Below are positions 1-64,000 of a stretch of DNA of 64,000 nucleotides, piece by piece. The notes under the pieces were generated by a model, which saw only the letters and a list, made by a program, of their open reading frames with translations, searched no databases and was not told where the DNA came from. Origin of the DNA: Kiritimatiellia bacterium (GTDB taxonomy: Bacteria; Verrucomicrobiota; Kiritimatiellia; JAAZAB01); the NCBI GenBank assembly GCA_028718125.1, contig JAQUMN010000004.1, forward strand, positions 62,001 through 126,000. The letters are read 5' to 3'. Within the stretch, counting starts at the first letter, position 1. Every line of letters starts with the position of its first letter. A program made the translations under genes and the position numbers.

Positions 1-95
1 AAAATTGGCATTCATGGAGGGGCAGCCTGCCCGCCATAGTCCGGCAGTTGCCGAACGAAGGAGGGAGCTCCTGCGAGACCGTTCTTGACACAGCC
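1..95 (+). repeat. interspersed repeat R1, copy 1 (truncated by window start)
   Basis: AAAATTGGCATTC...TGCCCGCCATAG...GCGAGACCGTT.TTGACACAGCC shared with 27453-27556 and (inverted) 20573-20638. Confidence 0.8.
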
Positions 96-130
96 AGGGG
101 CAGCGAGTGAAAAAAAGAGATTCCGCATGT

Positions 131-1171
131 TCATTCTGCCAGGCGGGATGCACGGAGCTGTCCGCAGGCGGCATCCACTCCGCCGCCCTTGGATATGCGC
201 AGGGTAACATTCAGCCGCTCGCGCTCAAGTATATTGAGAAACTCGCGGATAACCGGCGCCGTGGGCGCACGCCCTTCAAATTCCGCCACGGTGCTCAGCG
301 GAATCAGGTTCACCCGCGCATGGATCGGGCGCAGGATGCGTACCAGCTCACGAGCCTGTTCGGGCGAATCATTGACGCCCTGGATCAACGTATATTCGAA
401 GGTGATCAGCCGACCGGTCTGCTCGGCGTAGGCGCGGCAGGCTTCCAATAAGTCGCCCAACGGGTATTTGCGGTTGACCGGCAGGAGGCGCGAGCGCAGG
501 GCATCGTCCGGCGCGTGCAGGGAGATCGAGAGTTCCACCTGCAGGCCTTCCTGCGCCAGACGCTGAATGCCGGGAATAATCCCGCAGGTGCTGATGGTTA
601 TCCGGCGCGCGCCGAGGCTTAAGCCCTCGGGATCGTTAATGATCCGGACGGCCGCCAGGACGGCATCGTAATTATCCAGCGGCTCGCCCATGCCCATGAA
701 GACAAGATTCGAAGGTGTTGCCCCCAGGCTTCGGGCGGCGACGATCACCTGCCCTACGACCTCGCCCGCCTCCAGGTTGCGCCGGAACCCGGCTTTGCCG
801 CTGGCGCAGAAAGCGCAGTTGAATTTGCAGCCCACCTGGCTGGAAACGCACAGCGTCGTGCGGCCCCGTGCCGGGATCAGGACTTCCTCCACCCAGTCGC
901 CGTCCTGCAAGGCTATCAGGAACTTGGTGGTGGTTCCAACGCCCGCTTCGCTTTGGGTGCGGGCGATCGTGGCCGAAGCCAGGGCCAGGCGCCGGGCAAG
1001 CGCCTGCCGCAGGGAAAGGGGAATATTTTTCATTTCAGACCAATCGGCTGCGAACCGGTGATAGAGCCAATCCCTGATTTGCCGGGCACGGTAGGCGGGT
1101 TGGCCCAGTTCGCGGCAAATCTCCGCGACCTGTTCGCTGGTCAGGCCGTGAATAAGAGGCAACGCGTTCAT
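131..1171 (-). CDS. rlmN: 23S rRNA (adenine(2503)-C(2))-methyltransferase RlmN
   Basis: CxxxCxxC radical-SAM motif (CKFNCAFC), LCVSSQVGC, GMGEPLDN, C-terminal DAACGQL typical of RlmN. Confidence 0.95.
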   Translation of the reverse strand: MNALPLIHGLTSEQVAEICRELGQPAYRARQIRDWLYHRFAADWSEMKNIPLSLRQALARRLALASATIARTQSEAGVGTTTKFLIALQDGDWVEEVLIPARGRTTLCVSSQVGCKFNCAFCASGKAGFRRNLEAGEVVGQVIVAARSLGATPSNLVFMGMGEPLDNYDAVLAAVRIINDPEGLSLGARRITISTCGIIPGIQRLAQEGLQVELSISLHAPDDALRSRLLPVNRKYPLGDLLEACRAYAEQTGRLITFEYTLIQGVNDSPEQARELVRILRPIHARVNLIPLSTVAEFEGRAPTAPVIREFLNILERERLNVTLRISKGGGVDAACGQLRASRLAE

Positions 1172-1435
1172 AAGCTGAATTTAAGATCCCATGGCGGCAA
1201 CGTGCAAAAAGTCGCCTTCAACGGCAATTAATGTCACGAGTTCGATATTGACTACGCATGACGAATGCCTACCATATTTCAACATCTGGATTCCGATATC
1301 GGCCAATTTGGCCGATCAAACATTCAATATCAAGTTATCAGATCAAAAGGACCTGTCAATTAGTGGTTCCCGCAATCAGGCCGCCACGGGAACATCGGGA
1401 TTCGAATGGGCCAAAATTATGGAGGTTATAAAAGC

Positions 1436-1639
1436 ATGAATTCCCAAATTTTAGGATTGCGAGTAGCAAGCGTCCTTTTCGGGTTGATGGCAATAGCGCA
1501 ATTATCGCGGGTTTTGATACGCCCCGCAATACGCGTGGCTGACCATCTAATGCCACTATGGCCAAGCGTGCTGGCTTTCGTTATCTTGCTTGGTTTGTGC
1601 CTATGGCTGTGGAAACTCTCTAGCACGCCGGCTAAATGA
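1436..1639 (+). CDS. small hypothetical membrane protein
   Basis: ORF with two hydrophobic segments; internal ATG at 1436. Confidence 0.5.
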   Translation: MNSQILGLRVASVLFGLMAIAQLSRVLIRPAIRVADHLMPLWPSVLAFVILLGLCLWLWKLSSTPAK

Positions 1640-1772
1640 GCGAAGCCCGTCTTTGACCACCTAACCAGCGGGTGAATCGATTACCCCGGACATGTTGATT
1701 AATCATGAAACCGGAAAACCAATTGAATATTATCCTGCATTTTCCAACAGCCATGGCGATCATGTCGTGTAG

Positions 1773-1970
1773 GTGAGTCGCGGAAAACATGGTATGATTG
1801 TTGTTAAAGCTGCTGGTCAAGGTATGTGGTTTGATAATGGAACTCCACATGACACAGACTTAAACGATATTCGGCGGGTTGTATGGCGGGTTATGGGAGC
1901 AGGTTTTATTATGGCAATGCTTGCCTGCTTCTGGTGGATAGCGGCGCAGTTCGCTAACGAAAGGAAATAA
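1773..1970 (+). CDS. small hypothetical protein with C-terminal TM segment
   Basis: ORF immediately upstream of, and 1 nt from, the pentapeptide-like ORF. Confidence 0.4.
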   Translation: MSRGKHGMIVVKAAGQGMWFDNGTPHDTDLNDIRRVVWRVMGAGFIMAMLACFWWIAAQFANERK

Positions 1971-1971
1971 A

Positions 1972-2364
1972 ATGGAAACGACACTCAAGTGTGGTAAGCA
2001 TCTGGCTGAGCACGCTGATCTTTCAGGCTCGCAATTCCACGATGTCAACCTGGGTGGGGCAAATTTCAACAATGTGAACCTGAGCAAAGCCAGATTCCAC
2101 AACATCAACCTGAGTGATGTTACCATCACGGCAGCACAAATCGGCGGCGCCAAGTTTAAACATATCGGGCCGCCTCCGGACAAAGATGGAAGACAGGAAC
2201 GGCAGAGGCCCGCCACATTCGAAGAGATGATGCTGTGCGACAGCACCTTCCGGAAGGTAGACATGTCAAACGTGCGCATCGTCGAGTGCAACATAGACGG
2301 CATGACAATCGACGGCATCCAGGTGGCCTACATGATGGCTGCTTACAGAGAACGGAGAAAATGA
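1972..2364 (+). CDS. pentapeptide-repeat-like protein
   Basis: ADLSGSQFHDVNLGGANFNNVNLSKARFHNINLSDV pattern. Confidence 0.75.
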   Translation: METTLKCGKHLAEHADLSGSQFHDVNLGGANFNNVNLSKARFHNINLSDVTITAAQIGGAKFKHIGPPPDKDGRQERQRPATFEEMMLCDSTFRKVDMSNVRIVECNIDGMTIDGIQVAYMMAAYRERRK

Positions 2365-2492
2365 CAGCGAATCAAGCCTTTCCGCGTACACCGCAACGCT
2401 GTATCGCTGCAGGCAGTCGCTGGAGCGCTACGCGAGTGCGCAGCAGCTGCTTGATTTGAATTCAAGAGGAATCACCGGGAAAGTCTTTTACC

Positions 2493-3374
2493 ATGTCGGA
2501 CAAAATGCTTCGGATTTACAATAGGGCAGTGGCCGTTGTCACCGGGGCGGCTTCCGGTATTGGCCGAGGCCTAGCTAAAGAATTAGCTAAGCGTGGCAGC
2601 GATGTTATCGTGGCGGATATCCAGATTGAGCTGGCCGAGGAAGTCGCTTCAGCCATTCGGACGGCCGGAGGCAAAGCCCAGGCCGTCAAACTGGATGTCA
2701 CCGATATTTCTGCCGTGGGCTCCCTGCTGCAGAACACGATGGAACGTACAGGACGTCTGGATTATCTATTCAACAATGCGGGAATCTGCATCGCCGGCCC
2801 CATTGGCATGCATACCCCCGAAGATTGGAATCGAATCATCGGGGTTAACTTGCGGGGAGTGATCAATGGCGTTCACTGTGCATACCCAATCATGCTGCAT
2901 CAAGGCTTTGGGCATATTGTCAATACCGCTTCGGTAGCCGGGCTAATGCCATCCCCGGGAATAGTCGCCTATTCCACCACCAAGCATGCGGTCGTTGGCC
3001 TCTCAATGTCTCTACGCGCCGAAATCGCCCAATCGGGTATACGGGTGAGCGTGTTATGTCCCGGCGTTGTTCGCACCCCTATCTTGACGGGCGGCAAGTA
3101 TGGCAAGTTACACATAAATTTATCCGATGAACAACTGCAGAAGGCGCTGGAGCAACTCAAGCCGATGTCCCCCGACCAATTTGCCCGCAAAGCACTCGAC
3201 GCCATAGCCAGAAACTGCGCCGTTATTATCATACCGTCATGGTTCAAGCTGTTTTGGTGGATAAACCGTTTAACGCCTGCCTTGCTAATGCTATTTATTC
3301 AAAAACAATTTGAAAAACTGCTCAAGAGATGGCCTTGGGGCAGCTCACAGCCGCCACAAGCAAGAAGTATATGA
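2493..3374 (+). CDS. SDR family NAD(P)-dependent oxidoreductase
   Basis: TGAASGIGRGLA, NNAG, YSTTKHAVVG motifs. Confidence 0.93.
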   Translation: MSDKMLRIYNRAVAVVTGAASGIGRGLAKELAKRGSDVIVADIQIELAEEVASAIRTAGGKAQAVKLDVTDISAVGSLLQNTMERTGRLDYLFNNAGICIAGPIGMHTPEDWNRIIGVNLRGVINGVHCAYPIMLHQGFGHIVNTASVAGLMPSPGIVAYSTTKHAVVGLSMSLRAEIAQSGIRVSVLCPGVVRTPILTGGKYGKLHINLSDEQLQKALEQLKPMSPDQFARKALDAIARNCAVIIIPSWFKLFWWINRLTPALLMLFIQKQFEKLLKRWPWGSSQPPQARSI

Positions 3375-3413
3375 AACCCGAATACTTTGAAAAAGCAATC
3401 AGGACCTTTGAAG

Positions 3414-3960
3414 AAATGGACAGGCGAAGTCCCCCGCCGCCCACCGGGCATGTGCGGGATACGAGCGAGCTCCGGAATGGTTGGAAACGGCGGAGTTGTG
3501 GCGCCGTGCACACGGGAAGGCGAAATATCGGGAACGAATAGAACACCGGTTGCGGTCGGGAGTTGCGGAAAACATATGGATGAAATTAAAATGGGGCACG
3601 GTGTTGGGGAGCGAAGCGTTTACGGAAGGACTACGGAAGAAGGTTTGCACAAATCGCGAGACAAGTGGTCGGCGCAAGTTGCGTCAGTACAGGACCCGGG
3701 AAGAGATCGTCAGGATTGTGGAGCAGTTAAAAGACGAGAAATGGGCGGCGTTTTGCAATCGTCATGGTGATAGAGGTCGTGACTTGGCTTTGTGGGCGGC
3801 GCGGCGGCGGGGAGGAATGACGTTGCGCGAAGCTGGTGTGCAAGTCAATGCCATGGATTACACTGCGGCGTGTATGGCCGTGCGTCAGTTGGAAAAACAG
3901 TCCGCGCAGGACGCAGAACTGCGATCGGCCATGTGCAGGGTTCAGGCCAAATGTGAATAG
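3414..3960 (+). pseudogene. C-terminal remnant of a REP-associated tyrosine transposase (TnpA_REP/Y1-like)
   Basis: GYERAPEWLETAELW ... GDRGRDLALWAARRRGGMTLREAGVQVNAMDYTAACMAVRQLEK resembles the C-terminal part of REP transposases; no catalytic N-terminus and no proper start. Confidence 0.7.
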
Positions 3961-3967
3961 TGAAGAA

Positions 3968-4102
3968 GCTGTTGAAAAAGTCGTTGCCACCTGTAAATGT
4001 CATCCCGAGCGTAGTCGAGGGATCTAAAAAAACGGCCCAAATCTGCGATTTGGAGATTCTTCGCTCCGCTCTGAATGACAAGAAAAGCAGTTTTTCAACA
4101 GC
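3968..4102. repeat. MITE-like palindromic element with 12-bp perfect terminal inverted repeats
   Basis: GCTGTTGAAAAA (3968-3979) / TTTTTCAACAGC (4091-4102); internal TGTCATCCCGAGCG...CGCTCTGAATGACA. Confidence 0.8.
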
Positions 4103-4159
4103 CCCTGATGACGTGACCCCCTGATTTTTACGTTCGGCAGGCTCGAAAAGGGAAAAAGT

Positions 4160-5209
4160 ATGACAAAGCGCGAGAACATTCTTAAAGCAATCCGATTTGA
4201 ATGCCCGGAATACATACCGATGACATTCCACATCAACGCAGCCTGTTGGCACCATTATGATCAGGACGCCCTGCAGGATCTAGCGGAAGCGCATCCCCTG
4301 CTCTTTCCGGGTTTCAGACGTCAGAGACAGGTGACGCCACAATACGGCCTGAATCAACGAAAGGATGCCCCTTACACGGACGCATGGGGCTGTGTATGGG
4401 AAACCAGCGACGACGGCATCACCGGCTCAGTGCATTACCATCCGCTGGCAAACTGGGCGCATTTCGAAGGATATATAGCGCCAGACCCGAACAAAACGGA
4501 TGGGACCTATCCCGTCGACTGGCAGGGCATTCATAATCGCGTGCACCAGCAAAAGCAGGGCGGCGATTTTGTATGTGGCGGACTGCCCCACGGACACACG
4601 TTCCTGCGACTGCTGGATATCCGGGGTTACGAGAATCTGACCTACGACATGCTGGACGCCGAACCCAACCTTCTCAAGCTCATGCGAATGATCGAGAATT
4701 TCAACTATCAATACATCATGAAATGGCTGGAACTTGAACCGGATCTGATGCGTTATCCCGAGGATTTAGGGATGCAGATTGGCCCGATGCTTTCACCCAG
4801 GCATTTCCAGGAATATATCAAGCCCATGTATCAGAAACTGATGAACCCTGCGCGTCAGCAGGGTTGCATTGTCCATATGCACTCCGATGGCGATATTCGC
4901 ATGCTGGTGGACGATCTGATCGACGGCGGTGTTGAAGTCATCAACCTTCAGGACCTGGTCAACGGCATAGACTGGATCGCGGGCAAATTCGCAGGACGAA
5001 CCTGTGTCGAGCTGGATATTGACCGACAGGCCATCACGGCGCGAGGCACGCCTGATCAGATCGATCGCCTGATCCGGGAGGAAGTCGGGAAGTTGGGAAG
5101 CAAAGAAGGCGGATTGATGATGGCCTACGGTCTTTATCCGGGTGTTCCCCTCAAAAACATTGAAGCCCTCATGGATGCAATGCAAAAGTATATGGGTTAT
5201 TATTCGTAA
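4160..5209 (+). CDS. uroporphyrinogen decarboxylase (URO-D)-family protein
   Basis: MTKRENILKAIRFECPEYIPMTF start and MHSDGDIRMLVDDLIDGGVEVINLQD, typical of the URO-D/corrinoid methyltransferase superfamily. Confidence 0.85.
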   Translation: MTKRENILKAIRFECPEYIPMTFHINAACWHHYDQDALQDLAEAHPLLFPGFRRQRQVTPQYGLNQRKDAPYTDAWGCVWETSDDGITGSVHYHPLANWAHFEGYIAPDPNKTDGTYPVDWQGIHNRVHQQKQGGDFVCGGLPHGHTFLRLLDIRGYENLTYDMLDAEPNLLKLMRMIENFNYQYIMKWLELEPDLMRYPEDLGMQIGPMLSPRHFQEYIKPMYQKLMNPARQQGCIVHMHSDGDIRMLVDDLIDGGVEVINLQDLVNGIDWIAGKFAGRTCVELDIDRQAITARGTPDQIDRLIREEVGKLGSKEGGLMMAYGLYPGVPLKNIEALMDAMQKYMGYYS

Positions 5210-5406
5210 TACATTAATGCGCCCGCACAGGATATTTCAGTTCTTGCCAAAGACATTCTTTGCAGGCTTAATCTGGGTGGGAACGGTTCTATTGTTGTCG
5301 CGCCGCCAACTTCAACAAATACAACAACATCATAAAAGGAGAATATTATTATCGTCCCGCAAGGCGGTGCTCAGCCTCAAAGCTAACGTTAGCCAAATAA
5401 AGGACC

Positions 5407-6189
5407 ATGTTCATGACAAAAATAAAACGGAAGATATATATTTCAACGGACCTCGAGGGCGCCAGTGGAGTGTGGCGGTTCGCCCAGACGAGAGATCGCA
5501 CATCGCCGTTGTTTATCCAGGCAGTGGAATACTTGATGGGTGACATTGCCGCACTGGTCCGCGGGCTCCGCGAGGCCGGGGTTTCCAAAATCACCGTCAT
5601 TGATGGCCATAGCGGAGGGAGCAATTTCATCCCCCATTTGATGGAGCCGGGCGCGAAGTACCTTACGGGGCAGCCGAGACGCACCATGGAGGGGCTGGAC
5701 AAGACTTACGACGGCATCATTTTGTTGGGCTATCATGCAATGAAGGGCACGCCTGACGGTGTATTAAACCACACCCAAAGCTCGATGGCCGAGTCGCGTT
5801 ACTGGTACAACAGGCGTGAGTCAGGAGAGATTGCGCAGACCGCGTTGATTGCCGGCAGCGTCGGCGTTCCTATAATCATGGTGATCGGGGATGTCGCGAC
5901 ATGCCGCGAGGCGAAGCGTTTTCTCGGCAGCAATGTCGTAACCATTGCAACCAAGCGAGGCATTAGCCGCGAGGCTGCGGAGCTTTACCCATTCCAAGAG
6001 ACTAGAACGGCCATTGCCAAGGGTGCGAAAAAGGCCCTGGATGCCATTGCCGGATGCAAACCGTTCAAGCTAAAAATGCCGATTCATTGCAAACGGGAGT
6101 GGATCGAACACACGGAGCGTCCACAGGAGACCCGGGTAGTCGTGCGTGAAGCATCCATACGAGACGTGACAAAGATCTGCGCTTTTTGA
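5407..6189 (+). CDS. M55 family (D-aminopeptidase DppA-like) metallopeptidase
   Basis: YISTDLEGASGV, IDGHSGGSNF, LLGYHAMKGT; start probably at 5413. Confidence 0.9.
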   Translation: MFMTKIKRKIYISTDLEGASGVWRFAQTRDRTSPLFIQAVEYLMGDIAALVRGLREAGVSKITVIDGHSGGSNFIPHLMEPGAKYLTGQPRRTMEGLDKTYDGIILLGYHAMKGTPDGVLNHTQSSMAESRYWYNRRESGEIAQTALIAGSVGVPIIMVIGDVATCREAKRFLGSNVVTIATKRGISREAAELYPFQETRTAIAKGAKKALDAIAGCKPFKLKMPIHCKREWIEHTERPQETRVVVREASIRDVTKICAF

Positions 6190-6279
6190 CCCTGTAACTG
6201 CTGCCGGCCGGCAACCGGGTCCGGGCAACACGGCGACCCGAGCGCCTGCCCCAGGGCGTTCGAACATCGGGAAGGAAAA

Positions 6280-6636
6280 ATGGAAATGAAGATCGCATCA
6301 TTCATTGTTGGTCTTGTGCCAGTCCTTTGCCTATCGCTGGCATCATGCAGCACCTTCAGCCAGTCGGATGCAACCATGGTCCCTTTCAGCTGCATCGTGC
6401 AGGCGGAAACAGAAATAATATACGAGATTCACCTTGACGGAAATTTCGTATCATGCGGAAAGACCCTGCCGCCGGGGAGAGGCATGCAAATATGCGAAAT
6501 GACGGCGCCTCCCGGCCAACATGTTTTAATGGTGACGGCGCCGGGACACGAAACATGGAACAGGACAGTGACCCTTATGAGCGGCACGAAACGCGGATCC
6601 CATTTCAGGATTGATCTGAAAAAATCGGCGAAATAG
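6280..6636 (+). CDS. lipoprotein with PEGA-like domain
   Basis: Signal peptide with lipobox LASC; PPGQHVLMVTAPGHETWNRTVTL. Confidence 0.6.
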   Translation: MEMKIASFIVGLVPVLCLSLASCSTFSQSDATMVPFSCIVQAETEIIYEIHLDGNFVSCGKTLPPGRGMQICEMTAPPGQHVLMVTAPGHETWNRTVTLMSGTKRGSHFRIDLKKSAK

Positions 6637-6806
6637 ATTTCCGAACCTATGCCTTCGCTTGTTCGTTACAGCGCGCGCCGGAAAGCGAGGAATAACGTGC
6701 GGAAAATCAGATAAAGCAGTAAACCGAACAACTTAATTCTCATGGAAGACACGAAGGCACGGAAAAAAACCGGGCTTGACGCTTTGTATCCATTATACCA
6801 CCTTTT

Positions 6807-6840
6807 CTTTGTGACTTTGCGTGATAAAGAATCCAAACCA
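6807..6840 (+). repeat. short interspersed repeat R3 copy 1
   Basis: CTTTGTGACTTTGCGTGATAAAGAATCCAAACC closely matches 12293-12325. Confidence 0.6.
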
Positions 6841-6871
6841 GCGGCAGGACGGGGCAAATAGAAACCACAAC

Positions 6872-7206
6872 ATGAACAAAGCAAACCCGATCGATCTTCT
6901 CTTCGAAGGCATGGAGAAACTGGGGCCGGGAAGTAATGCCGATACACTCAAGGTGTTAAGCATGCTCCCTGAAGCTCCCCGCCGGGTCATTGCAGACGCG
7001 GGGTGCGGTGCCGGACGGCAGACGCTGGCGCTGGCAAACCAGCTTCAAACACTGATCCACGCAGTAGGTTCCCACAAGCCGTTCCTGACCAGCTTTGCAC
7101 AACGCGCAAAGGGGACTTCGCGGCTGAAACGATTGAAGAGATCCGAATCTTCGGTTGTTCCGAAGATACCTGCGGATACGTTTTCTATATAATGCGGAAG
7201 GCCTGA
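6872..7206 (+). pseudogene. class I SAM methyltransferase remnant with internal deletion and frameshift
   Basis: N-term MNKANPIDLLFEGMEKLGPGSNADTLKVLSMLP...IADAGCGAGRQTLAL; C-terminal AAETIEEIRIFGCSEDTCGYVFYIMRKA in a different frame; middle missing. Confidence 0.7.
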
Positions 7207-7263
7207 CAATCGGCTTCGCGCCGGCGCCGGGCATAACACTGAAGGTGGAGCCGGAGCAACCTG

Positions 7264-8565
7264 ATGGCGAAAACTGATCAGAACACTAGGCAGACTGCGG
7301 CAAAGTCGGCTCCAGACGTGATAAATGAGAGCCCGCGCAACACTCCTGTCGTACAAACCTGCGATGTGTGCGTGCTGGGAGGCAGCTGTACAGGGGTCTT
7401 CGCCGCAGTCCGCGCGGCACAGATGGGGGCCACGGTGGCGCTGGTCGAAAAACAGAATGCCTTCGGCGGCATGGCTACCTCAGCGCTGGTGAATGTCTGG
7501 CACAAACTGGAAAGCAATAGGGGAAAGGCGCAGATCATCGGAGGGTTGACGCAACTGGTGATCGAGCGCCTCAAGAAAATAGATGCCGTTAGTATTTGCG
7601 GAGAGCACGGATTCATCCTAAACACCGATGAGCTCAAGATCGAATTGGACCGGCTTGTTGTCGAGAACAGGATAACGCCATATCTGCATACATTTTATGC
7701 CGCCGCACAGATGGAAGGCAGCTCGGTCAAGGCCGTATTCATCGAGAACAAGAACGGCCGGCAGGCGATACGCGCGAAGGTTATCGTGGATGCCACGGGC
7801 GATGGCGACCTGGCCAAGGACGCAGGTTTGCCCTTTCAGATCCGGAACGGACTCCAACCGCCCTCCACCTGTGCCGAGATATCCGGACTGCCACCGTCAA
7901 TCAACGGGCTGATCAGCAAGCACCGCGCGGAGTTCAGCCTGGCGCCTGATCAAGGCTGGGGCGCTCCGGTTCCAGGCGCGCCCGGCGTGACGATGTGCGC
8001 GTATACGCATGTTTTTGACACGGTTGCCTCGAATGCCACCCAATTGACTGCGGCTGAAATCGAGGGGCGGCGTCAGGTTCGCGCATACATGGATATCGCG
8101 CGGAAGTATGGCGGCAAAGACAACAAGCCCTGTCTTCGCGATGTAGCCTCATCAATCGGGATCCGCGAGACACGATCATTCCAGGCAAACTATACACTGA
8201 CCGGAAAGGACGTACTGAGTTGCAGGCGGTTCTCGAACGCCATTGCAAACGGCACGTATCACATCGACATACATGACCCCGATACCGGCAAGTTCAAGTT
8301 CAAGGAGCCCGAGGGCGACTTTTACCAGATTCCCCTTTCCACGATGGTCAGTGATCGGGCGCGTAACATTGTGCTGGCCGGCAGAATGATCTCAGCCGAT
8401 CGCAGCGCCTTCGGCGCAATCAGGGTGATGGTCAACCTCAATCAGGTAGGAGAGGCTGCAGGCACGGCGGCTGCCCTGGCAGCGGCGGATGACAAGCCTG
8501 TTTCAGAGGTCGATGCTGCATCCGTGCGGAATCACCTTGCGAAGCTTGGCGCAGTGATTATCTGA
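7264..8565 (+). CDS. FAD-dependent oxidoreductase
   Basis: CDVCVLGGSCTGVFAAVRAAQMGATVALVEKQNAFGGMAT; VIVDATGDGDLA. Confidence 0.92.
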   Translation: MAKTDQNTRQTAAKSAPDVINESPRNTPVVQTCDVCVLGGSCTGVFAAVRAAQMGATVALVEKQNAFGGMATSALVNVWHKLESNRGKAQIIGGLTQLVIERLKKIDAVSICGEHGFILNTDELKIELDRLVVENRITPYLHTFYAAAQMEGSSVKAVFIENKNGRQAIRAKVIVDATGDGDLAKDAGLPFQIRNGLQPPSTCAEISGLPPSINGLISKHRAEFSLAPDQGWGAPVPGAPGVTMCAYTHVFDTVASNATQLTAAEIEGRRQVRAYMDIARKYGGKDNKPCLRDVASSIGIRETRSFQANYTLTGKDVLSCRRFSNAIANGTYHIDIHDPDTGKFKFKEPEGDFYQIPLSTMVSDRARNIVLAGRMISADRSAFGAIRVMVNLNQVGEAAGTAAALAAADDKPVSEVDAASVRNHLAKLGAVII

Positions 8566-8627
8566 TTCCAAAAGACGGAATGCTCCAACAAGCCGTGTTC
8601 ACGCGATCATATAAAAGGAAAGCAGGT

Positions 8628-9074
8628 ATGGCATTCGCAGGAAATCTTCTCTGGTTCGTTTTCGGAGGCGGAATTATCGCGTGGCTGCTGTGGTTCCTGG
8701 CCGGGGTATTGTTTGCCATTACGATTGTTGGGATCCCGTTTGCAAAAGCCGCATTCCGAATATCGGTATTTGCGGCATTCCCCTTTGGCCGGGAGTTGAT
8801 TGACGGCCGGCTGATCGGGAACAAGCGAATCGCCGGAACGGGACTTATAAACTTTCTGTGGTGTATTCTGGCCGGGGTCTGGCTCGCTATCTTGCACGCT
8901 CTTGCCGGGCTCTTCTGCTGCATCACAATCATTGGCATTCCCTTTGGCCTCGCACATTTCAAACTGGCACAAGTCTCGTTCGCCCCGCTCGGCAAAACGA
9001 TTGTGTCGACGGACTTGGCAAAGGCCGCCAAAGCGCGCGATGCGAATGCGCAACTCGACAAATCTCTTTCGTAA
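8628..9074 (+). CDS. YccF-domain inner membrane protein
   Basis: Duplicated GNLLWFVFGG / ITIVGIPFAKAAFRI ... CCITIIGIPFGLAHFKLA pattern; internal ATG 8628. Confidence 0.85.
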   Translation: MAFAGNLLWFVFGGGIIAWLLWFLAGVLFAITIVGIPFAKAAFRISVFAAFPFGRELIDGRLIGNKRIAGTGLINFLWCILAGVWLAILHALAGLFCCITIIGIPFGLAHFKLAQVSFAPLGKTIVSTDLAKAAKARDANAQLDKSLS

Positions 9075-9161
9075 AAGAAATAGCCCCCCGCCGGACGGTG
9101 GCGGACACGGCTCAGCACCGTCGCCGGGTGCAAACACAGATGAAGATAGCAAGGCAAACGA

Positions 9162-9485
9162 TTGTCGAAGTACCGGTTGCGGTCAATGGTCGATAAAGCT
9201 GACAGAAGGATCGTGCTGTATGTTTATTGCGCTAACCATGAATCCAGCCAGTTTAGAATTCAGTGGATGCGATATGGAGAAAAATATATACTACCCAACA
9301 TTATTCGAGAAGTTGCTCATGTCGCTTTCGAAGTAGAAGCCCTTAACAGGGCTCTGCAGGGAAAAGAAGTCATCATTAATCCAAATTCGCCCAGCGAAGG
9401 CGTTACTGTGGCATTTATTTTTAAAAATGGCGCTCCGGTGAAGCTACTGGAATTCACGGATATAAACGGAATGCATAATTTTTAG
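9162..9485 (+). CDS. hypothetical protein
   Basis: ORF only; start may be downstream at the VDKADRR methionine. Confidence 0.45.
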   Translation: MSKYRLRSMVDKADRRIVLYVYCANHESSQFRIQWMRYGEKYILPNIIREVAHVAFEVEALNRALQGKEVIINPNSPSEGVTVAFIFKNGAPVKLLEFTDINGMHNF

Positions 9486-9534
9486 TCCGCTGCTGGTTCG
9501 AAACGGTAATTTGCGACGTTAGGGGAGAAAGCGA

Positions 9535-10068
9535 ATGAAACTAGCGGTGTTTGCGACAGGAGGGACGTTTGACAAGGAATACAACGAACTGACCGGTAAA
9601 CTGTTCTTCAAACAGACGCATATCCCTGAGATGCTGACATTAGGCAGATCCCGCGTCCCGGTGAGGATTCAGGTCCTCATGATGAAGGACAGTCTGGACA
9701 TGACGACCGCCGATCGTCAAAAGATTGCATCGGCATGTCGACAGGCCAAGGAGCAGAGAATCGTCATTACGCACGGCACCGATACAATGGAACGGACGGC
9801 ATGTTTCCTGGCAGGGAAATTTTCTGATAAGATTGTGGTTTTGACCGGCGCCATGGTCCCTTACAAGTTTGGCAGTTCCGACGGACTCTTTAATCTTGGC
9901 AGCGCACTGGCCCTTGCCCAAGTGCTTCCACCCGGCATCTACGTCGCAATGAATGGCCGTTGCTTTGCATGGGACTCGGTCACCAAGAATAGAGATATAG
10001 GCGTTTTTGAGAGCAAACCGCCTCCGGCCAGGCCATCCATGCGACGGCGCGGCCCGCACCGCTCATGA
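9535..10068 (+). CDS. asparaginase-domain protein (single N-terminal domain)
   Basis: VFATGGTFDKEY and VITHGTDTMERTA motifs; lacks a C-terminal asparaginase domain. Confidence 0.8.
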   Translation: MKLAVFATGGTFDKEYNELTGKLFFKQTHIPEMLTLGRSRVPVRIQVLMMKDSLDMTTADRQKIASACRQAKEQRIVITHGTDTMERTACFLAGKFSDKIVVLTGAMVPYKFGSSDGLFNLGSALALAQVLPPGIYVAMNGRCFAWDSVTKNRDIGVFESKPPPARPSMRRRGPHRS

Positions 10069-10097
10069 TGGCTGACGTTGCCTAGGAGACAGACGCG

Positions 10098-11168
10098 ATG
10101 ACAACGCATTTATCCCCTTCGGAAAACCACGGATATCTCATGTCGCAGATGGTATCGTCGCTGGGATTCGGCGGAGGCGACGTGCACAAGTGGCAGGGCC
10201 GGCTGAGCCGCAAATTGCGCCAACTGGTCGGCGATATGCCGAAGAAACGATGCAACCTCCGCCCGCAGCAGCTCTGGAAACACCCGCACCCGCTGGGAAC
10301 GATTGAGAAGATAGTATTTACCTCGGAGCCTTATGCCGACGTCACGGCGTATGTCTGTCTGCCTAAGAATGCCGTCCGCCCTTGCACATTTATGATCTGC
10401 CTGCAGGGCCATTCGACCGGGATGCATAATTCAATTGCTGCCCGGCGGGAGGACGAAACTAGGCCGCTCAAGATTGAGGGCGACAGGGATTTTGCGGCCG
10501 GCTGCATGCGACGCGGCATTGCCGCCTTGTGCATTGAGCAGCGCTCTTTCGGTGAACGCCGCGAACAGAAACAGAAACAAGTCTCCCCTCACGGATGCCA
10601 CGACGCCACGATGCATGCGCTCATGCTGGGCAGGACGCTGATCGGCGAACGCGTGTATGACGTTGATCGCGGGATTGACTACCTCGCTTCGCGCGGCGAT
10701 GCCGACATGAACCGCATCGGGGTCATGGGCAATTCGGGCGGCGGCACCATCAGCGTATTCTCGGCGGCCCTGCTGCCGCGCCTGGCCTTCGCCATGCCCT
10801 CTTGTTACTTCTGCACGTTCCGCGACTCGATCATGTCCATCTACCACTGCGCGGACAACTACATCCCGGGCCTGCTCAAATACGCGGAGATGGCCGACAT
10901 CATGGGCCTTTTTGCCCCCAGGCCCGTTGTGATCGTCGCGGGCAAGGAGGATCCCATTTTTCCAATCCGTGCAACCCGCCGGGCGTTCCGTGATTTGCGC
11001 CGGATATACAATGCATGCGGGGCTGAAAATCATTGTCATCTGGTGGTGGGGGACGGAGGCCATCGCTTCTACGCCGACGCCGCCTGGCCCGTGATGCTGA
11101 ATGAAATCAAAAAACTCGAGCAAACCGGCAAGTCCGCGGAGCCGAGAACCGTTTTTACCGAACCATGA
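10098..11168 (+). CDS. alpha/beta hydrolase (acetyl-xylan esterase-like)
   Basis: GVMGNSGGG nucleophile elbow, CLQGHSTGMH, C-terminal GDGGHRF. Confidence 0.85.
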   Translation: MTTHLSPSENHGYLMSQMVSSLGFGGGDVHKWQGRLSRKLRQLVGDMPKKRCNLRPQQLWKHPHPLGTIEKIVFTSEPYADVTAYVCLPKNAVRPCTFMICLQGHSTGMHNSIAARREDETRPLKIEGDRDFAAGCMRRGIAALCIEQRSFGERREQKQKQVSPHGCHDATMHALMLGRTLIGERVYDVDRGIDYLASRGDADMNRIGVMGNSGGGTISVFSAALLPRLAFAMPSCYFCTFRDSIMSIYHCADNYIPGLLKYAEMADIMGLFAPRPVVIVAGKEDPIFPIRATRRAFRDLRRIYNACGAENHCHLVVGDGGHRFYADAAWPVMLNEIKKLEQTGKSAEPRTVFTEP

Positions 11169-11368
11169 TCTTTGCGAGGTCCGGGAATGAAGAGCTTTAT
11201 TGAACTCCTTCAATATCAGCTTGATCAGAATGCCGGCCGGCAAAGGCGCTTCAGCGGACGCGGCCAGGCCCCGCCGCTGAGAAAACGGCGTGGAGGCGCG
11301 CCTACGCCTCCAAGGGCAACGAAGCGCCGGACCTTTGAACAAACAAATTCACCTTGCGTCTTGACCAG

Positions 11369-11821
11369 ATGAAAAAGAGAACGCTAGTCTCTTGCCTCTT
11401 CGCCTACGTCATACTGCTGCCGTACCTCTGCAGGCTATATAGGGGATTTGATTGGTCGCTGCAGTATTTGCCTTTCGGACTATTCAACAACGTCTTCACA
11501 GAGCTTCTCCTTGCCATTATCGGCATCCTGTTCTTTGGATTCTTTTCTGCCCTGTCAGCCATACCGACGCTGCTTTGTTTGCGCTATTGGAAGCATGTCC
11601 CTGTCACGTTCTTCATCTCCCTGGCTGCCACAACCGGACTCCTGGTCTATTTTCACCATGATTACGATATTGCCGCAGACGCTCAAGCGGCGATAGGATT
11701 GATCTTTATTCCCCTTTATACGGCTGTAATAACAACGGCGATTGCCGGAGTATCCGGACTGATAGAATTGCGCATACGCAGAAAACAGGAAAACAAAAAA
11801 GCGCCGGAAGATACGGCTTGA
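11369..11821 (+). CDS. hypothetical membrane protein
   Basis: Several hydrophobic segments; likely ATG 11369. Confidence 0.5.
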   Translation: MKKRTLVSCLFAYVILLPYLCRLYRGFDWSLQYLPFGLFNNVFTELLLAIIGILFFGFFSALSAIPTLLCLRYWKHVPVTFFISLAATTGLLVYFHHDYDIAADAQAAIGLIFIPLYTAVITTAIAGVSGLIELRIRRKQENKKAPEDTA

Positions 11822-11861
11822 AAGCTCGCCGAGTCTCAGCGCTAACGGTGGAATAAATATA

Positions 11862-12242
11862 ATGAATAAAAAAACTCAATGGATTGTTTTGGCAATCATT
11901 CTTGCCGTGGCGGGAATGTGCGTTAAAACGTTATGGTTCACGGATGTCTTCACGACGCACGGGAAGAACGAGACAAGCCGCAAAGCCATCCGTTCCCTGC
12001 ATGAAGTTCTTACTCCCGGAAACGACCGGAAAGAAGTTCTTGCGAAATACTACTCGACCAGAAGCGAGCGGCTTAGCCTGAACTGCAATTCGCCCGATTA
12101 CTGGATTGTGACCATGCCCGCTGAATTCAGCGCAAAAGAATGCTGGATGCTGGCTATCGGATTCACAAATGGGATCGTATCCTATGTACGCATGCGATCG
12201 TTGGATGGGCCAAAACCAGCGGGGAGTCCGTCGGACAAATAA
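11862..12242 (+). CDS. hypothetical protein with N-terminal TM anchor
   Basis: ORF, hydrophobic N-terminus. Confidence 0.5.
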   Translation: MNKKTQWIVLAIILAVAGMCVKTLWFTDVFTTHGKNETSRKAIRSLHEVLTPGNDRKEVLAKYYSTRSERLSLNCNSPDYWIVTMPAEFSAKECWMLAIGFTNGIVSYVRMRSLDGPKPAGSPSDK

Positions 12243-12292
12243 GCAGCCTGCCGGGCATCGGAGGCTGTTATCATGCCGCCTTTTCTTCGTAG

Positions 12293-12325
12293 CTTTGTGG
12301 CTTCGTGTGAGAAAGATTCCGAACC
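12293..12325 (+). repeat. short interspersed repeat R3 copy 2
   Basis: CTTTGTGGCTTCGTGTGAGAAAGATTCCGAACC matches 6807-6840. Confidence 0.6.
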
Positions 12326-12357
12326 AAATCCCCGGGAGTTATTCCTCGGGCTGACCG

Positions 12358-13521
12358 TCAGATCATAAAGCCCAGGTTGCGGATTTTAGATTCCAGCCGG
12401 GGATGCCCAGGCGGAAGCACCACGCGCGTAAACCGGAACTCCCGGCGGATGGGGTAATTCCTGCGGAGTTGCTCAAAATGCTCGCTGCGCTCAGGCGCGT
12501 CCGCTGCGGCACCCTCGCGCAGGCGCCGGTCATCGGCCTCGATATCATAGACCGGTTGCACGATCCGCCACAGGGCCGCTTCCTCGCTTAAGCCTGCGGG
12601 GTCCAGGCGGATCTCCGGAACCAGCGGCGGCGGTAACTGGCTTTCCGGCGGCAATCGGCCTTCAGATGTCCAGGTCGGTTTAATCCCCAAAAAGCGGCAT
12701 AGGGCGTGATAGATCATCACCGTGCCCATGACTTTACCCTCAAAGGAATGTCCGGCAATATGCGGCGTGGCGATATCCGCCTTTGCCAGCACGTCGGTCC
12801 GGAAGGCGGGCTCTCCTTCCCAGGTGTCCAGCACGGCGCAGACCACCTTGCCGGCTGCGCGCGCTTCCAGGAACGCGTCCGAATCCATTGCGGCGCCACG
12901 CGCCGCATTAAGCCATACAATGCCCGGTTTAAGCCATTCGAAGAAATGCTGATCGGCCAGATGCCAGGTGGGATATGGCCCGGTCCTGGTCAGGGGCACA
13001 TGCAGGGTCAGGATATCGGCTTCCGCCAGCACCTGCGCCAGCGGCAGGAAGACCGGGTTATTTTCGTCCGCGCGCCGGGGCGGATCGTTTTGCAGAACGC
13101 GCAGCCCCAGGGCCAGCGCCTTTTGCACCACAAGCCGGCCAACATTGCCGACGCCCACCACGCCGATCGTTTTACCCGAGAGCGTAAAGCCGTGACGCTG
13201 ACTCATGCACAGCAGGGCGGTGGTTATGTATTCCGAGACGCTGTTGGCGTTACAGCCGGGCGCCGCGCACCAGGTGATGCCGGCCTGATCGAGGTAAGCC
13301 AGGTCCATGTGGTCGGTCCCGATCGTCGCCGTGCCGACAAACCGCACGCGGCTGCCTTCCAGCAGGGCGCGGTTCACGCGCAGGGTGGAGCGAACCATAA
13401 GCACATCCGCGTCCCGGACGCAGTCGGCGGTGATTGCTTTCGGTGCCATGATCGAGAGGTCGCCCAGCGGCCGAAACGCTTCTTCGGCATAGGGAATATT
13501 GGTGGAGCAAACGATTTTCAT
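12358..13521 (-). CDS. pdxB: 4-phosphoerythronate dehydrogenase
   Basis: MKIVCSTNIPYAEEAF, VGTATIGTDHMDLAYL, GVVGVGNVGRLV, HIAGHSFEGK. Confidence 0.93.
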   Translation of the reverse strand: MKIVCSTNIPYAEEAFRPLGDLSIMAPKAITADCVRDADVLMVRSTLRVNRALLEGSRVRFVGTATIGTDHMDLAYLDQAGITWCAAPGCNANSVSEYITTALLCMSQRHGFTLSGKTIGVVGVGNVGRLVVQKALALGLRVLQNDPPRRADENNPVFLPLAQVLAEADILTLHVPLTRTGPYPTWHLADQHFFEWLKPGIVWLNAARGAAMDSDAFLEARAAGKVVCAVLDTWEGEPAFRTDVLAKADIATPHIAGHSFEGKVMGTVMIYHALCRFLGIKPTWTSEGRLPPESQLPPPLVPEIRLDPAGLSEEAALWRIVQPVYDIEADDRRLREGAAADAPERSEHFEQLRRNYPIRREFRFTRVVLPPGHPRLESKIRNLGFMI

Positions 13522-13533
13522 CTGGTGGTCAAC

Positions 13534-14508
13534 CTACATGATCTTGAACTTCGGCAGATCCTGAATATCCACCATGCCAACGAGGCGGCCTTTGCCGTCC
13601 ACTACAAGCAGGTCGTCAATGGTGTGTTCCTCATACATCTTCAGCACTTCGACGGCCAGGTCCGCCGCTCGGATGGTAATGGGCGAACGGGTCATCACGT
13701 CACAAATGGGCAGGTTGGCAATTACGCCGCTCCGCAGGGTAATGAGCCGGCGCAGGTCGCCATCCGTGAAAATACCGGCCGGCTTGCCGGCTCGACCCAC
13801 GATGCCGACCGCGCCCGCACGGGCGCTGGTCATGGCGAGAATCGCATCCTTGACTTTGGCGTGCGTGCCGATACGCGCAAGGCGCTTATCCTTGCGCATG
13901 ATGTCGGCCACACGCAGGAGCAGGGTACGCCCGATGGCGCCGCCGGGATGGAGCTTGGCAAAATCCTCCTTGCGGAACCCGCGCGCCTCAAGGAGCACGA
14001 TGGCCAGCGCATCGCCCACGGCCAGCATGGCGGTCGTGCTGGCGGTCGGCGCCATGTTGAAGGGGCAGGCTTCGCGGCGGACGGGAATCAGGATGACTTC
14101 GTCACTGGCCCGCGCCAGCGCGCTTCCAGCCACGCCGGTCATAGCCACGATGGTTGCGCCCAAACGCTTGACGACCGGCAGAATTTCCAGAATTTCGGCG
14201 GACTCCCCGCTCTGGCTTAAGGCCAGCAGGACATCGCGACTCCCGAGGATGCCGATATCCCCGTGCATGGCCTGCGAGGGATGCAGGGTCACGCTGGGCG
14301 AGCCGGTGCTGGCCAGTGTAGCGGCAATCTTCTGGCCGATGTGAAAGCTCTTGCCCACGCCGGCGACCACGATCTTGCCATCGCGGTTCAGACCAGCCAG
14401 GATGACCTGCACGGCGCGCGAGAAGTCCTTGTTCAGCTGGGTGCGGACACGCTGCAACTCCTTGATTTCGATGTCCAGAATTTCACGGGCGCGTTTAACC
14501 ATTTTCAT
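13534..14508 (-). CDS. kdsD: arabinose-5-phosphate isomerase KpsF/GutQ family (SIS + CBS domains)
   Basis: GVGKSFHIGQKIAATLASTGSPS, HPSQAMHGDIG, two CBS domains. Confidence 0.93.
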   Translation of the reverse strand: MKMVKRAREILDIEIKELQRVRTQLNKDFSRAVQVILAGLNRDGKIVVAGVGKSFHIGQKIAATLASTGSPSVTLHPSQAMHGDIGILGSRDVLLALSQSGESAEILEILPVVKRLGATIVAMTGVAGSALARASDEVILIPVRREACPFNMAPTASTTAMLAVGDALAIVLLEARGFRKEDFAKLHPGGAIGRTLLLRVADIMRKDKRLARIGTHAKVKDAILAMTSARAGAVGIVGRAGKPAGIFTDGDLRRLITLRSGVIANLPICDVMTRSPITIRAADLAVEVLKMYEEHTIDDLLVVDGKGRLVGMVDIQDLPKFKIM

Positions 14509-14510
14509 GA

Positions 14511-16157
14511 TCAGCTCCTATCCGATTCCACCACCGGTCTGGTCATCAGCGTTCGCACGGCTTCCGTAATCAACAGCAGGGCCAACAAGAACAACAGCAT
14601 GGCAATAATTCCGATGAGTGACAAGCGGTATTGTCTGATCAGTATGACCAGCGCCCAGACGGTCATGCCGAGCATGAAGATCATGGGCCAGAGAATGAAA
14701 CTGATCGGTTTGCCGATCTTTTTCAGCCAGACCAGGACTACCAGCAGGGCCAATCCGGCCAGCATCTGGTTCGTGGCGCCGAAGACCGGCCAGATCGCTT
14801 TCCAGGCGGGGATTGGGTTGCCGCCGGCATCCTTGAACGGAATCAGCACAAACAGCGTCGGCAGAACCAGTGTCAGGAGTGTGGAAAAATACCGCGTATA
14901 GGGACCTTTGAGGTTCAAAAATTCCTCGAAGATATATCGGCCCAGGCGGGTGGCAGTGTCGAGGGTCGTGAGGATGAACGCGGAAAGCGCCAGGAGCCCG
15001 AATGAAAAACCGATCTTGGAAGGCACACCGAACACGCCGAAGAAACTGGCCATGCCGTTGCCGTAGATGGTCAAGGGCGCCTGGCTCGTAAGTGGGCTCG
15101 CCAGCGGCAGCATGGCCACCACGATGAGCCCTATGACCGCAACCAGGCCCTCTACCAGCATGGCGCCATAGCCGATTTTACGCGCATCAGTTTCCTTGTT
15201 CAACTGCTTGGCCGTGGTGCCGGATGACACCAGCGAGTGAAATCCTGAACAGGCCCCGCAGGCAATGGTAATGAAAAGGATCGGGAACAGCATCCCCAAC
15301 TGCGGGTCGTTCCAGGCCTTAAACGCCGGATACTGGATGGCGAACCCGCCGAAGAGAATGCCCAGAAACGCGCCCAGAACCGAAGAATACAACAGGTAGG
15401 AGGAGAGATAATCGCGGGGCTGCAACAGAATCCAGACTGGCACCGTAGAGGCCACAAAGCAATAGACGATGAGTAACAGGCACCACGCCTTTTTGGGATC
15501 AATTCCAAGCGTGGCGTTGATCCACGCTGCCGGGACCGGAAACATTTGGCCGATCCAGACACCTAATAAAACCAGCGGCACGAAAATGAGCGAAGCCCGC
15601 CCGACACGCATTTTCAAGCGGTAGACAAACAGGCCAAAACCGATTGCCAGCGCTATGAACAACAGTGACGAGGTAGCCACCCCGCCGTCCTCGACAAAGG
15701 TAACCGCGGTCAGGTCCGTGAAAACCGTCAACACATAGACCAGCGTCAGCCAGATAAACAATAGCATCAGGCGGAAAGCCAGCGGCGACATGGTTTCGCG
15801 CGTGATCTGCGCGATGGAGCGTCCCCCGCGGCGGATGGAGGCGATCAGGGCGGAAAAGTCCTGTACGCCGCCGACGAAAATAGCCCCGATTATGATCCAT
15901 ATAAGCGTGGGACCCCAACCAAAGGCCAGCGAGGCAATGATCGGACCGATGATTGGCCCGGCCCCGGCGATGGACGAAAAATGATGGCCGAACAGGACGA
16001 TGGAATGCGTCGGCACCCAGTCAATACCGTCATAATCCGTGTGGCTGGGCGTAGGCCGCTTGTCGTCCACGTCAAAGCGGCGATCCAGAAACCGGCCGTA
16101 AAAAAAATAGGCGGCCGCAAAAATGAGCAATGTGCCGATAAAAACAAATGTCAGCAT
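14511..16157 (-). CDS. cstA: carbon starvation CstA family transporter
   Basis: HFSSIAGAGPIIGPIIA, GFHSLVSSGTTAKQLNKETDA, TNQMLAGLALL. Confidence 0.94.
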   Translation of the reverse strand: MLTFVFIGTLLIFAAAYFFYGRFLDRRFDVDDKRPTPSHTDYDGIDWVPTHSIVLFGHHFSSIAGAGPIIGPIIASLAFGWGPTLIWIIIGAIFVGGVQDFSALIASIRRGGRSIAQITRETMSPLAFRLMLLFIWLTLVYVLTVFTDLTAVTFVEDGGVATSSLLFIALAIGFGLFVYRLKMRVGRASLIFVPLVLLGVWIGQMFPVPAAWINATLGIDPKKAWCLLLIVYCFVASTVPVWILLQPRDYLSSYLLYSSVLGAFLGILFGGFAIQYPAFKAWNDPQLGMLFPILFITIACGACSGFHSLVSSGTTAKQLNKETDARKIGYGAMLVEGLVAVIGLIVVAMLPLASPLTSQAPLTIYGNGMASFFGVFGVPSKIGFSFGLLALSAFILTTLDTATRLGRYIFEEFLNLKGPYTRYFSTLLTLVLPTLFVLIPFKDAGGNPIPAWKAIWPVFGATNQMLAGLALLVVLVWLKKIGKPISFILWPMIFMLGMTVWALVILIRQYRLSLIGIIAMLLFLLALLLITEAVRTLMTRPVVESDRS

Positions 16158-16288
16158 ATGGAATCCGGATTATGAAGGAATGGGCCTGCTTGTTGCGCCT
16201 TTTTTATCGTAAAACAGATGGAAACGCAAGCGTAACCGCGAGGCCGGAATAATGGTGGAATCAGTTAAGGGAACGGAAAATCGTGCCA

Positions 16289-18073
16289 TTATGAACGCCG
16301 TTTCAGCCATCCTTGATCGCAATACCAGCGGGCAGTCTGTATCAATCCTTCCTCGTTGGAATAGCGCGCCTGGTATCCCAGCTTTTCCCGCAATTTACGC
16401 GTATTGAACGACCGGTCTTTGGTAAAGAACGCCAGCCGCCGCCGGTGAATGGGCGGCTCGACGCCCAGCGCTCGGCATACCCATTCGCACACGTCGGCGG
16501 CCAGAAAGAACGGTAACGCCGGCAGGCGCACGAGGCGGAACCGGTTGCCCAGCTCGCCGGCCACGATCCGCGCCATCTGGTCGAGGGTCACACACTCCGC
16601 GTTGCCGCAAATGAAGATCTCGTCCTGGGCGGCGGCATGCGTCGCCGCCAGGATTATAATATTGGTAAGATCGTCCACGTGGATCAGGTGATACAGGCAC
16701 TGACCGTGTCCAAGCAGGAACAAAGTGCGGCGCGAGGCCATCCGGAAAAATTTCAGCAGGCGCGTGTCGCCCGGCCCGTAAATGGCCGTCGGCCGGATCA
16801 CGGTGTAGGGCAATGACTTCTTCTGGGCAAAATCCCTAAGCCACATTTCGGCCTCAGCCTTGGTCTGCTGGTAGATGTCACCCGGGTGCATGGAATAAAG
16901 CTCGTCGGCCGGCGGGTTGGCGATATGGCCGTGGACCCCCACCGTGGAAACGTGCACGAATCGCTTGAATTCAGGATTCCTCGAGGCGGCCCGGGCCAGC
17001 AGTTGAGTGCTGAGCACGTGTACCTTGTGATACATGGCGTCGGCATGCTTGGCCTCCCGGTAGGCCGCCGCCACGTGGAAAATATATTCCACTCCCTGTG
17101 CGGCTTCGGCCACCACGGCCTCGTCAAACACGTTGCCCCTGTGCCAGCGGATGGGCAGATCGAGCAGCGCTTCCAGGCTTGATGAGGCCCGGGCAATGGC
17201 ATGCACTTCCAAGCCGGCGCGCGCCAGCTTGCGGGTCAGGAGGGCGCCGGTAAAACCGGTCGCACCGGTAACCAACACGCGGGTACCGGCGGGAATTGCG
17301 CAGACCGGCTGGTTGAGCTCGAACGCGGCGGGCTCCCGACGCCGTAATTCCAGGATGACCGGCGAACCCCAGCGCCGAACCAGGCCGACCCAGCGCAATA
17401 ATCCTTCCCCTGCGGCGGAAAGCGGCCGGCATCTCAGGCGGCGATGCATTACCATGGGCAGGACGAACTGGCCTCTCCGCCGGCCGGGAACAAAGCTATG
17501 GCGGGCGAAAGCCCCGATGATTTCATCGTGACGAAACAGGCGGAACGCGCGCGTATTGCCTTCCAGCTTTTTCTTGGCGCCGAACAAGCGCGGGGCCGCA
17601 CAGTTCAGGCTCTGGCTGGTGGGATAATCTACAATCACGGCGCGCGCGGCCACCCGGCAGAGTTCGCCGATGAGTTCCTCCCAGCGCGCACAATGGGTCA
17701 CCAGCCGGAAACACAGAACGGTGTCGAAAGACCGGTCGGCAAAGGGGAGCTTTAATACGTTGGCCACCTGGAACCGACATTTCCCCGTGTCAACGAGCGC
17801 GGCAATGCGCCGGCGACATGCCTCCGCGCTGCCAACGACGGTTACCGGATATTTTTCCCGGCAGAGCGGTACGGCCAGCTGGCCGTGGCCGCCGCCGACA
17901 TCAAGAATGGTAACGCCGGGATGATCCCGGAGCAGATCGAGGACGGCGGCTTCCTGGATTTTCAGCATCCAGGCGCCGACCGCGCCGGCAAATCGTCCCG
18001 CATAATCATCGGACGCGGTTTCGATGTCCGCAGTTTCGGGAAACTTATTCAAAATGTCGTGCGGCGGAACCAT
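16289..18073 (-). CDS. fusion: N-terminal SAM methyltransferase + C-terminal NAD-dependent epimerase/3beta-HSD-like
   Basis: ILDVGGGHGQLAVPL in the N-half; VLVTGATGFTGALLTRKL and YQQTKAEAE in the C-half of one continuous ORF (start taken at MVPPHDILNKF). Confidence 0.85.
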   Translation of the reverse strand: MVPPHDILNKFPETADIETASDDYAGRFAGAVGAWMLKIQEAAVLDLLRDHPGVTILDVGGGHGQLAVPLCREKYPVTVVGSAEACRRRIAALVDTGKCRFQVANVLKLPFADRSFDTVLCFRLVTHCARWEELIGELCRVAARAVIVDYPTSQSLNCAAPRLFGAKKKLEGNTRAFRLFRHDEIIGAFARHSFVPGRRRGQFVLPMVMHRRLRCRPLSAAGEGLLRWVGLVRRWGSPVILELRRREPAAFELNQPVCAIPAGTRVLVTGATGFTGALLTRKLARAGLEVHAIARASSSLEALLDLPIRWHRGNVFDEAVVAEAAQGVEYIFHVAAAYREAKHADAMYHKVHVLSTQLLARAASRNPEFKRFVHVSTVGVHGHIANPPADELYSMHPGDIYQQTKAEAEMWLRDFAQKKSLPYTVIRPTAIYGPGDTRLLKFFRMASRRTLFLLGHGQCLYHLIHVDDLTNIIILAATHAAAQDEIFICGNAECVTLDQMARIVAGELGNRFRLVRLPALPFFLAADVCEWVCRALGVEPPIHRRRLAFFTKDRSFNTRKLREKLGYQARYSNEEGLIQTARWYCDQGWLKRRS

Positions 18074-18295
18074 AGTCAACGGCGGCCACCCAGATATACA
18101 CTGCCTTCGCACCCCGCCAGGACCGGGACAACGCAAACCAGGCTGCCAAAAATTAACCGCTCGATACATGAAAAGTGCTTCATATCATCACGTTTTTTAA
18201 TTCAATCAATCAAGACTTCGGCAATTATTTCATCCACATCAGGCCTCACGGTCATTGACATGACATACTTATATTGGATATATACTGCATTAGCC

Positions 18296-19597
18296 ATGGT
18301 ACCGCAATGGATTATTGAAAAAAAACGCAATGGTCGCGCCCTGACGGACGAGGAAATCGGTTTCTTTATCCAAGGTTATACAAATGGCGCCATCCCCGAC
18401 TACCAGATGGCCGCCTTGGCCATGGCCATCACGCTCCAGGGCATGACCCCCGACGAAATTGCCTCCCTGACCCGAAGCATGTTGCATTCCGGTATCATCC
18501 TGGACACCTCATCGCTGCGCAAACCAAAGATTGACAAGCATTCTACCGGAGGCATCGGCGACAAGATTTCGCTGGCCCTGGCGCCGCTGGTTGCCTGTTG
18601 CGGCATCGCCGTGCCCATGATCGCCGGACGCAGCCTGGGCCTTACCGGCGGAACCATTGACAAGTTGGAATCCATCTCCGGTTACCGCACCCAGCTCGAT
18701 GAGGCCGCTTTTCTCCACGTGCTGAATACCTGCGGTTGTTCAATCATCCGCGCCATGGATAACATCGTCCCCGCCGATAAAAAACTATACGCGCTCCGCG
18801 ATGTCACCGGGACCGTATCCTCGATCCCCTTGATTGTATCCAGCATTTTAAGCAAAAAACTGGCGGCCCGACTGGATGGCCTGGTGCTGGATGTGAAATG
18901 GGGACGCGGCGCTTTTATGACGACGCGCACGGATGCCAAAGCGCTGGCGCAAGCGCTGGTCAAAACCGGGCAACACCTTAATCTGCGCATTGAGCCGCTC
19001 GTCACGGATATGAATCAGCCCCTGGGCCGCGCGGTAGGCAACGCCCTGGAAGTGGCGGAAAGCGTGGATGTCCTGCAGGGAAACGGCCCGGCGGACGTAG
19101 TGGCGCTCACCCTCGAACTCGGCGCGCGCATGCTCATGATGGGCGGCGTGGCCGCAGATCGCAAACAGGCCCTGGAACGGCTCCGTGCCAAACTTCAGGC
19201 CGGGGAGGCGTTTGAGCGCCTGAAGACCATGGTGCAACTGCACGGCGGCGATCCGCATACGCTGGATGATCCGTCGCAGTTGCCCGCTGCCGCCATCCGT
19301 GAACCCTTGCCGGCCCGCCACGCCGGCTTTGTTCAAACCGTGGATGCCGGGGCCATCGGCCGGGCTGCCCTGCTCCTGGGCGCCGGCCGCACACGCGTGA
19401 CGGATGCGATTGATCCCGCTGCCGGGATCACCGCGCTGAAAAAAATCGGCGAGGCGGTGTCCATCGGCGAGCCGCTGGTAATCCTGCACACGAACCGCCG
19501 GGATTGCCTGAAGGAAGCGCGCGCTCTTACTGCGGACGCCTTCCGGATAACCGCGGAGAGCGTTTCGCCGCCCCCGCTCATGACGCTCGAAATTTAG
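18296..19597 (+). CDS. thymidine/pyrimidine-nucleoside phosphorylase
   Basis: MVPQWIIEKKRNGRALTDEEIGFFIQGY, DKHSTGGIGDKISLALAPLVA. Confidence 0.93.
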   Translation: MVPQWIIEKKRNGRALTDEEIGFFIQGYTNGAIPDYQMAALAMAITLQGMTPDEIASLTRSMLHSGIILDTSSLRKPKIDKHSTGGIGDKISLALAPLVACCGIAVPMIAGRSLGLTGGTIDKLESISGYRTQLDEAAFLHVLNTCGCSIIRAMDNIVPADKKLYALRDVTGTVSSIPLIVSSILSKKLAARLDGLVLDVKWGRGAFMTTRTDAKALAQALVKTGQHLNLRIEPLVTDMNQPLGRAVGNALEVAESVDVLQGNGPADVVALTLELGARMLMMGGVAADRKQALERLRAKLQAGEAFERLKTMVQLHGGDPHTLDDPSQLPAAAIREPLPARHAGFVQTVDAGAIGRAALLLGAGRTRVTDAIDPAAGITALKKIGEAVSIGEPLVILHTNRRDCLKEARALTADAFRITAESVSPPPLMTLEI

Positions 19598-19760
19598 GAG
19601 CCACTAGAGTCAATTGCATAAGTTGCCGCAAAGAGGCGCAAATAAGAAATCTGAAGAATTATGATTTATAGTGTATTCTGTTTAATATCACGCTGCTTTA
19701 TTGTTTTGTGTCCTTTGTGCATTTTTGCGGCTAACCATAGTTTTGAAATTGGTTAATCAT

Positions 19761-20609
19761 ATGAATCTGGCAATGCTGGCACAAGGCGCGCAAGCCGTTC
19801 GCGCCGCATTCCCAAAGGCGAAACCTGTGGGCGGGCTCATCCTGGGCTCCGGCTGGCGCGCAGCCGCTGCGGCCTTTAAAACACAAGGCCGCCTGAACTA
19901 TAGCGCCATTCCCGGAATGGGAAGCACGACCGTGGCCGGCCACGACGGAACCCTGCTTTGGGGAACATATGCCGGCTTGGAAACGTTTGTTTTTCTGGGC
20001 CGGCGGCACTGGTACGAAGGCGCCGGCTGGGAGCCGGTTGCGCTCCCCGTCTACCTGCTCAAGGCATTCGGCGCTGCGTTTGTGGTGTTGACCAACGCCG
20101 CCGGCGGCATTCGGGCCGACCTGGTCCCGGGCGCGCTGATGGTCATTGATGACCACATCAATGCCATGGGCGTCAACCCGCTGACAGGACCGCACGATGA
20201 TTTCTGGGGCACGCGGTTTCCGGACCAGACGCGGGTATACGATAAAGATCTCCGCCGGATAATGGAGCGCGCGGCGGAACGCCTGGGACAGCCCCTGGCG
20301 CACGGAGTGTATCTAGCGACCTCGGGCCCGACTTACGAAACGCCGGCGGAAATCCGCGCGTTCCGCTCCTGGGGTGCGGATGCCGTCGGCATGTCCACCG
20401 TGCCGGAAGCCCTGCTCGCCAACGCCGCCGGGCTTCGGGTGGGCGCGCTTTCTTTCATCGCCAACCGCGCAGCCGGCCTCGGCGACCGGCCGCCGGCACA
20501 CGCCGAAATCACCGCCGCCGCGGATGCCGCCGCCCCGGTCATGAGCCGGCTCCTGCAGGAACTTTGGAAAGAGTCAAGAATGGTCTCGCGGGAGCTCGAC
20601 CCTCCATGA
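19761..20609 (+). CDS. purine-nucleoside phosphorylase
   Basis: GLILGSGWR, VLTNAAGGI, GVYLATSGPTYETPAEIRAFR; last residues lie in repeat R1. Confidence 0.93.
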   Translation: MNLAMLAQGAQAVRAAFPKAKPVGGLILGSGWRAAAAAFKTQGRLNYSAIPGMGSTTVAGHDGTLLWGTYAGLETFVFLGRRHWYEGAGWEPVALPVYLLKAFGAAFVVLTNAAGGIRADLVPGALMVIDDHINAMGVNPLTGPHDDFWGTRFPDQTRVYDKDLRRIMERAAERLGQPLAHGVYLATSGPTYETPAEIRAFRSWGADAVGMSTVPEALLANAAGLRVGALSFIANRAAGLGDRPPAHAEITAAADAAAPVMSRLLQELWKESRMVSRELDPP

Positions 20610-20638
20610 ATGCCAATTTTGCCGTGATATTGGAGGGC
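20573..20638 (-). repeat. interspersed repeat R1, copy 3 (inverted; overlaps the PNP 3' end)
   Basis: GTCAAGAATGGTCTCGCGGGAGCTC...CCTCCATGAATGCCAATTTT is the reverse complement of copy 1; CCCTCCAATATC extension shared with copy 2. Confidence 0.8.
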
Positions 20639-20729
20639 GGAACGCCTGCGATGCCGCCGTATTCAAATGGTCCACAGCGAGGAAAAAATATATATGATTT
20701 ATTGAAGTAGAATTTATAATATAGCCGTC

Positions 20730-21227
20730 ATGACAAATATCCAAAAACAACAATTGATTAAAAAAGCGGTCGCGGCGATGCGGCGGGCCTACGCGCCCTA
20801 CTCCCGGTTCTGCGTCGGTGCCGCTTTGCTGACCCAGGAGGGACGCGTCTTCCAGGGCTGTAACGTGGAGAACGCCTCTTATGGCCTGACGCTCTGTGCG
20901 GAACGCACGGCACTGGGCGGGGCCATTACAGCGGGACATCGCCATTTCACGGCGCTGGCTGTCGTCTCCAGTGAAGCATTCTGCGGCAAGCCGCGGGGCA
21001 TCTTTGCGGAACCCTGCGAAGCCGAGCCATGTGGCAAGCCACGGGGCTTCTTGGCGAAGAAGGGCGGCCAAACCGCGCCGATGCCCTGCGGGGCCTGCCT
21101 GCAGGCGCTGGCCGAGTTCTGCCGGCCGGATTTTGTCATTATCACGGCCGCCGCGCGTAATCCGGCGGCAATGGATGTTTATCAATTAACGGATCTGTTG
21201 CCGCGGGCATTCCGACTGGGAGAATGA
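20730..21227 (+). CDS. cdd: cytidine deaminase (with internal repeat-derived insertion)
   Basis: YSRFCVGAAL, NVENASYGLTLCAERTA, PCGACLQALAEF; insertion at 20983-21047. Confidence 0.92.
   Translation: MTNIQKQQLIKKAVAAMRRAYAPYSRFCVGAALLTQEGRVFQGCNVENASYGLTLCAERTALGGAITAGHRHFTALAVVSSEAFCGKPRGIFAEPCEAEPCGKPRGFLAKKGGQTAPMPCGACLQALAEFCRPDFVIITAAARNPAAMDVYQLTDLLPRAFRLGE
20983..21047 (+). repeat. in-frame 48-bp-period repeat inside cdd
   Basis: GCGGCAAGCCGCGGGGC (20983-20999) and GTGGCAAGCCACGGGGC (21031-21047), each with a small hairpin. Confidence 0.85.
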
Positions 21228-21230
21228 AAA

Positions 21231-22064
21231 ATGATAGTGAAAATATTGGGCAGCGCCGCCGCGGAAGCGGTCCCGGCGCTGTGGTGTGAATGCGCAACAT
21301 GCCGCGTTGCGCGGAAAAACGGCGGAAAAGATATCAGGCGGCGGACATCTTACCTGATCGACGATGACTCCATGGTCGATTTCGGGCCGGATGCTTTTTG
21401 CCAGATGATTGATTTCCGCATCGACCTGTCGCGGATAAAACGGATATTGTTTACGCATTCCCACTCAGACCATCTTAACCCAGTTGACATGCAATGGCGG
21501 CAACAAGGGTTTTCGGTTGTCTCCTCCAACATCAAGATATTCGGCAATAACCTGGTAATGGAAAAAATCGAAACGCTGACGAAAGAGTCATTCGCGACGA
21601 TGATGATCGAGCCCCGCAGGATTCGCGCAGGCAGTAAGATCGTTGATGATGACATTGAAATTTATCCGCTCGAAGCAGCGCATTGTTTGAAGACAAAGGA
21701 CGAGCAGGCGCTTAATTATGTAATCGGAAGGAATTCCAGATACATCCTGATCGCCAATGATACCGGCTGGTGGCCGGAGAAATCGTGGAGGCGGATACGG
21801 AATTTCAAACTCAACGCGGCGGTTATTGAATGTACTTCGGGAATAAATCCCCTGTATATCAACGGCCGCAAAGGGCATCTTGGCGCCAATGCCTCCGTGG
21901 AGTTCCGCTCCAAGCTCCGGGAGCTTGGAGCGCTTACTGCTGAGACGCCGGTTTATGTCAACCACTTTTCCCATAACGGGAAAGTGCTGCACAAGGATTT
22001 ATGTAAATTCTTCAAACCTCACGGCATCCATGTGGCCTATGATGGATTAACAATTACCGTATAA
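21231..22064 (+). CDS. MBL-fold metallohydrolase (PhnP-like)
   Basis: ILGSAAAEAVPALWCECATCRVAR, FTHSHSDHLNPVD. Confidence 0.88.
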   Translation: MIVKILGSAAAEAVPALWCECATCRVARKNGGKDIRRRTSYLIDDDSMVDFGPDAFCQMIDFRIDLSRIKRILFTHSHSDHLNPVDMQWRQQGFSVVSSNIKIFGNNLVMEKIETLTKESFATMMIEPRRIRAGSKIVDDDIEIYPLEAAHCLKTKDEQALNYVIGRNSRYILIANDTGWWPEKSWRRIRNFKLNAAVIECTSGINPLYINGRKGHLGANASVEFRSKLRELGALTAETPVYVNHFSHNGKVLHKDLCKFFKPHGIHVAYDGLTITV

Positions 22065-22280
22065 TACGGTAAACTTGGGAAAACGATCGGGATTACAGCA
22101 TCGGTTACAACCGCTAATGACCCTCCTGCGCAAAGCTGCTGCGGAGGAGCCTCCGTGAATGGCTCGAATATTCATGGCTTTCCTCGTTTCTGACTCCTGA
22201 TTTCCGGCTTCTCCCGGGCTGTTTGTTCATGTTTGTTCATTTTCCTTTGTTGCCGCACCGGAAATAGGTATGATGTCGGC

Positions 22281-23618
22281 ATGGTTAACATTATTCCAAC
22301 GCCATTGAGCGAAGGCGCCCGGCAGGCCGTCAAGCGGCTCCAGGCCGCCGGATTTAACGCCCTTTGGGCGGGCGGATGCGTGCGCGATCTTCTCATGAAC
22401 CGCGTGCCCAAGGACTTTGATATTGCCACCTCGGCCGTGCCCGACCAGGTGGAACGTCTCTTCCCCGGCGCGGTGATGGTGGGCAAATCGTTCGGCGTGG
22501 TGCGGGTAAAAATCCAGCACCATGAATACGAAGTGGCCACCTTCCGCAAAGACCAGACTTACCGCGACGGCCGCCATCCCGAGGGCGTGGTGTTCACCGA
22601 TGAGCAGACGGACGCCCAACGCCGCGACTTTACGGTGAACGCGCTGTTCCTCGATCCACTGGCCGGCACGGTGCGCGACTATGTCGGCGGCCAAGCGGAC
22701 TTGGCTGCGCGCCTTATCCGGGCCGTGGGCCGGGCGGATGACCGGTTTGCGGAAGATCACTTGCGCATGCTGCGCGCCGTGCGGTTTGCCGCCACGCTGG
22801 ATTTCAAACTGGACCCGGCCACTACCGATGCCATCCGCCGCCACGCCCCGCAAATCGGGAAAGTCAGCGCCGAGCGCATTCAGCAGGAATTGACGCGCAT
22901 CCTGCTGGAGGCGCCGCAGCCCGGCGCGGCGATTGAACTCCTCCAGGCGGTCGGCCTGCTCCCGGTCATCATGCCGGAGATCTCAGCGCTCCGGGGCCAG
23001 GAACAGCCTCCGCAGTTTCACCCCGAGGGGGATGTCTGGACGCACACGATCATGATGCTTAACGCCATGCGCCAGCCGGATTTGCGGCTGGCCTACGCCG
23101 TCCTGCTTCACGATGTGGGCAAGCCCGGCACGGCCAAGTTCGTGGAGAACCGCATCCGGTTCGACTGTCATGCCGGCGTGGGTGCAGCCATGGCGGAGGA
23201 AATCCTGAAGCGGCTGCGCCTGCCCAATGACGACATCAAGGCCATCGTGTTTTGCATCGGCAACCACATGCGGTTCATGGATGTCCGACGCATGCGCAAG
23301 GCGACGCTCTGCCGGATGGTGGGGGCGCCGACATTCGCCACAGAGCTGGAACTGCATCGCCTGGATTGCGCGGCCAGCCACGGCGACATAACCAACCATG
23401 CTTTCCTTGTCGAGTTCCAGGCAGCGCGCCGCGCCGAGCCGGTCCTGCCCAGGCCATGGATCTCAGGCCATGACATCATGTCGCTGGATATTCCCTCCGG
23501 CCCCGAAATTGGCCGCTGGAAACAACGGGTTTACGACGCGCAATTGGAAGGCCTGGTGGAAAACCGGGAGGCGGCGCTGGCATGGCTGCGGCGCGAAATT
23601 GCCGCGGCAAGGCGGTAA
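22281..23618 (+). CDS. CCA-adding/poly(A) polymerase family nucleotidyltransferase with HD domain
   Basis: WAGGCVRDLLMNRVPKDFDIAT, RRDFTVNALFLD, VLLHDVGKPGT. Confidence 0.93.
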   Translation: MVNIIPTPLSEGARQAVKRLQAAGFNALWAGGCVRDLLMNRVPKDFDIATSAVPDQVERLFPGAVMVGKSFGVVRVKIQHHEYEVATFRKDQTYRDGRHPEGVVFTDEQTDAQRRDFTVNALFLDPLAGTVRDYVGGQADLAARLIRAVGRADDRFAEDHLRMLRAVRFAATLDFKLDPATTDAIRRHAPQIGKVSAERIQQELTRILLEAPQPGAAIELLQAVGLLPVIMPEISALRGQEQPPQFHPEGDVWTHTIMMLNAMRQPDLRLAYAVLLHDVGKPGTAKFVENRIRFDCHAGVGAAMAEEILKRLRLPNDDIKAIVFCIGNHMRFMDVRRMRKATLCRMVGAPTFATELELHRLDCAASHGDITNHAFLVEFQAARRAEPVLPRPWISGHDIMSLDIPSGPEIGRWKQRVYDAQLEGLVENREAALAWLRREIAAARR

Positions 23619-23772
23619 CACTTCTGTGCCGCCGTTTTTTTTACTTGAACCGGATGCGGGAATGATCTTTAATCGGCTAATTTAAGGGGTAAGCACAGGG
23701 TGCCCATAAATCAACACCGCGTCACGATCCGGGGAATTGGTCGGCGCTATCAAAATAACGGGGAATACTCTC

Positions 23773-24408
23773 ATGAATACCGGTAAAAAGAGAAATACAT
23801 TGGTCATGTCCATCTATCGTGAACTGGCTGAGGAATTTCTGGGCACCTTTGCCGCTGAGCCGAAGACCGAGGTGGCCATCGGTGATTTACTGATAAATTT
23901 TGATATCGTCGCGGGGGATCCGAGTCAGGATCCGACGTTCTCCGAGCACCTGGCCAAGGCCGATGCCATCGCCATAGTTGTCCGTTTCCTCGACGTGCTG
24001 TCCCTGGAAAAGATCAAGAACATATACCGCCACCTGCCGGACCAGATATCCATCCCCGTGGCCATTTTCATGTTGCGCGACAAGGGCGAAGCGGATTTCA
24101 AGATCAGTTGCCCGTCGTGTGGCCAGAAACTCTGGCTGAGGGATACGGATGTCGCCAAGCGCGGACGCTGTCCGAACTGCACCAAGCCGTTTATCATTCT
24201 CTCGCAGGGCGATCACCTGAAATCACAGCTGATGCTGCCGGACAAGGTTGCGGTGTTCAAGGGCATACGCAACAATCCTGAATCGTTCAAAACCGTCCTG
24301 TTAAAGCTGCTTGACAGCACGCCGGCGGGCATCAAGCCGGCCGACCTGAACATCAGCGACGAAGCTTCGAAGAACGCAACGGTCCGCATTCAGATTCAGA
24401 ATACCTGA
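23773..24408 (+). CDS. hypothetical protein with central CxxC-x(n)-CxxC zinc ribbon
   Basis: CPSCGQKLWLRDTDVAKRGRCPNC; flanking alpha/beta-like sequence. Confidence 0.7.
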   Translation: MNTGKKRNTLVMSIYRELAEEFLGTFAAEPKTEVAIGDLLINFDIVAGDPSQDPTFSEHLAKADAIAIVVRFLDVLSLEKIKNIYRHLPDQISIPVAIFMLRDKGEADFKISCPSCGQKLWLRDTDVAKRGRCPNCTKPFIILSQGDHLKSQLMLPDKVAVFKGIRNNPESFKTVLLKLLDSTPAGIKPADLNISDEASKNATVRIQIQNT

Positions 24409-24437
24409 CGGCGCGAATGCCCGGGGGACCGCGATTG

Positions 24438-24821
24438 TCACGGCCCAAGGCGCTGCAGCAGGGAGATGAACCGCTGGTCTTTCTTGAGCAAGTCCAGGTC
24501 CCGGTCCTCGCGAATCCAGCGCGCATCCCGATAACCCAGGACGATTGCCCGCTCCAAGGACGCCAACGCCTCTTCCGCGCGGTTAAGCAGGGCGTAACTG
24601 CAGGCCAGGTTATACCAGATCAGCGACTCGCGGGGACACAGCCGGACCAGTTCCAAATCCGTCTTCAGCCCATCCTCATAGCGGCCGGCCCGCGTATACA
24701 GGTCGCCCACCGCCTTGAGCACGTCCACATCCTGCGGACAGCGCCGCGCGAGCGCTTCAAGGAAGGCCATTTCCTTGCGAAGTTCGGCATTGACTTTATG
24801 TTTCGTTTGCATGGAAGCCAC
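24438..24821 (-). CDS. TPR-repeat protein
   Basis: DVDVLKAVGDLYTRAGRYEDGLKTDLELVRLCPRESLIWYNLACSYALLNRAEEALASLERAI. Confidence 0.85.
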   Translation of the reverse strand: MASMQTKHKVNAELRKEMAFLEALARRCPQDVDVLKAVGDLYTRAGRYEDGLKTDLELVRLCPRESLIWYNLACSYALLNRAEEALASLERAIVLGYRDARWIREDRDLDLLKKDQRFISLLQRLGP

Positions 24822-24853
24822 GAATCAGACGGTTAACGCCGCCATTGTTTCAT

Positions 24854-24915
24854 GTAGAGCCGACTTTACGTCGGCTTTCTTCGATACGGAATAGCCGGTA
24901 TAAAACCGGCTCTAC
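24854..24915. repeat. double-hairpin intergenic repeat
   Basis: GTAG-AGCCGAC-tttac-GTCGGCT ... AGCCGGT-ataaa-ACCGGCT-CTAC: two perfect 7-bp stems within an outer GTAG/CTAC. Confidence 0.8.
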
Positions 24916-24963
24916 CCAAATTGTCCGCCTCTGGCGGAAAATTCATGCATTCCATCAGGCCGC

Positions 24964-25911
24964 TCAACCCGCCAGCGGCACCAGTTTGAGCGCGTTGCCT
25001 GAATAAATCTTGGCCACCACATCCGCCGGCAGACCCAGGCTATTCAAAAATTCCTGGTGTTGGTTGTCAAAATAATCGCGGGCATACAGGAGGCGGTCCT
25101 GAAACTCCAGGATAAAATCCCTGGCAAAATCAGAATCGCGCATCAGGGCGTTGGCCCCTGAACCGGCCGACCAGTCGCAATACAGATTTTCGTATTGTCT
25201 GAGCATGGTAATCAGCTTGCCGCCCGGCATGACTTTGCCCTTCGGATAGGACTCCTTGTCGTGTTTGCCATCGCCGGAAATGTGCGCCCAGAATCCCGGG
25301 GCGTGCCCCAGAAAAATCGTCCCCGGACAGGCGCGCACCGCCCGCTCGAAAGGCTCGATCCCGCCGCCGTACCAGTAAGTCGACCGCGGGTACTTAACAC
25401 CCTTGTCAAACTCGTAGTCAATATGCACGGTAACCGGCAGATGCTTCTCCCCGCAGAAGCGGAACAGCCTCAGGGCGTCGGGGTTGTCATACATCATGCG
25501 CAGCTTAAGCTCGCCGCATACGCGCACGCCGTAGATGGACACCATGGCCTGCAGATGGTCAATGGCTTCCGGCCGGCGCGGATCGGGCGCGTAGCCGAGC
25601 ACGAATTTGCCCGGCGCACGCTCGGCATAGGAAATACACCGGGCAAACGGAATGGGACCGTTCAGGTCGACTTCCGGAATGACCGCCTTGGTGGCGGGCG
25701 AATACTCGTCAGCCGGGCACTCCCAGCTCAGGAGCCAGGTAACGTCGATATGGTGCTTGGCCATATTGGCCAGGTATTTTTCCAGATTGTGCCCGTGCCA
25801 GTCGGGATGGTTATGCGCATCGATAATTTTCGGCCCGCTCGGCTGCATTTGCGGCGCCCCGGCCTTCGTTTGAATTCCATCCGGTTTTTGTTTGGCGGCT
25901 TTTTTTGTCAT
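24964..25911 (-). CDS. amidohydrolase family protein
   Basis: IIDAHNHPDWHGHN, LGHAPGFWAH, LLYARDYFDN. Confidence 0.88.
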   Translation of the reverse strand: MTKKAAKQKPDGIQTKAGAPQMQPSGPKIIDAHNHPDWHGHNLEKYLANMAKHHIDVTWLLSWECPADEYSPATKAVIPEVDLNGPIPFARCISYAERAPGKFVLGYAPDPRRPEAIDHLQAMVSIYGVRVCGELKLRMMYDNPDALRLFRFCGEKHLPVTVHIDYEFDKGVKYPRSTYWYGGGIEPFERAVRACPGTIFLGHAPGFWAHISGDGKHDKESYPKGKVMPGGKLITMLRQYENLYCDWSAGSGANALMRDSDFARDFILEFQDRLLYARDYFDNQHQEFLNSLGLPADVVAKIYSGNALKLVPLAG

Positions 25912-26029
25912 TTCTTTGTCATCTCCATTAACGTTCGGGCTTTACTTTACACATGCTTCATTCGCCGGTCGCGCAATGCCTGGCAACGAAGAACCGGGTA
26001 TGCGGAACAAAGAACCCTTTTGCGTGACG

Positions 26030-27304
26030 TCATTTTGCGTATGCCCGCGCCACTTTCTGGAAAATGGCGACGATATCGGCAACTTCCCGGTTGCCCCAGC
26101 TTTCACGCACGACCAGGTCAAAGTGCGTATCCAGGGCCGCCAGCGCGTTGGGACAGGGGAAAGCCCGGTCAGGATTGCCCCGGTATTGCGGCGCGGTCCA
26201 CGGCAGGGTGCTCGTGCCGAACACGCGTCGCCGGCGATACCAGTCCTGCATGTGGCAGGGATTGACATAGCGGGCACGTACCAGCAGGCCTTCGGCGGCC
26301 AATGCCTTACAGAAGGTCGCCTTATCGCAAGTTGCGGCCTCGGGATTAAACCGCAGGCGGAAATACCAGTAGCTTGGCTTGGCCCCGGCCACCGCAGGCG
26401 GGAGTGACACGGACTTCAACCCGCGCAGGCCCTTGGCAATCCGGCTGGCCAGGTCACGGCGCCGCGAGACGATCATCGGCAGTTTGCGCAACTGAACGCG
26501 CCCTATTACGGCCGACAGGTCGTTGAGATTGAAATTGAGCGATGCCACTGCATTGGTTGCGCCCGCGGGCAATCCAAACGGCTTGCCGCGATCGGAGGCC
26601 CGGCGGGCTTCCCAATAGAGTTTTTCACGGCGCGTAAACACCACGCCGCCCTGGCCGCCCGTGCAGTGATGCTTGCCAAACATCGTGGAAAAAGCGGCGA
26701 TATCACCGAACGTGCCCACCAGACGCCCATTAAGCCGCGCGCCATGCGCTTGGGCGCAATCTTCCACCACGGGCAGTTTGCGCCGGCGGGCGACTTTGAG
26801 AATACCCGGCATGTCGGCCGGTTCGCCGTAAATATGCGCCACGACAATTGCGCTCGTCCGCGGGGTGATAACGGCCGCGATTTCTTTCGGCCCGGGCGAG
26901 AACTGGCCCGGCGCGGCATCGGCAATAACCGGAATGCAGTTCATGAGCGGGATCGGCATAACGCCGCCCGGATCGGTGATCGGGCCGACAATGATTTCTG
27001 AAAAAGGTTTCAGGTTAAGGGCACGTAGGGCCACATAAACGGCCGTCGTGCCGGAATTGACGGCATCCGCATAACCGCCGCCCATGGCGTCGGCGAATTC
27101 ACGGCAATAGGCTTCTTCTTCCGGCCCGTTGTAGCCAAAGGCATTGCCGGAGGCAATGGCACGGTCAAACAAGGCATCTACGGCTGATTTCTCCTCCCGG
27201 CCAATCAGGTGGCGGTTCGGCCAGGGGGTGGTCCGTACTTTGGGGCCTCCCTGCAGGGCGAGACGAACGGCGGGCTTGACGGCGCGGCGCGAATTCTTTT
27301 TCAT
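26030..27304 (-). CDS. DegT/DnrJ/EryC1/StrS family aminotransferase
   Basis: AVNSGTTAVYVALRAL, VVEDCAQAHGA, GKHHCTGGQGGVVFT. Confidence 0.92.
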   Translation of the reverse strand: MKKNSRRAVKPAVRLALQGGPKVRTTPWPNRHLIGREEKSAVDALFDRAIASGNAFGYNGPEEEAYCREFADAMGGGYADAVNSGTTAVYVALRALNLKPFSEIIVGPITDPGGVMPIPLMNCIPVIADAAPGQFSPGPKEIAAVITPRTSAIVVAHIYGEPADMPGILKVARRRKLPVVEDCAQAHGARLNGRLVGTFGDIAAFSTMFGKHHCTGGQGGVVFTRREKLYWEARRASDRGKPFGLPAGATNAVASLNFNLNDLSAVIGRVQLRKLPMIVSRRRDLASRIAKGLRGLKSVSLPPAVAGAKPSYWYFRLRFNPEAATCDKATFCKALAAEGLLVRARYVNPCHMQDWYRRRRVFGTSTLPWTAPQYRGNPDRAFPCPNALAALDTHFDLVVRESWGNREVADIVAIFQKVARAYAK

Positions 27305-27452
27305 GTCCGGGATTCCCTTTAGGTGTTAACAAACGCCCTGCAATTCAAGCATATCTTCCCGCGATGTCAATGTAAAAGAGGCATGGAAACGCGGGCAGGA
27401 AACCAGCGGCGTCGCAGTCCCTATACCCGCCCACGGCGAGGTGACCGGGACA

Positions 27453-27556
27453 CCCTCCAATATCGCGAAAAATTGGCATTCGTGCCAGGAGCAGCTTGCC
27501 CGCCATAGCCCCCTGGCGACGGCGGGAATTCCCGCGAGACCGTTTTTGACACAGCC
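27453..27556 (+). repeat. interspersed repeat R1, copy 2
   Basis: CCCTCCAATATCGCGAAAAATTGGCATTC...GCCCGCCATAG...GCGAGACCGTTTTTGACACAGCC. Confidence 0.8.
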
Positions 27557-27735
27557 GCAGGAAAACTGGGGCGAAGGCGAAACGAAAATTCCGCTTGCCA
27601 ACAGAATAGCATTGACTATAATAACCGGTATCGATGCAAGAATAATTGACCTTGCGTCTTGCTTGCGGTCAAGCAGTACCGGTAAGCAAACCCTGTTGGA
27701 AACACTGACTTTGTCAGTAAAAAAGGAGAACTGCC

Positions 27736-28026
27736 ATGAGAAAAGCAATGAAAACCGCGCTTACCGCCAAACGCGTGACGTTCCGAGTCACGGCTAATCC
27801 GAAGAGCTCTGTGTCGCTTGCGGGCACGTTCAACCAGTGGGATGTTAAGCGGCATCCGATGAAAGACACCGGCGGCACCGGCACCTACACGATCACCCTG
27901 ATGCTCCCCAAGGGGGAACATGAGTACAAGTTTGTGATCAACGGGAACTGGGTCGTGGACCCCGAATGCCGCAATTGGGTCCGCAACACCTGCGGGACAC
28001 TCAATAGCGTCATCAAGGTGGAATAG
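27736..28026 (+). CDS. standalone CBM48/isoamylase-N-like glycogen-binding domain protein
   Basis: VSLAGTFNQWDVKRHPMKDTGGTGTYTITLMLPKGEHEYKFVINGNWVVDPE. Confidence 0.9.
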   Translation: MRKAMKTALTAKRVTFRVTANPKSSVSLAGTFNQWDVKRHPMKDTGGTGTYTITLMLPKGEHEYKFVINGNWVVDPECRNWVRNTCGTLNSVIKVE

Positions 28027-28091
28027 CCGGTACTTCACCTGCGTTTTCCCAAATGGTTCAAAAGGGGGTAACACTCTATACCGTGTCATCT

Positions 28092-28175
28092 CTGAAAGCG
28101 CGAAGTAGCTCCGAGGAATCTCAAATGTGTCAACGATTTGTGGCTTAAGATTCCTCTCTTCGTTCGGAATGAATA
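28092..28175. repeat. palindromic intergenic repeat between the CBM48 gene and glgP
   Basis: GAGGAATCT ... AGATTCCTC with CTTCGTTCGGAATGA; resembles the interior of the 3968-4102 element. Confidence 0.55.
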
Positions 28176-28293
28176 GTAAAACTGTTACACAATAGTTGCG
28201 TCTTTCGAACCATGCCCGTTTTTAAATTTGCTTTCCCGGGCCTTCCCGTGTTTTCTTCTTGAACCTCGGGCCAGAAGAGTGTTTTATCGCGGT

Positions 28294-30891
28294 ATGCAAA
28301 CACTGCAACTGTTCACAATTGCCCCCGCAATTCCCGAAAAACTCCTTTTTCTGGAAGCCCTCGCCCGCAATCTGTGGTGGTCCTGGAATCCCGATGCCAA
28401 CGAACTGTTCCGCCGGATCAACCGCGAACTCTGGAAGGAGACCAAGTTCAATCCGGTTCTGTTCCTGAGCCGCGTACCTCAGGAGCGGCTGACGGCGCTG
28501 GCCGCCGACGAAAGCTTCATGGCCCACCTGGTGCGTGTGCGCCAGGCCTTCGAGAAGGAAACCCTTCAACCGGCCGAAACGCGCAGTCCCGTGTATGCGC
28601 CAGGCGACTGCATCGCCTATTTCTGCGCCGAGTTTGGCGTCCACGAAAGCCTGCCGCTCTTTGCCGGCGGCCTGGGCGCGTTAGCCGGCGACCACCTGAA
28701 GTCCGCCTCCAACATGGGTTTGCCGCTTGTCGCTGTAGGCCTCCTGTATCGGCAGGGCTATTTCCGCCAGTACCTGAACAACGACGGCTGGCAACAGGAA
28801 GTTTATCCTGAAAACGAAATTCATAACCTGCCCCTGGAACGGGTGTTTAAGCCCGACGGCAAGCCGCTGACCGTTCACATTCCCGCACCGGGCCACGCTC
28901 TGCACGCAGCCGTTTGGAAAGTACAGGTGGGCCGTATTCCGATCATCCTGCTTGATTCCAATATCCCGGAAAATCCGCCCGATTGGCACGATGTTACCCG
29001 CCAACTATACGGCGGCGACCATCGCACGCGCCTCCTGCAGGAGATTCTGCTCGGCATCGGCGGCCTGCACGCCCTGTACGAGATGGGGCTCGAACCGCAG
29101 GTTTGCCACATGAACGAGGGCCACTCCGCATTCATAAGCCTGGAACGGCTGGCGCACCTCATGGGCAAATATGGTCTTGATAAAAAAACGGCGCTGGAAA
29201 TCATCGTGCGCACCAATGTGTTCACAACGCACACTCCCGTGGCCGCCGGCCATGACGAATTTCCCCTGGATATGCTCCGCCCGTTTTTTGAGGCTCTGCA
29301 TACGAGCATGGATGACCTGCTGAGCCTGGGCCGCGCCGCGCGCGCCGGCGACGGCGTCCCCGTCTCGATGACGGTGCTGGCTTTGCGCCTCTCGCAATAC
29401 TGCAACGGCGTCAGCCGCCTGCACGGCGCTGTGGCGCGCCGCATGTGGGCGCACCTGTGGCCCGGACGGCCGGAAGATGAAGTTCCCATCACCTCCATCA
29501 CCAATGGCGTGCACTCGCCTTCATGGTTATCGCCGGAAAATATCCTGTTATTCGACCGTTACCTTGGTCCTAAGTGGCACACCAAGCCCGGGGATGCATC
29601 CATGCTTGAGCGGATCGACCAGATTCCCGACGAGGAACTCTGGCGTGCCCACGAACTCAGCCGCGCCAGCCTGATCCGCGAATGCCGCGAATGGATGGCG
29701 CGCCAATTACATCGCCGCAACGCCGGCAAGGCCGAACTGGAAAAGGCCAATGCAATGCTCGATCCCGATATCCTGACCATCGGGTTTGCCCGGCGGTTTG
29801 CCACTTACAAGCGCGCCGGATTGTTCCTGCACGATGCGGCGCGGTTCGAGGCGTTGTTGACCGGCAAAACGCCGATTCAGGTAATCTTCGCCGGCAAGGC
29901 TCATCCGCGCGACAACGAGGGCAAGGAAATCATCCGCCAGATTGTACACTTCTCGCGGCGCGCCAAGGTCTGCCACCGGATTGTTTTTATCGAGGATTAC
30001 GATATCGACGTGGCGCGTTTCCTGGTCCAGGGCGTGGACGTGTGGCTCAATACGCCGCGCCGCCCGCTGGAAGCCAGCGGCACCTCCGGCATGAAGGCGG
30101 CCGTCAACGGCGCGCTGAACGTCAGTATCCTGGACGGCTGGTGGGACGAGGCCTACTCGCCCGAGCGCGGATGGAGTATCGGGCACGGCGAGGAATATCA
30201 AGATGCCGGTTACCAGGATGCCGTGGAAAGCCAGGCGCTCTACAATTTGATCGAGAGCGAGGTAATTCCATGCTTTTACACGCGGGTTAACGACCACTTG
30301 CCGGCGCCGTGGGTCAAGATGATGAAGGCCGCTATCAAGATGGCGTTTGTCAATTTCAGCTCTCATCGCATGGTGCGGGAATACGAGGAGCGGTTTTACA
30401 TTCCGGCCCTCCAACGGGGCCGAACGCTCCTGGCCGACAACGCGGCCGAGGCCCACGCCCTGGTCAAGCAGCACGCGCGTTTGGTCCGGCTCTGGCCGCA
30501 AATTCGCGTTGGCCATCCACGTCCGTCCCGACCTCCCGAAGAGTCGGGACTAAGCTCCATCGTCGCGGGCGGGCCGGCGACGCAGACCGAGTTGGGATGC
30601 CTGCGCGTGGGCGACGCATTTACCGTGACCGTTCCGGTGCACCTGGGCGAACTGCGCCCCGAGGAAGCGGAGGTTGAGCTCTTCTACGGCCAGGTGAATA
30701 TGAATGGCGCCATCACGGCCAGTCACCGGCAGCCGATGACCACCAACCGGAAAACGGACGATGGACAGCATATCTTCGAGTGCCGACTGGAATGCGGAAC
30801 GACCGGCCGTTACGGCTTTACCGTGCGCATCATTCCCCACGGCGACGCTTGGACGCAAAACCTGCCGGGCCTTATGACTTGGGCAGAGTAG
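28294..30891 (+). CDS. glgP: alpha-glucan (glycogen) phosphorylase, GT35
   Basis: NLWWSWNPDANELF, FCAEFGVHESLPLFAGGLGALAGDHLKSASNMG, NTPRRPLEASGTSGMKAAVNG. Confidence 0.96.
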   Translation: MQTLQLFTIAPAIPEKLLFLEALARNLWWSWNPDANELFRRINRELWKETKFNPVLFLSRVPQERLTALAADESFMAHLVRVRQAFEKETLQPAETRSPVYAPGDCIAYFCAEFGVHESLPLFAGGLGALAGDHLKSASNMGLPLVAVGLLYRQGYFRQYLNNDGWQQEVYPENEIHNLPLERVFKPDGKPLTVHIPAPGHALHAAVWKVQVGRIPIILLDSNIPENPPDWHDVTRQLYGGDHRTRLLQEILLGIGGLHALYEMGLEPQVCHMNEGHSAFISLERLAHLMGKYGLDKKTALEIIVRTNVFTTHTPVAAGHDEFPLDMLRPFFEALHTSMDDLLSLGRAARAGDGVPVSMTVLALRLSQYCNGVSRLHGAVARRMWAHLWPGRPEDEVPITSITNGVHSPSWLSPENILLFDRYLGPKWHTKPGDASMLERIDQIPDEELWRAHELSRASLIRECREWMARQLHRRNAGKAELEKANAMLDPDILTIGFARRFATYKRAGLFLHDAARFEALLTGKTPIQVIFAGKAHPRDNEGKEIIRQIVHFSRRAKVCHRIVFIEDYDIDVARFLVQGVDVWLNTPRRPLEASGTSGMKAAVNGALNVSILDGWWDEAYSPERGWSIGHGEEYQDAGYQDAVESQALYNLIESEVIPCFYTRVNDHLPAPWVKMMKAAIKMAFVNFSSHRMVREYEERFYIPALQRGRTLLADNAAEAHALVKQHARLVRLWPQIRVGHPRPSRPPEESGLSSIVAGGPATQTELGCLRVGDAFTVTVPVHLGELRPEEAEVELFYGQVNMNGAITASHRQPMTTNRKTDDGQHIFECRLECGTTGRYGFTVRIIPHGDAWTQNLPGLMTWAE

Positions 30892-31045
30892 AAACCAGAC
30901 GACAGATGACTCGCCTGGGCGAAGCGCTCCGGCGGAACCTGGCGGACGACAGAAAACGAAGCGAACGCCCAACGTTGAATAAAACAAGGATTGGGGTTTT
31001 TATCCCGACTCTCCGAGAGGTCGGGATGTGACCGCGTTGCGATAT

Positions 31046-31272
31046 ATCGGGCGTAGCCCCGATCACGCCGCTTCGACGGGTATCGGGACGAAGCTCGATG
31101 CAACCGTGTGTCGAATTCGGTTTCCGCCGGAGGCGGATTCGGAAAAGCAAGGCAAGCTTGGGCCGAATGCGGGTGCGCCGCGCGAAGCATTGGACTCGTG
31201 TCCCTGCGAGGGCGGGAAACCCGCAGGCGGACCAAGATCGCCATTGCCTTTTCCGAACCGAATTCGACACAC
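31046..31272 (+). ncRNA. structured element family SE, copy A (5' leader of glgA)
   Basis: P0 ATCGGGC/GCTCGAT, linker GATGCAACC, P1 GTGTGTCGAATTCGGTT/AACCGAATTCGACACAC, side hairpin TCCGCCggaGGCGGA, apical GGAC-TCGT-GTCC. Confidence 0.7.
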
Positions 31273-31322
31273 TGCCGACGGAAGGCAAGGGCCGGGCGGA
31301 ATGACAGAGGAGGAATATACCC

Positions 31323-32834
31323 GTGGCAAGCACGCACAACCCGCGCATCCTGATCGTCACGCCGGAGATCACTTATCTCCCGCACGGCATGGGCAATATG
31401 GCCAACTACCTCGTGGCCAAGGCGGGCGGACTGGCCGACGTCTCCGCGGCGCTGGTCAGCGCCCTGTTCGAGGCCGGCGCCGACGTCCACGTGGCCCTGC
31501 CGCATTATCGCCAGATGTTCAATTTCAACATCGGAAACCTGATCAGCGACGAACTGCGCGCCTACAAGACCAAGCTGCCGGACGAGCGCATCCACCTAGC
31601 CGAAGACCGCATTTTCTATTACCGCTCCAACGTCTACAACGCGCACGAGGAGGAAAACCCCAACCTGGCCCTGGCCTTCCAGCGGGAGGTGATCAACAAC
31701 ATCATCCCGCGTGTCCAGCCGAACCTGATCCATTGCAACGACTGGATGACGGGGCTCATCCCGGCCCTGGCCCGGCGCCTGAAGATTCCCTGCCTCTTCA
31801 CCGTGCACAACATCCACTCCCTGAAAACCACCCTGGCCCGCATCGAGGAAAGCGGCATAGACGCCGCCGAGTTCTGGCGCTTCCTGTATTACCAGTGGAT
31901 GCCGCACGCCTACGAGGAAAGCCGCGACCGTAATCCGGTGGATTTCCTGGTCAGCGGCATTTTTGCCGCGCACTTCATCAACACCGTCAGCCCTACGTTT
32001 CTTAATGAACTGACCGAGAGCCGGTTCGATTTCGTGGATGGCGCCCTGCGCTACGAGCTGGCCAACAAACTCGCCGCCGGCTGCGCCACGGGCATCCTGA
32101 ACGCGCCTAATCCATCCTATGACCCCGCGACCGATCCCGCCCTGCCCTGCCGCTACGGCGCAGAAGACTGTTTGCGCGGCAAGCTCAAAGCTAAGCACGC
32201 GCTCCAGAAACAGGTGGAACTGGCGCGCGCCGACACCTCGCCGCTTTTCTTCTGGCCGTCGCGCTTGGACCCGGTCCAGAAAGGCTGCCAACTGTTGGCC
32301 GACATCCTTTTTGCGGTGGTGGATAAGTACCGGCGCGAGGGCTTGCAGATTGTCTTTGTGGCCAACGGCTCGTTCCAGACCAATTTCCACGACATCGTCC
32401 GCCGGCACAGCCTGCAATCTCGCGTGGCAGTCTGTAATTTCAGCGAAAGCCTGTCGCGCCTGGCCTATGCGGCCTCCGATTTCGTGCTCATGCCGTCCCG
32501 GTTCGAGCCCTGCGGCCTGCCGCAGATGATCAGTTGCAAGTACGGGAGTCTGCCGTTGGCGCACGACACGGGCGGCATTCACGACACGATTACGCCGCTG
32601 GATATCGGAAAAAACACCGGGAACGGATTTCTGTTCCGCGATTACGACCGCCAGGCCCTGAGCTGGGGCTTTGACCAAGCTATGGCGTTTTTCCGCCAGC
32701 CTGAGGACGTGCGCACGCAGCAGATCGCCCGGATTATGCGCGACAGCGCCGAACGCTTCACGCACCCCGTCACGGCCAGGAAATATCTCCAACTTTACGA
32801 AACTATGCTGGACCGGCCGTTGATCCGGGGATAG
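31323..32834 (+). CDS. glgA: glycogen/starch synthase GT5 family (GTG start)
   Basis: ITYLPHGMGNMANYLVAKAGGLADVSAAL, HCNDWMTGLIPAL, SRFEPCGLPQMISCKYGSLPLAHDTGGI; RBS aggagga. Confidence 0.94.
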   Translation: MASTHNPRILIVTPEITYLPHGMGNMANYLVAKAGGLADVSAALVSALFEAGADVHVALPHYRQMFNFNIGNLISDELRAYKTKLPDERIHLAEDRIFYYRSNVYNAHEEENPNLALAFQREVINNIIPRVQPNLIHCNDWMTGLIPALARRLKIPCLFTVHNIHSLKTTLARIEESGIDAAEFWRFLYYQWMPHAYEESRDRNPVDFLVSGIFAAHFINTVSPTFLNELTESRFDFVDGALRYELANKLAAGCATGILNAPNPSYDPATDPALPCRYGAEDCLRGKLKAKHALQKQVELARADTSPLFFWPSRLDPVQKGCQLLADILFAVVDKYRREGLQIVFVANGSFQTNFHDIVRRHSLQSRVAVCNFSESLSRLAYAASDFVLMPSRFEPCGLPQMISCKYGSLPLAHDTGGIHDTITPLDIGKNTGNGFLFRDYDRQALSWGFDQAMAFFRQPEDVRTQQIARIMRDSAERFTHPVTARKYLQLYETMLDRPLIRG

Positions 32835-32838
32835 CGAC

Positions 32839-32864
32839 CAGACGACAGACGACGGACGACAGAC
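32839..32864 (+). repeat. low-complexity CAGACGACAGACGACGGACGACAGAC repeat
   Basis: Inverted relative to 33046-33094 (shared 15-mer CGTCCGTCGTCTGTC). Confidence 0.8.
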
Positions 32865-32967
32865 ACCAGCCATGAGAAGAAAGAAAGCGCACGGAAAACC
32901 AGATGTGATCAACACGTGATTCGTAGCCACGCCGGCTTGTCCCGCCGAAGCGGATTCGCGCTAGCGG

Positions 32968-35136
32968 ATGAGGACGTGGAGTAATTTCATGGTTACAACA
33001 CCTAAACGTCGAAAGTCCGCTTGCCCCCAGCGTCCCGCCTCCGCTGTCCATCGTCCGTCGTCTGTCATCCGTCATCTGTCATCCGTCGTCTGTCCTCCGC
33101 CTTCCGTCCCCCGCCTGGTCCGTGACGATCCCTACCTGGCGCCCTATGCCGATTGGATCGCGCGGCGGGTTCAATTGGCCAAGGAAACCGAGACGCGCCT
33201 GACAGGCGGGACGATGGCACCCGCCTGCAACGCTGTGCGTAGCACGGCGGGCAGGTTAGCCGATTTCGCCGCCGGGCATGAATATTTCGGGTTGCACCGG
33301 CAGGGAGACGCATGGGTCCTGCGCGAGTGGGCGCCCAACGCCACGGCCATCACGCTGATCGGCACCTTCTCGCAGTGGCGCGAGGATCCTGCCCTGGCCC
33401 TGCGCCGCTTGAACCTCGATGGCGTGTGGGAGCTGCATCTGCCCGCTGCAACCCTTAAGCACGGCGACCTCTATCGCCTGCGGATGCACTGGCGCGGCGG
33501 GAGCGGCGACCGCCTGAGCGCCTATGCCCGGCGCGTGGTCCAGGACGAACACACCAAGATTTTCAACGCCCAGGTCTGGGCACCGGCCGATCCTTATCTC
33601 TGGCGGCACACATTCCAACGGTCCGGCGGCTGCAGGACGCCGCTGATCTACGAAGCGCACGTCGGCATGGCCCAGGAAGAGGGCAAAGTCGGGACATACC
33701 GGGAATTCAAGGAAAAAATTTTGCCGCGCATCGTGGCGGCGGGTTACAACACGATCCAGCTCATGGCCATCCAGGAGCATCCCTATTACGGCTCGTTCGG
33801 CTACCACGTGACCAATTATTTCGCCGCCTCGTCCCGCTTCGGCACGCCGGAGGAACTGAAGGACCTTGTGGATACAGCCCACGCGGCGGGACTCGCGGTC
33901 ATCATGGATTTGATTCATTCCCACGCGGCGCGCAATGAGGTGGAAGGCTTGAGCCGGTTCGACGGCACGCTCTTCCAATATTTCCACGAAGGCCCGCGCG
34001 GATTGCACGAGCTTTGGGATTCACGTTGTTTCGACTACGGCAAACCCCAGGTACTGCATTTCCTGCTCTCCAACTGTCGGTTCTGGCTGGATGAGTACCG
34101 GTTTGACGGCTTCCGGTTCGACGGCATCACCAGCATGCTCTACCGGCATCATGGACTCGGCAAGGCGTTCACTTCTTATGCCGATTATTTTAATGAAAGC
34201 GTGGACGAACAGGCCCTCGCCTATCTGACCCTGGCCAATAAGGTCATTCACGCCGTGCGCCCCGACGCCCTGACCGTGGCGGAGGATATGAGCGGCATGC
34301 CGGGCCTGGCCGCGCCCGTTGAGCGCGGCGGCGTGGGCTTCGACTTCCGGCTGGCCATGGGCATTCCGGATTACTGGATCAAGCTCACCAAGGATACCCG
34401 CGACGAGGACTGGTCCATGAGCACCCTGTGGCACGAACTCACCAATCGCCGCCGCGACGAGCGCACCATCAGTTACGCCGAATCGCACGACCAGGCCCTG
34501 GTGGGCGACCAAACGCTGATCTTCCGCCTGATCGAGCGGGACATGTATAATCACATGGCTCTCGACTCGCGCACCCTGCAGGTGGATCGCGGGCTGGCCC
34601 TGCACAAGATGATCCGGTTGGCCACGCTGGCCACGGCGGGCAATGGGTATCTCACCTTCATGGGCAACGAGTTCGGCCACCCGGAATGGATTGATTTTCC
34701 GCGCGAAGGCAACAACTGGTCCTACCATTACGCCCGGCGCCAGTGGCGCCTGCGGGATGATCATTCCCTTGTTTATCATTTCCTGGCCGATTTCGACAAG
34801 GCAATGATTGAGATGGCGCGGCTCGCCAATCTGCTGGATGATCCCGACCTGCGCCTGCGCGTGGAGCACGGCGACGACAAAGTGCTGGGCTTTGAGCGCG
34901 CGGGTCTGTTGTTCCTGTTCAACTTCCACCCGGAGAAATCTTATCCCGACTATCCCGTGGAGGCCACGCCGGGCGAATACCGGCTGATCTTGGACAGCGA
35001 CGCGCCTTTTTTCGGCGGCCACAGCCGGCTTGCGCCCAACCAGACCTATGTTGCGGCGCCCGACGCCAAGGGGCGCACGCTGCTCACCGCCTATCTTCCC
35101 TCCCGCACTGCACTGGTTCTGCAAAAGCTGGCATGA
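32968..35136 (+). CDS. glgB: 1,4-alpha-glucan branching enzyme
   Basis: LIYEAHVGMAQEEGKVGTYREF, DEYRFDGFRFDGITSMLYRHHG, AEDMSGMPG; start 32968 or 32989; N-terminal ~45 aa partly repeat-derived. Confidence 0.95.
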   Translation: MRTWSNFMVTTPKRRKSACPQRPASAVHRPSSVIRHLSSVVCPPPSVPRLVRDDPYLAPYADWIARRVQLAKETETRLTGGTMAPACNAVRSTAGRLADFAAGHEYFGLHRQGDAWVLREWAPNATAITLIGTFSQWREDPALALRRLNLDGVWELHLPAATLKHGDLYRLRMHWRGGSGDRLSAYARRVVQDEHTKIFNAQVWAPADPYLWRHTFQRSGGCRTPLIYEAHVGMAQEEGKVGTYREFKEKILPRIVAAGYNTIQLMAIQEHPYYGSFGYHVTNYFAASSRFGTPEELKDLVDTAHAAGLAVIMDLIHSHAARNEVEGLSRFDGTLFQYFHEGPRGLHELWDSRCFDYGKPQVLHFLLSNCRFWLDEYRFDGFRFDGITSMLYRHHGLGKAFTSYADYFNESVDEQALAYLTLANKVIHAVRPDALTVAEDMSGMPGLAAPVERGGVGFDFRLAMGIPDYWIKLTKDTRDEDWSMSTLWHELTNRRRDERTISYAESHDQALVGDQTLIFRLIERDMYNHMALDSRTLQVDRGLALHKMIRLATLATAGNGYLTFMGNEFGHPEWIDFPREGNNWSYHYARRQWRLRDDHSLVYHFLADFDKAMIEMARLANLLDDPDLRLRVEHGDDKVLGFERAGLLFLFNFHPEKSYPDYPVEATPGEYRLILDSDAPFFGGHSRLAPNQTYVAAPDAKGRTLLTAYLPSRTALVLQKLA
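33046..33094 (+). repeat. low-complexity GTCCRTCGTC/TGTCATCC repeat within the glgB N-terminus
   Basis: tgtccatcgtccgtcgtctgtcatccgtcatctgtcatccgtcgtctgtcc. Confidence 0.85.
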
Positions 35137-35222
35137 TGACTTGACCGGCGACATGTGCTATATTTGCGCGTGTATTTTCTGTAAGGCCTCAGTTATGTGG
35201 GTAAGAGTGTGAACTTCAATGC

Positions 35223-35290
35223 TGTCATTCCCGCGAAAGCGGGAATCCAGCATTGATTTTTCTGGATTCCCGATCAGGTCGGGAATGACA
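35223..35290. repeat. palindromic repeat R2 (GTCATTCCCGCGAAAGCGGGAATCC type)
   Basis: Module A 35223-35249 and module B 35263-35290; same modules inside mfd in opposite order. Confidence 0.9.
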
Positions 35291-35353
35291 GAATCGATCA
35301 GCGCCACCCAGTAACTGAGGGATCGCTATTTTAATTCATGAAAGGGCTTCATC

Positions 35354-36187
35354 ATGCTTCAATTTACCGTAAACGAAAAACTTTGCACCCGTTGCGGACT
35401 TTGCGCCGCCGACTGCCCCGCGCGCATCATCACGCAGGAAGGAAAGGCGCTGCCGTCCATTCGCCCGGACCAGGAAGCCGAATGCCTGCAGTGCCAGCAT
35501 TGCCTGGCCATCTGCCCCACGGCGGCCATCTCCATCCTGGGAAGAAATCCCGACAACAGCCTGCCGCTTTCCGCCGACAGCTTTCCCCGGTTAGACTCCA
35601 TGAGCCGGTTCATCCGCGGACGGCGCAGCATCCGGAAATATAAGGATGAAAACGTGGACCCGGCCTTGATCCGTCAACTGCTGGCCACGCTGGCCAATGT
35701 CCCCACCGGCGTCAACCGCCGCGCGCTGACCTTTACCGTGATTGACGATAAGGCCGTCATGCACCGATTGAGGGAGAACGTCCTCGCCGCGCTCGCCACC
35801 GCGATCAAGGCCGGGCGGATTCCCGAGCGATTAAAGTACCTGCAGAATGCCCCGCCGGCCTATTATGAACGCAAGGAGGACATCCTCTTCCGCGGTGCGC
35901 CGCATGCCCTGGTAGTCTCGGCGCCGCCCGATGCCCCTTGTCCTGCCGAGGACGTCGTCCTGGCACTGGCCTATTTCGATCTCCTGGCACAGAGTGCCCG
36001 GCTCGGTACAGTCTGGTGGGGTATGCTCAAGATGGTCCTCGAGACCCTGCCCGACCTCAAAGCGCTGATCGGCCTGCCGCCCCGCCAGCGCTATTATTAT
36101 GGCATGCTTTTCGGCATTCCCGCCATTCACTATCCCCGCACTGTCCAGCGCGATGATGCCGCGGTCGTCAAGCGGGTATCGTTATAA
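35354..36187 (+). CDS. nitroreductase with N-terminal 2x[4Fe-4S] ferredoxin domain
   Basis: CTRCGLCAADCPARII, CLQCQHCLAICPTAAI, RGRRSIRKYKDENVD. Confidence 0.92.
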   Translation: MLQFTVNEKLCTRCGLCAADCPARIITQEGKALPSIRPDQEAECLQCQHCLAICPTAAISILGRNPDNSLPLSADSFPRLDSMSRFIRGRRSIRKYKDENVDPALIRQLLATLANVPTGVNRRALTFTVIDDKAVMHRLRENVLAALATAIKAGRIPERLKYLQNAPPAYYERKEDILFRGAPHALVVSAPPDAPCPAEDVVLALAYFDLLAQSARLGTVWWGMLKMVLETLPDLKALIGLPPRQRYYYGMLFGIPAIHYPRTVQRDDAAVVKRVSL

Positions 36188-36212
36188 GAAAACCTGATAG
36201 GAGCATTTACCC

Positions 36213-37646
36213 ATGCGCTTGACATGCACATTCCTTTCCGAACAGGAAAAGCAACGGATTCACGAGGACAGCCTGGCCATTCTTGCCGACGTCGGCGTCA
36301 AATTCTTGAGCGCCAAGGCCCGCAAGATCCTCGCCGACCATGGCGCGCGCGTGGACAAGGCCGACATGATCGCCCATATCCCGCGGACGATGGTTGACCA
36401 GGCCCTCAAGACCGCGCCCAAATCATTTGTGCTCGGCGCCCGCAATCCGGCCTTCGATTTTGCCATGCCGTCCGCGTTCACGGGGTACACGCTGGATGGC
36501 GCCGCCACCTTCGCCGTTGATTTCGAATCGGGCGAACGGCGGCCGGCCGTCACCCGCGACCTGGTCTCCAGCCTGAGGATTTTCGAAGAATTGCCGCTCG
36601 GCGCCGTCGTCTGGCCAAACGTTGTACTGGACGATATTCCGCTGCCGGGCGCCGATATCCGGACCGCGTTCCTCTCGTTGATGCACTCGTCCAAGCACAT
36701 TCAGCATGAAGTCCATAGCCGGGAGGAAATTCCGTACCTGATCGAAGGGCTGGCCGCCATCCTGGGGGGCGAGGATGAGATCCGGAAGCGCAAGATATTT
36801 TCGGTGTGCTATTGCACCATCCCGCCGCTCACCCACGATGCGGAGATGTGCGACGCCGCGCTCGACCTGGTGCGTTACCATGTGCCCATCCTGCCCTACC
36901 CGATGCCCGCCTGCGGCTCAACGGGTCCGGCCAGCCTTTACTCGGACGTAGCCCTTGCCAACGCGGAAAGCCTCTCTGCTCTCGTCCTGTTCCAGATGGC
37001 CGAACCCGGCACACCGATCATCTGCGGCCACGCCGCCGGTATTATGAATTTCCGTTCGGGCGGTTTCCTCGAGGGTGCGCCGGAATCCACGTTGATCAAC
37101 GGCGCCCTGGGCGAAATGGCCCGTTTCTACCGCCTGCCCAATACGCAGGCCGGGTGCCTGACCGATGCCAAGTCGCCCGGCCCCCAGGCCATCATCGAAA
37201 AAATGACCAGCGCCCTCCCCCTGGTGCTCTCCGGGGTGGACGCGATCAACGGCATCGGCGAAATCGAAACCAGCCAGCTTCTCGTCCTGGAACAAATCGT
37301 GGTGGACCATGAGATCGCGCGCCTCTGCAAGCGCATGAAGGATGGCGTGGACGTGTCCGACGCCAGGAATTACATGGCCGATGTCGCCAACGTCAAACCC
37401 GGCGGCCATTTCCTGATGGAACCCAGCACGCTGGAGGCCTGCCGCAGCGGCGAGTTTTTAATGCCGGACCTGCTGGACCGCAACACCCGCGACCAGTGGC
37501 TGGAACTTGGCCGGCCGGATGTCTATCCCGAAGCCCGCAAGAAGGCGCAGGCCATCCTGGCCGCCCCGCAGAAAAATTCCCTGCCGGACGCCGTCATCGG
37601 CAAACTGGAGGATATCCTGCGCCGCGCCGACCGGGATCTGGAATGA
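36213..37646 (+). CDS. trimethylamine:corrinoid methyltransferase (MttB) superfamily protein, non-pyrrolysine type
   Basis: LADVGVKFLSAKARKIL, FTGYTLDGAATFAVD, GGFLEGAPESTLINGALGEMARFYRLPN; no in-frame amber. Confidence 0.88.
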   Translation: MRLTCTFLSEQEKQRIHEDSLAILADVGVKFLSAKARKILADHGARVDKADMIAHIPRTMVDQALKTAPKSFVLGARNPAFDFAMPSAFTGYTLDGAATFAVDFESGERRPAVTRDLVSSLRIFEELPLGAVVWPNVVLDDIPLPGADIRTAFLSLMHSSKHIQHEVHSREEIPYLIEGLAAILGGEDEIRKRKIFSVCYCTIPPLTHDAEMCDAALDLVRYHVPILPYPMPACGSTGPASLYSDVALANAESLSALVLFQMAEPGTPIICGHAAGIMNFRSGGFLEGAPESTLINGALGEMARFYRLPNTQAGCLTDAKSPGPQAIIEKMTSALPLVLSGVDAINGIGEIETSQLLVLEQIVVDHEIARLCKRMKDGVDVSDARNYMADVANVKPGGHFLMEPSTLEACRSGEFLMPDLLDRNTRDQWLELGRPDVYPEARKKAQAILAAPQKNSLPDAVIGKLEDILRRADRDLE

Positions 37647-37693
37647 TGGGCGCCTTCATTGCCCACCGGATGTGTGTTTCAATATAGCTTGCG

Positions 37694-37732
37694 TTTTATG
37701 GAGGACGGCGGGCCTCCGCCGCCGTTTGTGGC
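37694..37732 (+). repeat. 39-bp inverted repeat, left arm
   Basis: ttttatggaggacggcgggcctccgccgccgtttgtggc; 34/39 to the reverse complement of the right arm. Confidence 0.85.
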
Positions 37733-37763
37733 ATGCAAATGGCTGATATTTGATTTCACGAAC

Positions 37764-38402
37764 ATGATGCCAGAGACAAAGCGCAGCGTATTCGTCGATC
37801 TCTTCGTGCCGCGCTACGATGAGCTGTCGCTGTTCCTGATGAGCGCCTCGTTTTTCCTGGTCGTTTTTCTGGACCCCGAACTGAAGGCCCTTGTATACAA
37901 GGCTCTGGTCGCTGAATTCGACCCGAGGCTTTTCCCCTTCTACGCCGTGTTCCTGCTGTTCATTTCCGGCGCCGCGCTCTCTATTTACCACGTGTTCACG
38001 AAAGCCCGGAAAAAGAACTTCGAGAAGTTCGCCATGCTTTACTTCGCCGTTATGGTCAACGGGCTCATCGGATTCCTGGCTGGCGCACAAATGCTTCAAA
38101 CCTCTCACGGATATCTTCTGGTGTTTCCGGTCTGGAACATCCTTAACAGTCTGCTGCTCCTGCTCATGTACCGGTTCAGCCTGATAGACGAGACGGCCAT
38201 TACCGACGACAACGCCGCGCCATATCAGGTCGCCCTTGGGGGCGCCGTCGTCCTCGCCGTCTTCCTCGTTTGCCAGTATGTCTTCCGGCTCCATTGGACG
38301 ATCACTTTCTCCGTGTGCGTGTGCTACGCCACGAATGCGAATAGCCTTCTTCAGCGGCTCTTGTCCACGCGTCGCGAGAATCCGATAGATCAAAACAGGT
38401 AA
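37764..38402 (+). CDS. hypothetical multi-TM membrane protein
   Basis: Multiple hydrophobic helices; ORF begins inside the repeat, likely start MMPETKRSVFV. Confidence 0.65.
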   Translation: MMPETKRSVFVDLFVPRYDELSLFLMSASFFLVVFLDPELKALVYKALVAEFDPRLFPFYAVFLLFISGAALSIYHVFTKARKKNFEKFAMLYFAVMVNGLIGFLAGAQMLQTSHGYLLVFPVWNILNSLLLLLMYRFSLIDETAITDDNAAPYQVALGGAVVLAVFLVCQYVFRLHWTITFSVCVCYATNANSLLQRLLSTRRENPIDQNR

Positions 38403-38426
38403 GCCATCTTACCCGAAACCCCACAC

Positions 38427-38465
38427 GCCACAAACGGCGATGGAGGCCCGTCACCCTCCATAAAA
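38427..38465 (-). repeat. 39-bp inverted repeat, right arm
   Basis: gccacaaacggcgatggaggcccgtcaccctccataaaa. Confidence 0.85.
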
Positions 38466-38621
38466 CACGGGCGTTTCCAACTTGGAAGGCGGCGGCCCCG
38501 ACCGCCGCGAGGGCGTAAGGCGAAAAGCGCCTTCGCAACACAGCCCGTCAGTCTAAGCCGCACATTTGGGGCGTCTTGCCCCTCCTTGACAAGCGCCTGC
38601 CATTATGTTCATATTCCGCTT

Positions 38622-38790
38622 TTTGCAGCCTAAATCCGGCCCTCTTTCCGGGGGCGGATGCGGGGGACCCACCTTCCTCGGGACATCCTGGGGATGGGGC
38701 GAAAGGCGCCGGGTATTCTAACCGGCGCCAAGGCTACTTCTAAAGCCGAGCCCATCAGCTAACCTCGTCGGCCATTGGAAGGGCAATCCT
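38622..38790 (+). ncRNA. cyclic di-AMP (ydaO/yuaA) riboswitch
   Basis: GCCTAAATCCG...CGGATGCGGGGGACCCA...TGGGGCGAA...AAGGCTACTTCTAAAGCCGAGCCCATCAGCTAACCTCGTCGGC matches the conserved class core; precedes a KimA-like gene. Confidence 0.93.
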
Positions 38791-38949
38791 CTAGATCCGC
38801 ATGGGCGGCGCCCACGAATACCCGCAGCGATAGTGTCTTATCTATCGGGAATCGTCATGAAAAAATAGTTTTTTGTCATGCCTGTTACCCGTTGGTTACA
38901 TAAATGATATAGCCTAAAATAAAACCGTTGATTTCCACGTCAACGATAT

Positions 38950-39151
38950 ATCGGGCGTAGCGCGGCGCGAAGCCCGATGCTACCGTGTGGCGAATTTGGT
39001 TTCCGCCGGAGGCGGATTCGCAAAAGCAAGGCAGGCTTGGGCTGAATGTGGGTGCGCCGCGCGCAGCGCTATACTCGTGTATGCGCAAGCGCGGCAAACC
39101 CGCAGGCGGCCCAAGATCGCCGCCGCCTTTTGCGAACCTAATTCGCCACAC
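38950..39151 (+). ncRNA. structured element family SE, copy B (between the riboswitch and kimA-like)
   Basis: P0 ATCGGGC/GCCCGAT, linker GATGCTACC, P1 GTGTGGCGAATTTGGTT/AACCTAATTCGCCACAC, side hairpin TCCGCCggaGGCGGA, apical ATAC-TCGT-GTAT. Confidence 0.7.
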
Positions 39152-39233
39152 TGCCGCGAGAGAAAATGAATGATTCCGTAATCCTTCAGGAATGATCCGT
39201 CTGCCGCAAGCGGACATGCAAAGGTCGTGTGCC

Positions 39234-41201
39234 ATGCAATGGCTTAAAAATCTCGTCATCGGGAAAGCTCGCAATATTTCGGATCGAAAGCTTTTCCAAC
39301 ATATTTCGCTCATCGCCCTGCTGGCGTGGGTCGGACTCGGGGCCGACGGCTTGTCTTCGTCATGCTACGGGCCGGAAGAGGCTTTCAAGGCGCTTGGCGC
39401 CCATTCGGTGCTGGCACTGTTCGTCGGTCTGGCCACGGTGGTGACGATTACGATCATTTGCGCAAGCTACGCGCATATCATCGAACTGTTCCCCGGCGGC
39501 GGCGGCGGTTACCTTGTCGCCAGCAAGCTGCTTTCGCCCTCCCTGGGCGTCGTGTCCGGCTGCGCCTTGCTGGTGGATTATGTGCTGACCATCGCGCTTT
39601 CCATTGCCAGCGGCACGGACGCCTTATTCTCCGTCCTGCCGGTTGCCTGGCAACCGTGGAAACTGTCGAGCGCACTGGCGGTGACTTCCCTGCTGGCATT
39701 AATCAATCTCCGCGGCGTGAAAGAATCGGTGCTGCTCTTTGCGCCGGTGTTTTTCATATTCCTGGCGACGCATGCCTATGCCATCATTTTCGGCGTGGCG
39801 ACCCATCTCAGGGATTTGCCGGCCGTCGCGGCCAGCACCGCCAACGACCTGCATGCGGCGCATGCCCAGCTGGGCTGGTTCGGCCTGTTCCTGCTGCTGG
39901 TACGCTCTTACAGCGTGGGCGCGGGCACCTATACAGGCATCGAAGCCGTCAGCAACGGGTTGCCCGTTCTGCGCGAGCCGCGGGTCGCCACCGGCAAGCG
40001 AACCATGCTCTACATGGGCGTATCGCTCGCCCTGACTGTCGGCGGATTAATGCTGGCCTACGTGCTCTTTCATGTCCAGCCCCAGGCCGGGCAAACGCTA
40101 AATGCCACCTTGCTCCAGAACATCACGGCGGACTGGCCGTCCGGCCTCGGCGGAACCTTCGTGACCGTGGCCATGCTTGCGGCCATGACCCTGCTGTTCA
40201 TCGCCTCGCAGGCGGGTTTTATTGACGGGCCGCGCGTATTGGCCAATATGGCGCTCGACCGCTGGTTTCCCTCGCGCTTTGCCAATTTAAGCGATCGCTT
40301 TGTCGCCCAGAACGGCGTCCTGCTGATGGCCGGCGCCGCGCTGGTCGTTCTCGTGGTGTCACACGGCTCAGTGGCGCTCATGGTGGTGCTTTACAGTATC
40401 AACGTGTTTATCACCTTTTCTCTTTCCCAGCTGGGGATGGTCCGGCACTGGTGGACAAACCGCGCCGCAACGCCGGGTTGGAAGCGCAAAATAACCATCA
40501 ATAGCGTCGGCTTCTGCCTGACGAGCTTTATTCTCGTTACGTTAAGCGCGACAAAGTTCCTGGAAGGCGGCTGGGTAACACTGGCGGTTACCGGCTTGTT
40601 CGTCGGCGCCGCGTTCTTCATTCATCGGCACTACCGCTATACCGTGCGCAAGCTCGCGCGATTGGACGATCTGGCCCGCGAATTCGCCAGCGAGACCGCG
40701 CGGCTGCCTTATTCCCCGGGCGCGGCCCTGCCGGCCCATGATCCTGCTTTTAAAACCGCCGTCGTGCTCGTGAACGGGTTCAATGGCCTGGGGGTGCACA
40801 CGCTGCTGCATATCACGCGCATGTTCCCGAATGTTTTCCGGAACTTCGTTTTCATGCAAGTCGGCGTCGTGGATGCCGGCAACTTCAAGGGCGCCGGGGA
40901 AATCGAGAACTTGCGCCAGCATATCATGCGCGACACCGACCAATACGCCGAGCACATGCGCCGGCGGGGGTTCCATGCCGAGGTCGTCACCGACATTGGG
41001 ACGGATATCATCGAGAAGGCGGGCGAAATGGCGGCCCACATTTCACAGCGTTTTCCGCAAGCCGTGTTCTTTGGCGGGCAGCTGGTGTTCCCGAAGGAAT
41101 CCTGGCTGACCCGCCTCCTGCATAACTTCATGGTCTTCGCTTTGCAGCGCCAGATATTCCGGCAGGGAATCCCCTTCCTGATCGTACCCATCCGCGTATA
41201 A
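39234..41201 (+). CDS. KimA-like APC superfamily potassium transporter
   Basis: GLGADGLSSSCYGPEEAF, GGGGGYLVASKLLSPSLGVVSGCALLVDYVLTIALSIASGTDA; riboswitch context. Confidence 0.9.
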   Translation: MQWLKNLVIGKARNISDRKLFQHISLIALLAWVGLGADGLSSSCYGPEEAFKALGAHSVLALFVGLATVVTITIICASYAHIIELFPGGGGGYLVASKLLSPSLGVVSGCALLVDYVLTIALSIASGTDALFSVLPVAWQPWKLSSALAVTSLLALINLRGVKESVLLFAPVFFIFLATHAYAIIFGVATHLRDLPAVAASTANDLHAAHAQLGWFGLFLLLVRSYSVGAGTYTGIEAVSNGLPVLREPRVATGKRTMLYMGVSLALTVGGLMLAYVLFHVQPQAGQTLNATLLQNITADWPSGLGGTFVTVAMLAAMTLLFIASQAGFIDGPRVLANMALDRWFPSRFANLSDRFVAQNGVLLMAGAALVVLVVSHGSVALMVVLYSINVFITFSLSQLGMVRHWWTNRAATPGWKRKITINSVGFCLTSFILVTLSATKFLEGGWVTLAVTGLFVGAAFFIHRHYRYTVRKLARLDDLAREFASETARLPYSPGAALPAHDPAFKTAVVLVNGFNGLGVHTLLHITRMFPNVFRNFVFMQVGVVDAGNFKGAGEIENLRQHIMRDTDQYAEHMRRRGFHAEVVTDIGTDIIEKAGEMAAHISQRFPQAVFFGGQLVFPKESWLTRLLHNFMVFALQRQIFRQGIPFLIVPIRV

Positions 41202-41239
41202 CCTGACCGTAAAGCCTGAGACGCTGAACATAATCGCCC

Positions 41240-41430
41240 GTTGATCCCGACCTCTCAGAGAGTTGGAATGAGCCTACAACGACCCTCAAAAATAAGGAAG
41301 AAATAGGGGTCAGGGCTGAATGGGGATAAGCAACGCTGTCGCGCAGCGACTGCGGGCCGGCAAATGTGTCCCCTCACCTCGGTCCTCTCCCGAGGGAGAG
41401 GATGAGGTCTCGTCAATTGACAACTTTCCG
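41240..41430. repeat. cluster of short palindromic repeats
   Basis: GATCCCGACCTCTCAGAGAGTTGGAAT; TAGGGGTCAGGGCTGAATGGGGATA; CCTCTCCCGAGGGAGAGG. Confidence 0.55.
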
Positions 41431-41527
41431 CTAGAGACAGATCCTCCTTTGGCGGAAAAAATTATGCTGTGTTATCAACGCTTTTATGCATTCTGAAATT
41501 ATTGTGTTGGACTAGTATGACTTAGGA

Positions 41528-42031
41528 TCAAAGCCCCGCGAAGCGTTCACCAATCTTGGCGCACACCAGCCACCGACTATACTCCGCAACCCGCGGATCG
41601 CCCTCGGGCGGCGACCAAGGGGCAAAAACATTGGTTTTTTCGGGATGGTACGGTCCGCGTTTGCACTCGAAAAACACGGCGTCTTCATCCAATGCCAGCC
41701 AGGTATGCCAGGCCTCGGACGGAATTTCCAGGCCGATCGTCCTGCCGCCGGGCGCCAGGTCAATTCGTTCCCGCAGGGAACCATCGTCATTCAGCAGCAT
41801 GATCTGCATGCGGCCCTGGATGGCAACGGCAAACTCCCACTTGTTTTCCGTCGCGTGCCGATGTGGACGGATATAGGTCCCCTTTTTCATGGCCACGACC
41901 AACCGTTGGACGGGGTCATCCAGGCTCTCGTGAAAATTATGATTTGTGCGCTTGCGCGGGGCCGCCGCCGCTTTTTGCCCCAATTCCCGGATCAGCTGTG
42001 AGGTCAATAGCTTTTTGGTTGTTGTGCTCAT
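41528..42031 (-). CDS. WbuC family cupin-fold metalloprotein
   Basis: NFHESLDDPVQRLVVAMKKGTYIRPHRHATENKWEFAVAIQG. Confidence 0.9.
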   Translation of the reverse strand: MSTTTKKLLTSQLIRELGQKAAAAPRKRTNHNFHESLDDPVQRLVVAMKKGTYIRPHRHATENKWEFAVAIQGRMQIMLLNDDGSLRERIDLAPGGRTIGLEIPSEAWHTWLALDEDAVFFECKRGPYHPEKTNVFAPWSPPEGDPRVAEYSRWLVCAKIGERFAGL

Positions 42032-42252
42032 GACTCCCTAAATATGCACGTAATGACGTGCGGATAATGGTTGATGGTTCATGGAATCCACAACGAGCGT
42101 TACAGCCGAACCATGAATCCTTGGCCAGCAACGCACGCTACCGGTCTTTCGGCCCAAGGTCAATGTTGCTTCGTCCGGCTGTCGTGTTCGTCCGGTCTGT
42201 ATCGACCATCTACCATTTCCGCTCGGGTCTGGTTCGCTTATAACGGAAACCG

Positions 42253-43347
42253 TTAACCATTCCCATCATTAATTCCGACCAGCATGCCGCAAGCAGCGGA
42301 AATATCCTGGCCACCGCTGTAGCGGCGCGCCACGGGCGCCTTCAGCGTGAAGCGCAGAACGTCGCGGAACGCAGCCAGTTCCTCCGGCAATGGCGCTCGG
42401 AACCGGCCGGTGGGATCGTTCACGTCAATCAGGTCGAGCTTGATCGGCAGGCCGCGGGTCAGTTCGGCCAGCATGTGGGCATCCTGCTCACACGTGTTGA
42501 CGCCGGCCATCATGGTCCAGGCCAGCGTGACGCGGCGGCCCGTGGCCGCATGATATTCGCGAAGCGCCTGGATGACGTCCGCCGTGCGGTGCGCCTGTTC
42601 GACGGGCATTAGAGCCCGGCGCAGGTCCGGGTCCGCGCTGGTCAGCGAGACAACCAGCCGGTAGGAATGGCCTTCCGCCGTAAACCGACGGATGCCGGGC
42701 ACAATGCCGACGGTGGAAATCGTAATAGCTTTGCCGGCTATGGCCAGGCCGCAGGGTTCCGACATGATGCGCGCCGCCTGGATCACCGCGTCATAATTGA
42801 GCATCGGCTCACCCATGCCCATGAACACCACGCCGCGAACCGGGTGCGGGGAATCGGCCCGGATACTGGCCACCTGATCAACGATTTCCCACGCAGCCAG
42901 GTCGCGGCGGAACCCCATCCGGCCGGTGGCGCAGAACGCGCAGCCCAGCGCACAACCAACCTGGCAACTGACACAGACTACGCATTTTTTATCTTCCGGC
43001 CGGTGCAGGAGCGGAATGCAAACCGCCTCAAACGGGTCCGGCCCGGCGCCGCGAAACAGGTACTTGGCAAATCCGTCCCGCGGCGAGACGACTTTGCCGA
43101 GCAATGTCAGCTGCGGGATTACCGTCGCCTGGCGAACATTTTCCAGCACCCGGGCAGACAGCCCCGGCTGCGGTTCCAGCCATGTGCCGCGCTGCAGGAC
43201 CGCCGCCTGGATCTGCCGCGCCATGCGCGGGGTTACGCCCAGGTGCGCCAGCCTGGCCTGCATCTGGTCGGCTGTAATGTTTTTCAGGATAATCGGCATC
43301 CGGTTATTCCCGTTCTTAAGCCAACTCGGCTCGTTCACCACTTTCAC
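42253..43347 (-). CDS. divergent RlmN/Cfr-family radical SAM RNA methyltransferase
   Basis: CVSCQVGCALGCAFCATGRMGFRRDL, GMGEPMLNYDAV, C-terminal DISAACGML; second family member in the window. Confidence 0.88.
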   Translation of the reverse strand: MKVVNEPSWLKNGNNRMPIILKNITADQMQARLAHLGVTPRMARQIQAAVLQRGTWLEPQPGLSARVLENVRQATVIPQLTLLGKVVSPRDGFAKYLFRGAGPDPFEAVCIPLLHRPEDKKCVVCVSCQVGCALGCAFCATGRMGFRRDLAAWEIVDQVASIRADSPHPVRGVVFMGMGEPMLNYDAVIQAARIMSEPCGLAIAGKAITISTVGIVPGIRRFTAEGHSYRLVVSLTSADPDLRRALMPVEQAHRTADVIQALREYHAATGRRVTLAWTMMAGVNTCEQDAHMLAELTRGLPIKLDLIDVNDPTGRFRAPLPEELAAFRDVLRFTLKAPVARRYSGGQDISAACGMLVGINDGNG

Positions 43348-43489
43348 CTTCCGAATGCAAACATTATGGCGTGACCGTCATTAAAGGAAGCCAATATTTT
43401 TTTCGTTGCCATTGCGCGCCTGTCATACCGGCCTTGACATTCCGGACCTTCTGTTGCATCAATACCGGCTGGTAAAGAAAGGCAGGCTT

Positions 43490-44128
43490 ATGCCCGGCGC
43501 CATTCTGCTCATCCGCCACGGCGAAACGGCTTGGAACCGTGAAAAGATATTCCGAGGCGCTCACGATGTGCCGTTGAATGAAAACGGCCGCGCCCAGGCG
43601 GCGCTGGCCGCCCGCGCGCGCAGCGCGCAAAATAGATGCGGCCTATACAAGCCCGCTCAGCCGTGCCCGGGAAACGGCCGAAATTATGCTTGCGCCGCAT
43701 TATGTGCAGATCGCCGTCCACGAAGGCTGAAGGATTTCCACTTCGGCGAATGGACGGGGCAAAAGGACGAGGCGGTTGCCGAGCAATGGCCGGGAGCCTA
43801 CGCGCTCTGGAGCGCGACGCCGCACCTGGCCCAGCCGCCTGGCGGCGATACGCTCGCCTCCGCCTCAGCCCGTGTGCGCGCCGCCCTGGATGAAATCGCC
43901 CGGCGACATAGCGAGACAACCGTCGCGTTGTTCACCCATCGCATTGTCAACAAACTGCTTGTCCTCGCCATGCTTGGCCTGCCATTGGACCGGTTCAAGT
44001 TCATCCGCCAGGACAACTCCTGCATCAACGAGTTCGAGGTTACGCCGGAAGGTTACGTTGCCGTCAGCCTCAATGATGTCAGTCACCTCAGCATGTCCGG
44101 GACCAGCCTGGTAAAGGCGGATTTCTGA
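43490..44128 (+). CDS. histidine phosphatase (phosphoglycerate mutase-like) with two compensating frameshifts
   Basis: LLIRHGETAWN start and LKDFHFGEWTGQKDEAV...ALFTHRIVNK in frame; the TSPLSRARETAE block is encoded in another frame. Confidence 0.8.
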   Translation: MPGAILLIRHGETAWNREKIFRGAHDVPLNENGRAQAALAARARSAQNRCGLYKPAQPCPGNGRNYACAALCADRRPRRLKDFHFGEWTGQKDEAVAEQWPGAYALWSATPHLAQPPGGDTLASASARVRAALDEIARRHSETTVALFTHRIVNKLLVLAMLGLPLDRFKFIRQDNSCINEFEVTPEGYVAVSLNDVSHLSMSGTSLVKADF

Positions 44129-44258
44129 TCCGCGAGGGACCGTAAAATTCTGCCGATTCTGCTGATAAACTTATTCTTTTCAAGTGGACAACCCGCTTAT
44201 ATCGTCTATGCTTAATTCTAAGTGGTTGAGAGATTATAACAATGAATGGAGGTAGCAA

Positions 44259-45164
44259 ATGCTGATCGGATTCTTGGTAACCGTGGCGATTGTCCTGTTC
44301 CTGATGGGAATCCGGATTGTGCGGCCGACGCATCGCGGGCTCATTGAGCGGCTGGGGCGCTACCAGCGCTTTGCAAGCCCCGGGTTCCACTGGATCATTC
44401 CGATCATTGACCGCATGTTCCAGGTGGACATCACCGAGCAGATGATCAATGCCGAACCACAGGAAATCATCACCAACGACAACCTGAACGCCAAGGTGGA
44501 TGCGCAGGTCTATTTCAAAGTCAACGAGGATGAGGAAAGCGTCAAGGCTTCCCAGTATAAGGTCTTTAATTATTCCTACCAGATCGTCAACCTGGCGCGC
44601 ACCACGCTCCGCAACATCATCGGCACGCTGACCCTGCGCTCGGCCAACAGCGAGCGCGGTAAAATTAATGACGCCCTGCATGCCACGCTGAAGACCGAAA
44701 CTGTCCACTGGGGCATCGAAATCGTGCGTACGGAACTGAAGGAGATTGATCCCCCGCGCGACGTGCAGGAAACTATGAACAAGGTGGTCAAGGCGGAAAA
44801 CGAGAAAATCGCCGCGATTGACTTCGCCACCGCCACCGAGACGGTTGCCGACGGCGACCGGCGCGCCCAGATCAAGAAGGCCGAAGGACAGCGGCAGTCC
44901 AAGATCCTGTCCGCGGAAGGCGACGCCGAGGCTATCCGGCTGGTGAACGAGGCCGCCGAGAAATACTTTATCGGCAACGCCCAACTGCTCCGCAAACTGC
45001 AGGCCATGGAAACCGCCTTGGAACATAACGCCAAGATCGTGGTGCCCGTCGGCGCCGACCTCGTCAACGTGATCGGCGAAATGGCCGGCATTGTGCCGCT
45101 TGTAAAGGACAAAGCCAAGCTGGCCATGCCGTCTTCCCGCGGGGTTGCGGGAACCGAGCGATGA
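44259..45164 (+). CDS. SPFH/band 7 (stomatin/paraslipin-like) membrane protein
   Basis: GLIERLGRYQRFASPGFHWIIPIID, TLRNIIGTLTL, AEGDAEAIRLVNEAAE. Confidence 0.93.
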   Translation: MLIGFLVTVAIVLFLMGIRIVRPTHRGLIERLGRYQRFASPGFHWIIPIIDRMFQVDITEQMINAEPQEIITNDNLNAKVDAQVYFKVNEDEESVKASQYKVFNYSYQIVNLARTTLRNIIGTLTLRSANSERGKINDALHATLKTETVHWGIEIVRTELKEIDPPRDVQETMNKVVKAENEKIAAIDFATATETVADGDRRAQIKKAEGQRQSKILSAEGDAEAIRLVNEAAEKYFIGNAQLLRKLQAMETALEHNAKIVVPVGADLVNVIGEMAGIVPLVKDKAKLAMPSSRGVAGTER

Positions 45165-45293
45165 GACACCGCTGCGCGTATCCGGCAGCGGTTTGCCGGC
45201 GATGATTTCCTTTATTTTTCGCGGATTCCTGAAATCCAAAAACGTTTTTTCCCCTGGGGCGAAGGACCAGCGCAAGCCGGCCGTATTCCCTGC

Positions 45294-46193
45294 ATGAGTG
45301 TTGCCATGAAACTTAACCACATGACCAGGGGCGTGGTGCTGATGATTCTTTCGAGCATCGTCTTTTGCGTTATGTCGGTGCTCATCAAATGTGTTCCGGG
45401 AATCGATTCCTTCAAGACCTCGCTGTTCCGGTTTTTCATAGGGATGGCTGTTTTGGGCACAGCCGCATTGTTCGGGTTCATTCACCTGCGGTTTTTTAAT
45501 AGCCGCCTCCTGTTTCTGCGCGGCTTGTTCGGCGGCATATCGGTATTCCTGTTCTTCCTTTCCATTGCCAAGCTCGGTATTGCCAAAGGAACTGTAATTT
45601 CATACTCGTACCCTATTTTCGCGTCGGTGTTAGGCATCGTTTTTCTCCGTGAAAAACCCGGTTGGCAACAATGGCTGGCGCTGGCCGCCGCCCTGTTCGG
45701 AATTATTCTCCTGTCGGGAAGCGGGGCGGGCATCTCCGGCCTAATGACCGTGGGGATTTATGAAGTGCTGGCGCTGGCGGGGGCCGTGTGCTCAGCGATT
45801 GCCGTTGTGGTTATCAAGCGGCTGCATGATACTGATTCCACCTACGCCATTTTTTACTCGCAATGCGTTATCGGGCTATGGCTGATCGTAGTCCCGGCCA
45901 ACCTGGTGCCCTGCTCCATAGGATACCTTGGCGGGGCCATTCTGCTGGGCATCGGGCTGGCCGCGACCATTGCCCAGCTCCTGATGACCGAAGGCTATCG
46001 CTACACGTCGGTTTCGGTCGGTTCGCTGCTGTGCATGACGCTGCCTGTCTTCAATTTTCTTGTCGGGTTCCTCGTGTTCCATGAGCCCATGCCTCTGCGG
46101 GCGGTTGTGGGCTCGATTATTGTCATCGCCGCATGTATGCTGGTCATCATGATGGAAAATCATTCCGAACCGGTCGTTGCCAAGGCTGACTGA
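45294..46193 (+). CDS. EamA/DMT family transporter
   Basis: 10-TM pattern, FFLSIAKLGIAKGTVISYSYPIF. Confidence 0.9.
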   Translation: MSVAMKLNHMTRGVVLMILSSIVFCVMSVLIKCVPGIDSFKTSLFRFFIGMAVLGTAALFGFIHLRFFNSRLLFLRGLFGGISVFLFFLSIAKLGIAKGTVISYSYPIFASVLGIVFLREKPGWQQWLALAAALFGIILLSGSGAGISGLMTVGIYEVLALAGAVCSAIAVVVIKRLHDTDSTYAIFYSQCVIGLWLIVVPANLVPCSIGYLGGAILLGIGLAATIAQLLMTEGYRYTSVSVGSLLCMTLPVFNFLVGFLVFHEPMPLRAVVGSIIVIAACMLVIMMENHSEPVVAKAD

Positions 46194-46268
46194 CCGGCTC
46201 CAGGCGCAATCTTATGACGGGGATCAGGATCAAATCGAAGTTAAAAACATATTCAAGGAAAAAAGCTC

Positions 46269-47039
46269 ATGAAAAAACTCAGTGCGTGCATCATGCCCTG
46301 CCTGGACATGCGCAACGGGCGGGTGGTTAAAGGCGTTCGGTTTGTCGATATCCGGGATGCCGGCGACCCGGTAGCGTGCGCCCACGCGTATTGCGCGGCG
46401 GGGGCCGATGAACTCGCCATGCTCGACATCACGGCGACGGTCGAAGGCCGGGCAACCATGCTCGATGTTGTCCGCAAAGTGGCCGCTGCGGCGACGGGGC
46501 CATTTACCGTGGGCGGCGGGATAACGGACGTTGCTGCAGCCGCGGCCGTCCTGGAAGCCGGCGCCACCAAAGTATCCGTGAGCAGCGCCGCTTTCCGCAA
46601 GCCGGAAGTCATCAGCGCCATGGTCAAAGCCTTCGGCTCCGCTAAAATAACCGTGGCCATCGACGCCGCCGTAAATCCGGGCATGCCTTCCGGATATGAA
46701 GTCTTCATTGACGGCGGCCGCACGGCGACCGGCGCGGACGCCATTGAATGGGCACGTCGGCTGGATGGCTTCGGGGTCGGCACGATCCTGCCGACCAGCA
46801 AAACGACCGATGGCGTGCGGACCGGCTATGACCTGCCCCTGATTTGCAAGATCAAGGCCGTAACAGTCGCGCCCGTCGTGGCCTCCGGCGGCGCCGGCAA
46901 ACTGGAGCATTTTTACGAGGCCGCGGCGGCGGGCGCCACAATCCTGCTGGCGGCTTCGGTCTTCCATTTCGGGATTATCACGATCCCGGAATTAAAGGCT
47001 CACTTGCGCGGCCGCGGCGTGGAAGTGCCCGGAGCGTGA
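46269..47039 (+). CDS. hisF: imidazole glycerol phosphate synthase HisF-like subunit
   Basis: IMPCLDMRNGRVVKGVRF, VGGGI, KVSVSSAAF, ITVAIDA. Confidence 0.88.
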   Translation: MKKLSACIMPCLDMRNGRVVKGVRFVDIRDAGDPVACAHAYCAAGADELAMLDITATVEGRATMLDVVRKVAAAATGPFTVGGGITDVAAAAAVLEAGATKVSVSSAAFRKPEVISAMVKAFGSAKITVAIDAAVNPGMPSGYEVFIDGGRTATGADAIEWARRLDGFGVGTILPTSKTTDGVRTGYDLPLICKIKAVTVAPVVASGGAGKLEHFYEAAAAGATILLAASVFHFGIITIPELKAHLRGRGVEVPGA

Positions 47040-47203
47040 GGCTGATGCGGGTTAACACCCGCCACGTCACTTCTTAAGCTGTGCGGCAACCTAAAGAATG
47101 TGCCTGCTAAACACGAAAGGAACGCTAAAAAGGAACTCCGTAGCCAGGCAAGAAGACAGAAGAATTTTGAATTCCGACTCCTGAATTCTGGCTCCTGAAC
47201 AAA

Positions 47204-49069
47204 TCAGGCCAGCACGGACAGGGCGGCGTCAACCCGGCCCATGGGGGCGGAGATCTGAAAGCCGGCCACCGCGTCCGCGATGCGTTCCCGGATTTCGCGG
47301 GCAATCTCGACGCCCATCTTGAGACCGTCTTCCTTGGTGCCGCACTTGCCCATGCGCTGGAGGATGCTTTCCGGCACCACGACCCCGGGCACATGGCGGC
47401 TCATGAATTCCGCGTTCTTGAACGAGAGCAGCGGATAAATCCCGGCCAGGATCGGAATGGTCTTGGGGTGCTTGCGGACCCGGTCCACAAACCGGAGCAG
47501 CGCCTCAACCTCGAACACGGGTTGCGTGAAGGCAAACTCCGCGCCGGCTTCGATCTTCTGAAAGAAGCGGGAAATCTCCCGCTCCATCTCCACGGCCACC
47601 GGGTTGGCGCCAACCCCGATGGCCAGGGCCGTCGGTTGCACGATTGACTGGCCGGCCGCGTCGAACCCGTGATTGAGGTTGTTGACCAGCCGGGCAAGGC
47701 CGATGGAATCCAGATCAAAGACCCCGGTCGCGTCGGGATAGTTGCCCAGCTTGGGCGGGTCGCCGGTAATGAACATCCACGTCTTCAGGCCCAGCGCGTA
47801 AGCGCCCAGGAGATCCGACTGCATGCCGATCAGGTTGCGGTCGCGGCAGCAGTAATGCGGGATGGGCTCGATCTTCAATTCCTTCAACATGGAAAACGCC
47901 GTAGCCACGACGGACATGCGGGCGCTGGCGCGCGGGCCATCGGGGAGGTTGATTGCATCCACGCCGACGGCCTGGCACGCTCGGCACTTGTCAAGAAAAG
48001 CCCGCAGCCCGCCGCCGCTCGAAGGCGGCAGCATCTCGATGGACGTTGCCCGCTGGCCGGACGCCAACTTGGCGGCAAACGCCGACTTTTCCGGGAATGG
48101 GATCGCCGCCGGCATTGGACCAGCGCTTTTACCGGATGCCGGCCCGGACACCGGTTTGGAGGCAATTGCGATGTATTGCTTCACGCCGCTCATGGATTTA
48201 ACGGCCCGCGCGGCCATGCGGATATGGGAGGGGGTCGTGCCGCAACAGCCGCCAACGCCGCGCGCGCCCAATTCAACATAACGCCGGCAGAACTCCGTGA
48301 AGTATTCCGGGCTGTTAAGATAGAGCATCCGGCCGCCGACTTCGCGGGGACCGCCCGCGTTGGGCATGATGACGACAGGCTTGGTGGTGCAGGCAATGAC
48401 GTTTTTCACGGCATAGAAGAGATCCGCTGGTCCGCGTCCGCAATTCAGGCCGATGATATCCACATTCGGATCCGCTTCCAGGCGCCGCGCAAACATCTCT
48501 TCCGGTTTCACTCCGACCGGTTCCAGGGGTTTCGGGATGATGGTAAAAGAGCTCATCACCGGCAGGTTGTGGCGTTTGGCAATTCGAGCAGCCTGCTGGA
48601 GCTGGTCGATGTCAAGAAAGGTCTCGAGGAGCAGCAGGTCGATATCTTCGCCCGCAAGGACGGAAATCTGTTCGTTGAGGACATTGTCAACCTGCGCGAG
48701 GAGTTTGCTCGTTGGCTGCTGATCGGGCGCGAAACAGGGGCCCACGGAGGCCGCCACAAAAACTTTATCTTCGGCCGCCTCCCGGGCCAGGCGCACTGCG
48801 GCGCGGTTGATATCGGCCACGCGGTCGGCTAGTCCATAGGGGGCCAATTTCAGCCGGTTGGCGCCGAAGCTGTTGGTTTCGATGACGTCGGCGCCGGCCT
48901 CGACATATTCCCGGTGAATGCCCAGGATGAGCGGTCCTTGAGTCAGGCACAGTTCGTCGTAGCAGGCATTGAGGAAGATGCCGCGCTGGTAGATCATCGT
49001 CCCCATGGCACCGTCGAACACGAGCGCCCGTTCCCGGATTTGCCGGAGCAGGTTCCGCGACTTTTTCAT
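47204..49069 (-). CDS. bifunctional homocysteine S-methyltransferase / methylenetetrahydrofolate reductase
   Basis: N-half VFDGAMGTMIYQRG, GGCCGTTPSHIRM; C-half MetF-like EMLPPSSGG, YCCRDRN, TGDPPK. Confidence 0.93.
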   Translation of the reverse strand: MKKSRNLLRQIRERALVFDGAMGTMIYQRGIFLNACYDELCLTQGPLILGIHREYVEAGADVIETNSFGANRLKLAPYGLADRVADINRAAVRLAREAAEDKVFVAASVGPCFAPDQQPTSKLLAQVDNVLNEQISVLAGEDIDLLLLETFLDIDQLQQAARIAKRHNLPVMSSFTIIPKPLEPVGVKPEEMFARRLEADPNVDIIGLNCGRGPADLFYAVKNVIACTTKPVVIMPNAGGPREVGGRMLYLNSPEYFTEFCRRYVELGARGVGGCCGTTPSHIRMAARAVKSMSGVKQYIAIASKPVSGPASGKSAGPMPAAIPFPEKSAFAAKLASGQRATSIEMLPPSSGGGLRAFLDKCRACQAVGVDAINLPDGPRASARMSVVATAFSMLKELKIEPIPHYCCRDRNLIGMQSDLLGAYALGLKTWMFITGDPPKLGNYPDATGVFDLDSIGLARLVNNLNHGFDAAGQSIVQPTALAIGVGANPVAVEMEREISRFFQKIEAGAEFAFTQPVFEVEALLRFVDRVRKHPKTIPILAGIYPLLSFKNAEFMSRHVPGVVVPESILQRMGKCGTKEDGLKMGVEIAREIRERIADAVAGFQISAPMGRVDAALSVLA

Positions 49070-49186
49070 GGGAACTGATTTTACAAGCCGCTCCCCTCCT
49101 CGTCCAGCATAGAAAAAAGGCGGCTAAGACGCAGCGTCTGATTCCGAAAACATATTATAAATGAAACGCGTCCCCGGTCCTTGAAA

Positions 49187-50095
49187 TCATTTGCGTTTGA
49201 TGAAAGTCCCCTGTTTATATTCCTCAAAAGCAATTTGCAATTCCTCCCGGGTATTCATTACGATGGGGCCATACCAAGCAACGGGTTCGCCAATGGGTTT
49301 GCCGGAAATCAGCAGGAATCGCACGGTATGCGCCTCGGTAAAAACCCTTATCTCGTCGCCGTCATCAAACATGACAATCGTCCCGTTGCCGACAAATGGA
49401 TCGTGTTGTATATCGAAGTAATTGGCTCCTTCCGCTTCGTAAGTGAATGGATTTTTGTCCCTGCAGAAATAGCCTTGGCCATTGATGATGTAAGCGAAGA
49501 CCGTGTGGCCCCGCATCGTGGGGTGTCTGAATTCCGAATGTGCAGGAACCGTAACGTCGATATACTCAGGGTTGATTACAATTCCCCTGACCGGACCCTT
49601 AACGCCGGCCACTTCGCCGGCAATGATCCTGATGGTCGTGCCATTGGGCAGCTTGATTTCGGGTATTTGGCTACTGGCCACGTCTCGATACCGCGGGTCC
49701 ATCATCTTGTCCCGGGCCGGCAAATTGGCCCAGAGCTGAAATCCATACATTTTTTCGTTTGCATCGCCTTTAGGCATTTCCTGGTGGATGATCCCGCTTC
49801 CGGCGGTCATCCACTGTATATCCCCCGAGCGAATAACACCTTTGTTTCCAAGACTATCGCCATGTTCTACGTCTCCAGCCAGGACATAGGTGATTGTTTC
49901 AATCCCGCGATGAGGATGCCAGGGGAACCCTTTTAGATAATGGGCTGGATTATCGGAGCGAAAGTCGTTAAGCAGCAGGAAAGGATCGAACATGGGCACT
50001 TCACTGAATCCAAAAGCCCTTTTCAAGTGAACGCCCGCCCCCTCGATCGTCGGTTTGCTCTTTAGAACTTTCCGGATTTTCCGAATGGCAGGCAT
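49187..50095 (-). CDS. pirin family protein
   Basis: DPFLLLNDFRSDNPAHYLKGFPWHPHRGIETITYVLAG, GSGIIHQEMP. Confidence 0.94.
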   Translation of the reverse strand: MPAIRKIRKVLKSKPTIEGAGVHLKRAFGFSEVPMFDPFLLLNDFRSDNPAHYLKGFPWHPHRGIETITYVLAGDVEHGDSLGNKGVIRSGDIQWMTAGSGIIHQEMPKGDANEKMYGFQLWANLPARDKMMDPRYRDVASSQIPEIKLPNGTTIRIIAGEVAGVKGPVRGIVINPEYIDVTVPAHSEFRHPTMRGHTVFAYIINGQGYFCRDKNPFTYEAEGANYFDIQHDPFVGNGTIVMFDDGDEIRVFTEAHTVRFLLISGKPIGEPVAWYGPIVMNTREELQIAFEEYKQGTFIKRK

Positions 50096-50124
50096 AAAAA
50101 CATCCCCTTTTAACTCGGGATTTT

Positions 50125-50529
50125 TCACGGCGCGCCAAGGGCTGTTCTTGTGCCCCCCGGTTGCGATCCCGATTCCACTTTGAATGAGTCAAGCCATTGT
50201 TGGAGAATGGTCCGGTCAATGAGAATGCATTCTGTGCCGCGCGCAAATTCACGGGCATCTTCCGTGAAACTACTATTAGTAACGACCATCGCCTTGGTGC
50301 AGTTGTAGTATTTCATCCCAGCCACAGCGTCATTGACGGCCTTCCTTACGATCTTGTTCTTGGAGCGTTTGACCTGGCCTGCAATCCGTTCCTTGTCCTT
50401 ATGGATGATCATGTCAACGCCATAGTCGCCAGCGTCCCGCAGGTTTCCAACTTCATAGCCCCGTTGCACCAAAAGACTGGCTACAAGTTTTTCAAAAGTC
50501 GATCCGTACATAACGTTCACGGCTGACAT
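50125..50529 (-). CDS. Mrr-like restriction endonuclease-fold (PD-(D/E)XK) protein
   Basis: FEKLVASLLVQRGYEV...GDYGVDMIIHKDKERIAGQVKRSKNK. Confidence 0.82.
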   Translation of the reverse strand: MSAVNVMYGSTFEKLVASLLVQRGYEVGNLRDAGDYGVDMIIHKDKERIAGQVKRSKNKIVRKAVNDAVAGMKYYNCTKAMVVTNSSFTEDAREFARGTECILIDRTILQQWLDSFKVESGSQPGGTRTALGAP

Positions 50530-50797
50530 GTCCGGCGCCGCATTGGAAGCGGCGGCATTCGGGTTGTCTCTGCCAGGGCGCAGGTTGCAATTTCAAGTGC
50601 AAAAGAATGGCCGCTGCAAACTTTCTGCACATGTCTCTTCGCTTGAATAAAACCCGATCATTTCGGTGATATCAATGAAATGATTCATCATTCATTAAAG
50701 CTTATATACTGGTAGTTCTTGATTGCTTTCAATGTATCGCGCGCTCATTTTCTGCCCCCTCTGACCGCTTACGATCTTTCCTTCTCATTTTCCAAAC

Positions 50798-50831
50798 AAC
50801 ATTCTAACATTCTGCAGAATGTTAGAATGTT
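50798..50831. promoter_or_regulatory. perfect 34-bp palindrome (putative operator) at the 3' end of the HTH gene
   Basis: AACATTCTAACATTCTGCAGAATGTTAGAATGTT is identical to its reverse complement. Confidence 0.8.
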
Positions 50832-51088
50832 CTCATGAACCTCAGGAAGGATCTGCCGTAAGGCGAAAGGGAATGGGCGACCTGGCGGCCGCGGTATTGC
50901 TTGTTCAAAAGGCCGGCCTGAACCAGCGAGCGCGTGTGTTGCGAAATGGTTTTCATGTTGGCGCCAAGCACGCCGGCGAGCTTTTCAACCGTAATGCCGT
51001 CGTTTTGCTCAACGACGCGCAAAATGGCAATGCGCCGATAATTGGCCGCTCCCTTAAAATGCCGCTCCAGTTGTTTTGGTGTTTTCAT
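50822..51088 (-). CDS. small winged-HTH (ArsR-like) regulator
   Basis: ANYRRIAILRVVEQNDGITVEKLAGVLGANMKTISQHTRSLVQAGLLNKQYRGRQVAHSLSPYG. Confidence 0.85.
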   Translation of the reverse strand: MKTPKQLERHFKGAANYRRIAILRVVEQNDGITVEKLAGVLGANMKTISQHTRSLVQAGLLNKQYRGRQVAHSLSPYGRSFLRFMRTF

Positions 51089-51109
51089 ATGTGATGCCCA
51101 AGCAAATAT

Positions 51110-51143
51110 AACATTCCAATATTCTGCAGAATGTTAGAATGTT
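51110..51143. promoter_or_regulatory. near-palindromic operator upstream of the HTH gene
   Basis: AACATTCCAATATTCTGCAGAATGTTAGAATGTT, 32/34 identical to 50798-50831; overlaps a TTGACA -35-like hexamer on the minus strand. Confidence 0.8.
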
Positions 51144-51303
51144 GTCAAGAAAGGAAAACGATCGTGTTCGTTACATTCCACGCCGGGGCGGCAATTATTC
51201 GTGTGTAATATCCCCTTCGCCAAGGGGCACCGGTGGGGTCAGGTGCGCGGGCCATAAAAGGCAAATCTGCAAACAACGCGCAACTTTGAGATACGTGCTT
51301 CTC

Positions 51304-52680
51304 TCAGACCGGTAAACGTAAGACGCCGATCGGGTGGGTTTTCCAGCGACCGGTCAGGAACCATCCGGTCACCAGCAGCGCGTGGACCATGATCGCGATC
51401 CCGATGGCCCACCAGATCCCCTGGGTCGCGGGGTGAATAATGCGGGACAAGAAAAAGGCCAGAGGGACCTGCAGGCCCCACAGGCTGATTACCGTGAAGA
51501 TCATCGTGGCCATCGTCTGCCCGGCGCCATCCAGCGCCCGGCCCAGCACAATGGCCAGGGCCACGAAAATGTAGAACGGCGATACGGTGCGCAGATAATT
51601 GGCGCCGACGCTGACGACCTCCGGGTTGTCATCAAACAGGCGCACAAACGGCGGGGCGAATACGATGATCACGGCCGCCGATATCGCCATGATTGCCACG
51701 TCCATGCCCGTCGCCAGCCACGCCGCGGACCGGGATCGGTCCGGCCTCCCGGCTCCAAGGTTCTGGCCGACCATCGTGGCGGCGGCATTTCCAAGCACAA
51801 AAGCCGGCATCAGGATAATCATGTGAAACCGCAGCCCGATGCCATATCCGGCGATCGCGGCGGTCCCACACAGCGCGACGATCCGCATCAGGATCAGCGC
51901 CATCAGGCCGCGGGAGAGCATCTGGCCGGAGCTTGGAATACCGATGCGCATGAGCGTCCAGACCAGGGTCGGCTGGAGCCGCCACTGGCTCGCACGGACA
52001 TGCAGCCCGGAGACGCCGCGTAATAGATAGCCAACAACGAGGCTGGCAGCGATCGCTTGCGAAATCACCGTTGCCCAGGCGGCGCCACGCACTTCCAGGC
52101 GGGGAAATCCCAGGAGGCCGTAGATCAACACCGGGTCGAGCACGATGTTAATAACATTGGCCAACAGCATCGCGAACATCGGCAGCATGGTGTTGCCGAC
52201 CCCCTGCAAGGCGCTGTTACCGATGAACAACACAAAGACCGTGAAACATCCTATGAATGAAATATCAAGATAATCCCGCGCGAGCCGGGTCACGGTTTCA
52301 TCGGCGCCGAGAAGCCGGCAGAGATCGCCGGCAAAAAACCATCCGATAACCCCGGTCGCCACGCCGATCAGGAGCGCAACCAGGAGCGACTGGCCGGCAG
52401 TGTCGGATGCCTCATCCAGCTGCCCGGCGCCGGCGAATCGCGAAACCATGGCAACCGTGCCGGTCGCCGCTCCCATGACGATGGGGAACAGCAACATGAG
52501 AATCGTTCCGCTCATCGCCAGGGCGGCTACCGCATCCGACCCCAGCTTGCCTACCCAGAAGAGATTAATGAGGCTTTGAAAGTTCTGGAGCATGGCGCCG
52601 GCAAACATCGGCCCGGCCAGCTTCATCAGACTTTTTAGAATGGGCCCGGTGGTCAAATCGTTGATATTTCGCTGTTGCAA
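51304..52680 (-). CDS. MATE family efflux transporter
   Basis: 12-TM pattern, GPMFAGAMLQNFQSLINLFWVGKLGSDAVAALA. Confidence 0.93.
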   Translation of the reverse strand: MQQRNINDLTTGPILKSLMKLAGPMFAGAMLQNFQSLINLFWVGKLGSDAVAALAMSGTILMLLFPIVMGAATGTVAMVSRFAGAGQLDEASDTAGQSLLVALLIGVATGVIGWFFAGDLCRLLGADETVTRLARDYLDISFIGCFTVFVLFIGNSALQGVGNTMLPMFAMLLANVINIVLDPVLIYGLLGFPRLEVRGAAWATVISQAIAASLVVGYLLRGVSGLHVRASQWRLQPTLVWTLMRIGIPSSGQMLSRGLMALILMRIVALCGTAAIAGYGIGLRFHMIILMPAFVLGNAAATMVGQNLGAGRPDRSRSAAWLATGMDVAIMAISAAVIIVFAPPFVRLFDDNPEVVSVGANYLRTVSPFYIFVALAIVLGRALDGAGQTMATMIFTVISLWGLQVPLAFFLSRIIHPATQGIWWAIGIAIMVHALLVTGWFLTGRWKTHPIGVLRLPV

Positions 52681-52740
52681 GACGTACCTACCTTAATTGC
52701 GCGATGCAAAATCAAGACGACAGCTTAAAGTTCCCGGCCA

Positions 52741-53916
52741 TTACAACGCCGGCCATCCAGCAACATGCCGGCGCAGGTCGGCCAGGCGCCGCGTGGCCTC
52801 GCGCAATGTGGCTTCGCGCTTAGCAAAGTGGAAACGGATAAATTGCTGAATCGGCTCGTGGAAGAAACTCGACCCCGGCACCGCCGCCACGCCCACGGTG
52901 CGGGCCAGCCATTCGCAGAAAGCTGTGTCGTCCCGCACCCCGAATTCGGATACGTCCACCATGACATAATAGGCGCCGGCCGGACGGGTATAGCGCAGGC
53001 CGGCCGCATCCAAGCCGGCCAGGAACAGGTCCCGCTTGGCCGTGTAGTCCGCGCGCAACTGCTCATAGTAGGCATCGGGAAAATTCAGCGCGGTCACCGC
53101 CGCCTCCTGGAGCGGGGCCGCGGCCCCAACGGTAAGGAAATCATGCACCTTGCGGACGCCATCAATGATGGCGGCCGGAGCAATCACATAGCCCAACCGC
53201 CAGCCAGTAATGGAATAGGTTTTCGAAAGCGAACTGCAGGAAAGCGTACGCGCAGCCATGCCCGGCAGGGAAGCAAAATAGACGTGCGCGTGGGGCGCAT
53301 AGACGATGTGCTCGTACACTTCGTCGGTGATGACGAACACATCGAACTCCTCCGCCAGGTGTGCGATGGCTTCCAGTTCCAGGCGCGTAAAAACCTTGCC
53401 GGTCGGGTTGGAAGGATTGCATAAAATCAGCGCCTTGGGCCGCTGTTCGAAAGCGCGCCGGAGTTCATCCGGATCGAACCTGAAATCCGGCGGACGCAGC
53501 GGCACATAAATCGGCTCCGCGCCCGCCAGGATCGCATCGGCCCCGTAATTCTCGTAAAACGGCGAAAAGACGATGACCTTATCGCCGGGATTACAGGCCG
53601 TCATCATCGCGGCCATCATCGCTTCCGTGCTGCCGCAGGTTACTACGAGATGCTCATCGGCATCCACGGGGATGCCCATCCACCGGCTCTGCTTGCGGGC
53701 CAGGGCCTGGCGGAAATTGGGCGCGCCCCAAGTGACCGCATACTGGTGCGGCCCGGTGCGGCTGACCTTCTCAAGCGCTGACTGCAATTCGGCGGGCGGA
53801 TCGAAATCCGGAAAACCCTGCGACAGGTTGATGGCCCCGCAGGCATTGGCCACGCGGGTCATCCGGCGGATGACGGATTCGGTAAAATGACTGGTTCGTT
53901 GACTGGTTGACGGCAT
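52741..53916 (-). CDS. class I/II pyridoxal-phosphate aminotransferase
   Basis: INLSQGFPDFDPP, NPSNPTGKVFT, SSLSKTYSITGWRLGYV. Confidence 0.93.
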   Translation of the reverse strand: MPSTSQRTSHFTESVIRRMTRVANACGAINLSQGFPDFDPPAELQSALEKVSRTGPHQYAVTWGAPNFRQALARKQSRWMGIPVDADEHLVVTCGSTEAMMAAMMTACNPGDKVIVFSPFYENYGADAILAGAEPIYVPLRPPDFRFDPDELRRAFEQRPKALILCNPSNPTGKVFTRLELEAIAHLAEEFDVFVITDEVYEHIVYAPHAHVYFASLPGMAARTLSCSSLSKTYSITGWRLGYVIAPAAIIDGVRKVHDFLTVGAAAPLQEAAVTALNFPDAYYEQLRADYTAKRDLFLAGLDAAGLRYTRPAGAYYVMVDVSEFGVRDDTAFCEWLARTVGVAAVPGSSFFHEPIQQFIRFHFAKREATLREATRRLADLRRHVAGWPAL

Positions 53917-53940
53917 AAGCGGACGCCTTAAAGAATTCTG

Positions 53941-55617
53941 TCATTTGTGCGACACGGGACGGAACTGGACCCGATGGGGGCGGTCGGCGGCATCGCCCAG
54001 CAGGCTTCGGCGGTGCTCATGATAGGCATCGTAGTTGCCCTCGAACCACGTTACCCGGCTGTCGCCTTCAAACGCCAGGATGTGGGTCGCCACGCGGTCC
54101 AGGAACCAGCGGTCGTGGCTGACCACCACCGCGCAGCCGCCAAAATTGGTTATGGCTTCCTCGAGCGCGCGCAGGGTGTTGACATCGAGGTCGTTGGTCG
54201 GCTCATCCAAAAGCAAAAGATTGCCGCCGCCCCGCAGGAGCTTGGCCAGATGCACCCGGTTACGCTCGCCGCCCGAGAGCTGGCCGACGCGCTTCTGCTG
54301 GTCACTACCCTTGAAATTGAATCTCCCGCAGTAGGCGCGCCCGTTCATCTGCCGCCCGCCCAAGTCCAGGAATTCCAATCCGCCGGTAATTTCCTCGTAA
54401 ATCGTGTGGTTGGGATCGAGGGTTTCGCGGCTCTGATCCACGTGCGCGGGCACCACCGTCGCGCCCACGGACAGGCGCCCGGAAGTCACCGGCTCCTGGC
54501 CGAGGATCATGCGAAACAACGTGGTCTTGCCGGCGCCGTTGCCGCCGATCACACCCACGATGCCGCCGCGGGGCAGGTCAAAATTGACGTCCTCCATGAG
54601 CAAGCGCTCGCCGAAGGACTTGCTGACGGCTTCGGCGCGCACAACCAGATCGCCGAGCCGGGGCCCCGGCGGGATCTGGATCTCCAGGGAATCCTCGCGC
54701 GTATCCACCTGCTGGCCGGCCAACTCTTCGTAGCGTTTCAGGCGGGCTTTGCCCTTGGCTCGCCGTCCCGACGGGTTCATCCGCACCCAACTCAATTCCT
54801 GCTCCAGCAATTTGCGCCGGGAGCTGGCCTGTTTGCTCTCGCGTTCCATCTGGGCCTGTTTCTGCTCCAGCCAGCTCTCGTAATTGCCCTTATAAGGATA
54901 CGCATGGCCGCCATCAAGCTCCAGGATCCAGCCGGTCACGTTGTTAAGGAAGTACCGGTCGTGCGTCACCACCACCACCGTGCCCTTGAACTTCTGCAGA
55001 TAGGCCTCGAGCCAGGCAACCGATTCCGCGTCCAGATGATTGGTGGGTTCATCGAGCAACAGCGCGTCCGGGTTGGAAATCAGCAGGCGGCAAAGCGCCA
55101 CCCGGCGCTTTTCGCCGCCGGAGAGCTTGGCCACCGCGGCCTCGCCCGGCGGCAGGCGCAGGGCATCCATGGCCAGTTCCACGTTGTGGTCGAGTTCCCA
55201 GAGATCATGCCGGTCAATCAGGTCCTGGAGCCGGCCCAGTTCGTTGTTGAGTTTTTCCGATTCCGCCGCCGTCGGCTTGGCGCCGAGCCGGTCGCAGACT
55301 TCATCATACTGCTTGGTAATGGCGCGCTCACCGACGATGCCCTCCTCGACGATCTCGGCCACGGTCTTGGCGGGGTCCAGCTGTGGCTCCTGGGGCAGGT
55401 GCCCCATTTTGATGCCTTTGGCTACGTAGACATCGCCCATCACCTCCGTATCCAGGCCGCCGATGATTTTGAGCAGGGATGATTTGCCCGAGCCGTTGGC
55501 GCCGATGACGCCGATCTTGGCGCCGAAGTAGAACGCCAGGGTGATATCGTCCAGGACGTTCACGCGGTTGTACTGCTTGGTGACCCGCTGTAATGTGAAT
55601 ATGTATTCGCCGGCCAT
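53941..55617 (-). CDS. ettA: ABC-F translational throttle protein EttA
   Basis: [16 protein letters not shown], two Walker A/signature/Walker B sets, length 558 aa. Confidence 0.95.
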
Positions 55618-55673
55618 GGTGATTTCGTAATATGGTTATGCTATGTTTTTTGCGTATTCCACCAGCAACGTAG

Positions 55674-55895
55674 CGCATTTCGTTCGCAACGGGCGCGTCA
55701 TTTTGCCTCGTCTGCGGACTTCCCGATCTCGCGCATACACATGTATAGCGCATCGCTCGGCGCGCCCTCATCCGAAGCAAACTGGCGTGTCCGTTGCGAA
55801 CCACGGCCAGAGCCGTGGACGCGAAATGCGTTCCGTGGTCACATCCGCCTTCGTCCCGATACCCGCCTAAACGGCGTGACCGGGACTACGGCGGA
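55674..55895 (-). ncRNA. structured element family SE, copy C (5' leader of ettA)
   Basis: Minus strand: P0 TCCGCC/GGCGGA, linker GATGTGACC, P1 CGCATTTCG/CGAAATGCG + CCGTTGCGAA/TTCGCAACGG, side hairpin CCACGGC/GCCGTGG, apical ATAC-ATGT-GTAT. Confidence 0.65.
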
Positions 55896-55965
55896 CAAGT
55901 CGTGTTGTGCCCAACGCGAGGAAAAAAATCCGTGTTCATCCGTTGTTAAAAATGATTTTGTCTCG

Positions 55966-57747
55966 TCACGGCTTGAAATCGCGCTTGCGCAGGCGAACGC
56001 TTTTCGGCGTGACCTCCACCAGCTCGTCGTCATTTATATAGGCGATGCAGGCATCCAAACTCATCTGGGTGGGCGGCGTGAGAATGATGTTCTCGTCGGA
56101 ACCGGCGGCGCGCATATTGGTGAGTTTCTTGCCTTTGGCCGGATTGACCACCAGGTCGTTGTCGCGGCAATGTTCGCCGATAATCTGGCCGCGGTAAATG
56201 CGCTCGCCGGGGCCCATGAAGAGCCGGCCGCGATCCTGCAGGTTAAACAGCGCAAATGCCACCGTGGTGCAGTCCTGCATGCTGATCAGCACGCCATTGC
56301 GCCGGTTGCGCATTTCGCCGACATGCGGCCCGTAGCCGGAGAAAATATAATTCAGCACGCCCATGCCCTTGGTGTCGGACATGAATTCGCCCTTGAAACC
56401 GAACAGGCCGCGGGTGGGGATCTTGTAAGTCAGGCGCACCATGTCCGCGTTCCGATCCATGGTCAGCATCTGGCCCTTACGGCCGCCGAGTTTCTCGATA
56501 ACGGTGCCCATATAGGCTTCGGGCACGTCAATCGTCACCTCTTCGTAAGGCTCCAGCAGTTCGCCGTTTTCTTCCTTCGTGATCACATGTGGACTGGAAA
56601 CCTGGAATTCAAATCCCTCGCGCCGCATGGTTTCCACCTTGATGGAGATATGCAGTTCGCCGCGGCCGGAAACCTTGAAGCCATTGCCCTCCGGCAGTTC
56701 CTCCACGTGCAGGGCGACATCGCAGAGCGCTTCGCGTTGCAGGCGCTCCGCAAGGTGGATGCTGGTCGAAAACGTGCCTTCCTGGCCGGCAAACGGGGAA
56801 TTATTGGGCAGGAAATTCATGCTCACCGTGGGCGGATCCACCGGCAACGGCGGCAGGGGGCAGGGATTCTCCGGGTCGGTATAGGTGTCGCCGACCATCA
56901 CGCTCTCGAGCCCCGCGACGGCCACGACATCCCCCGCCTCGGCGGCGTCGGTTTCAACCTTGCGGTCGCGTTCGTAGCGATAAATCTTGGTAATCCGGGC
57001 GGCTTCATGCTTGCCCCCGGTCGTGGCCAGCAGCACGGGCATGTTCGGGACCAGGCGCCCCGCCGTGATCTTGCCGATCCCCAAGCGGCCGAGGAACGAG
57101 GAGTGATCGATGCTGGCCACCTGCAACTGGAGGGGAGCCTCAGGCGAGCCCTTGGGCGGCGGAATATATTTCAGGATGGCATCGAACAGCGGCCGCATGT
57201 CCGTGCCGAAATGGTCCGGATCCAGGCTTGCATGGCCATCGCGGGCCGAGGCATAGACAATGTGGAAATCGAGGATGCGGTTGGATGCGCCCAGCGTGAC
57301 AAAGAGATCGAAAACCTGGTCCACGACCCAATGGGCGCGCGCCGCCGGCTTATCGATCTTATTAATGACCAGAACAACCGGCAAATGGAGCGCCAGGGCT
57401 TTTTTGAGCACGAAATAAGTCTGCGGCATGGGCCCTTCCTGGGCATCCACCAGCAGGAGCGCGCCATCGGCCATTTGCAGGACCCGCTCGACTTCGCCGC
57501 CAAAATCGGCGTGGCCGGGCGTATCGATGATATTGATGGTATGGTCCTGGTAGCGGAACGAGCCGTTTTTCGATTTGATCGTAATGCCCCGCTCGCGCTC
57601 AAGATCGTTGCTGTCCATCAGCCGTTCGGTAAGCGCCTCGTTGTCGCGGAACGAGCCGCTCTGGCGCAGGAGCTTATCCACCAGCGTCGTTTTGCCGTGG
57701 TCGACGTGCGCGATGATCGCGATATTCCTGATTGTGTCTGTGTGCAT
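55966..57747 (-). CDS. typA: ribosome-associated GTPase TypA/BipA
   Basis: [41 protein letters not shown]; internal [11 protein letters not shown]. Confidence 0.95.
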
Positions 57748-57790
57748 ATGTTCTTTAAGGTGCTCTGTTATCTGCAACCCAACAAGCTCT

Positions 57791-57996
57791 GCGGAATGGG
57801 CCAAACAGATCTCGCGTGATCCTGACCCGTCGGCTATGTTCTCGCGACTGGCGCATACACGGGTATTGCGCCAGCCGCGACGCCTTGCCGCCAAGTCAGT
57901 CTAACGCGTTCCCGTTTGGGTCCCGATCGGGAAACGCATCGGGACGACCCAATCCGCATCGCGGTTCATCCGCCAGGCCGCTGTGCGGCCTGGCGG
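57791..57996 (-). ncRNA. structured element family SE, copy D (divergent; 5' leader of typA)
   Basis: Minus strand: P0 12-bp CCGCCAGGCCGC/GCGGCCTGGCGG, linker GATGAACC, P1 GCGGATTGGG/CCCATTCCGC (9/10), hairpin GTCCCGAT/ATCGGGAC, apical ATAC-CCGT-GTAT within CTGGCGC/GCGCCAG. Confidence 0.5.
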
Positions 57997-58395
57997 AAAA
58001 GAGCTTGTCTACGGGCCAAGCCAGATATACACGTGCAAATGTATGCCCTGCTCGAGAGGATTCTATAAAAGAGTTCCAAACAGCGCAAAGGTATTAGCAG
58101 AAAACCGGGAAGATGCAAGCAACAGTTACCCGAAAGCTCATACGGCTCGGGGCCGCCCGCCCTCCAGAAGAATCCTCTCGTGAGGCTCAATGACGTTCCA
58201 TGGAAAGCGACGGGGCTCCGTCGCCGCGTAGGCGAGGATTCTTGGCGCCGGATTGCGCTTGTCTACCCAGTGCCGCATGGTATAGATTTTATGCTCATGA
58301 GAGGAGTTACCCAAGTCGATTTTGAGGCATAATTTCCTGCTCAACATAAGAAAGACACGATGCGCTGATTTGTCAGGACCAAGATCTCTCGACAT

Positions 58396-58656
58396 ATGGA
58401 AACACAGCCGAATCCGTTTGTTGTTCTCATCGACCGCCTGGCACAAGACGGCCTTGCTGACGAAGCGGTCAGACTCAATGAGCTTCTTCGCCAGACCGCC
58501 TGGACAACCGGAACGGAATTCCTGGGCGAATTCGGACTTGCGATGAAGCGCATGCGCAAATCCGTTCGGAGCCGTGCGAGCGCCGAGACAAAAGCCGCAT
58601 TCCGATCCGCGGCCAAAGCCGTTAGAAAAGCCTGGCCGCTCATGTTTTGGTTCTAG
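58396..58656 (+). CDS. small hypothetical protein
   Basis: METQPNPFVVLIDRLAQDGLADEAVRLNELLRQTAWTTGTEFLGEFGLAMKRMRK; helical protein-like composition. Confidence 0.5.
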   Translation: METQPNPFVVLIDRLAQDGLADEAVRLNELLRQTAWTTGTEFLGEFGLAMKRMRKSVRSRASAETKAAFRSAAKAVRKAWPLMFWF

Positions 58657-58814
58657 CAGCGGCAAAGGATCGAACGACCATGTGGTCCATACGAGCAACA
58701 TTAGCGCAGGACATACTAAACGGTCCCCGACGCGAAGTCTAAACGAGGTCCTGCCGTTCGGATCGCGTAAAGCATTACGATAAAGTCTGTCGAATCCGGA
58801 CATCTGGTTTCGCC

Positions 58815-61800
58815 ATGTTCACCCTTCACATCACGCCCGACATGCGCCGGAAATTGGAAGCCGCGCTGGTTGAAAAGGGCCGGTGCAGGCTCGCCGCCAT
58901 GTCCTATTCCGCCACGGCCTTCCTGGCGCTGGATATGCTCGCCGAGTTCCGGCGTACGGTGGTGGTAGTCACCGACAGCATGCACTCGCTGGACGAAATG
59001 CGCCGGAACCTGCTGGCCCTGGCCGGCGCGCACCCGGAGCGCATTTTATATTATCCCGCCTGGGAAACGCTGCCCGGGAGAGCAAACGGACGCCAGACGC
59101 CAGACGCCAGACGCCAGACAGGAGAAGAAGGATACCAGAAGCGAGAAGACGGAAAACTGAAAACGGGAAACGGACGCCAGAAGCACGAGGGCGTTCAAAC
59201 GGAGGTGGTCGGCGAACGCCTGCAGACCCTGGAACGGCTAAGCGCACTCCAGGCGCCGGTGGTCATCGCCACCTGCGTGCAGGCCCTGATGCAGATGGCG
59301 CTCTCTCCCGCCGCGCTCAAGGCTCACACCTTCCGGGTCGCACTCGGTGAGGAGCATGACCCGGAAACGCTGGCCAAGCAACTTGAGCAAACCGGCTATG
59401 CTTTCGAGCCGGAAGTCCAGGCCAAGGGTCAGGCCGCCTGGCGCGGCGGACTCCTCGATGTCTGGCCGCTTAACGAGGCGGCCCCGTTCCGAATCGAATT
59501 TGTCGGCTCCACGGTGGAAACGATCCGCTCGTTCGATTCCGCCAGCCAGCGTTCGTTCAAACGCGAGAAGGAAGCGATACTTCCGCCAGTCGACGAATGG
59601 AGTTTGATGAGGGCAACGCCGCGTGAGGCTTGCCCGCCTCTGGAGGGGCACGCCTATAAAATCCCGCCGGGTCAGGGGACCCGGCCTACAGAAAATTATA
59701 GGCCCGGTGCCCACACCGGGCGCACCGAGGCCGAAGCACATTGCCTTTTCATGAATTACCTGCCGCCGGAACTGATTTATTTCTGGTCGGAACCCGTGAC
59801 CGGCGATTTTTCATCCGCCGCCCGCCATCCTACTAGTATCCGCCATCACGCGGCCATCTACCAGGAAGCTTTGGACGAAGCCAAGGTCCATGACCTGACC
59901 ATTCCCTTCACCCGGATTCACCAAGTTATCATGGAAAATCCGCGCGCATGGCAATGCCTGCCGGATCCGGTGTTCGATATCGCGGATGAAGTCGAAGAGC
60001 AAGTTGGGCCGCCACTGATAGAGACGAAAAACACTGGATTCCCGATCAAGTCGGGAATGACAAACCATGCCACGTCTGTTCTGTCATTCCCGCGAAAGCG
60101 GGAATCCATTCCATGTTCTGAATCTCCCGCACATCAAGCTTCGACCGCCGACTGGCCCCCGCCCGCACCGAATGTGGATCTAGGCTTCCGATCCGTAACC
60201 GACCTGGCCGCCCCGCGCCGCGACCTGCTGACGCCGGACATCTTTGCCGAGCATCGCCGCCAGTGGCTGGCGAGTCTGGCCGAACGCGCTCAGCACGGCT
60301 TGCGCGTGCATATCTTTTTTTATACCCAGGGGGCATTGGACCGGTTCCGCGAGATGAACCCGGAGCCCGCTTTCCATTTGCATGTGGGGATGCTTTCGGA
60401 TGGCTTCATGCAAGCGGATCTTCAACTGGCCGTGCTCTCCGAATCCAACCTGCTGGGCCGGCCAAAATTGCTTCCTGACCGCGCCGCGCGGACACGTCCA
60501 ACCTCGCGGAGAGCCGGGGCTGGGACGTCGGCGGGGGAAACCATTACCGACTGGACCAACCTGGAGCCGGGCAATCTCGTGGTACACGTGGATCACGGCA
60601 TTGGCCGGTACCTAGGGCTTTATGAGATCATGTTCAACGGTAAGCGCCAGGAGGCGCTGGCCATTGAATATGCCGACAAGGCCAAGCTCTACGTCCCCGT
60701 GTCGCAGGCCCACCTGCTGAGCCGTTATGTCGGCGTGGGCAAGCACGCGCCCCCGCTGCACCGGCTGGGCAGCGCGCGCTGGTCGCGCGAAAAGGACGCC
60801 GCCGAGCGCGCCGTGCGCGATTTAGCCGCCGGCCTTCTGGAAATCCAGGCCGCGCGCGAATCAATGGCCGGGTTCGCTTTCCAGAGCGATACTCCCTGGC
60901 AGAACGAATTTGAGGCATCGTTCCCTTACCAGGAAACCGATGACCAGGAACGCGCCATCCACGACGTCAAGCGCGACATGGAAGCCAGCCGGCCCATGGA
61001 CCGGCTGATCTGCGGAGATGTCGGCTACGGCAAGACCGAGGTGGCCATGCGCGCCGCCTTCAAGTGCGTCATGAGCGGCAAGCAGGTGGCCGTGCTCGTG
61101 CCGACCACTGTCCTGGCCCAACAGCATTACAACGTGTTCGCCGAACGCATGGCGGCCTACCCGGTGCGTGTGGAGCTGCTCTGCCGATTCCGCACGCTCC
61201 AGGAACAGGGAACCGTCGTGCGCGCGCTTTTCACGGGCGCCGTGGATATCGTCATCGGCACGCACCGGCTGATCCAGCCGGACGTGCGTTTCAAGGACCT
61301 CGGGCTGGTGATTATCGACGAAGAACAGCGGTTCGGCGTCGGCCACAAGGAGCGCTTCAAGCATCTCCAGCAGCTCGTGGACGTGCTGACGCTTACAGCC
61401 ACGCCCATCCCGCGCACGCTTTACATGAGCCTGACGGGCGCCAAGGAAATCAGCGTGATCCAGACCTCGCCCAAGGCCCGCCAGCCCATTGAAACCATCG
61501 TGGCGAAAGCCGAAGACCCCGTCATCCGCGACGCCATTTTGCGCGAGCTGAACCGGGGCGGTCAAATTTATTACCTGCACAACCGCGTTCATTCCATTGA
61601 GCATGTTCGCGCGCGTCTGGAAAAACTTGTGCCTGAGGCTCGCATGGTCGTCGCCCACGGCCAGATGCCGACCTCGGTGCTGGCGCACATCATGCAGGAT
61701 TTTGCGCGCGGCGATTATGACCTTATCCTGTGCACGACGATCATTGAAAGCGGGCTGGACATTCCAAACGTCAACACGATCCTCATCGACCGGGCCGACC

Positions 61801-62579
61801 GGTTCGGGATGGCGGATCTCTACCAGCTTCGCGGGCGGGTGGGTCGCTCCAGCCGCAAGGCCTACGCTTACATGCTTCTGCCGGTGCACGGGCATCTCAT
61901 GGACGGCGCGGGCCAGCGTATCCAGGCGATCCTGGAACACACGGAACTGGGGGCCGGGTTCCGGCTGGCCATACGCGACTTGGAAATCCGCGGGGCGGGC
62001 AACCTGCTGGGGCCTGAGCAGAGCGGGCACATTGCCGCCATCGGGTTCGATTTATACTGCCAGCTCTTGCGCCACACGATTGCCCAGATGGCAAAGGTCC
62101 CGGCCTCCCGGAAAGCCGGGGCGTCAAGCCCCACGCGGATTGTCAACGTGGAAGTTATCCTGGACTTTATCGATCTTTCGGCCCAGGCGGCGGAAGAGGC
62201 GCACTCGGCGTTTCTGCCCGTGGCCTACGTAGAGGATGAGCGCCTGCGGATCAGCGTATATCGCCAGATTGCTTCCGCCATAACCCTTGAAGAAATAGCC
62301 GGCCTGCGCGAGGAATTCAAGGACCGGTTCGGCCCCCTACCCCCGCCGTTGGACCGCCTGCTCAAGATCGCCGCCCTGCGGATCCTGGCAACGGAAAAAA
62401 AGATTACGGCGATCGAAGTGCAGAAAGGCAAAGTCATCTTTCACCGGCACGAGGAACTTCTGCAGATCAAGAACCGTTTCCCGCGCCTGCACGCCAAGGG
62501 CGTGGATGCGCAGCTGGACGAAATCCAGCAGTGGCTTAAGCGCGTGGAGGACCAGGGGTTTTCACCGGACCACGCGTAA
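58815..62579 (+). CDS. mfd: transcription-repair coupling factor Mfd
   Basis: [21 protein letters not shown]-like, [44 protein letters not shown]; three repeat-derived insertions in the N-terminal half. Confidence 0.96.
59090..59117 (+). repeat. ACGCCAG x4 tandem heptamer inside mfd
   Basis: acgccagacgccagacgccagacgccag. Confidence 0.9.
59666..59721. repeat. double-hairpin repeat inside mfd
   Basis: GCCGGGTC-aggg-GACCCGGC and GCCCGGTG-ccca-CACCGGGC, each a perfect 8-bp stem with a 4-nt loop. Confidence 0.85.
60035..60108. repeat. palindromic repeat R2 inside mfd
   Basis: Module B 60035-60062 (27/28 to 35263-35290) and module A 60082-60108 (27/27 to 35223-35249). Confidence 0.92.
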
Positions 62580-62596
62580 GCGCGCCCGCCTTATCG

Positions 62597-63607
62597 CTAC
62601 GCATCGCCGATATTGACTTGGAGGCCGGCAAGGATTTTTCGGCAATACGTGCATGCCCCGCATTGTTTATGGCAATGCATCGTCCGGTCAAACCAATCCT
62701 CAGGAAAGCGGTCGTTAATCATTACCTGCGGATAAAACGCCGGCCCAAACCCCGGTTCCATCAGATCCGGCAAGTTGCCATGAAATTTTCCACGGGCATA
62801 TGCGTCGATCACCAGCCGGGGATTATCGTGCATGCGGGTGGCCAGCTTATACCCGCCGCGAAAAAAACGGCCGTGCTGTTCGATATCCTCCGGCCGGATC
62901 CAGGAACCTTGCAGGAAACCGGGCCAATGTTCCTTGCGCGCATACCAGGCCCGGCAGAGGGTGGCGATTCCCGGGACATTGTCATGACTGTTGACGGCCG
63001 TTTCATGGGCCACGACGTTGTCATGGAATGTCTGGAACGCGCAGAAGTTGAGACACCCGCTGTTGGCCAGCACATGCAACTGCTTGCCGCTGGCTTCCGC
63101 CCAGGCTTGAAGTTCCGCCAGGCGCTCCGGATCGCGGTTATATTCCCGCTGCAAGGTATAACTTTGGTAAATGTCCTTGACGTAGCTCATGCCGGCAACC
63201 GTGCCAAGGCGCATGTTGACCGAGGCGCGGATATCGATTGCAGGGAAATGCTTCTTAACGGCGCCGGCAATCAGCGGCGACATCGTGGTGATCGCGTCCA
63301 GGCCGGTCGTATCCATCAACTGCTTGACAATGGCCACGGCATGGTCCGCCAGTTCCCGGGAAAGGGCCTGCCCGCCATAGCATGAAGCATTGAACAGTAG
63401 CTGAAGTTTGATGCCCCACGACTTGATCCGCTGCAGCTCGGTTTGCAGCCGGGTTATCCCCTCCGGTTCCACCGGCGCCCGGCCGGACGGCTCTCCCGGC
63501 CAGGCGAAGTATACTTCCCGGATCTGATCCTGATAATCCCGGACAATATCCGCAAAGCATTCCGACGCTTCGGGCAATAGCTTATAGCCGACCGAGAACC
63601 TGCGCAT
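62597..63607 (-). CDS. U32-peptidase-like family protein
   Basis: VGYKLLPE..., LLFNASCYGGQAL, SVNMRLGT, LANSGCLNFCAFQTFHDN, C-terminal CGACTYCRKI. Confidence 0.75.
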   Translation of the reverse strand: MRRFSVGYKLLPEASECFADIVRDYQDQIREVYFAWPGEPSGRAPVEPEGITRLQTELQRIKSWGIKLQLLFNASCYGGQALSRELADHAVAIVKQLMDTTGLDAITTMSPLIAGAVKKHFPAIDIRASVNMRLGTVAGMSYVKDIYQSYTLQREYNRDPERLAELQAWAEASGKQLHVLANSGCLNFCAFQTFHDNVVAHETAVNSHDNVPGIATLCRAWYARKEHWPGFLQGSWIRPEDIEQHGRFFRGGYKLATRMHDNPRLVIDAYARGKFHGNLPDLMEPGFGPAFYPQVMINDRFPEDWFDRTMHCHKQCGACTYCRKILAGLQVNIGDA

Positions 63608-63608
63608 G

Positions 63609-64000
63609 TCAGCCTCCGTTGGATGAATCCAGGCGCGTGGCCGTGGGTTTCACATCCTTTTTCCAGTCGGCCGGCAGAGACCAGGGTTTGCGTTTCCGGA
63701 ATGGCTCCTTGAACTTGTTCTTCAGCACGCCTTTTTGTTCCAGATGCACCATGCAGGCCCGCATGCATCCACGGGCGCCTTCCAGCGCCTCGCCGTGCCA
63801 GAAAATACGTTCCGGCTGGTCCGCATAAAAGGGGTTGGCCTCCGGCGCGCCGCCGTGGAACGCGGCCCGGCAACGGACCTCATCCAGTTTACCCCATTCC
63901 ACATCCCGCCCGGCAATCCTGATCTTAACGGTTTCCTTCGTGCTGATGGCTTGGCCTGCGCAGGCCTTGGCGCACTGCATGCACCGGTCACAGATTTTTC
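63609..64000 (-). CDS. iron-sulfur protein, C-terminal portion (4Fe-4S domain); 5' end beyond the window
   Basis: CDRCMQCAKACAGQAIS at the window edge followed by a reductive dehalogenase/QueG-like tail. Confidence 0.7.
   Translation of the reverse strand, partial: KICDRCMQCAKACAGQAISTKETVKIRIAGRDVEWGKLDEVRCRAAFHGGAPEANPFYADQPERIFWHGEALEGARGCMRACMVHLEQKGVLKNKFKEPFRKRKPWSLPADWKKDVKPTATRLDSSNGG

Follow-up and report, generated by a model that had tools for sequence, protein, structure and literature searches.

Small non-autonomous transposons of Kiritimatiellota carrying a conserved structured module that is probably RNA

Introduction

The stretch of DNA analysed here, 64,000 nucleotides from a Kiritimatiellia bacterium (contig JAQUMN010000004.1) and referred to throughout as the window, contains four similar structured elements, each in front of a different gene. 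A preliminary description, made from the sequence alone, treated them as a family of four RNA-level cis elements held at a fixed position and orientation upstream of start codons, with a structured mobile repeat as the main alternative. The question raised by this locus is whether such elements are regulators of the genes behind them, mobile DNA, or mobile DNA with a structured content of its own.

Results

Structured elements in the window

All four elements were recovered at the places proposed for them. Copies A to D fold far below shuffled sequences, with folding-energy z values of -7.2 to -9.1, and each is matched by a covariance model. This model, R1, was built from 23 copies in the genome that holds the window (alignment A2), including A, B and C and excluding D. 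Copies A, B and C, all three inside the model, reach E 1e-31 or better, and copy D, left out of it, scores 70.6 bits (E 2.5e-14). The sense orientation of the four copies ahead of glgA, a kimA-like gene, ettA and typA was likewise borne out. The hairpin originally outlined is present, but the repeated unit is longer than the hairpin. The features of the window are as follows.

31046..31099, + strand: P0 base hairpin of copy A, upstream of the core (sequence and fold)
31097..31276, + strand: structured core of copy A, in front of glgA (covariance-model match and comparison of relatives)
38617..38788, + strand: c-di-AMP riboswitch RF00379, upstream of copy B and outside the repeat (Rfam match)
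38950..38978, + strand: P0 base hairpin of copy B (sequence and fold)
38976..39155, + strand: structured core of copy B, between the c-di-AMP riboswitch and the kimA-like gene (covariance model and Rfam scan)
55664..55845, - strand: structured core of copy C, in front of ettA, CGCATTTCG subfamily (covariance model and comparison of relatives)
55844..55896, - strand: P0 base hairpin of copy C (sequence and fold)
57782..57970, - strand: diverged structured core of copy D, between a promoter-like sequence and the typA start (covariance model and leader alignments)
57970..57996, - strand: P0 base hairpin of copy D (sequence and fold)
58091..58118, - strand: promoter-like TTGCAT...GCTAATA, which precedes typA directly in the relatives G003 and G008 (alignment)

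Copies A and B belong to a subfamily termed alpha. Copy B is inserted between the c-di-AMP riboswitch and the kimA-like gene, the presumed target of that riboswitch (38617-39155), and may disturb or extend its expression platform.

Other repeats were noticed in the window. Two inverted-repeat blocks around AACATTCTAACATTCTGCAGAATGTTAGAATGTT stand about 280 bp apart at 50789-51152, in direct and inverted relation, and may represent a pair of operators or mark where a small element starts and stops. A short palindromic repeat pair, ATTCCCGCGAAAGCGGGAATCCA with CTGGATTCCCGATCAGGTCGGGAATGACA, occurs twice in opposite order (35213-35290 and 60034-60108). Degenerate low-complexity stretches of the GACGACAGACGACGG type are found at 32841-33097, in many intergenic gaps of the genome and beside cores.

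Fold and covariation

The P0 hairpin and the linker GATGNNACC are followed in the module by a long stem bearing a side hairpin, by internal loops that are conserved, and by an AC-UC-NN-GU hairpin at the apex; the conserved core comprises 180 nt and 60 pairs. Across 91 copies from the window's own genome, its genus, its family and other families, 58 of the 60 pairs exhibited changes on both sides. In these copies, 93.7% of the paired cells were pairable, compared with 73.2% in shuffles and at most 43% with slid partners, and the covariation score was 0.561, against 0.203 for shuffled and at most 0.098 for slid structures; the alignment was fitted to the model and leans towards its structure, although the stems are mostly ungapped. 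The compensatory changes first seen in four copies are therefore real and far beyond chance. Among the unpaired positions, A251, A252, A272, U273 and C134 (alignment A5) are invariant or nearly so in the 91 sequences.

The mismatches that remain are asymmetric. In 137 copies, G-U pairs numbered 322 and A-C pairs 161, about 2:1 on one strand, and G-U exceeded A-C in 57 individual sequences, with the reverse in 15. Since a cruciform in double-stranded DNA is indifferent to strand, and a transcript or one DNA strand is not, this pattern indicates strand-specific selection. The fold is under selection on one strand, and separately from the ends of the element. The wobble excess fits RNA, but a single folded DNA strand would give it too.

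Family size and distribution

The family extends well beyond the window. The four copies are all related, as had been proposed, but they belong to about 58 real copies found with model R1 in the 4.13-Mb genome; a sequence search with copy B as query returned 41 matches there. Congeners hold 20-46 copies per genome. With a broader covariance model, R2, the core was found in 48 of 347 genomes and 35 of 121 genera of the class Kiritimatiellota, so that the model search of genome and relatives proposed in the preliminary description recovered the family widely. A phylum-wide draw with R2 gave one weak partial match outside the class. In a pattern search of 85,462 genomes, carriers were nearly all metagenome-assembled genomes (MAGs) of Kiritimatiellaeota, Lentisphaerae or Verrucomicrobia, and 2.9 million viral contigs were free of the pattern. 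The apical pattern is also matched by single contigs labelled Methylococcaceae and Clostridia (loci L220 and L243), for which misbinning and chance are both possible.

The comparison with Rfam, also proposed at the outset, gave no family matching the element above its gathering threshold, group I introns included; the c-di-AMP riboswitch at 38617-38788 is the sole Rfam match in the window. A literature search, with most subscription journals beyond its reach, found no published account of such an element in Kiritimatiellota. The family is one of dispersed small mobile DNA elements of one bacterial class, Kiritimatiellota, as the following comparisons of sites and ends illustrate.

Empty and differently filled leaders in relatives

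The leaders that hold copies A, C and D are empty or differently filled in close relatives. The glgA leader, site of copy A, is element-free in G003 and G001, and in G004 it carries a beta-type element instead, with a small membrane-protein gene. The ettA leader, site of copy C, holds no element in G003 or G008; in G004 it contains an alpha-type element 62% identical to copy C between flanking proteins that are 96% identical. In G003 and G004 the syntenic stretches lack the kimA-like gene in front of which copy B lies. The clearest insertion is that of copy D: the typA leader has no core in G003, G004 and G008, and in G003 and G008 it is short, with a conserved TTGCAT...TGCTAATA stretch directly before the start codon. 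In the window's genome, copy D and its surroundings sit between this stretch and the typA start codon. The elements move, and the structured mobile repeat named earlier as the alternative is the better description, though the fold is constrained beyond what mobility explains.

In G004, the typA leader (L257, about C259:9900-10300) contains an alpha-type tail, TTGGGTTGC...GGCGGGCACAGCCCGCGTTAG, with the core absent, perhaps a remnant after loss of the hairpin. Between ettA and typA at the same locus (C259:6950-8260), two inverted cores flank an apparently frameshifted GNAT acetyltransferase gene, as though the gene had been cargo. In G163 (L318, C197), a 23S-5S rRNA operon is followed by a core copy at a distance of a few hundred bases.

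Terminal repeats and target duplications

Units with recognisable ends are MITE-like, about 350-470 bp long, with the core towards the right end. Gamma units start with GGGTGTAAG and end with CTTACACCC, and are flanked by 9-bp target duplications at three sites (GAGAGAAGC, CTTGACACC and AGGGCAGCA), with 8 of 9 positions matching at a fourth. Beta units possess the terminal repeat GGTTCTTCCG and 7-8 bp duplications (AGAATATA and AAACTTA). Units of G145, a genome from another family, carry the terminal repeat CAGGGCAGACGCATCTT and perfect 10-bp duplications at nine units. G163 units have the matching ends CGAGTGGGGTGCATG; a clear duplication was not seen among them. The terminal repeats differ between families, placing unrelated sequences around the same core. 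The units thus combine the attributes of MITEs: terminal inverted repeats in the gamma, beta, G145 and G163 units, target duplications in three subfamilies (gamma, beta and G145), short length, many copies and no transposase gene.

A blind search for target duplications over all copies, by way of shared 9-mer words, found such words at 19, compared with a control mean of 8.4 and maximum of 16. Because this excess is modest, the claim of mobility is based on the units with matching ends. In the alpha subfamily, copies A and B included, terminal repeats and duplications were not found, and the MITE membership of A and B therefore follows from the relationship of their cores, not from direct proof; they presumably move as the other subfamilies do. 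Recurrent neighbouring open reading frames were surveyed in the genus and in distant genomes, and neither an autonomous partner nor a transposase was found beside the cores or at matching ends, which speaks against a transposase adjoining the core.

Constraint on the core and core-less units

The module changes more slowly than its surroundings in several genomes. Among ten G145 units, 7 singletons occurred at 184 core sites and 38 at 210 outer sites (p 5e-6); the core is less variable although richer in G+C, and its variation is below that of the terminal repeats as well. In G346 and G163 the core is likewise more conserved than the arms (p 2e-5 and 1e-3). In the window's own genome the same tendency appears only weakly, and a beta pair there displays the reverse pattern, with 8 of 8 differences inside the core.

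Covariation without selection, arising in a neutral palindromic repeat by template switching between the hairpin arms, was considered and appears very improbable. Long inverted repeats can undergo arm-against-arm correction, and copy 49 is changing fast within its core, both of which such a process would allow. Arm-to-arm correction would, however, erase the internal loops, several of whose positions are invariant or nearly so, and the reading is also at odds with the G-U excess over A-C and with cores more conserved than arms in three genomes.

G145 additionally contains a 411-bp variant with one inner strand replaced and a core-less form of 229 bp, lacking the hairpin that otherwise stands between two CGCG words. 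Several sites carry the core-less form, and at one of them the duplication is perfect. If it moved as such, the core is dispensable for transposition; repeated loss after insertion at the same point is the alternative. Because the same core occurs with unrelated pairs of terminal repeats, it behaves as a passenger module shared between transposon families; it also has a constraint of its own.

Folded DNA strands and integron sites

Selection on one strand suits a folded DNA strand as well as RNA, and the fold could in principle work as single-stranded DNA, forming a hairpin for a recombinase or HUH-type enzyme (attC-, IS200/IS605- or REP/RAYT-like), with covariation reflecting selection for mobility. 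Two RAYT-like Y1 transposases in the window's genome, the frequency of integron integrases in the class, small cargo genes preceding some cores, and an alpha subfamily without recognised terminal repeats are all compatible with this reading. It is nevertheless unlikely. In units with known ends, mobility is accounted for by terminal repeats and 7-10-bp duplications, which enzymes of these kinds are not known to make. The occurrence of the 229-bp core-less form at several sites speaks against it as well, as does the finding that integrase presence does not track core presence.

Small open reading frames before some cores, such as the GNAT gene and genes for small membrane proteins, had prompted consideration of an integron cassette site. 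Integron integrases scored above the family cut-off in 25 of 58 relatives searched; they occur in many core-free genomes, and cores occur in genomes without a full integrase, and on this survey the cassette site was set aside. A full integron integrase (456 bits) is encoded in the window's own genome (L280, C34:34656-35597).

Gene context and orientation

In same-direction gaps of the window's genome, 26 copies are sense and 16 antisense, while convergent gaps hold 7 copies and divergent gaps 6; with a further 60 copies, taken from three congeners and a single genome of another genus, the tally becomes 58 sense versus 23 antisense, and 15 convergent-gap versus 11 divergent-gap copies in the pooled genomes, all counts being approximate since genes were called with a simple home-made caller that missed genes at two copies. 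Alpha copies are co-oriented with genes 53 to 13 (p 7e-7, subfamilies assigned by inspection), and beta and gamma copies have no clear sense bias. Since copies are as common in convergent gaps as in divergent ones, the bias is for lying in the direction of transcription and not for being near start codons. Among the genes that follow sense copies are rny (ribonuclease Y), feoB, nadE (NAD synthase), yicC, phoU, hisC, recA, trpD, scpA, uvrA and ribAB, besides glgA, ettA and typA. They are unrelated housekeeping genes, and a common pathway is absent.

The fixed position and orientation upstream of start codons, on which the cis-element proposal had relied, did not hold: copies lie in both orientations, and convergent gaps are not rarer than divergent ones. 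What survives of that proposal is the conserved fold, its covariation and the strand-specific wobble. A fixed 5'-leader regulator as the general rule is ruled out by gene context and by the empty sites in relatives. A modified form, in which a cis-regulatory leader RNA (riboswitch-like or protein-binding) serves downstream genes and was spread by transposition, is improbable. The alpha sense bias agrees with it, as do the location of copy D between a promoter-like sequence and the typA start and the recA, hisC, trpD, rny and ettA leaders, which are each occupied in two or more species, in some cases by copies of different subfamilies. Yet the downstream genes are unrelated, convergent gaps are as copy-rich as divergent ones, and the glgA, ettA and typA leaders lack the element in close relatives.

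Discussion

The elements are best explained, with reasonable probability, as a superfamily of small non-autonomous transposons carrying a conserved structured module, probably RNA, and IStron-like in plan. Their terminal inverted repeats would be cut and joined by a transposase acting in trans, with the 7-10-bp target duplications left behind. Judged from sequence comparison, the folded molecule is probably RNA, and the module would most likely act in transcripts that extend across the insertion, for example as a structure for processing or insulation by which an insertion beside a gene becomes tolerable; in some cases it may set the expression of the gene behind the insertion. Cleavage of transcripts by RNase III or RNase E would be the most economical idea of how the fold acts. 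A more far-reaching reading is offered tentatively, with the balance leaning against it: an undescribed mobile structured RNA of Kiritimatiellota may have allied itself with several unrelated DNA transposons and may act as RNA in host transcripts, for instance through its removal from them by processing, or as an insulator of the host gene.

MITEs are commonly regarded as decaying ends that carry no content; here an internal module keeps an elaborate fold throughout a class, with differing transposon ends around it. The novelty lies in a previously undescribed combination of mobile DNA with a conserved structured module, probably RNA, in which the internal fold and not the ends is conserved. 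Modules sit in the leaders of core genes (recA, rny, ettA and typA), which makes it possible to test whether RNA is what selection acts on in a mobile element. The many natural pairs of one gene leader with and without the element allow the effect of insertion to be measured, and the covariance model can be used for annotation.

Comparison with known systems

Correia elements and ERIC are bacterial MITEs, short, non-autonomous, intergenic and present in many copies (PMC10969869). Bacterial MITEs have terminal inverted repeats, with target duplications in several lineages; their transcripts can form stable hairpins, and some are known to influence mRNA by way of its cleavage by RNase III or RNase E (PMC10969869). 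The present elements resemble Correia and ERIC elements in length, non-autonomy, intergenic location, copy number, terminal inverted repeats and target duplications. What sets them apart is the module inside, which has conserved loops and 60 covarying pairs: it recurs throughout a class in elements whose ends are unrelated, and in three genomes its conservation exceeds that of those ends.

REPs are described as 20-40 bp intergenic palindromes associated with RAYT transposases (PMC3733652). Intergenic palindromes and RAYT-like genes are both found in the window's genome, but the unit here is 350-470 bp long with target duplications, in place of a GTAG-tagged palindrome of 20-40 bp. Integron attC sites share with the core a strand-specific imperfect hairpin and, at a few loci, proximity to small cargo genes; the difference is that units whose ends are known carry terminal repeats and lie between 7-10-bp duplications.

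IStrons combine a group I intron with an insertion sequence, an arrangement in which a single kind of RNA allied itself with several insertion sequences and rendered their insertion harmless (PMC4227781). The likeness lies in the alliance of a module, here probably RNA, with several families of DNA transposons. In contrast to IStrons, the module is no group I intron according to Rfam, is located mostly between genes and travels with no accompanying transposase gene.
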